Below, one piece after another: positions 1 to 50,570 of a stretch of 50,570 nt of DNA. Position numbers and translations under genes: made by a program. How positions within the stretch are numbered: position 1 is the first letter of the stretch; every line of letters starts with the position of its first letter. The stretch spans positions 1-50,570 of the forward strand of contig JAPLDA010000094.1 in NCBI GenBank assembly GCA_026391945.1, given 5' to 3'. The notes beneath the pieces were generated by a model. That model worked only from the letters and a program-made list of their open reading frames with translations, had not been told where the DNA came from and made no database searches. The DNA is from Bacteroidota bacterium. Its GTDB lineage: Bacteria; Bacteroidota; Bacteroidia; AKYH767-A; 2013-40CM-41-45.

Positions 1-9
1 GAATCACAA

Positions 10-840
10 ATGGATTACATCGAAATAACTTTTTCCTGTTTACCGGAACAATCCGATATCCTAGTTGCCCTTCTTTCAGAAAATGATTTTGAAATGTTCG
101 AGGAGACTGATGGTGGGTTGAAAGGTTTTATTCAGCAGGATTTGTTTTCCGAAAAAAATCTTGAACATATTCTTTCATCCATCAGCGATTCCGGAAATAT
201 TTCTTTTACGACGACGTTGATCAAAGACCAGAACTGGAATGCGTTATGGGAAAGTAATTTTGAACCGGTGATCATCGGCAACGAAGTATACGTGCGCGCT
301 CCATTTCATCCGGAAGTTCCATCCATCAAACATGAAATCATCATCGAACCGAAGATGTCGTTCGGCACCGGCCATCATGCTACCACATCGCTGATGATGG
401 AAGAAATGCTCCGCATGAATTTTCAGGATGAAGTCGTGCTCGACATGGGCAGCGGAAGCGGAATCCTCGCCATCCTCGCGGCAAAGCTGGGTGCCAAAAA
501 TATTTTAGCCATCGATACGGACGAATGGGCTTTCAAAAATGCTTTTGAGAACTGCCGGCGAAATCAATCTCAACACATCATTGTTCAAAAAGGTGATGTT
601 CGCCTGATCCACGGCAGAGCATTTGATGTAATTTTAGCCAATATCAATAGAAATGTATTGCTCAGCGATCTGGGTTTGTATGTTGCTGCTTTAAGAAGTG
701 AAGGTCATCTGCTCGTCAGCGGTTTTATTGCTGAAGATGCAGATATCATACTGGCGGAAGGTGAAAAAAACAACCTTGCCGTCAGGAACCGCGACTCTCA
801 AAGCAACTGGATGATGATTCATTTTCAGAAAGCAACATGA
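10..840 (+). CDS. prmA: Ribosomal protein L11 methyltransferase
   Basis: Predicted cytosolic SAM-dependent enzyme that methylates ribosomal protein L11. The 276-residue product has the family motif EPKMSFGTGHHATT at about 113-126, a SAM-binding motif VLDMGSGSG at 143-151 followed by the acidic end of strand 2 (AIDTDE), and the catalytic-domain motif NINRNVLL near 221-228. An N-terminal substrate-binding domain of about 100 residues precedes it, as in the family, and the length is normal for Bacteroidota. The ATG lies nine bases from the window edge, so its promoter is not visible. The next gene starts 37 bases after the stop and is probably cotranscribed. Identification is secure; L11 as substrate is inferred from family membership. 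Confidence 0.95.
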   Translation: MDYIEITFSCLPEQSDILVALLSENDFEMFEETDGGLKGFIQQDLFSEKNLEHILSSISDSGNISFTTTLIKDQNWNALWESNFEPVIIGNEVYVRAPFHPEVPSIKHEIIIEPKMSFGTGHHATTSLMMEEMLRMNFQDEVVLDMGSGSGILAILAAKLGAKNILAIDTDEWAFKNAFENCRRNQSQHIIVQKGDVRLIHGRAFDVILANINRNVLLSDLGLYVAALRSEGHLLVSGFIAEDADIILAEGEKNNLAVRNRDSQSNWMMIHFQKAT

Positions 841-877
841 CCGGCACCGATGCTGAAGCAATAACCTCAAACCTGAA

Positions 878-3800
878 ATGAACAGAAGCCACCTCCGGAT
901 CATCTTTCCAGTCATTCTTTTTTTCCTGCTGTCATCATCCTGTTTTTCTCAATCCATCAAAAATTTTACGGCCGATCCTGTTCAGTTCATCAAAGAACTT
1001 CAGCAGTTTTTCTCTGAGTCGAATAAGGACGAAGGAGAAATTATCATGAAATCATTTATCCCTGTTTGGAACGGTGGCAAGTTGTCTTCTTCCCAGCAGG
1101 AAGTGATTTACAAAACAGCCAACGGCATGCTGAAGAAAAGAATGAAAGCATTTCCCGACTTTAAAAATTACCTCACCACGCTCATCAGCTTTACCGATGC
1201 CGGGAAATCTTCTTCCCTGTTTGATTCGTGGCAGAGCGGACTTGATAAACTGCTTCTTCTTCCATCGAAAAATTTTTCGGCCTACATGATGGTCTGCAAC
1301 AATCTCTTTAAGGACAATTCACTCTATGTTTCATCCTCCACGCATTGGTATTCCGATAACAGCGACTATACTTTCGATGTCGATTCATTACCCAAAATTA
1401 TTTTCCCTTCGATGACGCTCACCTGTTCCGCCAAAGGAGATTCTTCCGTCATCACCGAAACCAAAGGTGTTTACTACCCGAACCGGCAGCTTTTTTTCGG
1501 AGAAGGAGGAAAGGTGAACTGGAAACGCGCCGGATGGGATGAAAATATTGTTCATGCTGAATTGAATCATTATGCCATCGATGCTTCATCCACGGAAGTG
1601 AAAGCGGACTCCGCCGTTTTTTACAACTCCACGTATTTTCAAAATCCGCTCACAGGAAAATACCACGATAAACTGATGTCGAATGTAACCCCGGAAACCG
1701 CCACGTATCCAAGGTTTGAATCGTATACCACCGAACTGGCGATAAAAAATATCGTGAAGGACGTGGATTACATCGGCGGCTTTTCGATGATGGGAAATAA
1801 AATGCTCGGATCCGGAAATAAAAACCAGGATGCTGAATTGATTTTTCACCGCGACGGACAGCCGTTTCTCGTCGCCGCATCAAAAGGATTTGTGGTGAGG
1901 AAAGATAAGATTACGTCTGACCATGCATCCGTCACCATCTTCTTCGAGAAGGATTCTGTTTACCAGCCCGGTCTTGAGCTGAAGTATATTGTGAATGAAA
2001 GGGAACTTGCTTTGGTGAGGGGAGAAGACGGCAAATCGAAAAGCCCGTACTACGATTCTTACCATGAAGTGGACATGTACTTCGATGCGCTGTACTGGAA
2101 AATTGATGATCCGCTCATCGACCTGAAAATGATCAGCGGGGCAGGAGAGAGCAAAGCGTTGTTTGAATCTTCCAATTATTTCAGGAGAGGAAAATTTTTA
2201 AAACTGCAGGGCATCAGCGAAGTTCACCCGTTGTATACCATCCAGCAGTTCGCCGAAAAGAACCAGACGAAGGTGGTGTACACCGAAGATTTGGCGAAGT
2301 ACATGCATCTCCCCGCCAGCGAAGCGAGGAATATGCTGATCAATTTTTCGAACCAGGGTTTTGTTTCGTATGATGCCGACGACGACAAAGCCATCATCAA
2401 AGACCGGCTCACGTATTATCTTCTTTCCAATACCGGTAAAACAGATTACGACGTCATCCAGTTTGAATCCGTCACCAAAGAAAAAGCGAATGCCAGCATC
2501 AACCTGCTGAATTTTGAAATTACGTTGCGCGGTGTTGATCACATCGTGTTGAGTGATTCGCAGAATGTGGTCATCTACCCGAAAGGACTGGAAGTGCACC
2601 TGAAAAAGAACCGTGACTTTACTTTCGCCGGACGTGTGCATGCCGGGCGGTTTGATTTTTACGGAAAGGAATTTTCGTTCGACTACCAGAATTTTAAAAT
2701 CAACCTGAACAACGTCGACTCGCTGCGTTTGAAAGTGGAATCACTCGATCCTGCGGAAGTGGATCAATACGGAAACCGGAAACTCATTCCCGTGAGAAGT
2801 GTGTTGCAGAACATCACCGGCGATTTGCTCATTGACTTCCAGGGAAATAAATCCGGGCTGCACGATTACCCGAAGTACCCGATCTTCAACAGCAAGAAAG
2901 AATCGTTCGTGTATTACGACAAACCATACATCCAGGATGGCCTGTATAGCAAAGACAAATTTTATTTTCACCTCGATCCGTTTACGATCGACAGCCTCGA
3001 TAATTTCTCAAGAGAAGGTCTGCGCTTCAACGGTGAATTTGTTTCCGCAGGAATATTTCCCGACTTCCGCGATACACTTCGTCTGCAGGATGATCTTTCC
3101 CTCGGTTTAATCCGTGAAACAGGTCCGGAAGGATGGCCAGCTTACAGCGACAAAGGAAAATTTACGAGTACGGTTAAGCTGAGCAATGAAGGATTGCATG
3201 GCGACGGCACGCTTGATTATCTTGCCTCGACTTCTCATTCCGCTGATTATCTTTTTCTTCCCGATTCTATGAATACCCATGCTCATGATTTTACGAACCG
3301 GAAGGAAACTTACCAGGGTGTTGAATTCCCTGCCGTGAAAGCCGGTGAAGTGTACGTTCACTGGTTTCCGAAAAATGATGTGATGCTGATTAATAAGGAT
3401 ACGGCGCAACTGGAGATGTACGAGAAACAGGCGATGATGAACGGCAACCTCCGGCTTCGTCCTTCCGGCATGACGGGAGAAGGCATCATGAACTTTGCCG
3501 CCAGCGAACTGGAAGCGGCGAACTTCAAATACAAATTAAATTCTTTCGGTGCCGACACTTCTGATTTCCGTTTAACTTCAGACAACACGGCTGCACTTGC
3601 TTTTACAACCAAAAATGTTCAATCGAACATTGATTTTACAAAACGTGTCGGTGAGTTTAAATCAAACGGCGGCGGATCGTATGTGACGTTCCCTCTCAAC
3701 CAGTACATCTGTTACATCGACCAGTTTAAATGGTTCATGGATCAGAAGGAAATTGAATTGAGTTCCAACTCGAATGCCGACAACAACGCCGCTGCCGATG

Positions 3801-5371
3801 CAAACCAGTCGGGACTTGATCTCACCGGTTCCGATTTCATCAGCATCGAACCGCGACAGGATTCGCTTCGGTTCAAAGCTCCGTTCGCGAGGTATTCGCT
3901 CCGTGATTATTTGATCAAGGCTGATAAAGTGGCGCTCATCCAGACGGCCGATGCCTCGGTGATTCCCGACAGTGGCAAAGTGGTGGTGGAACGGTATGCG
4001 AAGATGAGAACGTTGAAAGATGCGCGCATCGTGGCCAACAACGTAACGAAGTATCACACGATCTACAATGCTTCCGTGAACATCCTCGGAAGAAAACGTT
4101 ACGAAGGCAGCGGCGATTATGATTACGTGGATGTGAACAATTTGAAACATCATCTTCATTTCGATAAAGTGGCCGTGGATACTACGTTCCAGACGTATGC
4201 CGACGGTGAAGTGGCCGATACAGGCGGACTTGCTTTGAGTCCGCAGTTTTTATTCAAAGGGAATGTGCACCTCGCTGCCACCGATGAATACCTGACTTTT
4301 TCAGGATATGCAAAGCCGGATTTTCACTGTGAACAGGTGGAGAAAAACTGGATACGTTTCAACGGTGAAATTGATCCGGCTAATGTGAGTATTCCTTTGG
4401 TCAACCCGGTAACGGATAACGGAACCAGGCTCGCTGCGGCCATTGCGCAAACCAGCGATTCCACCGGGATATATTCCGTTTTCCTGATGCAGAAAATCCG
4501 TCCGTCCGATCGTGAAATCGTTTCGGCTTCCGGCGTACTTTCCTATAACAAGGCCGCCAAAGAATTCCGCATCACCACGAAAGAGAAAACGGAAAAGCCG
4601 GAGATCGCCGGGAATTACCTGAGCCTGAACGACAGCAAATGCACGGTGTATGGCGAAGGAAAAATAAATGTGGGAGGGGATTTCGGCCAGTTGAAGATGA
4701 CCACCGTTGGAAATGCAAACTACAACCTGAACAACGACAGCGCTTCCATCGAAGTGATGGCCACCATCGATTTTTATTTTCTCGATGATGCGCTGAAGAT
4801 GATGGCCGAACAACTACAAAGCGCCACCAGCCTCGAAGCCACGGAAGATGTCGGAAGACCTGCATACGAAAAAGGCCTCGCTGAACTGGTCGGCAAAGAG
4901 AAGGCGGATAAATTCATCAGCGAACTCAACCTGTACGGTTCCTTTAAAAAAATGCCGGAAGAACTTCGTCATACGCTGCTCATCAGCAACATGAAACTGG
5001 TGTGGAACAACCAGAGCAAGTCGTTCCGGTCAGTCGGGCCAATCAGTTTGGGAAGCATCGACAAGTTTTCCATCAACAGGAAAATGGATGGCAAGGTGGA
5101 GTTCATCCGGAAAAGAAGCGGTGATGTGCTGAACATTTACCTCGAGCCGGAACATGCTGCGTGGTTCTTCTTCAGCTATACAAGAGGTTTGATGCAAACC
5201 ATTTCTTCGTACAGCGGGTACAACGATGCCATCAACAAAGTGAAGCCGGAGAAGCGTTATGCAAAAGGAGAAAAGGATCAGCCGCCGTTTGAGTACATGC
5301 TGAGCACCGACAGGAAAGTAAAAGACTTCCTGAAAAAAATGGAACCGCAGATGGTAGAGGAAGAAAAATAA
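878..5371 (+). CDS. Very large exported protein of unknown function
   Basis: A 1497-residue protein with a clear N-terminal signal peptide (a hydrophobic stretch at about 8-22 ending CFSQ). I recognise no catalytic motif. The body is polar and beta-strand-rich in appearance, with many short alternating hydrophobic segments and aromatic residues, and no internal hydrophobic segment long enough for a membrane helix. The C-terminus has no T9SS sorting domain; it ends in a charged stretch (KKMEPQMVEEEK). A cysteine in SSSCFS could be lipidated, but the lipobox is poor. It starts 37 bases after prmA and ends 60 bases before plsY, all on one strand. A periplasmic or outer-membrane scaffold is possible by inference only. 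The coding call rests on a 4.5-kb uninterrupted frame. Confidence 0.85.
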   Translation: MNRSHLRIIFPVILFFLLSSSCFSQSIKNFTADPVQFIKELQQFFSESNKDEGEIIMKSFIPVWNGGKLSSSQQEVIYKTANGMLKKRMKAFPDFKNYLTTLISFTDAGKSSSLFDSWQSGLDKLLLLPSKNFSAYMMVCNNLFKDNSLYVSSSTHWYSDNSDYTFDVDSLPKIIFPSMTLTCSAKGDSSVITETKGVYYPNRQLFFGEGGKVNWKRAGWDENIVHAELNHYAIDASSTEVKADSAVFYNSTYFQNPLTGKYHDKLMSNVTPETATYPRFESYTTELAIKNIVKDVDYIGGFSMMGNKMLGSGNKNQDAELIFHRDGQPFLVAASKGFVVRKDKITSDHASVTIFFEKDSVYQPGLELKYIVNERELALVRGEDGKSKSPYYDSYHEVDMYFDALYWKIDDPLIDLKMISGAGESKALFESSNYFRRGKFLKLQGISEVHPLYTIQQFAEKNQTKVVYTEDLAKYMHLPASEARNMLINFSNQGFVSYDADDDKAIIKDRLTYYLLSNTGKTDYDVIQFESVTKEKANASINLLNFEITLRGVDHIVLSDSQNVVIYPKGLEVHLKKNRDFTFAGRVHAGRFDFYGKEFSFDYQNFKINLNNVDSLRLKVESLDPAEVDQYGNRKLIPVRSVLQNITGDLLIDFQGNKSGLHDYPKYPIFNSKKESFVYYDKPYIQDGLYSKDKFYFHLDPFTIDSLDNFSREGLRFNGEFVSAGIFPDFRDTLRLQDDLSLGLIRETGPEGWPAYSDKGKFTSTVKLSNEGLHGDGTLDYLASTSHSADYLFLPDSMNTHAHDFTNRKETYQGVEFPAVKAGEVYVHWFPKNDVMLINKDTAQLEMYEKQAMMNGNLRLRPSGMTGEGIMNFAASELEAANFKYKLNSFGADTSDFRLTSDNTAALAFTTKNVQSNIDFTKRVGEFKSNGGGSYVTFPLNQYICYIDQFKWFMDQKEIELSSNSNADNNAAADANQSGLDLTGSDFISIEPRQDSLRFKAPFARYSLRDYLIKADKVALIQTADASVIPDSGKVVVERYAKMRTLKDARIVANNVTKYHTIYNASVNILGRKRYEGSGDYDYVDVNNLKHHLHFDKVAVDTTFQTYADGEVADTGGLALSPQFLFKGNVHLAATDEYLTFSGYAKPDFHCEQVEKNWIRFNGEIDPANVSIPLVNPVTDNGTRLAAAIAQTSDSTGIYSVFLMQKIRPSDREIVSASGVLSYNKAAKEFRITTKEKTEKPEIAGNYLSLNDSKCTVYGEGKINVGGDFGQLKMTTVGNANYNLNNDSASIEVMATIDFYFLDDALKMMAEQLQSATSLEATEDVGRPAYEKGLAELVGKEKADKFISELNLYGSFKKMPEELRHTLLISNMKLVWNNQSKSFRSVGPISLGSIDKFSINRKMDGKVEFIRKRSGDVLNIYLEPEHAAWFFFSYTRGLMQTISSYSGYNDAINKVKPEKRYAKGEKDQPPFEYMLSTDRKVKDFLKKMEPQMVEEEK

Positions 5372-5431
5372 AATCACGTAGTAAAGAATCATAGTCATTC
5401 TTAAGAAGAATATTAAAATTCACCTGATCGC

Positions 5432-6085
5432 TTGTTAACAATACCCAACATCATCGGTTTAATCATCGCCTACCTCGTGGGATCGTTTCCTTCCGCCGTT
5501 TGGGTGGGCCGGACTTTTTACGGAATTGACGTGAGGGAATACGGAAGCGGAAATGCCGGCGCCACCAACACGTTCCGCGTGCTCGGCAAGAGAGCAGGAA
5601 TTCCCGTGCTCATCATGGATGTGGCAAAAGGATTCATCGCCGTGAAACTGGCTTACCTCATCGGCGATTACGATCCGAAGTCGCCGGAGTTCATCGACTT
5701 CAAGCTGGCGCTTGCCGTATGCGGACTGCTGGGACATATTTTCCCGGTGTACGTCGGGTTTCGCGGCGGTAAGGGCGTGGCAACCATGCTGGGTATCCTC
5801 TTCGCGATTCGTCTCGATGCCGCACTGATCTGCGCCGGCGTTTTCCTGGTATCGCTGTTTATCAGCGGTTATGTTTCGCTGAGCAGCATCATCAGCGGAC
5901 TGATGTTCCCCGTGGTGATCATGGTTTTTTATGCAGCCAACTACGGCGACAATTCATCGAGCATCAATATTTTTTCGCTCGCCGTTACGATTTTAATTCT
6001 CATCACACACCAACGGAATATCGAACGGCTGATGAAAGGAGAGGAGTCGCGCGTAAAATGGCACAGGAAGGCGAAGAATAATTGA
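5432..6085 (+). CDS. plsY: Glycerol-3-phosphate acyltransferase PlsY
   Basis: Integral membrane acyltransferase that moves an acyl group from acyl phosphate to glycerol-3-phosphate, giving lysophosphatidic acid, the first step of phospholipid synthesis. The 217-residue product has the three cytoplasmic PlsY motifs: GSGNAGATNTFRVLG near 37-51, GHIFPVYVGFRGGKG near 105-119, and HQRNIERLMKGEE close to the C-terminus, with about five hydrophobic segments between them. The start is TTG: no in-frame ATG lies early enough to keep the conserved GSFPSAVW segment. Sixty bases separate it from the large gene upstream. A block of palindromic repeats begins right after the stop. Confidence 0.95.
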   Translation: MLTIPNIIGLIIAYLVGSFPSAVWVGRTFYGIDVREYGSGNAGATNTFRVLGKRAGIPVLIMDVAKGFIAVKLAYLIGDYDPKSPEFIDFKLALAVCGLLGHIFPVYVGFRGGKGVATMLGILFAIRLDAALICAGVFLVSLFISGYVSLSSIISGLMFPVVIMVFYAANYGDNSSSINIFSLAVTILILITHQRNIERLMKGEESRVKWHRKAKNN

Positions 6086-6099
6086 TTAATGAGACTATG

Positions 6100-6133
6100 A
6101 TTTCAGAAGTCGCCGAAGGCGGCGCACTGAAAT
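6100..6133. repeat. Imperfect hairpin, first of the repeat block after plsY
   Basis: Arms ATTTCAG (6100-6106) and CTGAAAT (6127-6133) enclose a GC-rich inner hairpin, CGCC-GAA-GGCG. It starts 14 bases after the plsY stop and could act as a 3' end structure, but no T-run follows. It resembles REP-type hairpins. Confidence 0.6.
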
Positions 6134-6145
6134 CATTAAGTCGAA

Positions 6146-6241
6146 TTAATCCCGAGCAACGTCGAGGAGTTAATCCTGAGCAACGTCGAGGAGTTAATCC
6201 CGAGCAGCGTCGAGGAGTTAATCCCGAGCAGCGTCGAGGGA
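6146..6241. repeat. Four tandem copies of a 24-bp repeat
   Basis: Four head-to-tail 24-bp units start at 6146, 6170, 6194 and 6218. Each carries TTAATCC(C/T)GAGCA(A/G)CGTCG and ends GAGGAG (last unit GAGGGA). Each unit contains CCCGAGC-N-GCGTCGAGG, a near-palindrome. The length is divisible by three, so one frame reads through as repeated NPEQRRGV, but this looks like a by-product and not a gene. There are no spacers, so it is not CRISPR. Confidence 0.85.
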
Positions 6242-6252
6242 TCTGGTCAATA

Positions 6253-6313
6253 CCCCGCAGCTCTGCTGCGGAAAATGAAATTCATATTGATACCTCGCAG
6301 CTTGCTGCGGGGT
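6253..6313. repeat. Two related GC-rich hairpins (REP-like)
   Basis: The first hairpin is CCGCAGC-TCT-GCTGCGG at 6255-6271. The second is CGCAGC-TT-GCTGCG at 6296-6309, extended by ACC and GGT with a T-G pair to 6292-6313. Both share the core GCAGC..GCTGC and sit 24 bases apart in AT-rich DNA. The repeated core and noncoding position suggest a dispersed extragenic palindrome family. No transposase is present in the window. Confidence 0.7.
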
Positions 6314-6327
6314 CATTCATTTGTTGA

Positions 6328-6600
6328 TTACTGAAAACCTGTAAGCACCTAATAATTAATTTCGGATTGCGAATTTTAAATTGCGAATTGATAACTTTCC
6401 GGCGGTATTTATTTAGCGAGGCTGGTAGGCAGTCATACATCAGCCAATGTAAAATTTCTTATCGAATGAATCGTTGACTGTGCACATAAACTTAATTCCT
6501 TAATCAACCAATCAACTCAATCTACTTTTTCATAATCAGACGCAAACCCTGCTGTTTCCCAAATCCTAAATCTCCAGATCCAAAAATCCAAATTCCCCCA
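6328..6600. other. AT-rich noncoding gap with degenerate short repeats
   Basis: There is no credible gene here. The gap contains a run around 6360-6392 built from variants of GGATTGCGAATT and AAATTGCGAATT, and another at 6558-6598 built from variants of AAATCC and AGATCC. Similar runs occur in other gaps of the window. The GT9 gene starts at 6601; no good TAnnTTTG element was seen before it. Confidence 0.5.
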
Positions 6601-7638
6601 ATGCCATTTCCCAAAAACTTTAAAGAGAAGTTCGTTTATTTTTTTTCCATGTTCCTCACGCGATGGGTGAACAGGAATAAAAATATCCGTTCGTTTTCTT
6701 TTGAGCGGATACTCGTTATCCGTGAAGATGAAATCGGTGACCTTTGTTATTCGCTCCATATTTTTAAGTCGTTGAAGAAACAGTTTCCAAATTCGAAGAT
6801 CACGTTGCTCTGCAAACCCTTTGCTGTTTCATTGGTAAAAAATGATCCTTCAGTGGATCATGTAACCAGCAACTGGAGTGAACTCACCGGAGATTATGAT
6901 TTGATCGTGGACCTGAGAGGAAGCTGTAAAAGTATTTGGTATGCTTGCACTCATGCTCCCAAAATTCGTCTCGACCGCGGAACAGTACGGTACAGGAATA
7001 AGAAAAAAGGCAGTCATCCTCACGAAGTGCAAACCAACCTGGAAGTGATTGAGCCGTTGCTCGATGAAACCAACAAAGCATTTCAACCGGAACTTTTCTT
7101 CGGACAGGATGAAATAAAAAAGGCGAACGAATTTCTCCTTGCAAATAACATCGGCTCGTTTGCCGTATTGCATACCGGTGCAAGGCGTCAGCTCCGGAAG
7201 TGGCCGTTGAATCAGTATGTAGCGTTGGCTACTTACCTGGAGTCAGAAAAAAAAATGAACGTCGTTTTCTGCGGTGACAAAAATGATTTGGGTGACATCA
7301 CAAAAATCCAGGAAATGATTTCATTCAAAACGTATTCGGTAGCGGGAACATTTAGTCTTTCAGAATTCTCATCGCTCGTTTCAAAAGCATCTTTGTTTGT
7401 CGGCAACGAAAGCGGTCCGCTGCACATCGCATCCGTTGCGGGAGTTTCAAGCCTTGGATTATTCGGCCCGGGAGAACCTCATGTCTTTTATCCCCGGGGA
7501 AAAAAAACTGCCTACGTTCATCAAGTCCTCGAATGCAATCCCTGCGGACAGGTTCATTGTGTACACCCGGAGAATCCCTGCATTCAAAGGATCACGCTGG
7601 AAGAAGTAAAATCAAAAGTCGAAGCGTTGCTGAAGTAA
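6601..7638 (+). CDS. Glycosyltransferase family 9 (heptosyltransferase-like)
   Basis: A 345-residue GT-B fold enzyme of the ADP-heptose:LPS heptosyltransferase family, expected to act on the cytoplasmic face in making lipopolysaccharide or another surface glycan. Visible motifs: ILVIREDEIGD at 37-47, YDLIVDLRGS near 99-108, HTGARRQLRKWP at 191-202, and the donor-site signature FVGNESGPLHIASVAGV at 266-282. A cysteine-rich stretch follows (Cys312, 315, 320, 327), as is common in this family. The donor and acceptor sugars cannot be told. An alternative ATG at 6649 would remove 16 residues. It stands alone between two repeat-rich gaps. Confidence 0.9.
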   Translation: MPFPKNFKEKFVYFFSMFLTRWVNRNKNIRSFSFERILVIREDEIGDLCYSLHIFKSLKKQFPNSKITLLCKPFAVSLVKNDPSVDHVTSNWSELTGDYDLIVDLRGSCKSIWYACTHAPKIRLDRGTVRYRNKKKGSHPHEVQTNLEVIEPLLDETNKAFQPELFFGQDEIKKANEFLLANNIGSFAVLHTGARRQLRKWPLNQYVALATYLESEKKMNVVFCGDKNDLGDITKIQEMISFKTYSVAGTFSLSEFSSLVSKASLFVGNESGPLHIASVAGVSSLGLFGPGEPHVFYPRGKKTAYVHQVLECNPCGQVHCVHPENPCIQRITLEEVKSKVEALLK

Positions 7639-7836
7639 TGATGAATCATCCCGCAGCGAAACATTTTGAAATACCGGAACAGTTCATTCGTATTTTCGTA
7701 CTCCCTGTGCAGTCAGGTTTTCCAACCTGACTGAAATACCGGAACAGGTCATTCATATTCGTGATTCACATTCGTATTCGTTGAAATTGCCCGATTCGTA
7801 TTCAGCTTTCGCACTTAATACCATTACTCAATATAA
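7639..7836. repeat. Noncoding gap with a direct repeat and a strong hairpin
   Basis: A 28-bp direct repeat beginning TGAAATACCGGAACAG occurs at 7667-7694 and 7732-7759 with two mismatches. Between the copies lies a perfect 10-bp-arm hairpin, CAGTCAGGTT-TTCC-AACCTGACTG (7710-7733). After the second copy come several ATTCGTATTCG-like words (to about 7800). A related copy beginning TTGAAATACCGGA appears near 9963. The hairpin could terminate the GT9 transcript but has no T-run. Confidence 0.65.
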
Positions 7837-7938
7837 AATAATCCAATCCGCCTCGGCGTTGGTATTATGCCGATAGAGTAGCTGTTATAGGCCAAAAGCC
7901 GATAGGCGTATTGGACTATTACAGATACCGTATCGGTA
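7837..7938. repeat. Long imperfect palindromic element
   Basis: The left arm, 7837-7857 (AATAATCCAATCCGCCTCGGC), is nearly complementary to the right arm, 7898-7920. The differences are two substitutions and a two-base bulge. The inner part can pair as well (TTGGTATTAT with GTTATAGGCCAA). The left side alone can form a second hairpin, so alternative folds exist. A small palindrome TACCG-TAT-CGGTA follows at 7926-7938. There is no coding potential. It may be a MITE-like element or a structured RNA; the sequence does not decide. Confidence 0.6.
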
Positions 7939-7967
7939 TAAACACTCACACACTCACGTACTCACGT

Positions 7968-8894
7968 TTATTTCCCGCACGTACTCCGTATGTAGTTGTC
8001 GATTTTCAATGTGCTGTCAAGCGATTTTGCTTTCCTGAAATCATTGCAGGCATCCAGGGTATGATGACCGAGGATGTTGGTGAATCCTCTTCTCAGGAAA
8101 GCCCCGGCATAGGCCGGTTTCAGTTCGATGGCAATGCTGCAGTCGCGGAGTGCATGTTGAATGATCTCTTTGTCCACTTCTGAATGCAACATGCGGTTCG
8201 CCGCCCTTTTCACATACGCTTCGGCAAAATGAATGTTCAGATCAATGGCATTGTTGTAACACTCAAATGCTTCATCGTATTTTTTCAGGCTGTCATCAAG
8301 GATTCCTTCTTTAAAATATTCTTCTGCTTTTTCCTGGCAGGCCGGATCATCGCATTGATTTTCTTCCAAAAGATTTTTAGCCTCATCTTCCGGGTAGGTC
8401 TGCCTCACGTACGACTCATACGTTGAGCCGCGGAAAAAATTATGAAACTGCCGCTGGTTGGAAAAAACGGAAAACGGTATCGTCAGCATAAAAAATAAAA
8501 AGGGGATGAAGAGATGATCCCGGATTCTTTTTTCAGCCTCACGGGTCGTGTGCCTGAAAAAAAAGTAATAGATGAAGACGATCGATAACAGGATCAGCAT
8601 CGTGAAAGCGATCCAAAGAAATAATTCATAGCCGTCCCAGTACTGGCTTCGCAGCAGAAAAGCAATAGAAGAGAAGGCGAATTCAAACCAGGCCAGCGTG
8701 AACAACGGGTGGTCATTGTCATCGGTTTTCCTGGAAGAAAAAGATTTCAGCGCGTTGATAAAAAATACGACACACAATACAGAAAGTGAAAGCGTCAGCA
8801 ACTGCGACGCTCCCGGTATCATGTGTTTTCTCATCAGCACCGAGATGCAGGTAAAAAAAACAAAACTTAAAATGGTTTTATTCCGGTAGTTCAT
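7968..8894 (-). CDS. Membrane protein with C-terminal TPR repeats
   Basis: The product is 308 residues from the ATG at 8894; a longer start at 8939 is possible but adds a non-hydrophobic lead. Five hydrophobic segments fill roughly residues 7-150 (for example LLTLSLSVLCVVFFINAL, and a segment ending YYFFF). After these comes a soluble region with at least two TPR-like units (YDEAFECYNNAIDLN.FAEAYVKRA; ALRDCSIAIELKPAYAGAFLRRG). TPRs usually bind partner proteins; no partner is evident. The downstream gap is the palindromic element. Specific function unknown. Confidence 0.8.
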   Translation of the reverse strand: MNYRNKTILSFVFFTCISVLMRKHMIPGASQLLTLSLSVLCVVFFINALKSFSSRKTDDNDHPLFTLAWFEFAFSSIAFLLRSQYWDGYELFLWIAFTMLILLSIVFIYYFFFRHTTREAEKRIRDHLFIPFLFFMLTIPFSVFSNQRQFHNFFRGSTYESYVRQTYPEDEAKNLLEENQCDDPACQEKAEEYFKEGILDDSLKKYDEAFECYNNAIDLNIHFAEAYVKRAANRMLHSEVDKEIIQHALRDCSIAIELKPAYAGAFLRRGFTNILGHHTLDACNDFRKAKSLDSTLKIDNYIRSTCGK

Positions 8895-8935
8895 ACTGCG
8901 CCATGGAGGATTCAAGTTTACGACAATTCCTAAAA

Positions 8936-8972
8936 ACAAAAAAGCCCTGCCGGGTGAGGGAAGAGCTTTGTT
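8936..8972 (-). terminator. Probable intrinsic terminator after the DUF4412 gene
   Basis: Read on the minus strand, CCCT-CACCCGGC-AGGG is flanked by AAAG and CTTT pairing and followed by a run of T. It lies 16 bases past the stop at 8988 and before the TPR gene. Confidence 0.55.
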
Positions 8973-8987
8973 AAAAAAAATAGTTTA

Positions 8988-9686
8988 TCAATGTCCGCTG
9001 CCACCCATACTTTTCATCAGTTCTTCCATGGTAGTGGTTTTATAATCTGCCGGAATCACGAACATCGAATCTTCCGTTTTGATTTCTTCAACCGAACGGC
9101 AGGTCATCTTCATGGCAAGGGTCGATTGCTTAACCTGGAATTCCATGAGAAAGCCGTCGATGGCCTCGAGCCCGGCAGAAGCTTTCCGGATGGAGTTCGG
9201 GGCCGTGATGTCTTTCGTAAACCACACATCAACCGAATTTACTTTTCCGGATTCGTCCTTCACCGTGAGGGTTGCTTTTTTGCAAAGATGACCGGCAATA
9301 GTTTTGGTTTCATCGGTTACCTGTACTTCGGGTTTCGGAATTCCTTTTTTCGATCTTAGTTTTGCAATGTCTTCTTTGGTCGTCCGGATAGCATATTTAC
9401 CATCCATCATGTTCATGAGCGTGGTGCTTTCTCCCAGTTTTCCGTTGGTAATGACGACGGTATTTCCCATGGCCATTTTAACTTCTGTCCGGCTCATGTC
9501 GCCTTTGAAATACATCACCGATTCGCCCGGCATCATCGCTAATCTTTCCTGGTCGATATCGGCATCTGGGTACGTGATATCAAACGTGGCCTTGCCTTCG
9601 CTGATTTTCTTTTGAGCAGAAGCCGTTTGGAAATGCACGGAGAAAAAAAGCGTGATCAATAACCCATGGATAATTTTTTTCATCAT
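8988..9686 (-). CDS. Exported DUF4412-like protein
   Basis: The product is 232 residues from the ATG at 9686 (a second ATG follows at once). The signal peptide has a hydrophobic core GLLITLFFSVHF and ends TASAQ. The mature part has the pattern of DUF4412 proteins: an early KATFDITYP strand, repeated methionine-rich MMDGKYA segments, a conserved pair of cysteines (GHLCKKATL, MTCRSVEEI), and VWFTKDI. The family is exported and of unknown function; an envelope or lipoprotein-carrier-like fold is often suspected. The longer frame to 9791 is rejected because a promoter-like TACATTTG lies inside it. Confidence 0.8.
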   Translation of the reverse strand: MMKKIIHGLLITLFFSVHFQTASAQKKISEGKATFDITYPDADIDQERLAMMPGESVMYFKGDMSRTEVKMAMGNTVVITNGKLGESTTLMNMMDGKYAIRTTKEDIAKLRSKKGIPKPEVQVTDETKTIAGHLCKKATLTVKDESGKVNSVDVWFTKDITAPNSIRKASAGLEAIDGFLMEFQVKQSTLAMKMTCRSVEEIKTEDSMFVIPADYKTTTMEELMKSMGGSGH

Positions 9687-9715
9687 TGGAAGTTTTAATG
9701 TGGTGAAGGAACGAT

Positions 9716-9723
9716 CAAATGTA
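9716..9723 (-). promoter_or_regulatory. Candidate -7 promoter element for the DUF4412 gene
   Basis: On the minus strand this reads TACATTTG, a perfect match to the Bacteroidota -7 form TAnnTTTG, 29 bases before the ATG at 9686. No clear TTG lies 19-21 bases upstream, so only half of the promoter is seen. Confidence 0.45.
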
Positions 9724-10008
9724 CACACAAATTTCATTACCATCGAATTGCTGTAAACCTTGCAGGGACTCACTTTGAATAAAATTGTCAAATTGTTTCT
9801 CGCAAGGGCGTGAAGAAATCTTAGCGCTCCGCGTGAAATTTATTTTTTTGAATTTGATTCACGCAGGGTTCGCAGGGGAAGATATTTTCAATTTCCATTC
9901 TCAGCGACCTGCGCGAAATAAATCAAATGGCGTTACTAACGTAAACTCTGTAGTGATTTATTTTGAAATACCGGATGCCGTCACCATTCGTAAATTCGTA
10001 TTCGTAAC
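9724..10008. other. Noncoding gap between convergent-facing ends, repeat-like
   Basis: There is no gene here. The arms GCGTGAA (9831-9837) and TTCACGC (9858-9864) form an imperfect hairpin inside DNA built of words such as CGCAAGGGCGTG, CGCAGGGTTCGCAGGG and ACCTGCGCGAAA. From 9963 a copy of the TTGAAATACCGGA repeat is followed by ATTCGTAAATTCGTATTCG. Both look like dispersed intergenic repeats. Confidence 0.5.
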
Positions 10009-11412
10009 TCAATACCCTAAAATCTTCAACATGCTTTTTGCACTTTGTTCTTTTGCAAAGAGCCGTGTGCTGATTTCGCCGTCTTCATCCTTATCAATGA
10101 TCACATGCTTAGGTGATGGGATCAGGCAATGCTGGATGCCGCCATAGCCGCCAAGACTTTCCTGGTACGCGCCGGTATGAAAAAAACCGATGAACAACGG
10201 ATTCTTGTTCAGCTCATCTTCTTTTGGAAGATACACCTGGTTCACATGCGATTCCGTATTGTAATAATCATCGCTGTCGCAGGTAAGCCCGCCGATGTTC
10301 ACACGGTTGTATTCCTTGTTCCAGTGGTTCACGGCAAGCAGAATGAACTTTTGTTTGATCCCCCACGTATCGGGAAGGGTGGTGATGAAGGAACTGTCAA
10401 TCATGTACCAAAGCTCGTTGTCGTTCTGCTGTTTCTGATCCATGATCGAGTAAAGAGTGGCGCCGCTTTCAGCCACGGTAAAACTTCCAAACTCGGTGAA
10501 GATATTCGGTTCCTGCACCCCTTTAGAGCGGCATGCCGACTTGATCTGCTTGATGATTTGCTCAGCCATGTATTCGTAGTCGTATTCAAAGCCCAGCGTT
10601 TTCCGGATGGGCCAGCCGCCGCCGATGTCGAATGAATCCAACTCCGGGCAGACTTTTTTCAGGTCGCAATACACGTCAATGCACTTGTTCAGTTCATTCC
10701 AGTAATACGCCGTGTCCTTGATGCCGGTGTTGATGAAAAAGTGCAGCATCTTCAACTGGAACTTCGGATTCTTTTTGATGTGCTTCAAATAGTAATCCTT
10801 GATTTCATCGTAGCGGATGCCGAGACGCGACGTGTAAAATTCAAAATTCGGTTCTTCTTCAGCGGCAATCCTGATCCCGAGTTTCACCTTCTTCCTGCCT
10901 TTTATTTTCTTTTCATACAACGGCAGTTCATGCATGTTGTCAAGAACGGGAATCACGTTCGTAAACCCGTTGTTGATGAGTTCGCTGATGTATTGAATGT
11001 ACTGAGGCCTTTTGTACCCGTTGCAGATGATGAAAACATCTTTGTCAATTTTTTTCTCCTTGTAAAGAGAGAGAATCAACGGGATGTCGAAGGCCGAAGA
11101 GGTCTCCAGGTGAACGTCATGTTTCAGGACTTCGTTGAGAACAAATGAAAAATGGGAGCTTTTTGTACAATAACAGTAGGTATAGCTGCCTTTGTAGTCT
11201 GACTTCGCAATGGCAACGTTGAAAATCCGTTTAGCTTTCTTAATTTGCGAACCTATTTTAGGAAGATACGTAATCTTCAACGGTGTTCCGTATTGCTTGA
11301 TGATTTCCATCAGATCAATTCCGTTAAAGTGAAGCTGGTTGTCGATGACTTCAAAACCTTCCTGTGGAAAGTAAAACGTTTGTTCGATCAGGTCGCGGTA
11401 GGTGTTCTTCAT
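10009..11412 (-). CDS. speA: Arginine decarboxylase, short SpeA-like form
   Basis: PLP-dependent fold III decarboxylase, expected to convert arginine to agmatine and CO2 for polyamine synthesis in the cytosol. The product is 467 residues from the ATG at 11412. The PLP lysine is most likely Lys84 in YCTKSSH. Other marks are ICNGYKRPQYIQ near 129-140, a motif typical of SpeA, the glycine-rich FDIGGGWP at 261-268, and TEFGSFTVAESGA near 306-318. It lacks the large inserted domain that makes E. coli SpeA about 658 residues, as is usual in Bacteroidota. It is divergent from arginase, with 183 bases between starts. Another fold III decarboxylase specificity cannot be fully excluded. Confidence 0.85.
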   Translation of the reverse strand: MKNTYRDLIEQTFYFPQEGFEVIDNQLHFNGIDLMEIIKQYGTPLKITYLPKIGSQIKKAKRIFNVAIAKSDYKGSYTYCYCTKSSHFSFVLNEVLKHDVHLETSSAFDIPLILSLYKEKKIDKDVFIICNGYKRPQYIQYISELINNGFTNVIPVLDNMHELPLYEKKIKGRKKVKLGIRIAAEEEPNFEFYTSRLGIRYDEIKDYYLKHIKKNPKFQLKMLHFFINTGIKDTAYYWNELNKCIDVYCDLKKVCPELDSFDIGGGWPIRKTLGFEYDYEYMAEQIIKQIKSACRSKGVQEPNIFTEFGSFTVAESGATLYSIMDQKQQNDNELWYMIDSSFITTLPDTWGIKQKFILLAVNHWNKEYNRVNIGGLTCDSDDYYNTESHVNQVYLPKEDELNKNPLFIGFFHTGAYQESLGGYGGIQHCLIPSPKHVIIDKDEDGEISTRLFAKEQSAKSMLKILGY

Positions 11413-11468
11413 TTGGCGTTTGGATAGTTCGGTGAAGTTGGTTTCGTAAAGATAAGAATTCGGAATGT

Positions 11469-11476
11469 CAAAAATA
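11469..11476 (-). promoter_or_regulatory. Possible -7 element for the arginine decarboxylase gene
   Basis: Read on the minus strand: TATTTTTG, matching TAnnTTTG, 57 bases before the ATG at 11412. No TTG at 19-21 bases upstream was found. A weak call. Confidence 0.3.
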
Positions 11477-11595
11477 GTAATAAAGTAATTGAGTCGGATA
11501 GAAAATATTGTAGGAATGTAAGTGCCTCGGATTATCATTGATTCATTCAACCCGGGTTCATTGGAATCATAAAGATCGGCGAATTAAAACTCTCA

Positions 11596-12546
11596 ATGAG
11601 TATGAAAAAAGTAAAAATCATAGAAGTCAAATCGGAGATCGGAGCCGGTACCCGCGGTGCCAGCATGGGTGTAGATGCGATCAAGATTGCAGCTCTCGAT
11701 TATGGAAGCAACCTGTTTCATAAGATTGACACCATCGAAGTGGCTACGGAAAACAAATTGCTTTTCGAATCAACCGGAAGCCCGTATGCAAAACGGGTCA
11801 AGGGTGTGTATACCATGTACGAGCGCGTATCCAATGCCGTACGGACTTCCCTCAAGAACAATGAATTTCCGTTGGTACTGGCGGGCGATCACAGCACGGC
11901 AGGAGCAACCATATCCGGCATTCGTATCGCATACCCTCGTCAACGTCTCGGTGTGATCTGGATTGATGCTCACGCCGATCTTCATTCTCCCTGGACTACT
12001 CCTTCGGGGAACATGCATGGCATGCCGTTGTCGGCAGTTCTGGGCGAGGACAATCAAAGCAATAAAATGAACAAGCCCGATAAGGATACGCTTGAATGGT
12101 GGAATAAGATCAAACGCATCGGGAATATTTATCCTAAAATTGACTGGTCCGACCTCGTTTACATAGGCCTTCGTGATGTAGAACCGGAAGAGTCGTACCT
12201 GCTGAAAAAGCATAAAGTAAAAATCTTCAGTACGAACGAAGTGAAGAGAAACGGTGTGGAGAAGATCGCACGGGATACGCTGGCTCACCTGAGCCGCTGC
12301 CAGCTGATCTACATTTCATTCGATGTGGATTCCATGGATTCCTCGATCAGCAAAGGAACCGGGACACCGGTGCGGAATGGCATCACCGAAAAAGAAGCCG
12401 GCAGTTTACTCGTGCGGTTGATTCAGAACGAAAAAGTCTGCTGTTTCGAAGTGGCAGAAGTAAATCCTACCCTCGACAAAGAAAACCTGATGGCTGAGAA
12501 TACCTTCGAAATTCTTCAACGCGTCGTCAGCCAGATCACCTATTAA
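11596..12546 (+). CDS. Arginase family ureohydrolase, probable arginase
   Basis: Binuclear manganese hydrolase, expected to split arginine into ornithine and urea in the cytosol. The 316-residue product shows the metal-site motifs in order: GDHS at 97-100, DAHADLH at 124-130, and SFDVDSMD at 241-248, plus EVAEVNP near 285-291. The loop TPSGNMHGMPLS at 135-146 is the arginine-binding loop of true arginases (S/T-G-N-x-H-G), which favours arginase over agmatinase or formimidoylglutamase. The usual GGDHS is AGDHS here. An alternative start at 11602 loses two residues. argS follows 26 bases on, and the arginine decarboxylase gene is divergent upstream, so the three genes share arginine as substrate. 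Confidence 0.85.
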   Translation: MSMKKVKIIEVKSEIGAGTRGASMGVDAIKIAALDYGSNLFHKIDTIEVATENKLLFESTGSPYAKRVKGVYTMYERVSNAVRTSLKNNEFPLVLAGDHSTAGATISGIRIAYPRQRLGVIWIDAHADLHSPWTTPSGNMHGMPLSAVLGEDNQSNKMNKPDKDTLEWWNKIKRIGNIYPKIDWSDLVYIGLRDVEPEESYLLKKHKVKIFSTNEVKRNGVEKIARDTLAHLSRCQLIYISFDVDSMDSSISKGTGTPVRNGITEKEAGSLLVRLIQNEKVCCFEVAEVNPTLDKENLMAENTFEILQRVVSQITY

Positions 12547-12572
12547 ACCAGCAGTTCAAAGCAATTGAAAAT

Positions 12573-14390
12573 ATGATGAATGTTTTTTTTGAAGGAGCAT
12601 TAAAGAGCGGCGTTTCGGATTCGCTGAAGAGCCTTTATGGCATGGAGGCAGGTATTGATTCCATTCATTTCCAGGAAACGAAAAAAGAATTTGAGGGTGA
12701 TGTGACGCTGGTGACTTTTCCGTTTATCAAATCTTCCAAAAAATCTCCGGAAGAGACCGGCAAGGAAATCGGGAAATACCTCGAAGAAAAAACGAACTTC
12801 ATCGCTTCCTTCAATGTTGTAAAAGGGTTTTTGAACCTGGTGATAACAGAGGAATTCTGGAAAAATTTTTTTCTCACCGTGTCGGCCGATCCTTCATGGC
12901 TGTTTGATCCAACAAAGAACGAAACTCTTTCGCGTGGAAAGAAATTCCTGATGGTTGAATATTCTTCTCCGAACACCAACAAGCCGCTTCATCTCGGTCA
13001 TGTGAGAAATAACCTGCTGGGATATTCAGTCGCCGGGATCCTCGAAGCCGCCGGCCATCGCGTGATGAAGGTCAACCTGGTAAATGACCGCGGAGTTCAT
13101 ATCTGCAAATCGATGCTGGCCTGGAAAAAATTCGGGCATGGAGAAACACCGGAATCCTCCGGCATGAAAGGCGATCATCTCGTCGGTAAATATTATGTTT
13201 TGTACGACAGGAAGTACAAGGAAGAAGTGGAGCACCTGGTGAACAAAGGAACTGTGCGTGAAGAAGCGGAAAAGAAAGCTCCGCTTCAACTTGAAATCCA
13301 GGACATGCTCAGGAAGTGGGAAGCCGGCGACAAAGAAACGCTTGACCTCTGGAACCTGATGAACGGATGGGTATACAAAGGTTTTGATGTCACCTACAAA
13401 AAACTGGGTGTTGGTTTTGATAAAATGTATTATGAATCCAACGTGTATCTCCTCGGAAAAAAAATTGTGGAAGAAGGAGAGGAGAAAAAAGTTTTCTTTC
13501 GGAAAGAAGATGGCTCGGTATGGGTTGACCTCACGGATGTCGGACTGGATCAGAAACTTTTATTGCGCGGCGATGGAACTTCCGTTTACATCACGCAGGA
13601 TCTCGGAACAGCGCAGCTTCGCTTCGATGAATTCCCCGGCCTTGACCAGTTGATTTATGTAGTTGGTAATGAACAGGAATATCATTTCAAAGTCCTGAAG
13701 GAAATTTTCAAAAAGCTGAAACGCCCGTGGGTAGATGGCCTGTTCCATCTTTCTTACGGAATGGTGGATCTCCCTTCAGGTAAAATGAAATCGCGCGAAG
13801 GCACCGTGGTGGATGCTGATGACCTCATCAAAGAAATTACAGAAGAAGCGGAGATGACCACCAAAGCGCTTGGCAAACTGGATGATTTTGATTCCGAAGA
13901 AGCAAAACACCTGTATCATGTGATTGGCATGGGAGCATTGAAATATTTTATTCTGAAAGTGGATCCGAAAAAACGCATGTTGTTTAACCCGGCTGAAAGC
14001 ATTGATTTCAATGGACACACCGGGCCGTTTGTTCAGTACACGTTTGCGCGCATCCGTTCGGTGATGAGAAAAGGGGAGAACGTGAATTTTTCGGTTTCTT
14101 TATCTTTACAAAACATCAGGATGACGAAAGAAGAAAAACACCTTGTTCGGTTGATTTACAATTATCCTTCTGTTGCTTCTGAAGCTGCAGCCGGACTCAG
14201 CCCGGCTTTGATAGCCAATTATGTGTATGAACTGGCAAAGGCCTTCAATCATTTTTATCATGATCATGTGATCGTGGATGAAGCAGCGATGGAACTTTCT
14301 GTTTTTCGCCTGCAACTGTCTGCACTCACCGCCGCCGTCATCAGCAGGAGCATGAACATGCTGGGAATCGAAGTACCTGAAAAAATGTAG
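12573..14390 (+). CDS. argS: Arginyl-tRNA synthetase
   Basis: Class I synthetase that charges tRNA-Arg with arginine. The 605-residue product has an N-terminal additional domain (about 1-115), the HIGH-type motif PNTNKPLHLGHVRNN with HLGH at 140-143, and a KMSKS-type loop GKMKSREG at 403-410. The C-terminal DALR anticodon-binding domain starts near 480 (GPFVQYTFARIRSVMR). The start is one of two consecutive ATGs (12573, 12576). It lies 26 bases after arginase on the same strand, so cotranscription is likely. Length and motifs match the family. Confidence 0.96.
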   Translation: MMNVFFEGALKSGVSDSLKSLYGMEAGIDSIHFQETKKEFEGDVTLVTFPFIKSSKKSPEETGKEIGKYLEEKTNFIASFNVVKGFLNLVITEEFWKNFFLTVSADPSWLFDPTKNETLSRGKKFLMVEYSSPNTNKPLHLGHVRNNLLGYSVAGILEAAGHRVMKVNLVNDRGVHICKSMLAWKKFGHGETPESSGMKGDHLVGKYYVLYDRKYKEEVEHLVNKGTVREEAEKKAPLQLEIQDMLRKWEAGDKETLDLWNLMNGWVYKGFDVTYKKLGVGFDKMYYESNVYLLGKKIVEEGEEKKVFFRKEDGSVWVDLTDVGLDQKLLLRGDGTSVYITQDLGTAQLRFDEFPGLDQLIYVVGNEQEYHFKVLKEIFKKLKRPWVDGLFHLSYGMVDLPSGKMKSREGTVVDADDLIKEITEEAEMTTKALGKLDDFDSEEAKHLYHVIGMGALKYFILKVDPKKRMLFNPAESIDFNGHTGPFVQYTFARIRSVMRKGENVNFSVSLSLQNIRMTKEEKHLVRLIYNYPSVASEAAAGLSPALIANYVYELAKAFNHFYHDHVIVDEAAMELSVFRLQLSALTAAVISRSMNMLGIEVPEKM

Positions 14391-14405
14391 CCAATCAATT
14401 TCAAT

Positions 14406-15059
14406 TTGTTCACGCGCAAAATTTTTATTTTTATTTTGATATTGCTGGCAGGCCTTACCAGTTATGGATATTTTCATTTTTATGAAAAGGAACACGTCGG
14501 ACTTTCTGAAGAGGTGATTCGTGAAAAGTGGAGCCGGGCCAAACCGGATATTTCCGGGTTGCGCAGCGGCGATTTGATTTTCCGGCATGGAAGGGGAGCC
14601 ATCAGCAACATGCTCATGGCCATGTCGCAGCGTGAAAGCAAATACTCGCATGCCGGTATCATTCATAAAGAAAATGAAAAGGTGTTCGTGTATCATGCCA
14701 TCGGCGGTGAAGAAAATATCAGTAACAAACTCAGGAAAGATCCGTTGGAAGTGTTTTGCAATCCGAACGATGTTCATGCATTTGGAATTTACCGTCTCGA
14801 CCTGGATGCAGGTCAGTTGCTTGAATTGGATTCGCTTGCTGAAATGTATTATACGTCAGGATTGGAATTCGATACAAAGTTTGACCTGTCGACAGATGCA
14901 AAAATGTACTGTTCCGAGTTTGTTTACAAATTGATTTCACGCGTTGCTCACAATGAAAATTATTTATCTTTGTCCGCCGTTTCAGGAATGAAATATGTTG
15001 CCTGCGACAACCTTTATCTGAATACACACAGTAGATTTATTTATTCATACAATTATTAA
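14406..15059 (+). CDS. YiiX-type NlpC/P60-like cysteine hydrolase
   Basis: The product is 217 residues from a TTG start (no early in-frame ATG), 15 bases after argS. One N-terminal hydrophobic segment (about 5-20) suggests an exported or inner-membrane-anchored protein. The body has the permuted papain-like pattern of the YiiX/YebB (DUF830) group: GDLIFRHG at 55-62, a histidine in YSHAGIIH (His82), and a cysteine in MYCSEFVYKL (Cys169). These would be the catalytic pair, with the order reversed compared with classic NlpC/P60 enzymes. The substrate is unknown; members of this group may cleave amide or ester bonds in envelope material. A promoter for the next gene lies inside its 3' end. Confidence 0.8.
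   Translation: MFTRKIFIFILILLAGLTSYGYFHFYEKEHVGLSEEVIREKWSRAKPDISGLRSGDLIFRHGRGAISNMLMAMSQRESKYSHAGIIHKENEKVFVYHAIGGEENISNKLRKDPLEVFCNPNDVHAFGIYRLDLDAGQLLELDSLAEMYYTSGLEFDTKFDLSTDAKMYCSEFVYKLISRVAHNENYLSLSAVSGMKYVACDNLYLNTHSRFIYSYNY
14944..14972 (+). promoter_or_regulatory. Promoter for the DUF4878 lipoprotein gene, inside the YiiX gene
   Basis: TTG at 14944-14946, an 18-base spacer, and TATCTTTG at 14965-14972 match the Bacteroidota form TTG-N19/21-TAnnTTTG closely. Transcription would start near 14979 and give a leader of about 100 bases before the ATG at 15079. Confidence 0.5.
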
Positions 15060-15078
15060 CCACCCTAAAAAACACAAA

Positions 15079-15537
15079 ATGAAAAATTTAATGAAAGCTG
15101 CAACTGTTGTCCTCGTTGCTTTTATGATGGCATGCTCCGGGGGAGGAGACACTCCTAAAGCAGTCGCTGAAAATTTCCTCAAGTCCTACTCGAAACTTGA
15201 TTTTGACGGAGCTAAAAAATATGGCACCGAAGAGACCGGTAAATTGCTTGATATGATGAGCAGTTTAACGAAGATGATGCCTGACTCAGCAAAGAAAGAA
15301 GTGAAAACAGAAATCACAGCTGAGAAAGTGGATGGCGACAAAGCTACCGTTACTTACAAAGAAGCCGGGAAAGACGGTGACCAGACGCTTAACCTCGTGA
15401 AAGTGGACGGAAAATGGAAAGTAGCCATGAGCAAAGACGGAATGAATGGCGGCTCGGGAGCGGGTGGCATGGATTCCGGTGCGACTACCATGGATTCAAC
15501 TGCAAGCGCTGCTTCTGCTGATACTACGAAGAAGTAA
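15079..15537 (+). CDS. DUF4878-like lipoprotein
   Basis: A 152-residue small lipoprotein: a hydrophobic leader MKAATVVLVAFMMAC with Cys19 as the likely lipidated residue, followed by a Ser/Gly linker. The folded part (about 25-115) has the NTF2-like pattern of DUF4878: AVAENFLKSYSKLDFDGAKKY, then TAEKVDGDKATVTY and LVKVDGKWKVAM. The last 35 residues are a low-complexity Gly/Ser/Thr/Ala tail ending DTTKK. It probably sits in the outer or inner membrane facing the periplasm. Function unknown. An intrinsic terminator follows directly. Confidence 0.85.
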   Translation: MKNLMKAATVVLVAFMMACSGGGDTPKAVAENFLKSYSKLDFDGAKKYGTEETGKLLDMMSSLTKMMPDSAKKEVKTEITAEKVDGDKATVTYKEAGKDGDQTLNLVKVDGKWKVAMSKDGMNGGSGAGGMDSGATTMDSTASAASADTTKK

Positions 15538-15560
15538 TTAATTTTTTTAGTTCAAAAAAT

Positions 15561-15588
15561 GCCCGGTCTCTCCGGGCGTTTTTTTTTG
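15561..15588 (+). terminator. Intrinsic terminator of the DUF4878 gene
   Basis: GCCCGG (15561-15566), loop TCTCT, CCGGGC (15572-15577), then a G and a long T-run. It lies 23 bases past the stop. Confidence 0.85.
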
Positions 15589-15599
15589 CCGTAATGCCA

Positions 15600-15635
15600 C
15601 AAAAAAAATCCTCCTTTAACAGGGAGGATTTTTAT
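15600..15635 (-). terminator. Terminator of the Hc1-like gene, possibly bidirectional
   Basis: AATCCTCC (15607-15614) pairs with GGAGGATT (15623-15630), flanked by an A-run on one side and a T-run on the other. On the minus strand it lies about 24 bases after the stop at 15659. Confidence 0.75.
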
Positions 15636-15658
15636 TTCAAATACTTTAAAAGAAAGGA

Positions 15659-15835
15659 TCAATCAGACTTCTTAATCGACTGAACTGCATCACGCATTTC
15701 CTGGCATGCGCGTTTGATGTCCTGTAACCCTTTACGAACGCGGGTACCGGCTGCTGCATTTCCTTTCTCTGAAAACTTAAGTACGTCTTCTTCAATAGCT
15801 GCTACAAGCTGTTTGATTTTTTCGTATTCTTTCAT
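15659..15835 (-). CDS. Hc1-like histone H1 family protein, 58 residues
   Basis: This small basic DNA-binding-type protein is short enough to be missed by length cut-offs. From the ATG at 15835 the frame reads MKEYEKIKQLVAAIEEDVLK, then FSEKGNAAAGTRVRKGLQDI, and ends AVQSIKKSD before TGA. This matches the short histone H1-like Hc1 family of Bacteroidota, with its conserved GNxAAGTRxRKxxQ(D/E)IK core and a length of about 58 residues. Such proteins are thought to bind and compact the nucleoid. It has one cysteine (Cys44). A terminator lies just after it. It is a single-gene unit between two other transcripts. Confidence 0.88.
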   Translation of the reverse strand: MKEYEKIKQLVAAIEEDVLKFSEKGNAAAGTRVRKGLQDIKRACQEMRDAVQSIKKSD

Positions 15836-15953
15836 CGTGTTTTGGGATTTGATTAGTTGTTGAAATTAGAAATTATGGATTGATTAATTGTTAAAGTGAT
15901 CCGTTTAAGATGTTTCGAAGTGACGAATGTAATATGAATTTACAAATCTGCAA

Positions 15954-17195
15954 TTAAAATGACGCAATTTTATCGGATGCATATTCCCCGGCTTTTAACC
16001 TGGTATAGGCTTTCCGGAATGCCTGGATGGTATAGTTCACATCTTCCAGGGTATGAACGGCTGTCGGAATCAAACGCAAAATAATGATTCCTTTTGGAAC
16101 GACCGGGTAGATCACAGCCGAACAAAAGATGTCATCGTTTTCACGTAAGTCGTAAATCAGGTTGGTAGCCTCACCAACGGTTCCGTTCAGGTAAACCGGC
16201 GTTACGGGCGATTGCGTTTTACCGATTTCAAAGCCGGCATCCTTTAATCCTTTCTGCAGGGCATGAACAATCTTCCATAAATTATTCTTCAGTTCGGGTT
16301 GTGTCCTGAGTAACTCCAGTCTTTTCCTGGCACCGACCACCAATGCCATCGGGTTGCTCTTGGCAAAGATCTGTGATCGCATATTATACCGGAGATATTC
16401 CACTACCTGCTCTGAACTGGCTATAAATCCACCGATCAGGGCCATCGATTTTGCAAAGGTGCCAAAGTAAATATCTATTTCATCCTGAACACCTAATTCT
16501 TCACCGGTACCGGCGCCGGTTTTTCCCATCGTGCCAAATCCATGAGCATCATCCACGAAAAGTCGAAACTGGAATTTCTTTTTGAGGGCAACAATTTCTT
16601 TTAGCTTACCCATGTCGCCACTCATACCGAAGACACCTTCGGTAAGCAACAGGATGGAACCGCCGGACTCTTCCACTATTTTAGTGGCACGTTCCAACTG
16701 CTTCTCGCAGTTGGCAATATCATTATGAGGATAAACAAATCGTTTCCCCATGTGTAGCCGCACACCGTCGATGATACAGGCATGGCTTTCAGAATCATAA
16801 ACGATTACGTCATGCCGGTCAACGAGGCAATCGATGGCTGAAACCATTCCCTGGTAACCATAATTCAGCAGGATGGCATCTTCCTTACTTTCGAATTCAG
16901 CAAGTTCGGATTCCAGCTGTTCATGAAGGTTTGAATTTCCTGACATCATGCGGGCGCCCATAGGCGAAGCAAAACCGTATTCGGCAGCAGCAGCGGCGTC
17001 AGTTTTTCTGACTTCCGGATGATTGGCTAAACCCAGGTAGTTATTCAAACTCCAGATTAACTTTTCCTTCCCCCTGAAAACCATCCGCGTTCCAATATCT
17101 CCTTCCAGTTTTGGAAAAGTAAAATAGCCATGCGAGTCTTTGGCATGTTGCCCGATGGGGCCACGGTCTTTTAGTATTTTATCGAATAAGTCCAC
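15954..17195 (-). CDS. Alpha-oxoamine synthase (serine palmitoyltransferase or cysteate acyltransferase type)
   Basis: PLP enzyme that condenses an amino acid with an acyl-CoA or acyl-ACP. From the GTG at 17195 the product is 413 residues and begins MDLFDKILKDRGPIGQ, where related Bacteroidota proteins begin. Motifs: NNYLGLANHPEV near 51-62, SHAC at 137-140 (the PLP-stacking histidine), VDDAHGFG at 214-221, and the PLP lysine in TFAKS (Lys249). The family includes serine palmitoyltransferase, cysteate acyltransferase for sulfonolipids, 2-amino-3-ketobutyrate ligase and 8-amino-7-oxononanoate synthase. In this phylum a sphingolipid or sulfonolipid role is the likeliest; no biotin genes lie nearby. 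An ATG at 17240 adds 15 residues but would lie almost at the predicted transcript start. Confidence 0.82.
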   Translation of the reverse strand: MDLFDKILKDRGPIGQHAKDSHGYFTFPKLEGDIGTRMVFRGKEKLIWSLNNYLGLANHPEVRKTDAAAAAEYGFASPMGARMMSGNSNLHEQLESELAEFESKEDAILLNYGYQGMVSAIDCLVDRHDVIVYDSESHACIIDGVRLHMGKRFVYPHNDIANCEKQLERATKIVEESGGSILLLTEGVFGMSGDMGKLKEIVALKKKFQFRLFVDDAHGFGTMGKTGAGTGEELGVQDEIDIYFGTFAKSMALIGGFIASSEQVVEYLRYNMRSQIFAKSNPMALVVGARKRLELLRTQPELKNNLWKIVHALQKGLKDAGFEIGKTQSPVTPVYLNGTVGEATNLIYDLRENDDIFCSAVIYPVVPKGIIILRLIPTAVHTLEDVNYTIQAFRKAYTRLKAGEYASDKIASF

Positions 17196-17219
17196 AGTGC
17201 TTTCTGAATAACAATCATT

Positions 17220-17240
17220 ATGGCAATTTAAAATTGCCAT
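17220..17240. promoter_or_regulatory. 21-bp palindrome at the 5' end of the oxoamine synthase transcript
   Basis: The arms ATGGCAATTT and AAATTGCCAT are perfectly complementary around one central base. It sits 12 bases downstream of the candidate -7 element at 17252-17259. It may be an operator for a dimeric regulator, or a 5' hairpin in the mRNA. Confidence 0.55.
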
Positions 17241-17251
17241 TGGGTAAAAGA

Positions 17252-17259
17252 CAAAAGTA
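17252..17259 (-). promoter_or_regulatory. Candidate -7 promoter element for the oxoamine synthase gene
   Basis: On the minus strand this reads TACTTTTG, matching TAnnTTTG. A TTTG ends 18 bases upstream. The start of transcription would be near 17246, leaving about 50 bases before the GTG at 17195 but only about 5 before the ATG at 17240. Confidence 0.5.
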
Positions 17260-17400
17260 AATATTTTGAATCAAAAACAAAGAATCTTGTTTTTTTGTTT
17301 TGGGCCAGGTGCTTTGTTCAATTATATCCTTATCAAAACTCCCCTGTCAATAAATATAAACTGTTCGCCAAATCTTAATGTAGCGAATAGGAAGGTTTCA

Positions 17401-17408
17401 TATATTTG
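17401..17408 (+). promoter_or_regulatory. Candidate -7 promoter element for the T9SS type B gene
   Basis: TATATTTG matches TAnnTTTG and lies 20 bases before the ATG at 17429. No TTG at the expected upstream distance. Confidence 0.4.
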
Positions 17409-17428
17409 CCTTAATCATTCAGTTGATT

Positions 17429-19867
17429 ATGAAAAGACTGCTCCTGTCCTTGTTTGTTTTTGTTTTTGGATTAACGACGGCACGTTCACAGCCGGCTTCG
17501 TTACGGGCGCAGCATGCGAAAGAAAAAATGTATCTTAATTCAACTGTTGAAAACAGCCTGAAGGTTGTAACTCCTGCTGCTGTTCAAAACGTTGCGGGCG
17601 GTTGTAATTACTGGATTCCCCGTGATGCAACGTGGCAGGTTGTACCTTTTACAAACGGGACAGCACCCGGCTACAGGAATGATGATGGAAGTTCTCCTTT
17701 GATTACTTTACCGTTTAATTTTTGCCTGTACGGGACAAATTATACGAACGTATACATTAATAATAACGGAAATATTTCTTTTAACTCATCTTATTCCACG
17801 TTTACTCCAAATGGTTTTCCTGATCCAACACATGCCATGGTTGCTCCTTTCTGGGCAGATGTTGACACGCGGGGAGCGTTAAGCGGACTTGTCTATTATA
17901 AAGTAAATGCCACCAACATGATTGTACAGTGGGAGCATGTCGGATACTTTGCAAGTCACGATGATAAACTCAATACGTTTCAGTTGATCATCTCAGATGG
18001 TAATGATCCTATTATTCAGATAGGAAAAAATGTCTCTTTTTACTATGGCGACATGCAATGGACAACCGGGGATGCTTCTTCCGGAACAAATGGTTTCGGT
18101 GGGTCTCCGGCTACTGCCGGGATTAACCGTGGTGATGGAATTGACTATATTCAGATAGGAACCTTTGATCACGCAGGTAATTCGTATGACGGACCTTTTG
18201 GTAATGTGGATGGAATCGATTTTCTTGACTATACGTATTTTGCGATTGATGCATGCTTCAGCAATACCAATGTTCCGCCGATTGCAAATTCACCAAATGC
18301 ATGCGACACGGTGTATGTATGTGCAGGCGACACCTTTTTGCTGAGTGCCAGTTATCTTTCACCGGAACCGACCCAGGTTACCACTGCCTATTTTAATGGC
18401 AACGGTATCGGGGGCGCCACTGTGCTGAGCAGTACAAGTGGCAACATTGCGGATATCTCGGTACAGATTGTTACCCAGGCAGCGAGTCCGGGATTTTATG
18501 GTGTTTCACTTCTTGGAATTGATAACGGAGTTCCTGTTGATACCACATTTGTAAATGTCATCGTTGCTGTCCTTCCTTCTGCAACGGCTAATTTTACCAT
18601 ACCACCTGTTGCCTGTTCAGGCGATACATTGACTTTAACATATACTGGTTCTAACATCGGAACCACCACCTATGCTTGGAATTTCGGAGGTGCCGGAGTC
18701 CTATCAGGATCAGGAAGCGGTCCGTTTTCACTCCAATGGAATACCGGGGGAAATGATACCGTTTGGCTGGTCGTCAATGGTCAGAATGGATGCGGAGATT
18801 CACTGGGTTCTGTTGTTCAGGTAACCTCGCTTCCTGTCGTTGCTTTTTCAACACCTCCTTCGCAATGCCTGGATGGAAACAGTTTCCAGTTTATTGCAGG
18901 GGGAAACCTGGTTCCCGGTACTCAATATAGCTGGACGTTTGGGAATGATGCAACACCGATGAACAGCAATTCACAAAACCAGGATTCTGTTAGTTACTCT
19001 TCGCCAGGATTTCATACAGTTGAGTTGAATGCTTCTTATAACAATTGTATAGCGGTTCCGTATGTTCATTCTGTTGAAGTGTATATCAGCCCTGTTGCTG
19101 CATTTTCTCCGGATGTGAGCCAGGGTTGTGTCCCTCTCGATGTACAGTTTACAAATTTCAGCTCCGGAGAAAACAATTCCTATTCATGGAATTTTTATGA
19201 TTCTACTTTTGATGCAAACACTCACCCGTTTCATGAATTTACGTCGGCCGGTGATTATTCGGTTTCGCTTACTGCCACCACCATTCACGGATGTACTGAC
19301 CAGGCCACTTATCTGAATTTGATCAAGGTGTATCCTGCGCCCACGGCCTCATTTACACCTTCTCCCGCCGAGGTTCCTATTTATTCACCCTTTGTTGATT
19401 TTCTAAACTATTCATTGGGCGGAAAAACTTATTCATGGGATTTTGGTGATGGTTCAACTTCGAAAGAATTTCATCCGACTCACCAATATACAGATACAGG
19501 CACGTATAAAATAATCCTGATTGTATCAAATGAATTCGGATGCATCGATACCATTACAGGCACCGAACGTGTTGAACCCGAATTTACATTTTATGTTCCC
19601 AATGCCTTTACCCCGAACGACGATGGAAAGAATGATCTTTTTATTCCTTATTGCACGAGCGTGGTTCCTGATAATTATCTCATGAGAATTTTTGATCGAT
19701 GGGGAGATGTAGTATTTTCATCGAGCAACATATCGGTTGGCTGGAACGGGCATAGCAAGGGAGGGAATACCATCGTTCCCGCCGGTGCCTATGTGTACCA
19801 GCTGGAATTTACCGATAACCAGCACGAGGTTCATAAACTGACCGGAAAGATTACTGTTTTTCATTAA
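17429..19867 (+). CDS. Secreted NIDO/PKD protein with gliding-motility type B C-terminal domain
   Basis: The product is 812 residues from the ATG at 17429. The signal peptide (RLLLSLFVFVFGLTTARSQ) is followed by a nidogen-like (NIDO) region at about 75-250, with YINNNGNISFNSS, MVAPFWADVD and NMIVQWEHVGY. Then come several Ig/PKD-like domains (clear ones with YSWNFYDS and YSWDFGDGS, about 540-710). The end is the T9SS gliding_CTERM pattern FYVPNAFTPNDDGKNDLF, MRIFDRWGDVVF, W(N)G and PAGAYVYQLEF. It should therefore cross the outer membrane through the type IX system and stay at or leave the surface. An adhesin or matrix role is inference. A TTG at 17423 is not needed. Confidence 0.9.
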   Translation: MKRLLLSLFVFVFGLTTARSQPASLRAQHAKEKMYLNSTVENSLKVVTPAAVQNVAGGCNYWIPRDATWQVVPFTNGTAPGYRNDDGSSPLITLPFNFCLYGTNYTNVYINNNGNISFNSSYSTFTPNGFPDPTHAMVAPFWADVDTRGALSGLVYYKVNATNMIVQWEHVGYFASHDDKLNTFQLIISDGNDPIIQIGKNVSFYYGDMQWTTGDASSGTNGFGGSPATAGINRGDGIDYIQIGTFDHAGNSYDGPFGNVDGIDFLDYTYFAIDACFSNTNVPPIANSPNACDTVYVCAGDTFLLSASYLSPEPTQVTTAYFNGNGIGGATVLSSTSGNIADISVQIVTQAASPGFYGVSLLGIDNGVPVDTTFVNVIVAVLPSATANFTIPPVACSGDTLTLTYTGSNIGTTTYAWNFGGAGVLSGSGSGPFSLQWNTGGNDTVWLVVNGQNGCGDSLGSVVQVTSLPVVAFSTPPSQCLDGNSFQFIAGGNLVPGTQYSWTFGNDATPMNSNSQNQDSVSYSSPGFHTVELNASYNNCIAVPYVHSVEVYISPVAAFSPDVSQGCVPLDVQFTNFSSGENNSYSWNFYDSTFDANTHPFHEFTSAGDYSVSLTATTIHGCTDQATYLNLIKVYPAPTASFTPSPAEVPIYSPFVDFLNYSLGGKTYSWDFGDGSTSKEFHPTHQYTDTGTYKIILIVSNEFGCIDTITGTERVEPEFTFYVPNAFTPNDDGKNDLFIPYCTSVVPDNYLMRIFDRWGDVVFSSSNISVGWNGHSKGGNTIVPAGAYVYQLEFTDNQHEVHKLTGKITVFH

Positions 19868-19959
19868 CACATCCTGTATCTTCAACCTATTATTTTTCGA
19901 TCAGCAATACCAGGCAACGGTTTCTTTGTACCGGAGATTGATTCACGAAGACTTATCAA

Positions 19960-19991
19960 AACAAAAACGCCAGCACAATAGTGACTGGCGT
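19960..19991 (-). terminator. Terminator of tRNA-Ser
   Basis: ACGCCAG (19967-19973) pairs with CTGGCGT (19985-19991), with inner CAC-AATA-GTG pairing. Read on the minus strand, a GTTTTTGTTTT tract follows. It lies 8 bases after the tRNA 3' end. Confidence 0.75.
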
Positions 19992-19998
19992 AATGAAG

Positions 19999-20084
19999 CG
20001 GAGAGTTAGGGATTCGAACCCCAGGAGGCTATTAACCTCAACAGTTTTCAAGACTGCCGCAATCGACCGCTCTGCCAACTCTCC
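19999..20084 (-). tRNA. tRNA-Ser (anticodon UGA)
   Basis: The 86-base minus-strand gene forms a full class II cloverleaf. The acceptor stem is GGAGAGT with ACTCTCC and discriminator G. The D arm is GCAGAGCGGTCGATTGC. The anticodon stem GCAGT/ACTGT holds loop CTTGAAA, giving anticodon TGA. A long variable arm has GAGG pairing with CCTC, and the T arm is TGGGG-TTCGAAT-CCCTA. The long variable arm and the G discriminator are typical of serine tRNAs. CCA is not encoded. It reads UCA and other UCN codons. Confidence 0.95.
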
Positions 20085-20169
20085 GCTGTAAAAGTAATTT
20101 TTTTTTTATTAACACCACTTTTTGATTTTAAATTTTCTTTCTCTTATTTTGAAGCAGATAAATAAATCC

Positions 20170-21402
20170 ATGCAACATTCACCCACCCACAAGGTTTTAA
20201 ATATCATTGTTATCGTAGCCGCTCTTGGCTACTTCGTTGATATTTACGACCTGATACTTTTCAGCATCGTACGGGTAAAAAGCCTGGAGTCGCTTGGTAT
20301 CACCGGGAATATGAACAAGACCATCGGTTTGTATCTGCTGAATACACAAATGATCGGAATGCTGCTGGGTGGTATCCTCTGGGGCGTTCTCGGAGATAAG
20401 AAGGGACGGCTTTACGTTTTGTTTGGAACGATCCTTCTTTATTCCATTGCCAATATTGCCAATGGAATGATCCAGACTCTTGAACAATATTATGTACTTA
20501 GGTTCTTTGCCGGTGTGGGATTAGCCGGAGAACTGGGAATCGGAATCACCCTGGTTTCAGAAGTGATGTCGAAAGAATCAAGAGGCTATGGAACAACGGT
20601 TGTTGCCGGTGTCGGCATTGCCGGCGCCATCGCCGGTTATTTTGTTGCCGAGTCATTCGATTGGAGAATGGCTTATTATGTAGGCGGCGGATTAGGTTTG
20701 TTATTACTCATTCTCCGGATTTCTGTATATGAATCCGGGATGTTTTCAAAGATGAAAATATCGACCGTGAAAAAAGGAAGTTTCATTTCCTTGTTTACGG
20801 ATTACAAACGCTTCATCAAATTTTTTCGCTGCATCCTCGTGGGTGTTCCGGTATGGTACGTCATCGGGGTTTTGGTATCTTTCTCTGACAAGATCGGAGG
20901 CGAAAACGGACTCAACGTGGTTGGGCAAATTGAAGTATCCAAAGCGGTCATGTATCATTACATCGGTGCATCAATGGGAGCTTTTCTCACAGGCTTCATC
21001 AGTCAGTGGCTGAAGTCGAGGAGAAAAGCTTTGTTCATCGCCCTTACCGGACTCGTCGTTTCTCTTGCCTGGTGTTATCTTTCGAGAGGCATCCCCGTCA
21101 ATCAATTTTATTTCATCCTCTTTGTGATCGGGATACCCAATGGTTTCTGGTCGGTGTTTGTTACCATTGCAAGCGAACAGTTCGGAACAAACCTTCGCGC
21201 CACCGTCACCACCACCGTTCCCAATTTTGTGAGAGGGATGACTGTGCTGGTGACCACAGCATTCAGTTTTTTCAGTTCGTCCATAGGTGTGATTGCCTCT
21301 GCAGCATCGGTTGGCGTAGTGGTGCTGATGTTTTCATTTTTTTCCGTTTATAAACTGGAAGAATCCTATCACAAGGACCTGGACTATTATGAAAATGTCT
21401 GA
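20170..21402 (+). CDS. Major facilitator superfamily transporter
   Basis: The product is 410 residues from the ATG at 20170 (an upstream TTG at 20122 is not favoured). It has twelve predicted hydrophobic segments. The loop 2-3 MFS signature is clear (GDKKGR at 75-80), as is the helix 4-5 region (RFFAGVGLAGELGIGITLVSE), which recalls the sugar and metabolite:H+ symporter branches. Helix 1 carries acidic residues (YFVDIYDLI) that could take part in proton coupling. The substrate is unknown. Its stop overlaps the start of the CoA-binding gene (TGATG), so the two are translationally coupled. Confidence 0.88.
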   Translation: MQHSPTHKVLNIIVIVAALGYFVDIYDLILFSIVRVKSLESLGITGNMNKTIGLYLLNTQMIGMLLGGILWGVLGDKKGRLYVLFGTILLYSIANIANGMIQTLEQYYVLRFFAGVGLAGELGIGITLVSEVMSKESRGYGTTVVAGVGIAGAIAGYFVAESFDWRMAYYVGGGLGLLLLILRISVYESGMFSKMKISTVKKGSFISLFTDYKRFIKFFRCILVGVPVWYVIGVLVSFSDKIGGENGLNVVGQIEVSKAVMYHYIGASMGAFLTGFISQWLKSRRKALFIALTGLVVSLAWCYLSRGIPVNQFYFILFVIGIPNGFWSVFVTIASEQFGTNLRATVTTTVPNFVRGMTVLVTTAFSFFSSSIGVIASAASVGVVVLMFSFFSVYKLEESYHKDLDYYENV

Positions 21403-21761
21403 TGAAAAAAACACTGGTCATAGGAGCATCACTGAATCCCGGTCGTTTTTCATATAAGGCCATCATCAGACTCCGAAACAGCGGGCATGAAGTGGTTGCC
21501 ATCGGGTTGAAGGAAGGTGTAGTGGAAGGAGTTAGAATTCAAAAAGGGAAACCTTCCATCGAACATGTTGATACCATCACCCTTTACCTCAATGCAAAAA
21601 GGCAGGAAGATCTGATCAATTATATTCTCAGTCTGAACCCGCGAAGGATCATTTTTAATCCCGGCGCTGAAAACACAGAACTCATGGAACTGGCTTCTGA
21701 TAAGGGAATTGAAGCCATCGAAGCCTGTACACTCACCATGCTTTCAATTGGAATGTATTGA
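21402..21761 (+). CDS. CoA-binding domain protein (YccU-like)
   Basis: A 119-residue single Rossmann domain of the CoA_binding_2 family. It has the N-terminal nucleotide-binding pattern TLVIGASLNPGRFSYKAIIRLRN (split by KK at the start), then VVAIG, the strand TITLYLNA and the conserved RRIIFNPGAEN near 80-90, followed by IEACTLTML. The family resembles the CoA-binding domain of succinyl-CoA synthetase but lacks the catalytic parts; its cell role is not known. It overlaps the MFS transporter by one base, which suggests that CoA or an acyl-CoA is linked to whatever the transporter carries. That link is inference. Confidence 0.88.
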   Translation: MKKTLVIGASLNPGRFSYKAIIRLRNSGHEVVAIGLKEGVVEGVRIQKGKPSIEHVDTITLYLNAKRQEDLINYILSLNPRRIIFNPGAENTELMELASDKGIEAIEACTLTMLSIGMY

Positions 21762-21784
21762 AAGTAAGGCGTTTTTTTTCTAAT

Positions 21785-21820
21785 AAAAAACTCCTCCTGT
21801 TCGCACAGAAGGAGTTTCTG
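21785..21820. terminator. Bidirectional terminator between the CoA-binding gene and rplS
   Basis: AAACTCC (21788-21794) pairs with GGAGTTT (21811-21817), and an inner CTGT..ACAG pairing extends the stem. An A-run precedes it and T-rich DNA flanks both sides, serving the plus-strand gene ending at 21761 and rplS ending at 21835. Confidence 0.75.
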
Positions 21821-21834
21821 AAAACAATTTTCTT

Positions 21835-22182
21835 TTATGATTTCTTTTCTTCGATACGGGCTTTCTTACCGGAGATGTTTCTCAGGTAGAATATCCTGGC
21901 ACGGCGAACAATACCAACTTTATCCACAACGATTTTGTCAATCTTGGGAGAGAAAAGAGGAAAGATACGTTCCACGCCAACGCCATTGGAAATCTTGCGA
22001 ACGGTAAACGTCTGGGTTGTGCCTGAGCCTTTACGCTGCAGTACAACACCCTGGTATTGCTGGATACGTTCTTTAGTTCCTTCAATAATCTTGTAATGAA
22101 CGGTGATGGTGTCGCCTGCTTTGAAATTGGGCAGATCTTTTTTTACAACAAGCGTGTCTTGTGCGAATTTTATCAAATCCAT
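21835..22182 (-). CDS. rplS: 50S ribosomal protein L19
   Basis: A 115-residue ribosomal protein found at the interface of the 30S and 50S subunits. Typical L19 segments are present: [14 protein letters not shown] near 19-32, [31 protein letters not shown] near 68-84, and the basic [14 protein letters not shown] near 92-106. Length and order are normal. It follows trmD on the same strand but has its own well-formed promoter 38 bases before the ATG, so it can be transcribed alone. Confidence 0.97.
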
Positions 22183-22219
22183 GATCTTTTCTTTTTTACT
22201 TTTTTCCTAAAACGGAGCG

Positions 22220-22249
22220 CAAATGTAAGTAAATTGTTTAGTTCCGCAA
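22220..22249 (-). promoter_or_regulatory. rplS promoter
   Basis: On the minus strand: TTG (22249-22247), exactly 19 bases, then TACATTTG (22227-22220). Both parts match the Bacteroidota promoter form. Transcription would start near 22213, leaving about 30 bases before the ATG at 22182. Confidence 0.75.
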
Positions 22250-22364
22250 GCGATTATTTTGAAAATTTCAGATTCTGAGATTTTGAGATTGGGGATTGGA
22301 ATTGGCCATGATCAGGCGCCCTATAAATCCAAAAATCCAAAAATCCTAAATCCCAAATCAAACC
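22250..22364. other. Gap with degenerate short repeats between trmD and rplS
   Basis: From 22262 to 22300 the DNA is made of variants of GATTTTGAGATTGGGGATT, and from 22324 to 22362 of variants of AATCCAAAAATCC. It is noncoding and part of the dispersed family described in the findings. Confidence 0.5.
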
Positions 22365-23039
22365 TTAATCTGCCATCCCTGGTCGCTTTTCCCGGGTGCG
22401 CTTTACCGACTGCTCATGCCGCCATTTTTCCACTTCCGGTGTATTTCCTGAAAGCAAAATATCAGGAACCTTCAGTCCTCTGAACTCAGCAGGCCTCGTG
22501 TAAACGGGCGGTGCAATCAGGTTGTCCTGGAACGAATCGGAAAGTGCCGACGTCCCATCATTCAGAACTCCCGGCAATAATCGGATTACGGCATCGGCAA
22601 CTACTGCGGCGGCGATTTCACCTCCCGACAGAACATAATTACCAATTGAAATTTCTTTGGTGATGAAATGTTCACGGATCCGTTCGTCAATGCCTTTGTA
22701 ATGCCCGCATAAAAGAATGATGTTTTGAAAGAGTGAAATCCGGTTTGCCATTTTCTGGTCGAACAATTCCCCATCCGGACTCAGGTAAATGATGTCATCG
22801 TATTTCCGTTGGGATTGAAGATGCTCCAGGCATAGAACAACAGGCTCAATCATCATCACCATTCCGGCGCCGCCGCCAAAGGGAGCATCATCCACTGTCT
22901 TGTGTTTGTTCGTGGTAAAATCCCTGATGTTGTGAATGTGAATTTCTGCCAGCCCTTTTTCCTTTGCACGTTTCAGAATGGAGTGGGAGAAAGGACTTTC
23001 GAGAAGTTGAGGTACTACGGTAAGAATATCGATACGCAT
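22365..23039 (-). CDS. trmD: tRNA (guanine37-N1)-methyltransferase
   Basis: SPOUT-family enzyme that methylates N1 of G37 in tRNAs to prevent frameshifting. The 224-residue product has [15 protein letters not shown] near 48-62, the SAM-binding knot segments IYLSPDGE and [23 protein letters not shown], the catalytic-pair candidates Arg in DAVIRLLPG and Asp in ALSDSF, and [13 protein letters not shown] near the C-terminus. The usual Asp of SIGDYVL is Asn here. It is shorter than the E. coli protein (255) at the C-terminus, as is normal in this phylum. rpsP and rimM, its usual partners elsewhere, are not adjacent. Confidence 0.96.
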
Positions 23040-23128
23040 GTTTCGGTGATGGCGGATTGTAAATTTCGCATTAAAAAATCAAAGGAAGCAAATTCGCAAT
23101 CAACAATTCGAAATCCGCAATATTAATT

Positions 23129-23569
23129 TTAAAGATTCTTCTTCATCCTGAAGTGCCTGATCACTCCGAATAGCATATAGGAGTCACTGATTACAAAGTA
23201 TCCGTGTTTCTCATAAAAGTGAATTGCATTTTCCCGTGCATCGAGGATGAGGTAGTCGAGTTTTTTTTCATTCGCCTTCTGTTCGATGTACCGGATGATT
23301 TCAGTTCCCAATCCTTTTCCCTGGAGATCTGTTCGTACAGCCATCGAGCGGATTTGTCCTTCCCGGTTGTTGTAGAGTTGCAATCGACCTGTTGCAACAC
23401 CTTCTCCATTTTCATCCAGCATCAGCATATGAATGGATATTTTCTCCCACTCATCCCGGGTGGATGTAACCGGCTGATTCCATGGCTTACGTAAAATCTC
23501 ATAACGGAGCTGATAATATTTTTCGAGTTCTTCTTCTGAGGAAGGTTCAATGATACGATAGGATTTCAT
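23129..23569 (-). CDS. GNAT family N-acetyltransferase
   Basis: The product is 146 residues from the ATG at 23569, which lies one base after the stop of the cytochrome/monooxygenase gene. Acetyl-CoA-dependent transferase fold: YQLRYEILRKPWNQP near 18-32, GVATGRLQLY, IRSMAVRTDLQGKGLGTEIIRYIEQKA with the pyrophosphate loop Q-G-K-G-L-G, and the C-terminal LDARENAIHFYEKHGYF. It is close to the ElaA-like or YjcF-like small-molecule acetyltransferases. The acceptor is unknown. Its place as third gene of the redoxin operon may be functional or only transcriptional. Confidence 0.88.
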   Translation of the reverse strand: MKSYRIIEPSSEEELEKYYQLRYEILRKPWNQPVTSTRDEWEKISIHMLMLDENGEGVATGRLQLYNNREGQIRSMAVRTDLQGKGLGTEIIRYIEQKANEKKLDYLILDARENAIHFYEKHGYFVISDSYMLFGVIRHFRMKKNL

Positions 23570-23570
23570 C

Positions 23571-24971
23571 TTACTGAATCGTTTTTTTGTACTTGGCCGA
23601 CTGTTGACTAACCTCCAGACTGATGTTTTCGTCTCCAACCTGGTACGGCATATAGGTAACAATAAACTGGAACATCTCATCCGTCGTCCGCATGCTTCCT
23701 TCCCGCTCCGAAATTATCTGCGGCGGATGAAACGGGTTCAACGGGTTGTTTACCGTATTGTCATACACTCCTTCCACATGAATGATTGTTCGTTTCGGAA
23801 GCTTCAGGATTTTTTTAAAGGTGTAAAAATACTGCCACCTGAAATCCCATTGGTTGATTCGTATGAGGTGAATCGTATCTCCATCCGGCTTTATGGCATA
23901 AGCTAAAAATGATTTTCCTAACAAATGCATGTGAGGATTAATGGTGAGAATCGATAAGTCTTCCGGGACGACGTATTGAGTTCTGAAAGTCTGAATGGTA
24001 TTCGGTTTAATGATGAGCGGAGGTTCTGTTTTAGAAATTCCTGAAGTACCAAGAATGAATTCTCCAGTCGGGCGAAGGGGAGGAGCAGCACTGAAAAAAA
24101 TATTGAAGGATGTATGGTCAGTGGTATCCACCGGCGAAGGTCCGTAATGAATGTTGTCGAGCAGGAGTATTCCGTTTTTCTTAACACAGTAACCTCCGAT
24201 TCCTTCCGGGTAAAAAGTGGTTTCTGCACCGGGGAGAAAATTGGTCACCGAAGGTGTAAGCAGCGGATACGTTCCATCGTCATTCTGCAAATCCAGTTTT
24301 TGAAAAGCCCGGAGTTTGTCATACACTTCGGTATCCACAAACTTTTCTCCTTTTGATAAATCGGTTTTTGCTCCTTCCTTGTATTGAACAAGATGTGCAT
24401 TGATGTGATGTACTACTTTGGTATTGCCCGGAACAATTTCAATCGCACGAATGAAGGTATCCTGTTTCAACTCATAAGGAATTTTCATCATCACAAAGTT
24501 GTCTTTGTTATTTCCTTTGATCAGGTAAGGATGATCCATGTTCAGTATCAAACCAGGTTTGCCGAATGTACTGTGATCCGGAAACTCCGGAATGGAAGGA
24601 AGTTTTGAAAAATCACCTTCGGGACAATCTTCATCTACCCATTGCCTGATCAGTTGAATTTCATCTTCCGATAAATATTTTTCATCCCTGAAATGCGAGT
24701 AGGTCGGATCGGCCGGCCAGGGAGGCATCGCCTTCGCTTCCACGGCAAGAGCAATTGTTTTGGCATGTCTCTTTACATCTGCATACGTGATCAGATTGAA
24801 AGGAGCGGCTGACCTTGGGCGATGACAAGGCGTGCAACTTTTATAAATTACCGGGGCGATGTGTTCGGAAAAAGTGGGATGAATCATTTCCGATCTGTTG
24901 CGATTTTTACATGATGGCAAAAAAAACTCACAGAAGATCATGCAGAGAATAAGAACGATGGCTGGTTTCAT
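23571..24971 (-). CDS. Cytochrome c / type II copper monooxygenase-like lipoprotein
   Basis: The product is 466 residues from the ATG at 24971, two bases after the redoxin stop. A signal peptide ends in a lipobox-like FLPSC (Cys21). A heme c site CTPCH (46-50) has a possible distal Met82 in AMPPWPADP. The rest resembles peptidylglycine/dopamine monooxygenases. The first copper site would be His188-His189 (KVVHHINAH) and His275 (DNIHYG). The second would be His347 and His349 (NPHMHLLGK) and Met433 (DEMFQF). All six copper ligands are thus present. Such enzymes hydroxylate C-H bonds with electrons from a reductant; here the heme may deliver them. Periplasmic or membrane-tethered. The substrate is unknown. 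Confidence 0.8.
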   Translation of the reverse strand: MKPAIVLILCMIFCEFFLPSCKNRNRSEMIHPTFSEHIAPVIYKSCTPCHRPRSAAPFNLITYADVKRHAKTIALAVEAKAMPPWPADPTYSHFRDEKYLSEDEIQLIRQWVDEDCPEGDFSKLPSIPEFPDHSTFGKPGLILNMDHPYLIKGNNKDNFVMMKIPYELKQDTFIRAIEIVPGNTKVVHHINAHLVQYKEGAKTDLSKGEKFVDTEVYDKLRAFQKLDLQNDDGTYPLLTPSVTNFLPGAETTFYPEGIGGYCVKKNGILLLDNIHYGPSPVDTTDHTSFNIFFSAAPPLRPTGEFILGTSGISKTEPPLIIKPNTIQTFRTQYVVPEDLSILTINPHMHLLGKSFLAYAIKPDGDTIHLIRINQWDFRWQYFYTFKKILKLPKRTIIHVEGVYDNTVNNPLNPFHPPQIISEREGSMRTTDEMFQFIVTYMPYQVGDENISLEVSQQSAKYKKTIQ

Positions 24972-24973
24972 GA

Positions 24974-25546
24974 TCATTCGATAATACAACCAATCGCTTT
25001 TGTTTCTGGAACCTTAATGGGCTGGTGATGCACGATTGCATTCAGCGCATCCTGAAATTCATGCGTGTTGACGGAGATTTTCTTTTTCCCGATGCCGTAC
25101 ATCCAGTCGTCAATTCTTCCGCGGTAAAGTATTTTTCCATGGTTGTCAACAACAAAAACTTCAGGAGAAACTTTTGCACCGAGACTTTTAACGAGTTTCT
25201 TTTCGGGATCGGTCATCAGCAAAAAACGAATGTGGTAACGGCTTTGAAATTCATTCATCTCTTCGGAAGTATTGTAATGCCCGGGAAACACACCGTAAAA
25301 TTGAATGCCGGAAGGTTTGAACTGATCACAGAGTTGATTTAACGTAAGCGAATAACTCTGGCACGACGGACAGTCGGGGAGAAGGAACACAAAAACGGAA
25401 GCCGTATTCTTTTTGATTTCATTCAACGAAAATATTTTCTGATCAGGCGTTGTCAACTGAATGGATGAATAATTTTTCTCAAAAGCATTTTGTGCTGAAA
25501 CCATTTCAACACAAATAAAAAAAAGGATAGCAATAATCTTGTTCAT
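24974..25546 (-). CDS. Exported redoxin (thioredoxin-like)
   Basis: The product is 190 residues from the ATG at 25546. The signal peptide is MNKIIAILFFICVEMVSAQ. It has an AhpC/TSA-TlpA fold with the active site LPDCPSCQS (Cys59, Cys62), followed by VSPEVFVVDNHGKILYRGRIDD. The C-terminal stretch TKAIGCIIE recalls the segment (T-x-A-x-G-C-x-I) that joins redoxin to cytochrome and copper monooxygenase domains in longer multidomain proteins. Here the chain stops and the cytochrome/monooxygenase starts two bases later. It may reduce or mature the heme or copper site of its partner; that is inference. It is the first gene of a three-gene operon with a strong promoter. Confidence 0.85.
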   Translation of the reverse strand: MNKIIAILFFICVEMVSAQNAFEKNYSSIQLTTPDQKIFSLNEIKKNTASVFVFLLPDCPSCQSYSLTLNQLCDQFKPSGIQFYGVFPGHYNTSEEMNEFQSRYHIRFLLMTDPEKKLVKSLGAKVSPEVFVVDNHGKILYRGRIDDWMYGIGKKKISVNTHEFQDALNAIVHHQPIKVPETKAIGCIIE

Positions 25547-25551
25547 TATTT

Positions 25552-25581
25552 CAAACATACATCATTCATTGTTCAAAACAA
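25552..25581 (-). promoter_or_regulatory. Promoter of the redoxin operon, near-leaderless
   Basis: On the minus strand: TTG (25581-25579), a 19-base spacer, TATGTTTG (25559-25552). Both elements match the consensus. The expected transcript start falls within a base or two of the ATG at 25546, so the mRNA would have little or no leader. Confidence 0.65.
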
Positions 25582-25632
25582 AATGAATTGCAACGCTGAT
25601 GTTCTTTCAACATTAGAATTTTGTTTGATGAT

Positions 25633-25704
25633 TTTTACGTCCATGACTTTTACGTCCATGACTTTTACGCCCATGACTTTTACGCCCATGACTTCAGTCA
25701 TGGG
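25633..25704. repeat. Four tandem 15-bp repeats ending in a palindrome
   Basis: Four units of TTTTACG(T/C)CCATGAC start at 25633, 25648, 25663 and 25678; the first two have T and the last two have C at the variable base. The last unit runs into the perfect palindrome CCCATGAC-TTCA-GTCATGGG (25685-25704). It lies between the redoxin promoter and the 3' end of the SBBP gene. No spacers, so not CRISPR. Confidence 0.8.
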
Positions 25705-25742
25705 AATGAATTAAAGAAAAAACTAAAACCATTTAAATGGTT

Positions 25743-27791
25743 TCAAGTCCGCTTCTGGAAAAACAAACCTGTCATCAAAACAATTCCTGCGAATAAAATC
25801 ATAGCCCATGTTCCAAGGGCAGGAATCGGATTCACGACATCATCCTGCAGTTCCATCAGGGCAGCTCCTTTCGAAGTTGGCTGCCATGAATTTCCACTGT
25901 CGGTGCTTAGTTCCATGAACACATCGAAGAAACTCGATATGCGATAGATTCCGCCTCCGGCATTGGTGATGCGCGCCAAACCGGTAGAGAAGAGCGTAGG
26001 ACTTTCACGCAGCAGGACTCCCGATGGGAAACTACCGCCGGAAAGATCCAGCTGCAGCATTTCAGTTTCGTAAAAGGCCGACGATCCGGAAGATGAAACG
26101 AAGGTCATCTTCATCCGTGCCGTGGCTGTGCAGGAAACCGGAACAGGTGAACCGGAATTTGATAACATAGCTGTAAAGTCACCGGTGAACGTAACGATGG
26201 ATGAACCGGAAGCGGGCGGAGGTGCTGATCCGGAAAAGTTTTTCAGGACGCAATTACTCAGGCTGATGGAGCCGGCATCATACAACCCGATACTGTAATA
26301 TTTTTTTGGAGGCCAAGAAGGCGAGGAGGTGATGATTGGTGGAAGGTCGGGAACATTGGTAATGACTTCCGGCCGTGGCACCGATGCAGAAAATTTTACC
26401 AGGCTGGCATCCCACATCCCGCCGCCGAATGTATTCTGAAATCCGCCCGATGCAATGCCTGTCGTGCTTTTCACGGTTCCCGCCATGTACAGATCACCAA
26501 ATGCATTCACGGTGATTCGCGCTTCTTCTTCATGCAGTTGTCCGTAATAAGTGGCACAGGTTCGCAAACCATTGGATGTAAAAGCAGCAAGGAAATGATT
26601 CTCCGTTCCGATCAGGTTGTTCTGAAAGCCGCCGGGAGTGGCAATGCAATTTCCGGCATTCGGACTGTAAACATCACCGACGAGGAAAACATTTCCCCAG
26701 GCATCGGTAGCCACGTCATTTCCTTCTTCCGCATTTGCTCCACCGTAATAAGTTCCCCACAAACGATTTCCTGATGCATCAAATTTCACGAGATACGAAT
26801 CACTCCAGCCACCAAACGTATTCTGAAAACCTCCGGAAGCAATTCCTGAAGTGCTGTTGGTGATTCCGGCAAGATATACACAGCCGCCGGGGCCGGTGGC
26901 AATACCGAAACCATATTCCAAATCAGAGCCTCCGTAATATGTTGCCCATAGCCGGTTTCCAGACGGATCGAATTTGGCGATGAAAGCATCCTGGTTTCCG
27001 CCGAAGGAATTCTGAAATCCGCCGGCAGAAGCAATGGCAGAAGTACTCATGGTGTATCCGCCGATAAAAACATTTCCGGCTGTATCGGTAGCCACATCGT
27101 TGGACAGGTCCTGGTCGGTTCCGCCGTAGTACGTTCCCCACAACCTGTTGCCGCTGCCGTTAAACTTTACAAGAAAGGCATCGGCCAATCCGCCATTCGT
27201 GGTTTGGTATGATCCGGCAGAGGAAATATCTGTCGTGCTGATGGTGTAACCCGTCATGTACACATTGCCTGTTGCGTCAGTAGCGAGATCCACGCCCTGG
27301 TCGAAATCAGCTCCGCCATAATACGTTCCCCAGATTCGGTTGCCGTTGGAATCAAACTTAACAAGAAATGCATCGGCTACGCCATTCAGGCTGGGCTGAA
27401 AAGAACCGGCTGTAGCAATGCCGCTTGTACTGAATGTATATCCTGCGAGGTAAACATTTCCGGCAGCATCGGTTTTTACCCCGTAACCATAATCAGCATC
27501 AGTGCCTCCGTAATACGTTGCCCAGAGCCGCACACCGGCGCCGTTGAACTTAACAAGATACGCATCTGTTGATCCACCGAAGACCGGCTGGTATGAACCT
27601 GCAGTTGAGATATTCGAAGTGCTGTATGTCCAGCCAGCTACATATACATTGCCGGCAGCATCGGTGGTGACGCTGTTACCAAATTCGCTGTCGCTGCCAC
27701 CGTAATAGGTAGCCCACATCCTGTAGTTTTGCGCCCGTCCCGTGTTTGCAACGCCGGACAGTAGTGCCAGTACCAGTAATATTTTTCTCAT
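25743..27791 (-). CDS. Exported SBBP-repeat protein with IPTL-like C-terminus
   Basis: The product is 682 residues from the ATG at 27791, with signal peptide KILLVLALLSGVANTGRAQ. Residues about 25-480 are seven or so copies of a 65-residue unit, (R)LWATYYGG.D...G..V.TDA.GNVY.AG.T.ST, the SBBP beta-propeller repeat. A second beta-rich domain follows. The C-terminus is tripartite: PIPALGTWA, a hydrophobic helix MILFAGIVLMTGLFF, and a basic end QKRT. This is the layout of IPTL/PEP-CTERM sorting signals and not of a T9SS domain. The protein is probably surface-exposed or envelope-anchored. It has a promoter of its own. Binding partner unknown. Confidence 0.85.
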   Translation of the reverse strand: MRKILLVLALLSGVANTGRAQNYRMWATYYGGSDSEFGNSVTTDAAGNVYVAGWTYSTSNISTAGSYQPVFGGSTDAYLVKFNGAGVRLWATYYGGTDADYGYGVKTDAAGNVYLAGYTFSTSGIATAGSFQPSLNGVADAFLVKFDSNGNRIWGTYYGGADFDQGVDLATDATGNVYMTGYTISTTDISSAGSYQTTNGGLADAFLVKFNGSGNRLWGTYYGGTDQDLSNDVATDTAGNVFIGGYTMSTSAIASAGGFQNSFGGNQDAFIAKFDPSGNRLWATYYGGSDLEYGFGIATGPGGCVYLAGITNSTSGIASGGFQNTFGGWSDSYLVKFDASGNRLWGTYYGGANAEEGNDVATDAWGNVFLVGDVYSPNAGNCIATPGGFQNNLIGTENHFLAAFTSNGLRTCATYYGQLHEEEARITVNAFGDLYMAGTVKSTTGIASGGFQNTFGGGMWDASLVKFSASVPRPEVITNVPDLPPIITSSPSWPPKKYYSIGLYDAGSISLSNCVLKNFSGSAPPPASGSSIVTFTGDFTAMLSNSGSPVPVSCTATARMKMTFVSSSGSSAFYETEMLQLDLSGGSFPSGVLLRESPTLFSTGLARITNAGGGIYRISSFFDVFMELSTDSGNSWQPTSKGAALMELQDDVVNPIPALGTWAMILFAGIVLMTGLFFQKRT

Positions 27792-27828
27792 CGTTTGAAT
27801 GATTTGCAGGTTTGATTTCTTAGTGTTG

Positions 27829-27858
27829 TAAATATAACAATCATTTTCAATGATCCAA
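27829..27858 (-). promoter_or_regulatory. Candidate promoter of the SBBP gene
   Basis: On the minus strand: TTG (27858-27856), a 19-base spacer, TATATTTA (27836-27829), one mismatch to TAnnTTTG. The leader would be about 30 bases. Confidence 0.5.
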
Positions 27859-27996
27859 TATTTTTTTTCAAGATGGTCTAGAAAGCCTTTATTCATCATC
27901 CTTTCAAAGGCTGATGTAAAATATAATTTCAAAAAGAATGCGGTGTACAGGAACTCATAAATCTTCAATTCGAAATCCGAAATTTCAGAGAGCCCC

Positions 27997-29364
27997 TCAA
28001 TAAGTAAGAATTTTATCCTGTTTATTCTGGATCAAATGCCTGCGGATAATTCGATGCACATCACGGTTGTCCTGTTTCGAAGAAATGACATCTTTCAGAA
28101 TCTCCGCTTCCTGTTGAACATAGTCGGGATTGAAAAAACCGAAGCCCAGGTATTTTCCGTTTTCTACTGTCACCACCGATCGTTCTTCTTCCGTTCTGCC
28201 GCTTCCGACAATTAAAAAATTCCGGTGTTTGTAATCAAGACTGTCGATGGCTTTCAGCACCCGTTCATTGTAAATCTCCACAGGTTCTTTACCGATGCAG
28301 GCGCCGTTGCACTGGTTGATGCTGTGATGAAAGCAGGCATATTCGATGTCGTACAGGCCGCACAGTTTCTGGCATAGTTTGAACTTGCTGATTTTGCTTT
28401 CGAGAATTTCTTTTGCTTCATCGAGCGAATGCGAAGTGATGATCGGTTGAGCAGTCTTCAGGATTTTTCCTGCCTTTAGTGTGATGTATCCATCCTTATT
28501 CACCGACTGAAAAATTCCGTAGTTGAACAACGTATTCCGCAGGGCGCGGTTGAAGAGCGGCTGGAATTTTTTTATTTCATCCGATTCAAGGAGTAAAGCG
28601 ATCAGTTCGTTTCCGGTTAATTCGAAACTCACATCGCGAATGGCATTGCGCATTTCAATGGCTTTGTGATTGCCTTTGTTGGCAAAATGGGTGATGACAC
28701 GTTTGCGGATGTTGTTGCTTTTGCCAATGTAGATAATGGTTCCGTCCTCGTTGTGCAGGTAATAAATGCCTGTTGATTCGGGTAATTTTTCAACGATCTT
28801 CCGATCGAAGTTTTCCGGGAAACGAACGTTGAGGTAATCGCTCCTGATCGACTTGCGTAGCAAATCATTCTGATCACGCTGCAACAGAATTTCAAAAAGT
28901 TTCACCGTTGCTGCCGCATCTCCGGCAGCACGATGGCGTCCTTCGATTCTTATTCCGAGACTCTTGCATAAATTCCCAAGACTGTAAGATCGATAACCGG
29001 GAATAAGCTTCCTGCTGAGTTTTACGGTACATAAATAATCACGTGAAAAAGTATAGCCAAGCGAACGGAATTCTTCTCTCAGGAATGAATAATCGAATTG
29101 TGCATTGTGTGCAACCACCGTTTTCCCTTCCGTGATTTCCACAATTTTCTTCGCCACTTCATAAAACTTCGGTGCATGACGTACCATGTCGTTGTCGATG
29201 CCGGTAAGGCGCGTGATGAAGTTGGGAATGGTACGTTCGGGATTGACCAGCGTCGTAAATTCATCCACGATTTTTTCTCCGTCATGCACATAGATGGCTA
29301 CCTCAGTAATCTTTTCATGAGCAGCCATTCCTCCGGTAGTTTCTAAGTCGATAATTGCAAACAC
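27997..29364 (-). CDS. DnaQ-like exonuclease fused to GIY-YIG nuclease domain
   Basis: The product is 455 residues from a GTG at 29364. The N-terminus (1-165) is a DEDDh 3'-5' exonuclease: IDLETTGG (Asp6, Glu8), AHNAQFDYSFL (Asp91), and HRAAGDA (His144, Asp149). Residues about 195-280 are a UvrC/Cho-type GIY-YIG nuclease: STGIYYL, IIYIGKSNNIRKR (Arg220), and the catalytic Glu253 in GNELIALLLE. A cysteine-rich stretch follows (Cys331, 335, 344, 352, 356) that resembles the UvrC segment ending C-x-G-x-C. The architecture is known in bacteria and suggests DNA repair or structure-specific cleavage. There is no UvrBC or helix-hairpin-helix domain. It sits between exported-protein genes and is probably its own unit. 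Confidence 0.9.
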   Translation of the reverse strand: MFAIIDLETTGGMAAHEKITEVAIYVHDGEKIVDEFTTLVNPERTIPNFITRLTGIDNDMVRHAPKFYEVAKKIVEITEGKTVVAHNAQFDYSFLREEFRSLGYTFSRDYLCTVKLSRKLIPGYRSYSLGNLCKSLGIRIEGRHRAAGDAAATVKLFEILLQRDQNDLLRKSIRSDYLNVRFPENFDRKIVEKLPESTGIYYLHNEDGTIIYIGKSNNIRKRVITHFANKGNHKAIEMRNAIRDVSFELTGNELIALLLESDEIKKFQPLFNRALRNTLFNYGIFQSVNKDGYITLKAGKILKTAQPIITSHSLDEAKEILESKISKFKLCQKLCGLYDIEYACFHHSINQCNGACIGKEPVEIYNERVLKAIDSLDYKHRNFLIVGSGRTEEERSVVTVENGKYLGFGFFNPDYVQQEAEILKDVISSKQDNRDVHRIIRRHLIQNKQDKILTY

Positions 29365-29578
29365 GTCAAACCTGTTTTATCGAATGCTAAATTATCAAAT
29401 AATATGGAATGACCGGAATTCCAGCAATGCCTCGGTAAATGGGTCATTAAATTGTCTACAAATACGAATCAACGAATTCTGACGGCACTGGTAAATTCGT
29501 AGTGAATGATATCCACCGATTGTCATTCGCATTTCAAAATGAATCACAACCGGCTTTTCAGCAACCTTCAAAAAAAAT
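29365..29578. other. Gap with ATTCGTA-type repeats
   Basis: Read on the minus strand, this gap begins with TTTTGAAATGCGAATGAC and runs through words such as CACTACGAATTTACCAGTG and AATTCGTTGATTCGTATT. It is similar in make-up to the copies near 7667-7800 and 9963-10012. No gene seen. Confidence 0.45.
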
Positions 29579-30928
29579 TTATTCGATGATGAATTTCCCG
29601 GTTGTGATCGTCAGATCCTGGTCAGTGAGTTTGTAAAAATAAATTCCTGATGGCAAACCGGATCGTTCGATGCGGAACTCTGCTTCGCGGCTGATTTTAT
29701 CCAGTTTAACTAATTCAGAAACCGGGTTCAGTTCCTTTCCAGTCACATCCAGAATTTTCAACTCCGGAAGAGTCAGCGTTGATGTTGACTGAATTTTCAG
29801 AATGGAATATTCAACGAGTGGATTCGGAAAAAATTCCTTTGTGATTATTCTGCTGTCCGTTTCATCAATGCCAACCGTCACATTTCTCCTGGCAACATAT
29901 TTCGCACTTACTCCATCAGCAGTAATAAACGCACCACCTGAATGAAGCACACCGTTAAAAACAGTGAGTGCCAGAACATCAGCATTCATACCGGTTCCTA
30001 CACTGTCCCAGTACGAGTTGTTGAACTTGCCAACAGAGATCACGTTGTGAGGGCTTGGAATGTTCACCGGGATGTTGAAGCCGCCGCCAGCGTATAAATA
30101 GGAAAATGTTGGAAGAAATACCTTAGGTTTTCCAACTGAACTAAACGACTGAACTGCCGAACTCCATGAACTTCCATTCCAGCGGACTATGCCCTGGCTT
30201 GGATTGCTGAAATCTCCACCAGCATAAAGGTAATAAGTGGAGCCACTCGAAACTCCATTTGGTCCCCATGCAGCAAGGCAATTCACTGAAGTTCCGTTGC
30301 TGATGTTTCCTACCGTACTCCAGGTTGATCCGTTGAACTTATTCACATACCCGCTGAATGTTCCGCCGATGTAAATTTCATTGTTGTAAACCGCCATGGC
30401 ATTAACAATTCCGCCAGGAATTCCTGCGCCTAAAGCCGACCACGTTGTTCCATTCCATTTTGCTACGCGGTTTACGGTAGTGCTGCCGTTTGCAGTGGTG
30501 AACACACCACCTGCATAAAGTTCATTGTTGTAAACCATGAGACAATTCGCAAAATTGTTCAGGCCTCCGCCTAAAGCTGACCAGGTGAAGCCATCCCATT
30601 TGGCAATGTGGCTTACCGCTGTACTGCCCGATATGGTAAAATTTCCGGCAGCATAAAGTGCATTGTTGTAAACTGCGAGAGCGTATACATCACCGTTCAG
30701 GCCGCTGCCAACAGCAATCCAGTTGGTGCCTGTCCACTTTGAGATGTGTAAAAGACTTGTTGAACCTCCATCCATGGTAAATGCCCCGCCGGCATAAAGG
30801 TTTCCGTTGTAAACAGCAAGTGCATTCACCTGTTCACCTAAACCGACTCCGAGGTTCGTCCATGATTGAGCGCGTAGCTCAGGCAATACAAACAAACAGG
30901 TAACGATGATTACCAGGTACTTTTTCAT
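29579..30928 (-). CDS. Secreted Kelch-like repeat protein with T9SS type A sorting domain
   Basis: A 449-residue protein with signal peptide (YLVIIVTCLFVLPELRAQ). Residues about 20-340 hold six or seven copies of a unit of roughly 45-50 residues with the theme W..LG.GL...V.ALAVYN..LYAGG.FT.........ISKW.G, a propeller-like fold. The last 90 residues are a T9SS type A C-terminal domain: EFFPNPLVEYSILKIQ, LPELKILDVTGKELN and SGIYFYKLTDQ..TITTGKFIIE. It should be exported across the outer membrane by the type IX system. The role is unknown; adhesion or display is inference. Confidence 0.9.
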   Translation of the reverse strand: MKKYLVIIVTCLFVLPELRAQSWTNLGVGLGEQVNALAVYNGNLYAGGAFTMDGGSTSLLHISKWTGTNWIAVGSGLNGDVYALAVYNNALYAAGNFTISGSTAVSHIAKWDGFTWSALGGGLNNFANCLMVYNNELYAGGVFTTANGSTTVNRVAKWNGTTWSALGAGIPGGIVNAMAVYNNEIYIGGTFSGYVNKFNGSTWSTVGNISNGTSVNCLAAWGPNGVSSGSTYYLYAGGDFSNPSQGIVRWNGSSWSSAVQSFSSVGKPKVFLPTFSYLYAGGGFNIPVNIPSPHNVISVGKFNNSYWDSVGTGMNADVLALTVFNGVLHSGGAFITADGVSAKYVARRNVTVGIDETDSRIITKEFFPNPLVEYSILKIQSTSTLTLPELKILDVTGKELNPVSELVKLDKISREAEFRIERSGLPSGIYFYKLTDQDLTITTGKFIIE

Positions 30929-31026
30929 ACAGTTGATTTTTTTTTATAGTGCCTAAAAATAGGACTATCCCATCCTTCGTTTTGAGCCCGGATGATTAAT
31001 AATGAACGTCACATTGTTGAAAGCTT

Positions 31027-32496
31027 CTATCTCTTTTTGTAAACAAAATTGATTGCGCTGCAGGTTTTCAAATCTGATTTCAGACGGAATATTTTTTCGC
31101 GACCGTTCTGTATGAAGGAAACCGCGGCAGTATTGGGAGGAGTTTTTCCGAGGTTATCAGCAAATAAGACCAGGTAATTGTTCGAATTCATTTTTAATTG
31201 AAGCGTGATTTTCTTCTTTTGTTTCGTGACTTCGTAATGTTTGATTATCCATTGATTATGAAAGGATAACGACATGATATCGCCATCAAGAGTTGAGTGG
31301 TCAAAAACAAAAATGTCAACGGTTGAATCCATCATTTCAATCGTGGTGGTTTGTTCAATCTTTCGACCGCCAAGATTTTCGGGAGTAGCTGATGAATCGA
31401 GAACGATGACAGGCATGGTTGGATCATTTAATCCCGGAATGACAGGGAAATGTTTTAATGAGTCGGAAAGATTTTCAACGATATGCTCTGCTGCAGGAAC
31501 AGTATCTTTTGAAGAAATTTTCTGTGGTGCTTCAGTTTTTTGTTTCCATATTAGAATGTTCCTGTCGTTTCCGGTAGTAAACAATGTTTGATCATTTGCG
31601 CTGAAGGAATAGTTGGTAACACTGTTGGTGTGACCGAATAATTCCTGGACCACATTCCGTTCAGAAAGTTTCCAGATACGTGCCCAGTTGCCCACATTGC
31701 CGGTGACCAGTAAATTTCCATCGTGCGAGAATCCAAGTTTACTGCTGGTTCCGGCTTTGAACCACAATGCCAGGTCACTGTGAAGTTGGTTCAGTTCGTA
31801 TTTCCAGATCACGATGGTCCCGTCGGCACTCCACGTTGCCAGCCTGTTATCGGCAGCTATCGTCATTCTTTCAATGGCAAAAGATGATGTAGTCAGCTCC
31901 TGTGTCATGACATCTGTTCTTGTGTTCAAAACTTTCATGGTGTTGCCGCAGGTAAAAATCAAAGCGCTCCTGTCGTTGGTGATGACTGCGTTGCTTATCA
32001 GCGAATCGGATCTGAAGATCTCAACCACCGGCTGTGTTAAATCTGATCTTGTTTTGTACAGGCGGCCTTGTCCGTTGAAATAAATAAAACCATCAGCAAT
32101 GGAGAACAAAGCAAACCGCAGGTTGGTGTAATCAGGCGAGTACATCGACTGGATGATGCGGCTTTGAACAAAATCATATATTTTAATTTCTCCTTCACGG
32201 TTGGTCAGGATCATCAGTTGTCCTGTTGAGTTGAAATTGATGCTGCCGACCGGTGAATTAAATGCCCGGAACGCGTTCAGGATGTTTCCGTTTTCCGGGC
32301 TTCTGAAAGTAATGGTTCCTGAAGAATCACCGTTCACCAGGTACGCGCCGTCAAAAGTGGCTTCCATGCAGGTGATGGTTGAATTCACATCATGTAAAGT
32401 TGCAGACAGTTTAAAAGGTTGTCCGTAAACCGTTGCGATGGAAAAAATAAAACAACAGGAATAAAGAAAGAAAAAGAAAGTGTTCCGGGATATCAT
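31027..32496 (-). CDS. Exported WD40-repeat protein
   Basis: The product is 489 residues from the ATG at 32496, chosen because a signal peptide follows (NTFFFFLYSCCFIFSIATVYGQ); an upstream ATG at 32544 would bury it. The N-terminal two thirds carry WD40-type blades such as GSINFNSTGQLMILTNREGEIKIYD and, most clearly, the last two, SKLGFSHDGNLLVTGNVGNWARIWK and VTNYSFSANDQTLFTTGNDRNILIWK. A linker and a C-terminal beta-rich domain of about 110 residues follow. There is no T9SS domain; the end is IKTRS-like basic residues (NFVYKKR). It is probably periplasmic, and a protein-interaction scaffold by analogy. Confidence 0.85.
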   Translation of the reverse strand: MISRNTFFFFLYSCCFIFSIATVYGQPFKLSATLHDVNSTITCMEATFDGAYLVNGDSSGTITFRSPENGNILNAFRAFNSPVGSINFNSTGQLMILTNREGEIKIYDFVQSRIIQSMYSPDYTNLRFALFSIADGFIYFNGQGRLYKTRSDLTQPVVEIFRSDSLISNAVITNDRSALIFTCGNTMKVLNTRTDVMTQELTTSSFAIERMTIAADNRLATWSADGTIVIWKYELNQLHSDLALWFKAGTSSKLGFSHDGNLLVTGNVGNWARIWKLSERNVVQELFGHTNSVTNYSFSANDQTLFTTGNDRNILIWKQKTEAPQKISSKDTVPAAEHIVENLSDSLKHFPVIPGLNDPTMPVIVLDSSATPENLGGRKIEQTTTIEMMDSTVDIFVFDHSTLDGDIMSLSFHNQWIIKHYEVTKQKKKITLQLKMNSNNYLVLFADNLGKTPPNTAAVSFIQNGREKIFRLKSDLKTCSAINFVYKKR

Positions 32497-32608
32497 GTAC
32501 AGCTGGATTTTTACCTGCATAAAAGTAAATCCACGGTCTTTCACAGAATCAGCACGAAAAAATATTTTTCATCAATTGAAAGTTAATGGGAGGGAAACCG
32601 GATTCAAT

Positions 32609-32642
32609 AAAAAAGGGCTGGAAATTTTTCCAACCCTTTTTG
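32609..32642 (-). terminator. Terminator of the Lys/Ala-rich peptide gene
   Basis: AAAAGGG-C-TGGAAA pairs with TTTCCA-A-CCCTTTT (32611-32640) around a short T loop. It lies 18 bases beyond the stop at 32660. The A and T runs would serve both strands. Confidence 0.8.
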
Positions 32643-32659
32643 TTTCTTCAGAGAGAAGA

Positions 32660-32899
32660 TTACTTTTTTTCTTCAACCTTCGGAGCATCTTTCGCAGGAG
32701 CAGCTTCTTTCTTAGCAGCTTCTTTCTTAGGAGCAGCATCTTTTTTAGGAGCAGCTTTCTTTGCAGGAGCAGCATCTTTTTTAGGAGCAGCTTCTTTTTT
32801 CTCCATTTTGTTTTCTTTCTTCTCAGCTGGAGCAGCATTCTGCGCAGAAACTGCAAAAGCGAACATAGCTGTTACGGCCAATACAACTAATTTTTTCAT
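32660..32899 (-). CDS. Small exported Lys/Ala/Pro-rich low-complexity protein
   Basis: A 79-residue protein. A clean signal peptide (MKKLVVLAVTAMFAFAVSAQ) is followed by about 59 residues almost wholly of Lys, Ala, Glu, Pro and Asp, in a repeating theme AAPKKDAAPAKK. The mature part is strongly basic and presumably unfolded, and resembles the tail of histone H1-like proteins. Exported, it could bind polyanions such as DNA, LPS or polysaccharide; that is inference. The DNA has matching short repeats, so repeat number may vary between strains. A terminator follows directly. A possible promoter, TTG-N18-TACCATTG, lies upstream. Confidence 0.8.
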   Translation of the reverse strand: MKKLVVLAVTAMFAFAVSAQNAAPAEKKENKMEKKEAAPKKDAAPAKKAAPKKDAAPKKEAAKKEAAPAKDAPKVEEKK

Positions 32900-32997
32900 T
32901 GTTTTTTGATTTTGATTTGGGTTAATAATTAATTATTGTGGTGCAATGGTACAGTTAATTTTATGAAGTCAAAATGAAAATGGAAAACAATTGGATG

Positions 32998-33330
32998 CTA
33001 ACGATGCCTGTAGCGGATCACTTTTACCTTTTCGAGGGTGATCAATCCTTCCCGGACAACCTCATCAGGAAACGGAAGAGGCAGGTTGATATTCTCTTCA
33101 CTATCAACCAACTCAATAACGACAGGCAAATCTTCTGATAACTCGAGAAGTTAGGAGGTATGAATCCGGCTTCCCGCTCCATAACCCATGATTCCCTTCG
33201 TAACAGTTATACCTGCGAGGATGAGTTCCTGCGCTTTCAGAACAATAGTTTCAAACGTTGCCTTTCCATGGTATTGATCCGATTCCCCGATAAAAATTCT
33301 GAGTGAATAACCTTCGGCCGGTAGTTTCAT
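32998..33330 (-). pseudogene. DUF190 family gene with an in-frame stop codon
   Basis: From the ATG at 33330 the frame reads MKLPAEGYSLRIFIGESDQY and on to GYGAGSRIHTS. Codon 60 is TAA (33153-33151). The same frame then continues LLELSEDLPVVIELVDSEEN to a final stop at 32998. The whole, 110 codons, matches a complete DUF190 protein of normal length. In the family a lysine commonly sits where the stop is (HTxKLLxLSEDLP), so a single AAA-to-TAA change would explain it. There is no internal restart. It begins 7 bases after crcB, a common partner. Either a real nonsense mutation or a base error in the assembly. Confidence 0.85.
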
Positions 33331-33337
33331 AGTTGTT

Positions 33338-33727
33338 TTATTTTATTGATCCCATCATGATGCGGGAAATGAACAATCCTCCGAAAGCAAGAGCAATTCC
33401 AAGGAGGTTACTCACCAGCACATTGATAATCGCATACCTGATTTCACCCGCGCGGACCAGGTTTAAAGTCTCTAATGAAAAGGACGAAAAAGTCGTGTAA
33501 CCTCCAAGCAAACCGATAAATAAAAATGTACGGAGATTGGGTGCAATGAGATTGGCTTCATTCAAACCGGCAAGGAACCCGATGATCAGTGAACCGGTGA
33601 GATTCACCACCAATGTTCCCCATGGAAAAATGGCGGCCTGAAAAAACTGGTACGTATTTGTGGAAACAAGATACCGGAGAACCGTTCCTATTGCTCCACC
33701 AAGTCCGAGTAAAATGTAACGGATCAT
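33338..33727 (-). CDS. crcB: Fluoride ion channel CrcB/Fluc
   Basis: A 129-residue membrane protein with four hydrophobic helices that exports fluoride as a dual-topology dimer. Family marks: GGAIGTVLRY at 10-19, FPWGTLVVNLTGSLIIGF near 34-51 with the conserved Asn, and GLLGGYTTFSSFSLET near 72-87 with the Phe/Thr/Ser track. It starts 29 bases after the DUF3078 gene and is followed by the broken DUF190 gene. No fluoride riboswitch motif was recognised in the short leader. Confidence 0.95.
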   Translation of the reverse strand: MIRYILLGLGGAIGTVLRYLVSTNTYQFFQAAIFPWGTLVVNLTGSLIIGFLAGLNEANLIAPNLRTFLFIGLLGGYTTFSSFSLETLNLVRAGEIRYAIINVLVSNLLGIALAFGGLFISRIMMGSIK

Positions 33728-33756
33728 TCCTTTAATTTAAGCACGAGGCTGCCTGA

Positions 33757-34647
33757 TCAGAACTTATATCCAAGCCCGACACCAATTACCTCTTTGAATT
33801 GCGTGCGCCGGATGATGTTATGATCATATATGAGTTGCGTTGCTACCGTAGCTGTAATCAGCTTGTTTACTTTCAGGGTAAAACCTGTTTCCCAGTTTAC
33901 ATCGATGTTGGTCTGGTTGTTTTTGTCTTTGTCGGTGTAATTATCAAACAACTCCAGTTTGGTGGAAAGGGTGACGTTTTGCATGATCTCCTTTTTGAAT
34001 TTCATATTCAGGTAAGCTCCGAATTCTGCTTTCACATTTTTGCCGGTACCTTTTTGCATGGTTCCCGATGCATCCCTGGTTGCAGGCTCCACACCGTACG
34101 CTCCAAAATCAGCAAGGGTTTGATCGGTTACAATGGTGTATCGGCCCGTGGCGGGAGAAATGAATACTTCGAAATAATCCACCGGTTTATAGTTCACACC
34201 AAGTGCAATGGTGATGTATCCCGGGGCGAGGAACTTTGAAACGACCGTAGAGTCATCCGGATATTTATATCCTTTGGTGATTTGACTTTTCAGGTTCACC
34301 AAGGCACTGTAATACCACTTTCCTTTCATCAGCCTTCCGTATTTGGTAGTGAAATCAATCCTGTCATCATTTTTTCTGAATGGTGTTGCGCCGGATTTTA
34401 AAAGGGCATAGGCGAGTTCAAGCGAATTGTCCCACGTCGTTTTTTCTTTGGCATAATTGGCAAAGAGGTTGGCATTGCCGGCAAGCGACAAAGAATTTTC
34501 TCCGCCTTGTGCCCATTGGTTCAGGCTGACTTGTGTAAAGTTAACATTCACGAAACCTCCCTTTTTCCAGGAAGTGTCTTTCGCAGCCTGCGAAAAAACT
34601 TGAGAGGATGAAACCAGTATGACCAACAGGATCAGGATTTTTTTCAT
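33757..34647 (-). CDS. DUF3078 outer-membrane-type protein
   Basis: A 296-residue protein with signal peptide (ILILLVILVSSSQVFSQ). The mature part has the DUF3078 pattern: WKKGGFVNVNFTQVSLNQWAQGGENSLS near 27-54, a stretch of alternating beta-strands (FTTKYGRLMKGKWYYSALVNLKSQ), and a C-terminal strand ending GVGLGYKF with a terminal Phe. This suggests an outer-membrane beta-barrel or barrel-associated protein. Function unknown. It heads a short unit with crcB and DUF190. Confidence 0.88.
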   Translation of the reverse strand: MKKILILLVILVSSSQVFSQAAKDTSWKKGGFVNVNFTQVSLNQWAQGGENSLSLAGNANLFANYAKEKTTWDNSLELAYALLKSGATPFRKNDDRIDFTTKYGRLMKGKWYYSALVNLKSQITKGYKYPDDSTVVSKFLAPGYITIALGVNYKPVDYFEVFISPATGRYTIVTDQTLADFGAYGVEPATRDASGTMQKGTGKNVKAEFGAYLNMKFKKEIMQNVTLSTKLELFDNYTDKDKNNQTNIDVNWETGFTLKVNKLITATVATQLIYDHNIIRRTQFKEVIGVGLGYKF

Positions 34648-34676
34648 AAGAATGAAGATTGATTTTTTTAATCCTG

Positions 34677-34684
34677 CAAATGTA
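34677..34684 (-). promoter_or_regulatory. Candidate -7 element for the DUF3078-crcB unit
   Basis: Minus strand TACATTTG, matching TAnnTTTG, 29 bases before the ATG at 34647. The upstream TTG element is not clear. Confidence 0.45.
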
Positions 34685-34765
34685 ATGGATTGCAGGAAAT
34701 AATTTTGCTACTCTCCTGATTTGATTCACGATTCATTTATTACTATTGCGACTCATTCCCTTGAA

Positions 34766-35902
34766 ATGAGACTGACCAGTCCTGGTTTCTTCTGCATCAT
34801 TTTTCTTTCTTTTTTCCTTTGCTCTCATACGAAGGGACAGGAGAGAGAAAATTATGTTGACCAGTCGGCCATCGTCGCCAGGGTTCACTACGGATTCCTG
34901 CTCGCTCACCGCCCGCGTGTGGAACACCTCGTCAGGCATACTGCCGGATTCGAAATTTCCCTTTCGCGGCAACGCAATGGTGAAAAATTATGGGAGCAAT
35001 ATTATAAATATCCGCAGACAGGCTACTCATACATCTTCCTCGACTTTAACAACCCGGAGGTTTTAGGATATGCACACGGGTTGATGACGTTTATTAATTT
35101 CCCTTTTGTGAGAACCCATCACTTTCAGTTTTCCATGCGGCTTGCTTCCGGTTTGGGTTATGTGACTAAAAAATACGAGCGGGTGGAGAATTATAAAAAC
35201 GATGTGATCGGATCACACCTGAATGCTGCCATCCAGATCAATTTTGAAACGCGGTACAGACTTTCTCAACGTTTATATTTCAATGCCAACATCGGGATCA
35301 CCCATTTTTCGAATGGATCCTTCCGTACTCCAAACCTCGGCATCAACAACCCGGCTGTGAACAGCGGCTTTACATACCAGTTGCAGGATTCAAAAGAGTT
35401 CACCAGGAGCGCACATCCCGCACCTGGCAAAAGCCCCGAGGTCGACCTACTTTATGGAGCGGGTGTCAAGGAAAATTATCCTCCGACAGGAAGAAAATAT
35501 TTTGCCCACACCATTTCTTCTACGGTGTTAAAACCGGTCAATCATAAAGTCAGGCTTGGTTTGGGGCTGGATGTATTTTATGATCTTGGTTTGCTGAAAG
35601 CATTCGACAATGAAAATAAAAAGATCGACAGTGATTTTAAAATTATACGCAGCGGAATTCACTTCGATCACGAACTGATGGTCGGGAAATTATCCATTCT
35701 CTTCCAGATGGGAGCGTACTGGCTCGACCAATACAAAGGCGACGGAATATTTTATCACCGCATCGGTTTTAAATACCTGGTAAATAATCACCTGTTTTTA
35801 AACCTGTCACTGAAAACTCATTTTGCAAAAGCAGATTTTGTGGAATGTGGTTTCGGTTGGAAGTTTGGAAAAGTGAATGTAATGAAATCGACTACGGAAT
35901 AA
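34766..35902 (+). CDS. PagL-like acyloxyacyl hydrolase (lipid A 3-O-deacylase family)
   Basis: The product is 378 residues from the ATG at 34766. The signal peptide is RLTSPGFFCIIFLSFFLCSHTKGQ. The family is an outer-membrane beta-barrel esterase that removes the 3-O acyl chain of lipid A. The key motif ITHFSNGSFRTPNLGIN is present near 178-194, with the catalytic His180 and Ser182. Alternating strands continue to the end, with a longer loop (about 220-250) than the compact 150-residue PagL of proteobacteria. It is about twice the length of that PagL but normal for the Bacteroidota branch. The next gene starts 11 bases after the stop. Activity on lipid A is inferred. Confidence 0.85.
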   Translation: MRLTSPGFFCIIFLSFFLCSHTKGQERENYVDQSAIVARVHYGFLLAHRPRVEHLVRHTAGFEISLSRQRNGEKLWEQYYKYPQTGYSYIFLDFNNPEVLGYAHGLMTFINFPFVRTHHFQFSMRLASGLGYVTKKYERVENYKNDVIGSHLNAAIQINFETRYRLSQRLYFNANIGITHFSNGSFRTPNLGINNPAVNSGFTYQLQDSKEFTRSAHPAPGKSPEVDLLYGAGVKENYPPTGRKYFAHTISSTVLKPVNHKVRLGLGLDVFYDLGLLKAFDNENKKIDSDFKIIRSGIHFDHELMVGKLSILFQMGAYWLDQYKGDGIFYHRIGFKYLVNNHLFLNLSLKTHFAKADFVECGFGWKFGKVNVMKSTTE

Positions 35903-35913
35903 TAAAAACACCA

Positions 35914-36651
35914 ATGATCAGGCATCGCTCCATAGGTACATTCATTCTTTTCCTGATGATTTTTTTTACATCATGCGATAAAGATCATCTCTTCGATTGC
36001 CTGAAAAATACCGGCTCGATGACCAGTGAAAAAAGGAGTTCGGGAGAGTTCAACCGGATCGATGTGTACAACAACCCGGAAGTGATCATCGCACAGGATG
36101 TCGAAAACTCCATTACAGTCCAGGCCGGCGATCATGTGATTTCAGGAATCACGACGGAAATAAGCGGCGGTGTTCTGACGATCAGGAACGAAAACAAATG
36201 CAACTGGGTGAGGAGTTATGCAAAAACGATTGCTGTTTATGTGCATGTGAAAAATCTCCGCATCATCCACCATCACGGAAGTTCAACGATTTCTTCTGCC
36301 AATCAATTGCAAAGTACTGCGTTCGATCTGAATGTCTGGAATTCCGGCGACATCAACCTTTCCGTAAAAGCAGACAGTGTTTATTCGCGTCAGCATACAA
36401 CGGTTGGTGATATCACGTTGTCGGGCGAAACGAAGTATTGTTTTTTATACAACAACGGAAACGGTTTCTCTTATCAGAGCAGCCTCGTTGCTGATGATGA
36501 AGTAATTGTTCAGCGGGGAACAGGCGATTGCATGGTGAACGTGAACCAGCAACTGAATGTCGAAATCCATGATTCCGGCAACGTGTATTATTCCGGCAAC
36601 CCGCGGGTGACCAGTTCCATTACCGGTGTTGGAAGGTTGATTCATCAATAG
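35914..36651 (+). CDS. GIN-domain (DUF2807) lipoprotein
   Basis: The product is 245 residues from the ATG at 35914. The leader FILFLMIFFTSC ends in a lipobox cysteine (Cys21). The rest is the head GIN domain (DUF2807): EFNRIDVYNNPEVIIAQDVENSI near 46-68, ISGGVLTIRNENKC, then regular short beta-strands with G-N and S-G turns (LNVWNSGDINLSVKADSV; VEIHDSGNVYYSGNP), which suggests a right-handed beta-helix. The family is exported and its role is unclear; an adhesin-like role has been proposed. It begins 11 bases after the PagL-like gene, so the two are probably one transcript. Confidence 0.88.
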   Translation: MIRHRSIGTFILFLMIFFTSCDKDHLFDCLKNTGSMTSEKRSSGEFNRIDVYNNPEVIIAQDVENSITVQAGDHVISGITTEISGGVLTIRNENKCNWVRSYAKTIAVYVHVKNLRIIHHHGSSTISSANQLQSTAFDLNVWNSGDINLSVKADSVYSRQHTTVGDITLSGETKYCFLYNNGNGFSYQSSLVADDEVIVQRGTGDCMVNVNQQLNVEIHDSGNVYYSGNPRVTSSITGVGRLIHQ

Positions 36652-36678
36652 ATTTCTTCCGGAATCCCTTTCAAACTT

Positions 36679-36686
36679 TATCTTTG
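36679..36686 (+). promoter_or_regulatory. Candidate -7 element for the ABC-F gene
   Basis: TATCTTTG matches TAnnTTTG, 41 bases before the GTG start at 36728. No good TTG at the expected distance upstream. Confidence 0.4.
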
Positions 36687-36727
36687 CCCATTCTTAATTA
36701 GTAATTCTTCATTCATAATTCCCAACA

Positions 36728-38644
36728 GTGCTTTCTCTCAACAACATCAGCTTCGAATTCGGAGGACGTTATCTTTACAAAGAGGCGACCTGGCAGATCA
36801 ATCCCGGGGAAAAAATCGGGCTGATCGGCGCCAACGGTACCGGTAAATCAACGTTGCTCCGCATCATCAACGGCGAATATTCGCTGGAGAGCGGAAACAT
36901 TTCCAGGCTGAAAAACCTTTCACTCGGTTTCCTCAACCAGGATTTACTCTCCTACGACAGCGAAAAAAATATCCTCGATGTCGCCATGGAAGCTTTCAGC
37001 GACCAACTGAAACTACATGAAGAGATTGAAGACATCCTTGCCAGGCTGGAACATGATCACAGTGAAGAACTGCTTCACCAGTTGCACGACAAGCAAACGG
37101 CTTATGAAGCTGCGGATGGCTACAATCTTCAATACAAGGCTGAACAATTACTGGAAGGACTTGGCTTTTCAACAACCGATCTGAAACGCCCGCTGACTAC
37201 TTTTTCAGGAGGTTGGAGGATGCGCGTGATGCTGGCCAAGATCATGTTGCAGCAGCCTGACATCCTCATGCTCGATGAGCCAACGAATCACCTCGATCTT
37301 CCTTCCATCCTCTGGATTGAAAATTACCTGAGGGAATACAAAGGCACGGTGATCATCGTTTCGCATGACCGTTATTTCCTGGATAAAGTGATCGACCTTA
37401 CGGCTGAAATCGCCAACCAGAAAATCACGCTCTACAAAGGAAATTACTCTTTCTACCTCGAAGAAAAATCTGTTCGTGATGAACTGCAACAGAACCAGTT
37501 TGAAAACCAGCAACAGTACATCAAAGAGCAGGAGAAACTGATTAACCGTTTCCGGGCCAAAGCGAGTAAGGCGAAGATGGCTCAGTCACGGATTAAAAAG
37601 CTGGATAAACTGGAACGCATTGAAGAAGTCGGATCTTCCAATGCAACCGTTAAAATCAAATTTGACATTGGCAAGCAACCGGGGAAAGTCATTGCCAAAC
37701 TCGACATCAAAGAAAAGAGTTACGACAAACTGAAGATCTTTGAAAAGACGGAATGCGTGATCGAACGGGGAGATAAAATTGCATTGATCGGTGCGAATGG
37801 CCGTGGAAAATCAACGTTGCTCCGGATGATCAATGGAAGCGAACAGTTTGACGGCAAACTGGAGAGCGGGTACAATGTGATTACTTCCTTTTATGCACAG
37901 CACCAGCTCGAAAGCCTTAACCTGCAGAACGACATGATGCAGGAACTGCAGGACTTTGCACCGGCCGAAACGGATGTCAGGCTCAGAGCGGTTCTCGGTT
38001 CTTTTCTTTTTTCAGGCGATGATGTATTTAAAAAAATAAAAGTTCTCAGCGGCGGTGAGAAGTCAAGAGTTGCTTTGGCAAAAACCATTCTGAGCAAAGC
38101 CAATTTCCTCATTCTTGATGAGCCGACCAACCACCTCGACATGCAAACGGTGAACACGCTGATCCAGGTGTTGCAGGAATTTGAAGGAACATTCATCGTG
38201 GTATCGCACGACCGGTATTTCATCTCCCAGATTGCCAATAAAATCTGGTGGATCGAAAATCACCAACTCAAAGAATATCCCGGCGATTACGAAGAATACG
38301 AATATTCGCTTGAGCGAAAAGCAAAAACTCAGGCTGATAACCTGAAACAGCAGAAGAAAAAAGAAACGGAGAAGCCAAAGGAAAAAAAAGAATCACAACC
38401 TTCTGATGAACAGAGAAAACAAAAAAAGAAACTGCAAAACCGGTTCCAGTCGCTGGAGGAAAATGTGGCGAAACTGAAATCAGAAAAGAGTTCGCTGGAA
38501 CACCAGCTTTCTCTTCCGGAAATTTATGAGAACCAGGCGAAGTTTGCAGCCATGCTGCTTCGCTTCAATGAAGTTGAAAAAAAAATTGAAGAAGCAAGCA
38601 AGGAATGGGAACAGGTCTTTGAACAGTTGTCGGGCATGGAATGA
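36728..38644 (+). CDS. ABC-F family ATPase
   Basis: The product is 638 residues from a GTG start. Two ABC domains lie on one chain without membrane segments. Domain 1 has Walker A GANGTGKST (34-42), signature FSGGWRMRV and LDEPTNHLD. Domain 2 has GANGRGKST, signature LSGGEKSRVALAK and LDEPTNHLD. The linker (roughly 235-315) is the charged P-site interaction motif typical of ABC-F proteins. A Lys/Glu-rich coiled-coil tail follows domain 2, as in Uup/YdiF-like members. ABC-F proteins act on the ribosome in translation, some giving antibiotic protection; this one looks like a housekeeping member. Its own promoter element is visible. Confidence 0.93.
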   Translation: MLSLNNISFEFGGRYLYKEATWQINPGEKIGLIGANGTGKSTLLRIINGEYSLESGNISRLKNLSLGFLNQDLLSYDSEKNILDVAMEAFSDQLKLHEEIEDILARLEHDHSEELLHQLHDKQTAYEAADGYNLQYKAEQLLEGLGFSTTDLKRPLTTFSGGWRMRVMLAKIMLQQPDILMLDEPTNHLDLPSILWIENYLREYKGTVIIVSHDRYFLDKVIDLTAEIANQKITLYKGNYSFYLEEKSVRDELQQNQFENQQQYIKEQEKLINRFRAKASKAKMAQSRIKKLDKLERIEEVGSSNATVKIKFDIGKQPGKVIAKLDIKEKSYDKLKIFEKTECVIERGDKIALIGANGRGKSTLLRMINGSEQFDGKLESGYNVITSFYAQHQLESLNLQNDMMQELQDFAPAETDVRLRAVLGSFLFSGDDVFKKIKVLSGGEKSRVALAKTILSKANFLILDEPTNHLDMQTVNTLIQVLQEFEGTFIVVSHDRYFISQIANKIWWIENHQLKEYPGDYEEYEYSLERKAKTQADNLKQQKKKETEKPKEKKESQPSDEQRKQKKKLQNRFQSLEENVAKLKSEKSSLEHQLSLPEIYENQAKFAAMLLRFNEVEKKIEEASKEWEQVFEQLSGME

Positions 38645-38671
38645 TTTCTAATGATTGAATGATACTTCAGA

Positions 38672-40099
38672 ATGGTACTTGCAAATAAATACCGCCCGTT
38701 TATTCAATCCCGGAATACAGCTCAGCGAAGACTTCTGTTTTTTACCCGTTTGATGGCTCTCGCGGAAATCCTGGTGATTGTCATTGTTGTTGCATTGCTG
38801 CTGGTTAATTTTGCTTTCGGAAAAACAACCGACACGCTTACAACTTCAGCTAATTCACAGGACTCAACGGATTATTTCAAAACAGATTTTCCCCGGTACG
38901 AAAATCACGTCTATGTTCCCAACATCAAAACGGTGCAGTTTCATCCGCTCACTGCCGGCGGCGAATTTTCTCCGCCGCTGATCAGCCTCCACAGCCACGA
39001 CTTGCTGCAATTCAGTTTTGATGACCTCGATGGCGGAGTGAAATCCTACCAGTACCGTATCCTCCATTGTACGTACGACTGGAAGCCGTCGGATCTCCTG
39101 GAGAGCCAGTACCAAACCGGGTTCAGCAATATCGAAGTGGGCGATGCCCGGTTCTCCTTCAATACCATCCAGCAGTACACTCATTATAGTTTCAACTTTC
39201 CCGGTGAAAACCTGGCACCGCTGATCTCCGGAAATTTCCTGCTGGTTATTTTTTCAGATTACAACCCGGAAAAAATTGTCATCACGAGGCGGTTCATGGT
39301 CGTTGATCAAAAAGTTACCGTAGAGGCAAACGTTCACCGGGCCACCATCATCAGCGACCGGAAATCAAAACAGGAAGTTGATTTCAGTATCTTTTATCCT
39401 GACTATACCATCGATGATCCGTTCTCTGGTCTGAAGGTAGCGATTTATCAAAACGACAGGACCGACCAGGTGATCAGCAACCTGAAACCACAGTTCCTGA
39501 AGGACCATGAACTCATGTATGATTACGATGAAGGCAATGAGTTTGACGGCGGCAATGAGTTCAGATTTTTTGATACGCGATCATTGCGCACGCCGGCTGA
39601 ACATACGGAGAAAATCACACGGGATTCTTCCGGGTATCACGTGTACCTTGTCACGGATGCCAGGCGGTCATCAGAAATTTATTCAAGTGGAAGGGATATC
39701 AACGGACAGTTCATTATTCAAACGGAAGAAGGCAAAACAAGGGAACTGGAATCCGATTATTGTCGTGTTCATTTCAGTTTGAATGCTGACGAACCGTATC
39801 CAAACGGTAACGTCTACGTTTTCGGTTCATTCACCGGTTGGAATTGTACTTCCGCCAACAAAATGCATTATGACGCAGCGTCCGGGAAATACGAGGCCAC
39901 TCTTTTTTTAAAGCAAGGCTTTTACAATTATGAATATGTTTTCGTGGAAGACGGTTTATTCTCCGCCAATGAACAGGAAATAGAGGGGAATCATTCCGAG
40001 ACTGAAAATGATTACATGATTTGTGTTTACAACAGGAGAAGCAACAGCCGGTATGATGAATTGATTGGTGTGAAGAAGTTGAATTCCGTGCTGCACTGA
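38672..40099 (+). CDS. Type IX secretion system Plug protein (DUF5103)
   Basis: A 475-residue protein. DUF5103 is now described as the plug that closes the SprA translocon of the type IX secretion system on the periplasmic side. Recognised stretches are VKTVQFHP-type (NIKTVQFHPLTAG), LLQFSFDDLDGGVKSYQYRILHC, YTHYSFNFPGENL, ITRRFMVVDQKV, and a C-terminal CBM48-like segment (GNVYVFGSFTGWNCTSANKM). An internal start at 38753 (MALAEILVIVIVVALLLVNF) would give a standard signal peptide of a 448-residue protein and may be the true one; the longer N-terminus is otherwise unusual. apaG follows, a neighbour often seen. It fits the T9SS substrates elsewhere in the window. Confidence 0.85.
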   Translation: MVLANKYRPFIQSRNTAQRRLLFFTRLMALAEILVIVIVVALLLVNFAFGKTTDTLTTSANSQDSTDYFKTDFPRYENHVYVPNIKTVQFHPLTAGGEFSPPLISLHSHDLLQFSFDDLDGGVKSYQYRILHCTYDWKPSDLLESQYQTGFSNIEVGDARFSFNTIQQYTHYSFNFPGENLAPLISGNFLLVIFSDYNPEKIVITRRFMVVDQKVTVEANVHRATIISDRKSKQEVDFSIFYPDYTIDDPFSGLKVAIYQNDRTDQVISNLKPQFLKDHELMYDYDEGNEFDGGNEFRFFDTRSLRTPAEHTEKITRDSSGYHVYLVTDARRSSEIYSSGRDINGQFIIQTEEGKTRELESDYCRVHFSLNADEPYPNGNVYVFGSFTGWNCTSANKMHYDAASGKYEATLFLKQGFYNYEYVFVEDGLFSANEQEIEGNHSETENDYMICVYNRRSNSRYDELIGVKKLNSVLH

Positions 40100-40313
40100 T
40101 CTGAATTTACCAATGAAAATCTCCTTTCTTGTTTCAGTACAAGGATTTCTGAATTGCTTTTTCAAAAAAAAATCTGAACGATTTACTTTTTTTCAATGAA
40201 CTGAATTTCCACTACGTTCACACTCTGTTTTTTTAAATTCGTCAAAATAATTTTCAATCCCGTAGTATGTCTTTTACTTTTCGGAATAATAAAAACCTAA
40301 AACCATTTCAATT

Positions 40314-40700
40314 ATGATCACTCAGGTAACTTCAGGTATCAAAGTCAGCGTGGAGTCGTTTTATCGTCCTGATCAATCGAATCCACTGCTCAACCAGCAT
40401 GTTTTTGCTTACCGGATCACTATCACAAACAATAGTGATTACACCGTTCAATTGAAAAGACGTCATTGGTTTATCATTGATTCATCTTCCACAAACCGCG
40501 AGGTAGAGGGAGAAGGTGTTGTGGGCGATTTGCCGATCATCGGTTCAGGAGAAAGTTTTCAGTATGTTTCAGGTTGCAATTTTGATTCGGAACTTGGAAA
40601 GATGTACGGAACCTACCTGCTCGAGCGACTGATCGACAAAAAACCTTTCTATGCGCGAATCCCCGAATTTATGTTAGTCGTTCCTTATAAACTAAATTGA
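40314..40700 (+). CDS. apaG: ApaG domain protein
   Basis: A 128-residue single-domain protein of the ApaG/Fn3-like family. Typical stretches: ITQVTSGIKVSVESFYRP, HVFAYRITITNNSDYTVQLKRRHWFIIDS near 29-57, the glycine-rich VEGEGVVGDLPIIGSGESFQYVSGC near 63-87, and MYGTYLLER near 95-103. In proteobacteria ApaG is linked to cobalt and magnesium resistance, but its biochemical role is not settled. Length is normal. A terminator follows 30 bases after the stop. Confidence 0.94.
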   Translation: MITQVTSGIKVSVESFYRPDQSNPLLNQHVFAYRITITNNSDYTVQLKRRHWFIIDSSSTNREVEGEGVVGDLPIIGSGESFQYVSGCNFDSELGKMYGTYLLERLIDKKPFYARIPEFMLVVPYKLN

Positions 40701-40728
40701 TCAATCAACAATCCCCAATAAGTGAAGT

Positions 40729-40760
40729 GAAAAAACCTCTGTCATGCAGAGGTTTTTTTT
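40729..40760. terminator. Bidirectional terminator after apaG
   Basis: CCTCTG (40736-40741) and CAGAGG (40747-40752) form the stem, flanked by AAAAA before and a long T-run after. It serves apaG on the plus strand and could serve the minus-strand gene ending at 40809. Confidence 0.85.
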
Positions 40761-40808
40761 GTGCATGCATGGTTCCCTGGCTTCAACAAAAGGGGCGGCC
40801 TAATTGGT

Positions 40809-41939
40809 TTATCTTTTTTCAATCCAGCAACTGATCGGGTAATGATCAGAAAGTTTTTCATGAATGGTCCGGTAACCTGCTGATGTAAACTTCGGGTCAT
40901 GCAATATGTAATCGATGCGGAACGAAGGGAAAGCTCCGGCATAGGTTTTTCCAGGGCCGGAACCGCTTTCACGAAAAGAATCTTCCAGTCCGTCGCAAAT
41001 CCTTGAAAAAGTATAGGAGGAAGGAGTGTCGTTAAAATCTCCGCAGACAATAACGGGATAAGGACTTTCTTTGATGTGCTGATGCAATACTTCCACCTGC
41101 CTGGCGCGTTTGATGAATGCAGGTTTTAATCTTGAGAGGATGTTCAGGCTTTCTTTCACTTCATCCTGTTCCACGTCGCTGCCGAGGTTTTCAATGAACT
41201 TATAATCCTGTTGCCTGAAACGTATGCTTTCGAGGTGAGCGTTGTACACACGCACGGTATCGCTGCCAACGAGGACGTCAGAATAAATAAAAATATTTCC
41301 TCCGGTTGCCTGAAAATGAACAGCCTGTTTGCTGATGATGGGAAGTTTGCTGAACATGGCAATTCCCCAGTGATACGTTTCGCGTTGGGTGGTGGAGTAT
41401 TCAATGTTGGAGTAGGCCGCAGGAATTATTTTCTTCAGCGTATCGTTGTTTTTAAATCCGCTTTTAATGCTGTCGTTCGTGTAATATTCCTGGAGGCAGA
41501 GAATGTCAGGAGATTCTTTGGAAAGAAAATCGAAAATTTTTTCCCTTGTTTCGGAATTGTGCATCCAGTTGTACAAATCAAACAGGCGAACATTAAAGGA
41601 CATGACCTTGATCGGGAATGCACCTTCTTTTTTATGAACCGGTTCGGACGAAAAATAATGTATTTCGAAGATGTTAAATATCTTCCCGGCACCGCAAACG
41701 ATGATGATCAGTGAGAGGATACTCTTTTTACTCCTGGCAGACATCCAGAAAAGAGCAAATAAAAAATTGATGAACAAAAGTGTCCCGTATCCTAAACCGA
41801 AAAAAGCCAGCCACCATATTTTTTCAGGGCTGATCGAGGAAGCAGCATACGAAAACAGGAGTGCGACAGCAGAGAGGATGTTCAGTCCGAACATCAGCCT
41901 GTGAAACCAGTTTTTTTTAATTTCCTTTTTTGTTTCCAT
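40809..41939 (-). CDS. Endonuclease/exonuclease/phosphatase family membrane protein
   Basis: A 376-residue protein. Three hydrophobic segments (about 12-90) anchor it in the membrane. The catalytic domain follows with the EEP family motifs: VMSFNVRLFDLYNW near 113-126, a glutamate in CLQEYYT, VVCGDFNDTPSSYTFS, RIDYILHDPKF and the final SDHYPISCWI. These provide the metal and phosphate-binding residues of this DNase I-like fold. The family cleaves phosphodiesters or phosphomonoesters of nucleic acids, inositides or lipids; membrane anchoring favours a non-DNA substrate, by inference. Confidence 0.88.
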   Translation of the reverse strand: METKKEIKKNWFHRLMFGLNILSAVALLFSYAASSISPEKIWWLAFFGLGYGTLLFINFLFALFWMSARSKKSILSLIIIVCGAGKIFNIFEIHYFSSEPVHKKEGAFPIKVMSFNVRLFDLYNWMHNSETREKIFDFLSKESPDILCLQEYYTNDSIKSGFKNNDTLKKIIPAAYSNIEYSTTQRETYHWGIAMFSKLPIISKQAVHFQATGGNIFIYSDVLVGSDTVRVYNAHLESIRFRQQDYKFIENLGSDVEQDEVKESLNILSRLKPAFIKRARQVEVLHQHIKESPYPVIVCGDFNDTPSSYTFSRICDGLEDSFRESGSGPGKTYAGAFPSFRIDYILHDPKFTSAGYRTIHEKLSDHYPISCWIEKR

Positions 41940-42016
41940 TCGTAAGAAAGTTGAAAAAATAATTCATGAAATGAAAAATGATCATGGGTTACCGGGGAAG
42001 TGATCAGCCGCAACAG

Positions 42017-42922
42017 TTACTTCTCATTTTCTTTGCTGCTCCTGAACAGGAAGTCTCTTTCTTCTTTGGTGAGGCTTCCGTAACCCGACTTGCTGATTTT
42101 ATCGAGGATTTCATCGGTGCGTTCCTGCCGTGCTTTTTTGTTGTGAAGAAAGGTATCATCATCCACCGTTCTTTTGTATTTCACTTTCATCCGGTGACGG
42201 GAAGAAGGCCTGGAGAGCGAGGAGATTTTATCCATGATCCTGTTAAACCAGGCTGCCAGGTCGATTCCTTTTTTCAATTGTTTGATGTAAACAAACCCGA
42301 ACAAGGCGCCACCTAAATGTGCAATGTGCCCGCCGGCATTGTTGCCGCTGATGCTCAGCAAATCCAGCAGGATCGTGAACAATGCAATCATCCTTAACGG
42401 CACCCGGCCGATCAGGATTAATTGAACCGGATATTCGGGGAGTAACGTGGCTGCTGCAACGGTGATGGCCAGCACGCTGGCAGAAGCGCCCAGTGCAAAT
42501 GCTCCGTCAACAGCATTGCTGAACAACGGGAACACATTGAATGAAACAATGTAAAGAATAGCCCCGCACAACCCGCCAAGAATGTAGGTGCTGAATAATT
42601 TTTTTGTACCAAGGTATTCCATCAGGATTTGTCCCATCCAGTATAGCCACAGCATGTTGAAGAGGATGTGTAAAAACTCCTCGTGCAAAAACATATACGT
42701 GATCAGTGTCCATGGATGATGCAACAGGTTGTCGAGGGAAGCCGGAACGGCAAGCCAGTACGTGACATTGAAATAATCGTCGAGCGGAACTTTAAAAAGC
42801 CACATCACGCTTTTGGTAATATTAACCAGAAGAAAAACCGCGATGTTTGCGATGAGCAGTTTCTGAAGCGTGTTGCTTTGCCTGAGTTGATGTTTGATGT
42901 CGCTGACGAATGACGAAGCCAT
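42017..42922 (-). CDS. Rhomboid family intramembrane serine protease, C-terminal extension
   Basis: A 301-residue protein with six hydrophobic helices (about 20-215). The catalytic pair is Ser147 in GASASV and His202 in HIAHLGG. The usual GxSG motif reads GASA here, so the glycine after the serine is Ala. The helix 2 motif HEEFLHILFNMLWL is present. A cytoplasmic tail of about 80 residues (after 225) with RRPSSRHRMKVKY and a final ILDKISKSGYGSLTKEERDFLFR segment is typical of Bacteroidota rhomboids (DUF6576-like tail). It lies two bases after the second rhomboid gene, so they are cotranscribed. Confidence 0.9.
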   Translation of the reverse strand: MASSFVSDIKHQLRQSNTLQKLLIANIAVFLLVNITKSVMWLFKVPLDDYFNVTYWLAVPASLDNLLHHPWTLITYMFLHEEFLHILFNMLWLYWMGQILMEYLGTKKLFSTYILGGLCGAILYIVSFNVFPLFSNAVDGAFALGASASVLAITVAAATLLPEYPVQLILIGRVPLRMIALFTILLDLLSISGNNAGGHIAHLGGALFGFVYIKQLKKGIDLAAWFNRIMDKISSLSRPSSRHRMKVKYKRTVDDDTFLHNKKARQERTDEILDKISKSGYGSLTKEERDFLFRSSKENEK

Positions 42923-42924
42923 GG

Positions 42925-43785
42925 TTAACTGAAATATTTATTTCTTCTCCTGTTTTGATTCCGCCAATACATGATCAGGATGAACCCGAACAGCAAGCCT
43001 CCCAGGTGAGCGAAGTGGGCGACATTATCGCCGGGAATGTTGGCAACACCGGAAAATAATTCGATCAAACCATATCCGATCACAAAGTACTTTGCCTTTA
43101 CCGGGATCGCAAAGTAGAGGTATAGGAGTGTGTCCGGGAAAATCATTCCGAAGGCGAGCAGCAATCCGAAAACAGCGCCGGATGCACCGACTACCACAGG
43201 AGCATTCAGTAGATCAACTTTGAAACTTTGCATGTAATCCACACTCAGTTTCATCGCAGAGCCGTGATCGGTATTGATCAGTTCATTGAACTTTTGAGAA
43301 AATGAATTATAGTGATCAGCTATTTCAGAAGATTGAAAATTTCTGAAAATATCGGAGCTGCCTAACAATTGTAATTTTTCAAAAGTAGGATGAGCGATGT
43401 AATCATTGATAAAAGCCATTCCCGGCTGAAGTGTATAATACACCACCGCATAATGCGTGATGGCAGCTCCCAACCCGGTGAAAATATAATAAACCAGGAA
43501 TTTTTTCGGTCCCCAGATGTTTTCTATCGCTCCTCCAAACATCCATAAGGCAAACATGTTGAAAAAAATATGCATGAAACTTCCATGCATGAACATATAG
43601 GTAATCAGCTGGTACGGATGGAATTTGTCAGAGCCGAAGTAATGAAGTCCGAGAATGTCAGCGAGGTCGATGTGTTGTCTTTCAAGGAGAATGGTAGCAA
43701 AGAAAAAAATCCCGTTGATGATCAGGAGATTCTTTACCACTTCAGGCAACCTGGATCCCGTAGGACTGTATTGTTGATAAGACAT
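42925..43785 (-). CDS. Rhomboid family intramembrane serine protease with long loop
   Basis: A 286-residue protein. The catalytic Ser202 is in GASGAV and His260 in HFAHLGGLLFG, so the classic GxSG and HxxH motifs are present. Helix 2 has HGSFMHIFFNMFALWMFGG. Between the third helix and the catalytic-serine helix lies an unusual hydrophilic insert of about 70 residues (roughly 122-195) not found in minimal rhomboids. It cleaves membrane proteins within or near their helix; substrates are unknown. The gene lies upstream of the other rhomboid, which starts right after it, so this is a tandem pair of different, not recently duplicated, paralogs. Confidence 0.92.
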   Translation of the reverse strand: MSYQQYSPTGSRLPEVVKNLLIINGIFFFATILLERQHIDLADILGLHYFGSDKFHPYQLITYMFMHGSFMHIFFNMFALWMFGGAIENIWGPKKFLVYYIFTGLGAAITHYAVVYYTLQPGMAFINDYIAHPTFEKLQLLGSSDIFRNFQSSEIADHYNSFSQKFNELINTDHGSAMKLSVDYMQSFKVDLLNAPVVVGASGAVFGLLLAFGMIFPDTLLYLYFAIPVKAKYFVIGYGLIELFSGVANIPGDNVAHFAHLGGLLFGFILIMYWRNQNRRRNKYFS

Positions 43786-43838
43786 TTCGATGTTTCTTGA
43801 TTCCTGCTTCTACTATCTAAAATCTACTATCCAACCAA

Positions 43839-45650
43839 TCAAAAAAGTTTCCTGATTTCATCCATACCCATCATCACCACGGAGGCTTGCCCGTCAATTC
43901 CATGGAAAGGTTTCTCACAGGCAAACAATTCATCCACCAGGTTTTTCATTTCTTTCATCGATAAACTTTTCCCTTGTTTCATCGCTGTGTTTTTTGCCAT
44001 CGAACGCGAAAGAATTTCATGATGATTCATCTGGTGCAATGAACGGCTGTTTTTATATTGTTCAAGCAATGAATCAACCAGCTTTTTTTCTGTTCCGGCT
44101 TCCAGTTCCGGAGGCGTGCCTTGCAGCACAAAGGTGTTGGCTCCGAACTCGCGAAGGTCAAGACCAATGGATCGCAGATCATCCATTATTTCTTTGACCA
44201 GGATGGCATCGCCGGAAGAAAATTCAATCGTCTGCGGGAACAGGCTCTGCTGGGCATGCCCGGCCTGGTTGGTAAGTTGCGACATGTAACGTTCATACAA
44301 AATACGTTCATGAGCAGCCTGCTGGTCAATCAGCATCAACCCTGACTTCACCTGGGTGACAATGTATTGCTGATGCAGCTGGAAAATAAAATGATCCGAT
44401 TCCGATTTCAGCTCATCCTTCCAGGAAGGTTCCAGAAGAGGAGCGTCCGTTTCGGCCCTGGAAATTTCAACAACCCGTGTTTTGTTTTCCAGTCCTTCGT
44501 ACAATTTATCCCAACCCGAAGCAGAAATTTTCTGTGACCCGGAAGTAAACGGGTTGAAGCCGGTATCCACTGTAACCGTTGGTTTCTGTGCAGGGGTGAA
44601 ACGCATCGCATGCGGAAGATCAAAGCTGCGTTCCTGTTCAAAGTCGAGCGAAGGCGTAACACTGTATTGACCGAGCGATCTTTTAACCGCCGAACGAACG
44701 ATGGAATAAATCGAACGTTCATCTTCAAATTTGATTTCTGTTTTCGTTGGATGGATGTTGATGTCAATCTTCGACGGATCCATGTCGATGTAAAGCCAGT
44801 ACGAAGCGAAGCTGTCCTTCGGAAGAAGTTCTGCAAAGGCATTCTGAACGGCATGATGCAAATAAGCATCTTTGATAAACCGTGTGTTCACAAAAAAGAA
44901 TTGTTCGCCGCGCGATTTTCTGGCGAACTCAGGCTTGCTCACAAAACCGGAAATATTGAGTAGCGTTGTTTCTTCTTTCACCGGAACCAACCGCTCATTG
45001 TAATTGGATCCGAAGAGGTTGATGATGCGCTGCCTCAGGTTGGAAACCGGCAACTTGAAAACTTCCAGCCCGTTCTGGTGAAGCGACATGGCAATGTCAG
45101 GATGCGCCAGCGCCACACGTTCAAATTCTTCGATGACATGCCGGGCTTCAACGGTATTCGATTTCAAAAAATTTCTTCGCGCCGGTACGTTGTAAAATAA
45201 ATTTCTGACCGAGAAAGAAGTACCCGGGCTGCAACTCGCCGGCTGCTGAAGTTTTACTTCGGCGCCTTCCACCTGCAACAGTGTTCCGATTTCCTCGTCG
45301 TGTTTTCTTGATTTCATTTCCACTTGTGCGATGGCAGCGATGGAGGCAAGGGCTTCACCGCGAAATCCCATCGTACGGATACAGAAAAGATCATCAGCCG
45401 AACGGATCTTGGAGGTGGCATGGCGTTCAAAGCTCAGCCGCGCATCCGTTTCACTCATGCCGCTTCCGTTATCGATCACCTGGATCAGCGTTTTTCCGGA
45501 ATCTTTAATGATGACCTGTATGCTGTTGCTTCCGGCATCCACGGCGTTTTCCAAAAGTTCTTTCACCGCAGAAGCAGGCCGTTGAATGACTTCCCCGGCA
45601 GCGATCTGGTTGGCGACAGAATCAGGTAAGAGTTGTATGATATCGGGCAT
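43839..45650 (-). CDS. mutL: DNA mismatch repair protein MutL
   Basis: The product is 603 residues from the ATG at 45650 (MPDIIQLLPDSVANQIAAGEV). The GHKL ATPase domain is intact: KELLENAVDAG with the catalytic Glu34, DNGSGM, ATSKI and GFRGEALASI. The transducer domain follows, then a proline- and charge-rich linker (about 335-430) and the dimerisation domain. In that domain the usual DQHAxxERxxYE motif reads DQQAAHERILYE, and the C-terminal CPHGRP motif of endonuclease-type MutL is absent (GIDGQA instead). It is therefore probably a non-nicking MutL or one with a changed metal site. It couples MutS mismatch recognition to strand removal. Confidence 0.95.
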   Translation of the reverse strand: MPDIIQLLPDSVANQIAAGEVIQRPASAVKELLENAVDAGSNSIQVIIKDSGKTLIQVIDNGSGMSETDARLSFERHATSKIRSADDLFCIRTMGFRGEALASIAAIAQVEMKSRKHDEEIGTLLQVEGAEVKLQQPASCSPGTSFSVRNLFYNVPARRNFLKSNTVEARHVIEEFERVALAHPDIAMSLHQNGLEVFKLPVSNLRQRIINLFGSNYNERLVPVKEETTLLNISGFVSKPEFARKSRGEQFFFVNTRFIKDAYLHHAVQNAFAELLPKDSFASYWLYIDMDPSKIDINIHPTKTEIKFEDERSIYSIVRSAVKRSLGQYSVTPSLDFEQERSFDLPHAMRFTPAQKPTVTVDTGFNPFTSGSQKISASGWDKLYEGLENKTRVVEISRAETDAPLLEPSWKDELKSESDHFIFQLHQQYIVTQVKSGLMLIDQQAAHERILYERYMSQLTNQAGHAQQSLFPQTIEFSSGDAILVKEIMDDLRSIGLDLREFGANTFVLQGTPPELEAGTEKKLVDSLLEQYKNSRSLHQMNHHEILSRSMAKNTAMKQGKSLSMKEMKNLVDELFACEKPFHGIDGQASVVMMGMDEIRKLF

Positions 45651-45662
45651 GATGAACAGCAA

Positions 45663-45909
45663 TGGCTAAGGTGGTAAAGATATTTATTTTAATGCAGGAA
45701 TTGGTGATTTCACTGGCTGTTTATCAAGAAGAATTCAACAAAGAAAAAAGAAAGTCGGGTATTTTATCCATGGTTAATGGTTTCATTTTGAATGAATGAA
45801 TGTGATCAGGAACCCGTTTGAGCCGCCTGTTGTTAATAGTTTGATAAAACCGGTTTCCTGTTTTGAAAAATGTTTTCTACTTTTCAATCAGTTTTTAAAA
45901 GGATGGAAC
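45663..45909. other. Gap between mutL and the TerB-like gene
   Basis: I see no gene, no strong hairpin and no repeat. A weak TACTTTTC (45878-45885), one mismatch to TAnnTTTG, lies about 25 bases before the ATG at 45910. Confidence 0.35.
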
Positions 45910-46269
45910 ATGGAAGAGCGAACACTCACCAAAGCAGAGGCAGGTTACCAGATGCTGCAGATTTTGTCGGCTGTCGACGGACATTTCAGCGCTGAAGAAG
46001 ACATCATCATCAGGAAATTTTTGGTTGATTATGCACTCACTGACTACCAGATGGAAGAAGAAACGGAAGTGATCAGCGCCATTGAACCGGAAGATTACAT
46101 TCTTTATTTTCATAAAGCCATGGATGATTACTACGAGGACTCGACACCGGAAGAACGCATCCGTTTCCTGGATTATGCAGTTCAGCTGGTGAAGGCAGAT
46201 AACCGCATCACGAAAGAGGAAAATATTTTCCTGAATGAACTGTACGATGCATGGGCGCATGAAGACTGA
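45910..46269 (+). CDS. TerB-like protein
   Basis: The product is 119 residues from the ATG at 45910; the frame extends upstream to 45796, but that part is basic, cysteine-rich and unlike the family. It is all-helical with the TerB/DjlA pattern: ILSAVDGHFSAEEDIIIRKFL near 17-37 and AVQLVKADNRITKEENIFLNELYD near 90-113, two matched acidic helical hairpins. The TerB family takes part in tellurite and stress resistance and binds metal at the conserved acidic residues in some members. The other ter genes are not present, so tellurite resistance is not implied here. Soluble and acidic. Confidence 0.8.
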   Translation: MEERTLTKAEAGYQMLQILSAVDGHFSAEEDIIIRKFLVDYALTDYQMEEETEVISAIEPEDYILYFHKAMDDYYEDSTPEERIRFLDYAVQLVKADNRITKEENIFLNELYDAWAHED

Positions 46270-46370
46270 TATTGTTTTTTGAACACAGTTTTTATTCAAT
46301 CTCCCGGATCAAAAATTTTACTGGGAACAAACCGGGCGATGTAATTTGAAATGACCACGTGAAAAAAATC

Positions 46371-46400
46371 TTGAATAAGAATAATAAATGGCTACCTTTG
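46371..46400 (+). promoter_or_regulatory. Promoter of the KAS III gene
   Basis: TTG (46371-46373), a 19-base spacer, and TACCTTTG (46393-46400) match both promoter elements exactly. Transcription would start near 46406, just before the hairpin at 46417. Confidence 0.75.
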
Positions 46401-46416
46401 GGGCAGTCAATCATCC

Positions 46417-46464
46417 AACCCGAAAGAGTTGTAGAAACCCTTTTCGGGTTTTTTTGTTTGGGTT
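46417..46464 (+). promoter_or_regulatory. Attenuator-like leader with alternative hairpins
   Basis: AACCCGAAA (46417-46425) pairs with TTTCGGGTT (46442-46450), followed by seven T, which has the form of an intrinsic terminator about 10 bases into the transcript. The 3' arm can pair instead with a nearer AAACCC (46435-46440) to form a short hairpin. A second GGGTT at 46460-46464 could capture either AACCC. The gene starts at 46478. This could be attenuation, a small RNA, or the terminator of the TerB gene transcript. Confidence 0.55.
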
Positions 46465-46477
46465 ATAAAACGGAAAA

Positions 46478-47575
46478 ATGAATCAGCCTTTCATTCCGGC
46501 TCTCTACTCAGTTATCGTTGGCAGCGGGAGTTACATTCCCACCCGCAAAATAATGAATGCTGATTTCAGGGACCATATATTTTACGACTCCGATGGAATT
46601 CAACTGACGAAATCCAGCGAAGAGATCATTCAAAAGTTCAGCGATATCACCGGCATCTTTGAACGCAGGTATGTCACTGATGATCTCGTTACTTCCGACA
46701 TTGCTTTCCTTGCCGCGAAGCAAGCCATTGATTCCTCCGGTGTGGATAAAGAATCGTTCGATTACATCATCGTTGCGCATAATTTCGGCGACATCAAAGC
46801 AGACAATTTAAGAAGCGATATCGTACCTGCACTGGCATCGCGTGTCAAGAATAACCTGGGCATCACCAATCCTTTAACTGTTTGTTACGATCTTCCTTTC
46901 GGTTGTGCCGGGTGGCTGCAGGCGATGATCCAGTCGGATTTTTATATTCGTTCGGGCGCAGCAAAAAGAATACTCATCATCGGAGCTGAAACGTTATCAC
47001 GCATCGCAGATCCGCATGACCGCGACAGCATGATTTACGCTGACGGAGCAGGGGCTGTGATTCTCGAAGCCCGTGAAAGTGAAACGCCGGTTGGCATACT
47101 GGCTCATCATACGCATACGTATGCCGGCGAGCAAACCTTTGTTCTCAGGATGGATAAGTCGAACAATCCAAACTACCAGGAGAACCATCTTTTCTTAAAG
47201 ATGAAGGGACGCCAGTTGTATGAAGCTGCTCTGAAAATCGTTCCGCAGGTTGTAAAGGAAAGTCTTGAAAAAGCAAAAGTACCGATAGCCGATGTGGATA
47301 AAATATTAATTCACCAGGCCAATAAGAAAATGGTGGATTCGATCATCAAGCGTTTGCTCGATGAGTATGGAATCAAAAAGACTCCGGAATACATGCTGCC
47401 GATGACGATCTCATGGCTTGGCAACAGTTCGGTGGCTACACTGCCGACGTTGTATGACCTGGTGATCAATAATAAAATGGAAAACCAGGAGTTTAAAAAA
47501 GGAAGCGTCATCGTGTTTACTTCTGTCGGCGCCGGTGTGAATGTCAATTCCGTGGTTTACAGAATCCCGAAGTAA
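46478..47575 (+). CDS. 3-oxoacyl-ACP synthase III-like (KAS III) enzyme
   Basis: A 365-residue thiolase-fold condensing enzyme. The catalytic triad of FabH-type enzymes is complete: Cys143 in LPFGCAGWL, His279 in ILIHQANKKM, and Asn316 in ISWLGNSSVATLP. The N-terminal GSGSYIPTRKI and TGIFERRY motifs are typical. It is about 45 residues longer than FabH (320), with the extra residues spread along the chain. It condenses an acyl-CoA with malonyl-ACP to start fatty acid or aryl polyene chains; which one is not clear here. No other fatty acid genes adjoin. A good promoter and a hairpin leader precede it. Confidence 0.9.
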   Translation: MNQPFIPALYSVIVGSGSYIPTRKIMNADFRDHIFYDSDGIQLTKSSEEIIQKFSDITGIFERRYVTDDLVTSDIAFLAAKQAIDSSGVDKESFDYIIVAHNFGDIKADNLRSDIVPALASRVKNNLGITNPLTVCYDLPFGCAGWLQAMIQSDFYIRSGAAKRILIIGAETLSRIADPHDRDSMIYADGAGAVILEARESETPVGILAHHTHTYAGEQTFVLRMDKSNNPNYQENHLFLKMKGRQLYEAALKIVPQVVKESLEKAKVPIADVDKILIHQANKKMVDSIIKRLLDEYGIKKTPEYMLPMTISWLGNSSVATLPTLYDLVINNKMENQEFKKGSVIVFTSVGAGVNVNSVVYRIPK

Positions 47576-47610
47576 TGATTCCGTTTCCGGTGCTGAACTA
47601 ATCCTGCCGT

Positions 47611-48138
47611 TTACTTTTTCAGTTTGCTTTTAAAAACCTCCCTGAATTTTTCCACTTTAGGTTGTATCACAAAACGACAGTACGGGACGTTTCCGTTCTG
47701 GTCAAAATAATCCTGGTGATAATCTTCCGCTTTATAAAAAACAGTGAACGGGGAAATCTCTGTTACCACGGGATGGTCGTACGCTCCTGATTCATTCAGT
47801 TTCTTCTTGTATGCTTCCGCGAGTTGATGCTGGTTTTCGTTATGATAAAAAATAACGGAACGGTATTGAGTCCCCATATCACTTCCCTGCCTGTTGAGTT
47901 GTGTCGGATCATGAGATTTCCAGAATGCTTCGAGCATGTCGCTGTAAGAAAGTTTCGTCGTGTCGTACGTAACCTGGCAGACTTCAGCGTGACCGGTGGT
48001 TCCTGTACACACTTCTTTATACCCGGGATTCTTTACTGTGCCACCGGAGAAACCGGATGCAACGGAAACTACTCCGTCGAGTAACTGGAACTGCGCTTCC
48101 ACGCACCAGAAACATTCATCCGTGTTCAGCACATCCAT
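47611..48138 (-). CDS. msrA: Peptide methionine sulfoxide reductase A
   Basis: A 175-residue enzyme that reduces methionine-S-sulfoxide in proteins. The active-site motif reads ECFWCVEAQF (catalytic Cys9), where most members have GCFWC; the change of Gly to Glu at the first position is notable. Other family marks: GVVSVASGFSGG near 23-34, TGHAEVCQVTYD, EAFWKSHDPTQLNRQGSDMGTQYRSVIFY near 86-114 and the final YFDQNGNVPYCRFVI. The start is close to the motif and no signal peptide is seen, so it acts in the cytosol. Monocistronic, convergent with the KAS III gene. Confidence 0.93.
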   Translation of the reverse strand: MDVLNTDECFWCVEAQFQLLDGVVSVASGFSGGTVKNPGYKEVCTGTTGHAEVCQVTYDTTKLSYSDMLEAFWKSHDPTQLNRQGSDMGTQYRSVIFYHNENQHQLAEAYKKKLNESGAYDHPVVTEISPFTVFYKAEDYHQDYFDQNGNVPYCRFVIQPKVEKFREVFKSKLKK

Positions 48139-48271
48139 TCATCAATCAACAATTAACATAGTTTAACGAAGAATTTTTTTTTAATGGATTGATGAGAGTT
48201 TCAGGGAACATGCTCATACAAACAATGTTTCTGAAGAGGCTGATGCCAACCCGGAAATTATTCATGCATCA

Positions 48272-48730
48272 TCAGTCCGTTTTGTCGACTGTAAAAATTC
48301 CGGTGGAAAGAATTTTAGTCTTATCGGCGTGGTCGGAGATTTCAATTTTATACGTTCCGGGTTTGAAAAAATTCATCGCGACGATTCCGCTCTTATCATT
48401 CTTCTTCAGTAGGTAGGTGAGTTCGTTGTTCCATTCATCCGTTCCTGAATCGGTTTTGTAAGCGATGAGTCTCAGGCGAAAACCTTTCTCATCGAGTTCA
48501 CCGGTTCCGGTGGCATTGAAATAAAATAAAACCTGTGTTCCTTTGTCGTTGATTAATTTGAAATTGCTTTTTGCTGCAGCCGGTTTCGGCGCATCAAAAC
48601 CAAAAGCCTTCTTGATGATGTTGTCGGTGATCGTGAGTGATAACGAGACCTGTGCATGAACAGTGCTCATGCAAAAGAGCAAAGTGATGCTGATGCAAAT
48701 AATTTTAAAGGATGACTGAAGTGATTTCAT
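48272..48730 (-). CDS. Exported protein of unknown function
   Basis: A 152-residue protein with a signal peptide (QSSFKIICISITLLFCMSTVHAQ). The mature part is about 125 residues with beta-rich segments (FKLINDKGTQVLFYFNATGTGELDEKGFRLRLIAYK; GTYKIEISDHADKTKILSTGIFTVD), the latter resembling an Ig-like or carbohydrate-binding strand pattern. I do not recognise the family. A possible TTG-N21-TATCTTTC promoter lies just before the ATG. It is flanked by msrA and the TolB-like gene on the same strand. Confidence 0.75.
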   Translation of the reverse strand: MKSLQSSFKIICISITLLFCMSTVHAQVSLSLTITDNIIKKAFGFDAPKPAAAKSNFKLINDKGTQVLFYFNATGTGELDEKGFRLRLIAYKTDSGTDEWNNELTYLLKKNDKSGIVAMNFFKPGTYKIEISDHADKTKILSTGIFTVDKTD

Positions 48731-48863
48731 ATCGTGCCTGTCTGAATCCTGATTTTAAGAAGGAAAGATAAATGAAAGAAGCGATACAAAGCAAGTCAAA
48801 ATGGATGAGCACCGTTTATCTTTTGATGAACAGGCTGAATAACTCAACACAACCATTCAAAAA

Positions 48864-49946
48864 TCAGTTTTTCCACTCGCCGATGAACAGGTTGAGCGCA
48901 TGGGCTTTTCCGCAATTCCTGTTCGACGACCAGATCAGTCTTTTTCCATCTCTTGAAAAAACCGGAAATGCATCAAAGGTCGGATCGTAGGTAACCTGCT
49001 CCAGTCCGGTTCCGTCGGTGTTGCACATCCACAGGTTGAAATGATATCCTTTGCTCACGTGGTTGCTGGAAAAAACAATTTTCTTTCCGTCGGATGTATA
49101 ATAAGGCGCCCAGTTCGCGCCACCGAGATGCGTGATTTGTTTTAAGTCGGAGCCATCCACGTTGCAGGTATAGATTTCCATGTCGGTCGGCATCACGAGG
49201 TCTTTTTCCAAAAGGTCTTTGTAGATTTTTATTTCTTCATCCGTTTTCGGGCGCGAAGCGCGGAACACTAATTTTTTTCCGTCAGGTGAAAAGAAAGCGC
49301 CGCCGTCGTAACCGAGTTCAGTGGTGACCTGTCGTACATCGCTGCCGTCGATGTTCATCGTATAGAGGTCGAGGTCGCCGTTGCGGGTGGAAGTGAACAC
49401 AATTTTATCGCCCTTCGGACTCACCGTTGCTTCGGCATCGTAGCCGGGCATGCTGGTGAGCTGGTTCACGATGTTGCCGTGGAGATCAGCGACAAAAATA
49501 TCGAAGCTGTCGTAGATCGGCCACACGTATTTGTGATCTTCTCTGGGTGCGGGTTTCGGCGGACATTCACTTCCGGCGAGGTGAGTGGAAGCGTAGAGAA
49601 TCGTGGTATCGCCAGGTAAAAAATAAGAACAGGTGGTGCGGCCGTTGCCGGTGCTGATGAGCGTAGGAGAAAAGGTATCGAACGAAGCATAATAGATCTG
49701 GTCGCAGGTGGTGTTCCATTTTTCGTTGGTGGCCTGGAAGACGACGCGTGTGTCATCAAAACTGAAATACGCTTCTGCATTGTCGCCGCCAAACGTAAGC
49801 TGTTTGATGTTCTTCAGGTGTTTTTCCATCGGGTAATGAACGGCGGAATCTTCTTCAACAGGTTTTTGGTTCGAGTGTTTGACTTTGGTCATGGCTCCGG
49901 CAACGAGGAAGACGGCGGGAAGCAGGAGGAGAGAAATTTTTTTCAT
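48864..49946 (-). CDS. Exported TolB-like beta-propeller (PD40) protein
   Basis: The product is 360 residues from the ATG at 49946, giving a signal peptide (KKISLLLLPAVFLVAGAM); an upstream ATG at 49976 would precede it. The rest holds six WD40-like PD40 blades, for example YDAEATVSPKGDKIVFTSTRNGDLDLYTMNIDGSDVRQVT, here broken as VSPKGDKIVFTSTRNGD and LYTMNIDGSDVRQVT, and FFSPDGKKLVFRASRP. Such propellers resemble the TolB C-terminal domain and often bind proteins or act as exported peptidase-like scaffolds. There is no peptidase domain. Function unknown; probably periplasmic. Confidence 0.85.
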   Translation of the reverse strand: MKKISLLLLPAVFLVAGAMTKVKHSNQKPVEEDSAVHYPMEKHLKNIKQLTFGGDNAEAYFSFDDTRVVFQATNEKWNTTCDQIYYASFDTFSPTLISTGNGRTTCSYFLPGDTTILYASTHLAGSECPPKPAPREDHKYVWPIYDSFDIFVADLHGNIVNQLTSMPGYDAEATVSPKGDKIVFTSTRNGDLDLYTMNIDGSDVRQVTTELGYDGGAFFSPDGKKLVFRASRPKTDEEIKIYKDLLEKDLVMPTDMEIYTCNVDGSDLKQITHLGGANWAPYYTSDGKKIVFSSNHVSKGYHFNLWMCNTDGTGLEQVTYDPTFDAFPVFSRDGKRLIWSSNRNCGKAHALNLFIGEWKN

Positions 49947-50094
49947 AAAGGTCAGATGGAGAATTTTAGTCTGCAAAAGAAGGAAAAAAATCCGTTGCCT
50001 TTATCAGGTATTTGTCATTCAGCAACAATATTCAATTTTCATTATTCAATGAATTTGGGATTTCATCTACCTGATTTTTTAATGGGATTAACAT

Positions 50095-50570
50095 TCATTC
50101 CTTAACAAATCGCCTTACTAATTTCTCTCTTTCAGTAAGCAGGCTCACAATATACAAGCCACAGGAAAAACTTAGCATGGATACATCTTTTGAATAGAAC
50201 TCAGAATCTAACTTTCCGGTTTCCCGATGGATTACTTTTCCAAGCACATCACAAATTTGTAACTCATAGTTTTTTCCGAGCAAACCTTTCGCATTGATAA
50301 AGGCAGTTTGCCATGTTGGATGATAAAATGCAAAAAGTTCTTCTTTGCCTATTACTGGTAGCGTGCTGTTTACGGAAAGCACGGTATCGCAAAAACTATT
50401 TGTGTCAGGGCCTAATTCGTAATTCGGATTGTTGGGTAAGCCGACATAGGCACGATGACCACCTAAATAAAAACTGAAAGGTTGAAAATCACAAGCTGCT
50501 CCAAGACTGTCTGGTTGATTGATAACTGATATATTCATGTTCTCAGGGTAATAGGTGGTATCGCAGTACA
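50095..50570 (-). CDS. T9SS substrate, C-terminal part (cut by window edge)
   Basis: An open frame of at least 158 codons that runs off the right edge; the frame continues upstream without stop (residues YCDTTYYPEN before the first ATG at 50538). The last 80 residues form a type A T9SS sorting domain: a strand QTAFINAKGLLGKNYELQICDVLGKVIHRE, broken here as LQICDVLGKVIHRE, then SCGLYIVSLLTEREKLVRRFVKE. The part before has PD-like Tyr/Asn-rich segments (GLPNNPNYELGPDTNSFC). It is likely a large secreted or surface protein. Its N-terminal domains are outside the window. Confidence 0.8.
   Translation of the reverse strand, partial: YCDTTYYPENMNISVINQPDSLGAACDFQPFSFYLGGHRAYVGLPNNPNYELGPDTNSFCDTVLSVNSTLPVIGKEELFAFYHPTWQTAFINAKGLLGKNYELQICDVLGKVIHRETGKLDSEFYSKDVSMLSFSCGLYIVSLLTEREKLVRRFVKE

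Follow-up and report, generated by a model that had tools for sequence, protein, structure and literature searches.

What could a heme- and copper-binding protein do when it is encoded directly beside a thiol redoxin, and what would the redoxin contribute? The question is raised by three open reading frames lying end to end on the minus strand (25558 to 23129) of a 50,570-nucleotide stretch of DNA from a Bacteroidota bacterium (contig JAPLDA010000094.1), which is referred to here as the window. They encode a redoxin, a heme/copper protein and a GNAT acetyltransferase. On balance, we consider it probable that the second product is an exported, lipid-anchored, heme-fed copper monooxygenase of the PHM/DBH fold, and that the redoxin is a two-cysteine protein dedicated to it. 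The features of the locus are as follows; "wider set" denotes 128 aligned relatives of the copper protein.

24974–25558, minus strand: exported redoxin (P0001, 194 aa) with an AhpC-TSA/Redoxin domain; nearest solved structures 2ywi, 2cvb and 3u5r
25370–25372, minus strand: Cys63 of the redoxin (Cys-Pro), invariant (52/52, 36/36 and 93/93 by motif)
24986–24988, minus strand: C-terminal Cys191 of the redoxin in T-x-A-x-G-C-x-I, invariant; proposed partner of Cys63
23571–24977 (alternative start 24971), minus strand: predicted lipoprotein (P0002, 468 aa) with an N-terminal cytochrome c and a C-terminal PHM/DBH-type copper monooxygenase domain
24909–24911, minus strand: Cys23 of the lipobox (FLPSC), predicted lipidation site; 97% of close homologs, 107/128 in the wider set
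24822–24836, minus strand: heme c attachment motif C48-T-P-C-H52; C48, C51 and H52 invariant in the wider set
24726–24728, minus strand: Met84 of MPPW, which probably ligates the heme on the distal side; invariant in the wider set
24405–24410, minus strand: His190-His191, CuH ligands by analogy with PHM H107/H108; invariant in the wider set
24147–24149, minus strand: His277 (HYG), CuH ligand by analogy with PHM H172; invariant in the wider set
23925–23933, minus strand: His349-Met-His351, CuM ligands by analogy with PHM H242/H244; both His invariant in the wider set
23673–23675, minus strand: Met435 (DEM), CuM ligand by analogy with PHM M314; invariant in the wider set
23129–23569, minus strand: GNAT acetyltransferase (P0003, 146 aa) with a Pfam GNAT domain; cotranscribed, judging by its position

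An earlier note on this DNA described three tightly packed minus-strand genes with gaps of 2 bases and 1 base, and the coordinates of the reading frames agree with it. The 2-base gap between the redoxin and gene 2 applies when the latter starts at its second ATG (24971); a start at the first ATG (24977) gives an ATGA overlap with the redoxin stop codon. Genes 2 and 3 are separated by 1 base. The residue numbers of the earlier note are exactly 2 lower than those used here, because our numbering counts from the first ATG of gene 2. The redoxin start is probably better placed at ATG 25546, giving the signal peptide MNKIIAILFFICVEMVSAQ. The near-consensus promoter once proposed in front of the genes did not hold up, as scans for sigma-70 and for Bacteroidetes-type patterns both returned matches at chance level. 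The sole Bacteroidetes-type match at the locus, TTTG-N19-TATGTTTG at 25582–25552, extends across the redoxin's first ATG, and across the window the TTTG-N-TAnnTTTG-type pattern was observed 2 times against 2.03 expected. Upstream lies a gene on the same strand (25743–27968) for a secreted SBBP beta-propeller protein, with a weak IPTL-CTERM-like tail at its end (E 0.047); a 15-base tandem repeat at 25628–25694, comprising 4.5 copies of ATGACTTTTACGCCC with 96% matches, is located between this gene and the start of the redoxin.

The case for a copper monooxygenase is built on the ligands and on the fold of the second protein. The six copper ligands, the C48-x-x-C51-H52 motif and M84 are all invariant, both in 78/78 close homologs and in 128/128 members of the wider aligned set, and this conservation is therefore not a matter of chance. 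The predicted lipoprotein with a CTPCH heme site and six copper ligands that had been recognized earlier (H190, H191, H277, H349, H351 and M435 in the present numbering) is thus confirmed, including in the close homologs, where a loss of the ligands would have spoken against it. The correspondence of these residues to the CuH and CuM sites of PHM was assigned by order and motif rather than by superposition, and the CuM motif SDEMC was checked in the PHM sequence taken from the PDB. The CxxCH motif together with a candidate distal ligand is what is expected of a c-type cytochrome domain. Direct sequence searches of the PDB with the copper protein gave no match, and the fold was therefore tested by structure prediction and Foldseek. 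The best fold matches of the AlphaFold model (pLDDT 89.9, pTM 0.83) in the PDB were to PHM (3mll, E 2.4e-13) and to human DBH (4zel, E 1e-12), both with a probability of 1.00. The predicted fold thus contains a PHM/DBH-like double beta-sandwich copper core, the lack of which would have counted against the assignment, preceded by an N-terminal cytochrome c domain.

Profile searches, which the earlier note had suggested, gave a clear answer for the redoxin (PF00578, 2.2e-15; PF08534, 6.5e-15) and a borderline one for its partner. Pfam Cu2_monoox_C (PF03712) recognizes the window copper protein with an E of 3e-4 and 20.7 bits, just under the cut-off of 23, and reaches 23.4 bits when the protein is taken with its neighbours in the frame; the same family is matched at E<=0.01 by all 49 of the 49 aligned members. 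PF01082 was not detected in the window protein and is matched weakly by one relative. Among the 49 members, cytochrome domain families were recognized as Cytochrome_CBB3 in 15 and as Haem_bd in 5. No relatives were detected in the plasmid and viral collections searched. It is also worth mentioning that one heme-copper subfamily (L088, L091, L097 and L101) carries T9SS C-terminal sorting domains (TIGR04183), consistent with surface display or secretion of these relatives in place of a lipid anchor.

This copper hydroxylase fold is familiar above all from animal enzymes that process hormones. With PHM (PF01082/PF03712; PDB 1phm and 3mll) the window protein has in common the predicted double beta-sandwich, the HH...H and HxH...M order of ligands and the HxHxxG and DEM motifs, whereas the N-terminal heme c domain and the predicted lipid anchor are found on the bacterial protein. 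The conserved disulfides of the animal enzymes are missing: apart from the lipobox and CxxCH there is no well-conserved Cys in the copper protein from which PHM-type bonds could be formed, Cys118 being present in 22/128. Such bonds are not needed for the chemistry, and their absence marks a distinct subfamily. With human DBH (PDB 4zel) the copper core fold is common. DBH has an N-terminal DOMON domain, in place of which the cytochrome c stands here. In PHM, R240 and Y318 bind the peptide carboxylate. The equivalent positions in the window protein are N347 and I439, with Arg at 347 in 0/128 and Tyr at 439 in 11/128 relatives, and peptide amidation is therefore unlikely; a peptide with a C-terminal glycine is an unlikely substrate on these grounds. 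Judging by sequence, the copper protein appears to represent a distinct PHM/DBH subfamily in which the fold and the ligands are kept, a heme domain is added and the substrate residues of PHM are absent.

The redoxin is recognizable by its family and its cysteines. Cys63-Pro64 and Gly190-Cys191 are invariant among the redoxins neighbouring copper genes. The second Cys of CPxC is less constant, giving way to Ser in 10/33 upstream redoxins and to Val in 14/14 fused ones. Since Cys63 and Cys191 never vary and the second Cys of CPxC does, the working redox pair is probably Cys63 and the C-terminal Cys191. Accordingly, of the exported CPSC redoxin described before, the redoxin is retained and CPSC as its active site is not. 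The T-x-A-x-G-C-x-I end had been read as a segment joining the redoxin to the rest of a longer chain; a remnant or linker of a fusion is ruled out, as 13/13 stand-alone redoxins without a copper gene nearby, and PDB 2ywi and 2cvb as well, likewise finish in GCxI; it is the C-terminus of the redoxin family itself. The PRX-like proteins of the thioredoxin fold (PDB 2ywi, 2cvb/2ywo and 3u5r) thus share with the window redoxin the fold and the C-terminal Gly-Cys-x-Ile, but they are general stand-alone proteins with CxxC-P, whereas the window redoxin belongs to a clade of its own, one linked to the copper gene. ResA, CcmG and TlpA are likewise exported and of the redoxin fold (a structural match to ResA was found), and they assist the assembly of heme c or copper enzymes; the window redoxin differs from them in its invariant pair, which is Cys63 and the C-terminal Cys instead of CxxC, and in being tied to one enzyme.

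How close this tie is was seen in a survey of Bacteroidota genomes. The copper gene, with its PHM-like fold, all copper ligands and fused cytochrome c, is present in 150/295 sampled Bacteroidia genomes, in contrast to a metalloproteome review in which PHM and DBM are listed only under eukaryotes (PMC7435645) and to a structural paper which assigns PHM to eukaryotes (PMC8812541). A search of the open literature turned up no study of bacterial heme-PHM proteins. The clade of the window-type redoxin was detected in 68 of the 150 genomes that carry the copper gene and was absent from all 145 others (Fisher 6e-25, a test that ignores relatedness, with a redoxin profile built from copper-gene neighbours). 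With this profile the known members score >=150 bits and other redoxins <=93, and the threshold was set at 120 bits. The positive genomes are spread over 31 family codes, and the redoxin is usually the next gene to the copper gene on the same strand. Among the best 30 window-type redoxins 27 adjoin the copper gene and 3 lie elsewhere in genomes that have it; those located away from the copper gene lend the association some independent support. These three (L188, L197 and L198) include two that are found beside a putative dxr. The thiol partner envisaged in the earlier note is therefore borne out, and the partnership of the redoxin with the copper protein is real.

The arrangement of the partners varies. 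Of 149 copper loci, a count that includes duplicates, 45 have the redoxin upstream and 32 have it downstream; it is fused at 15 loci, divergent at 1 and distant at 4, and none was found at 52, meaning none within the fetched flanks, several of which are short. About one third of the loci lack a nearby redoxin, which may thus be dispensable in cis or even altogether. Once duplicates are removed, these arrangements turn up in various parts of the copper-protein tree, and the partners, whether upstream, downstream or fused, come from at least two separate redoxin branches.

The longer chains in which redoxin, cytochrome and copper monooxygenase are joined do exist, as had been stated. Such fusions were found in 14/301 genomes, all of one family code (L102, L115–L124 and L126–L128). 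In FastTree phylogenies, whose support values are local only, the fused copper proteins fall into a single clade of 14 rows (support 100), and the fused redoxin domains are separated from the window type by a supported branch (96). The survey of fused and split forms asked for in the earlier note thus identified the split form as the widespread one, and the view that the window pair is the fused protein in split form had to be abandoned, the fused form being one clade with a redoxin of a different branch. The fused proteins share with the split pair the three modules, the heme motif, the copper ligands, and the Cys-Pro and C-terminal GCx[IV] of the redoxin; they differ in being a single chain of the order redoxin-heme-copper, with a redoxin of another branch carrying CPxV. 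A natural fused protein was modelled as one unit (pTM 0.83), and its fold matches PHM as well as 2cvb, 2ywi and ResA. In L125 (G445) the fused gene seems broken: the redoxin part could be matched only by reading through several stop codons, and what is left is a frame of 438 residues.

The third gene of the locus is of narrower distribution. The ACETYLTRANSFERASE GNAT acetyltransferase accompanies the copper gene at no other loci than L003, L156 and L172. The first two belong to the four-member copper-protein clade of the window, in which L002 has no acetyltransferase; L172 comes from a genome of the same family and, as a near-duplicate of L003, shares one entry with it in the tree. The acetyltransferase gene follows the other two closely, as described earlier, but its linkage is not conserved beyond these three, and as a neighbour kept by the closest relatives only, specific to the lineage, it was set aside as a functional part of the system.

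Sequence and structure prediction together show the fold, a complete set of ligands for CuH and for CuM, the heme c motif and its conserved Met, the predicted lipid anchor of the copper protein and the exclusive genomic tie of one redoxin clade to it; that the copper protein is fed by its heme and acts as a hydroxylase is what we infer from them. The heme domain would accept electrons from a periplasmic donor and pass them singly to the copper sites, in the role that ascorbate or cytochrome b561 plays for the animal enzymes, and the copper enzyme would hydroxylate a C-H bond of its substrate outside the cytoplasm, in the cell envelope or beyond. The redoxin would act through Cys63 and the C-terminal Cys191. 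If a disulfide in the partner is what it acts on, this would be the CxxCH prior to heme attachment, as the lack of any other well-conserved Cys makes this motif the only conserved dithiol target there. The redoxin may thus keep CxxCH reduced for the attachment of heme, as ResA and CcmG do; alternatively, it may handle the copper destined for the His/Met sites, in the manner of TlpA/Sco systems. The role we tentatively favour for the redoxin, at somewhat short of an even chance, is to assemble and maintain the hydroxylase, ahead of electron donation and of the control of peroxide.

Our preference for assembly over electron donation is based on analogy. As a direct reductant, the redoxin would receive reducing equivalents from a periplasmic thiol relay at its Cys63/Cys191 pair and hand them on to the heme and the copper centres in every catalytic cycle, the three domains making up an electron-transfer chain, for which speak the clade with the redoxin, heme and copper domains covalently fused in that order, the high confidence with which the fused chain was modelled as a single unit, and the close co-occurrence of the redoxin clade with the copper gene. 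This role is the next most likely after assembly; against it, transfer from a dithiol to a single-electron heme is chemically unusual and many copper loci have no redoxin nearby. It is unlikely that the redoxin is a two-Cys peroxidase with Cys63 as the peroxidatic and Cys191 as the resolving residue, removing or metering peroxide from uncoupled turnover or working where peroxide is a co-substrate. The protein does belong to the AhpC-TSA/Redoxin family, and a C-terminal Cys was proposed to be resolving in a peroxiredoxin-like domain that is related to it and was modelled with 2ywi as a template (PMC3091736). However, no curated peroxiredoxin model reaches its cut-off on the redoxin, the best being far below it, the context of Cys63 is CP[SCV] in place of the peroxidatic motif, and there is no Arg among the invariant or nearly invariant positions.

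Two further readings bear on the system as a whole. The PHM-like domain might be a structural descendant, or one that stores or senses copper, with the heme as a redox sensor and no oxygenase activity; the double jelly-roll fold is, after all, common to non-oxygenases such as PNGase F (Foldseek; PMC8812541). The strict invariance of all six ligands of both copper sites over a large divergence makes this quite improbable. Least credible, and very improbable in our judgement, is that the three genes are mere neighbours, i.e., a heme-copper enzyme, a general-purpose redoxin and an acetyltransferase that are functionally unrelated. The confinement of the acetyltransferase to the closest relatives and the many copper loci without a redoxin would fit it, but not the absence of the redoxin clade from all genomes lacking the copper gene, nor the linkage of upstream, downstream and fused arrangements, and of separate redoxin branches, to that gene.

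A PHM core fed by heme would permit the activation of oxygen by copper to be studied without ascorbate, and the dedicated redoxin would be a partner in maturation or reduction that can be tested. It is plausible, though put forward slightly more tentatively than the assembly role, that about half of the sampled Bacteroidia genomes contain a large bacterial PHM/DBH branch that is self-sufficient for electrons by means of its heme c and depends on a redoxin of the Cys-Pro/C-terminal-Cys type for the assembly or reduction of its cofactors. If so, these genomes would encode a copper hydroxylase system of three modules in the cell envelope, with a new target for chemistry.

No clue to the substrate was found in the gene neighbourhoods, which include dipeptidyl peptidase-like and YihY-like genes in one clade. 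In this Chitinophagales-like clade (L022, L028, L034, L059, L063 and others) the copper gene follows the dipeptidyl peptidase-like and YihY-like (membrane protein) genes in an order that is conserved, and a redoxin of another type is located downstream of it; the identities of these neighbours were assigned by eye.
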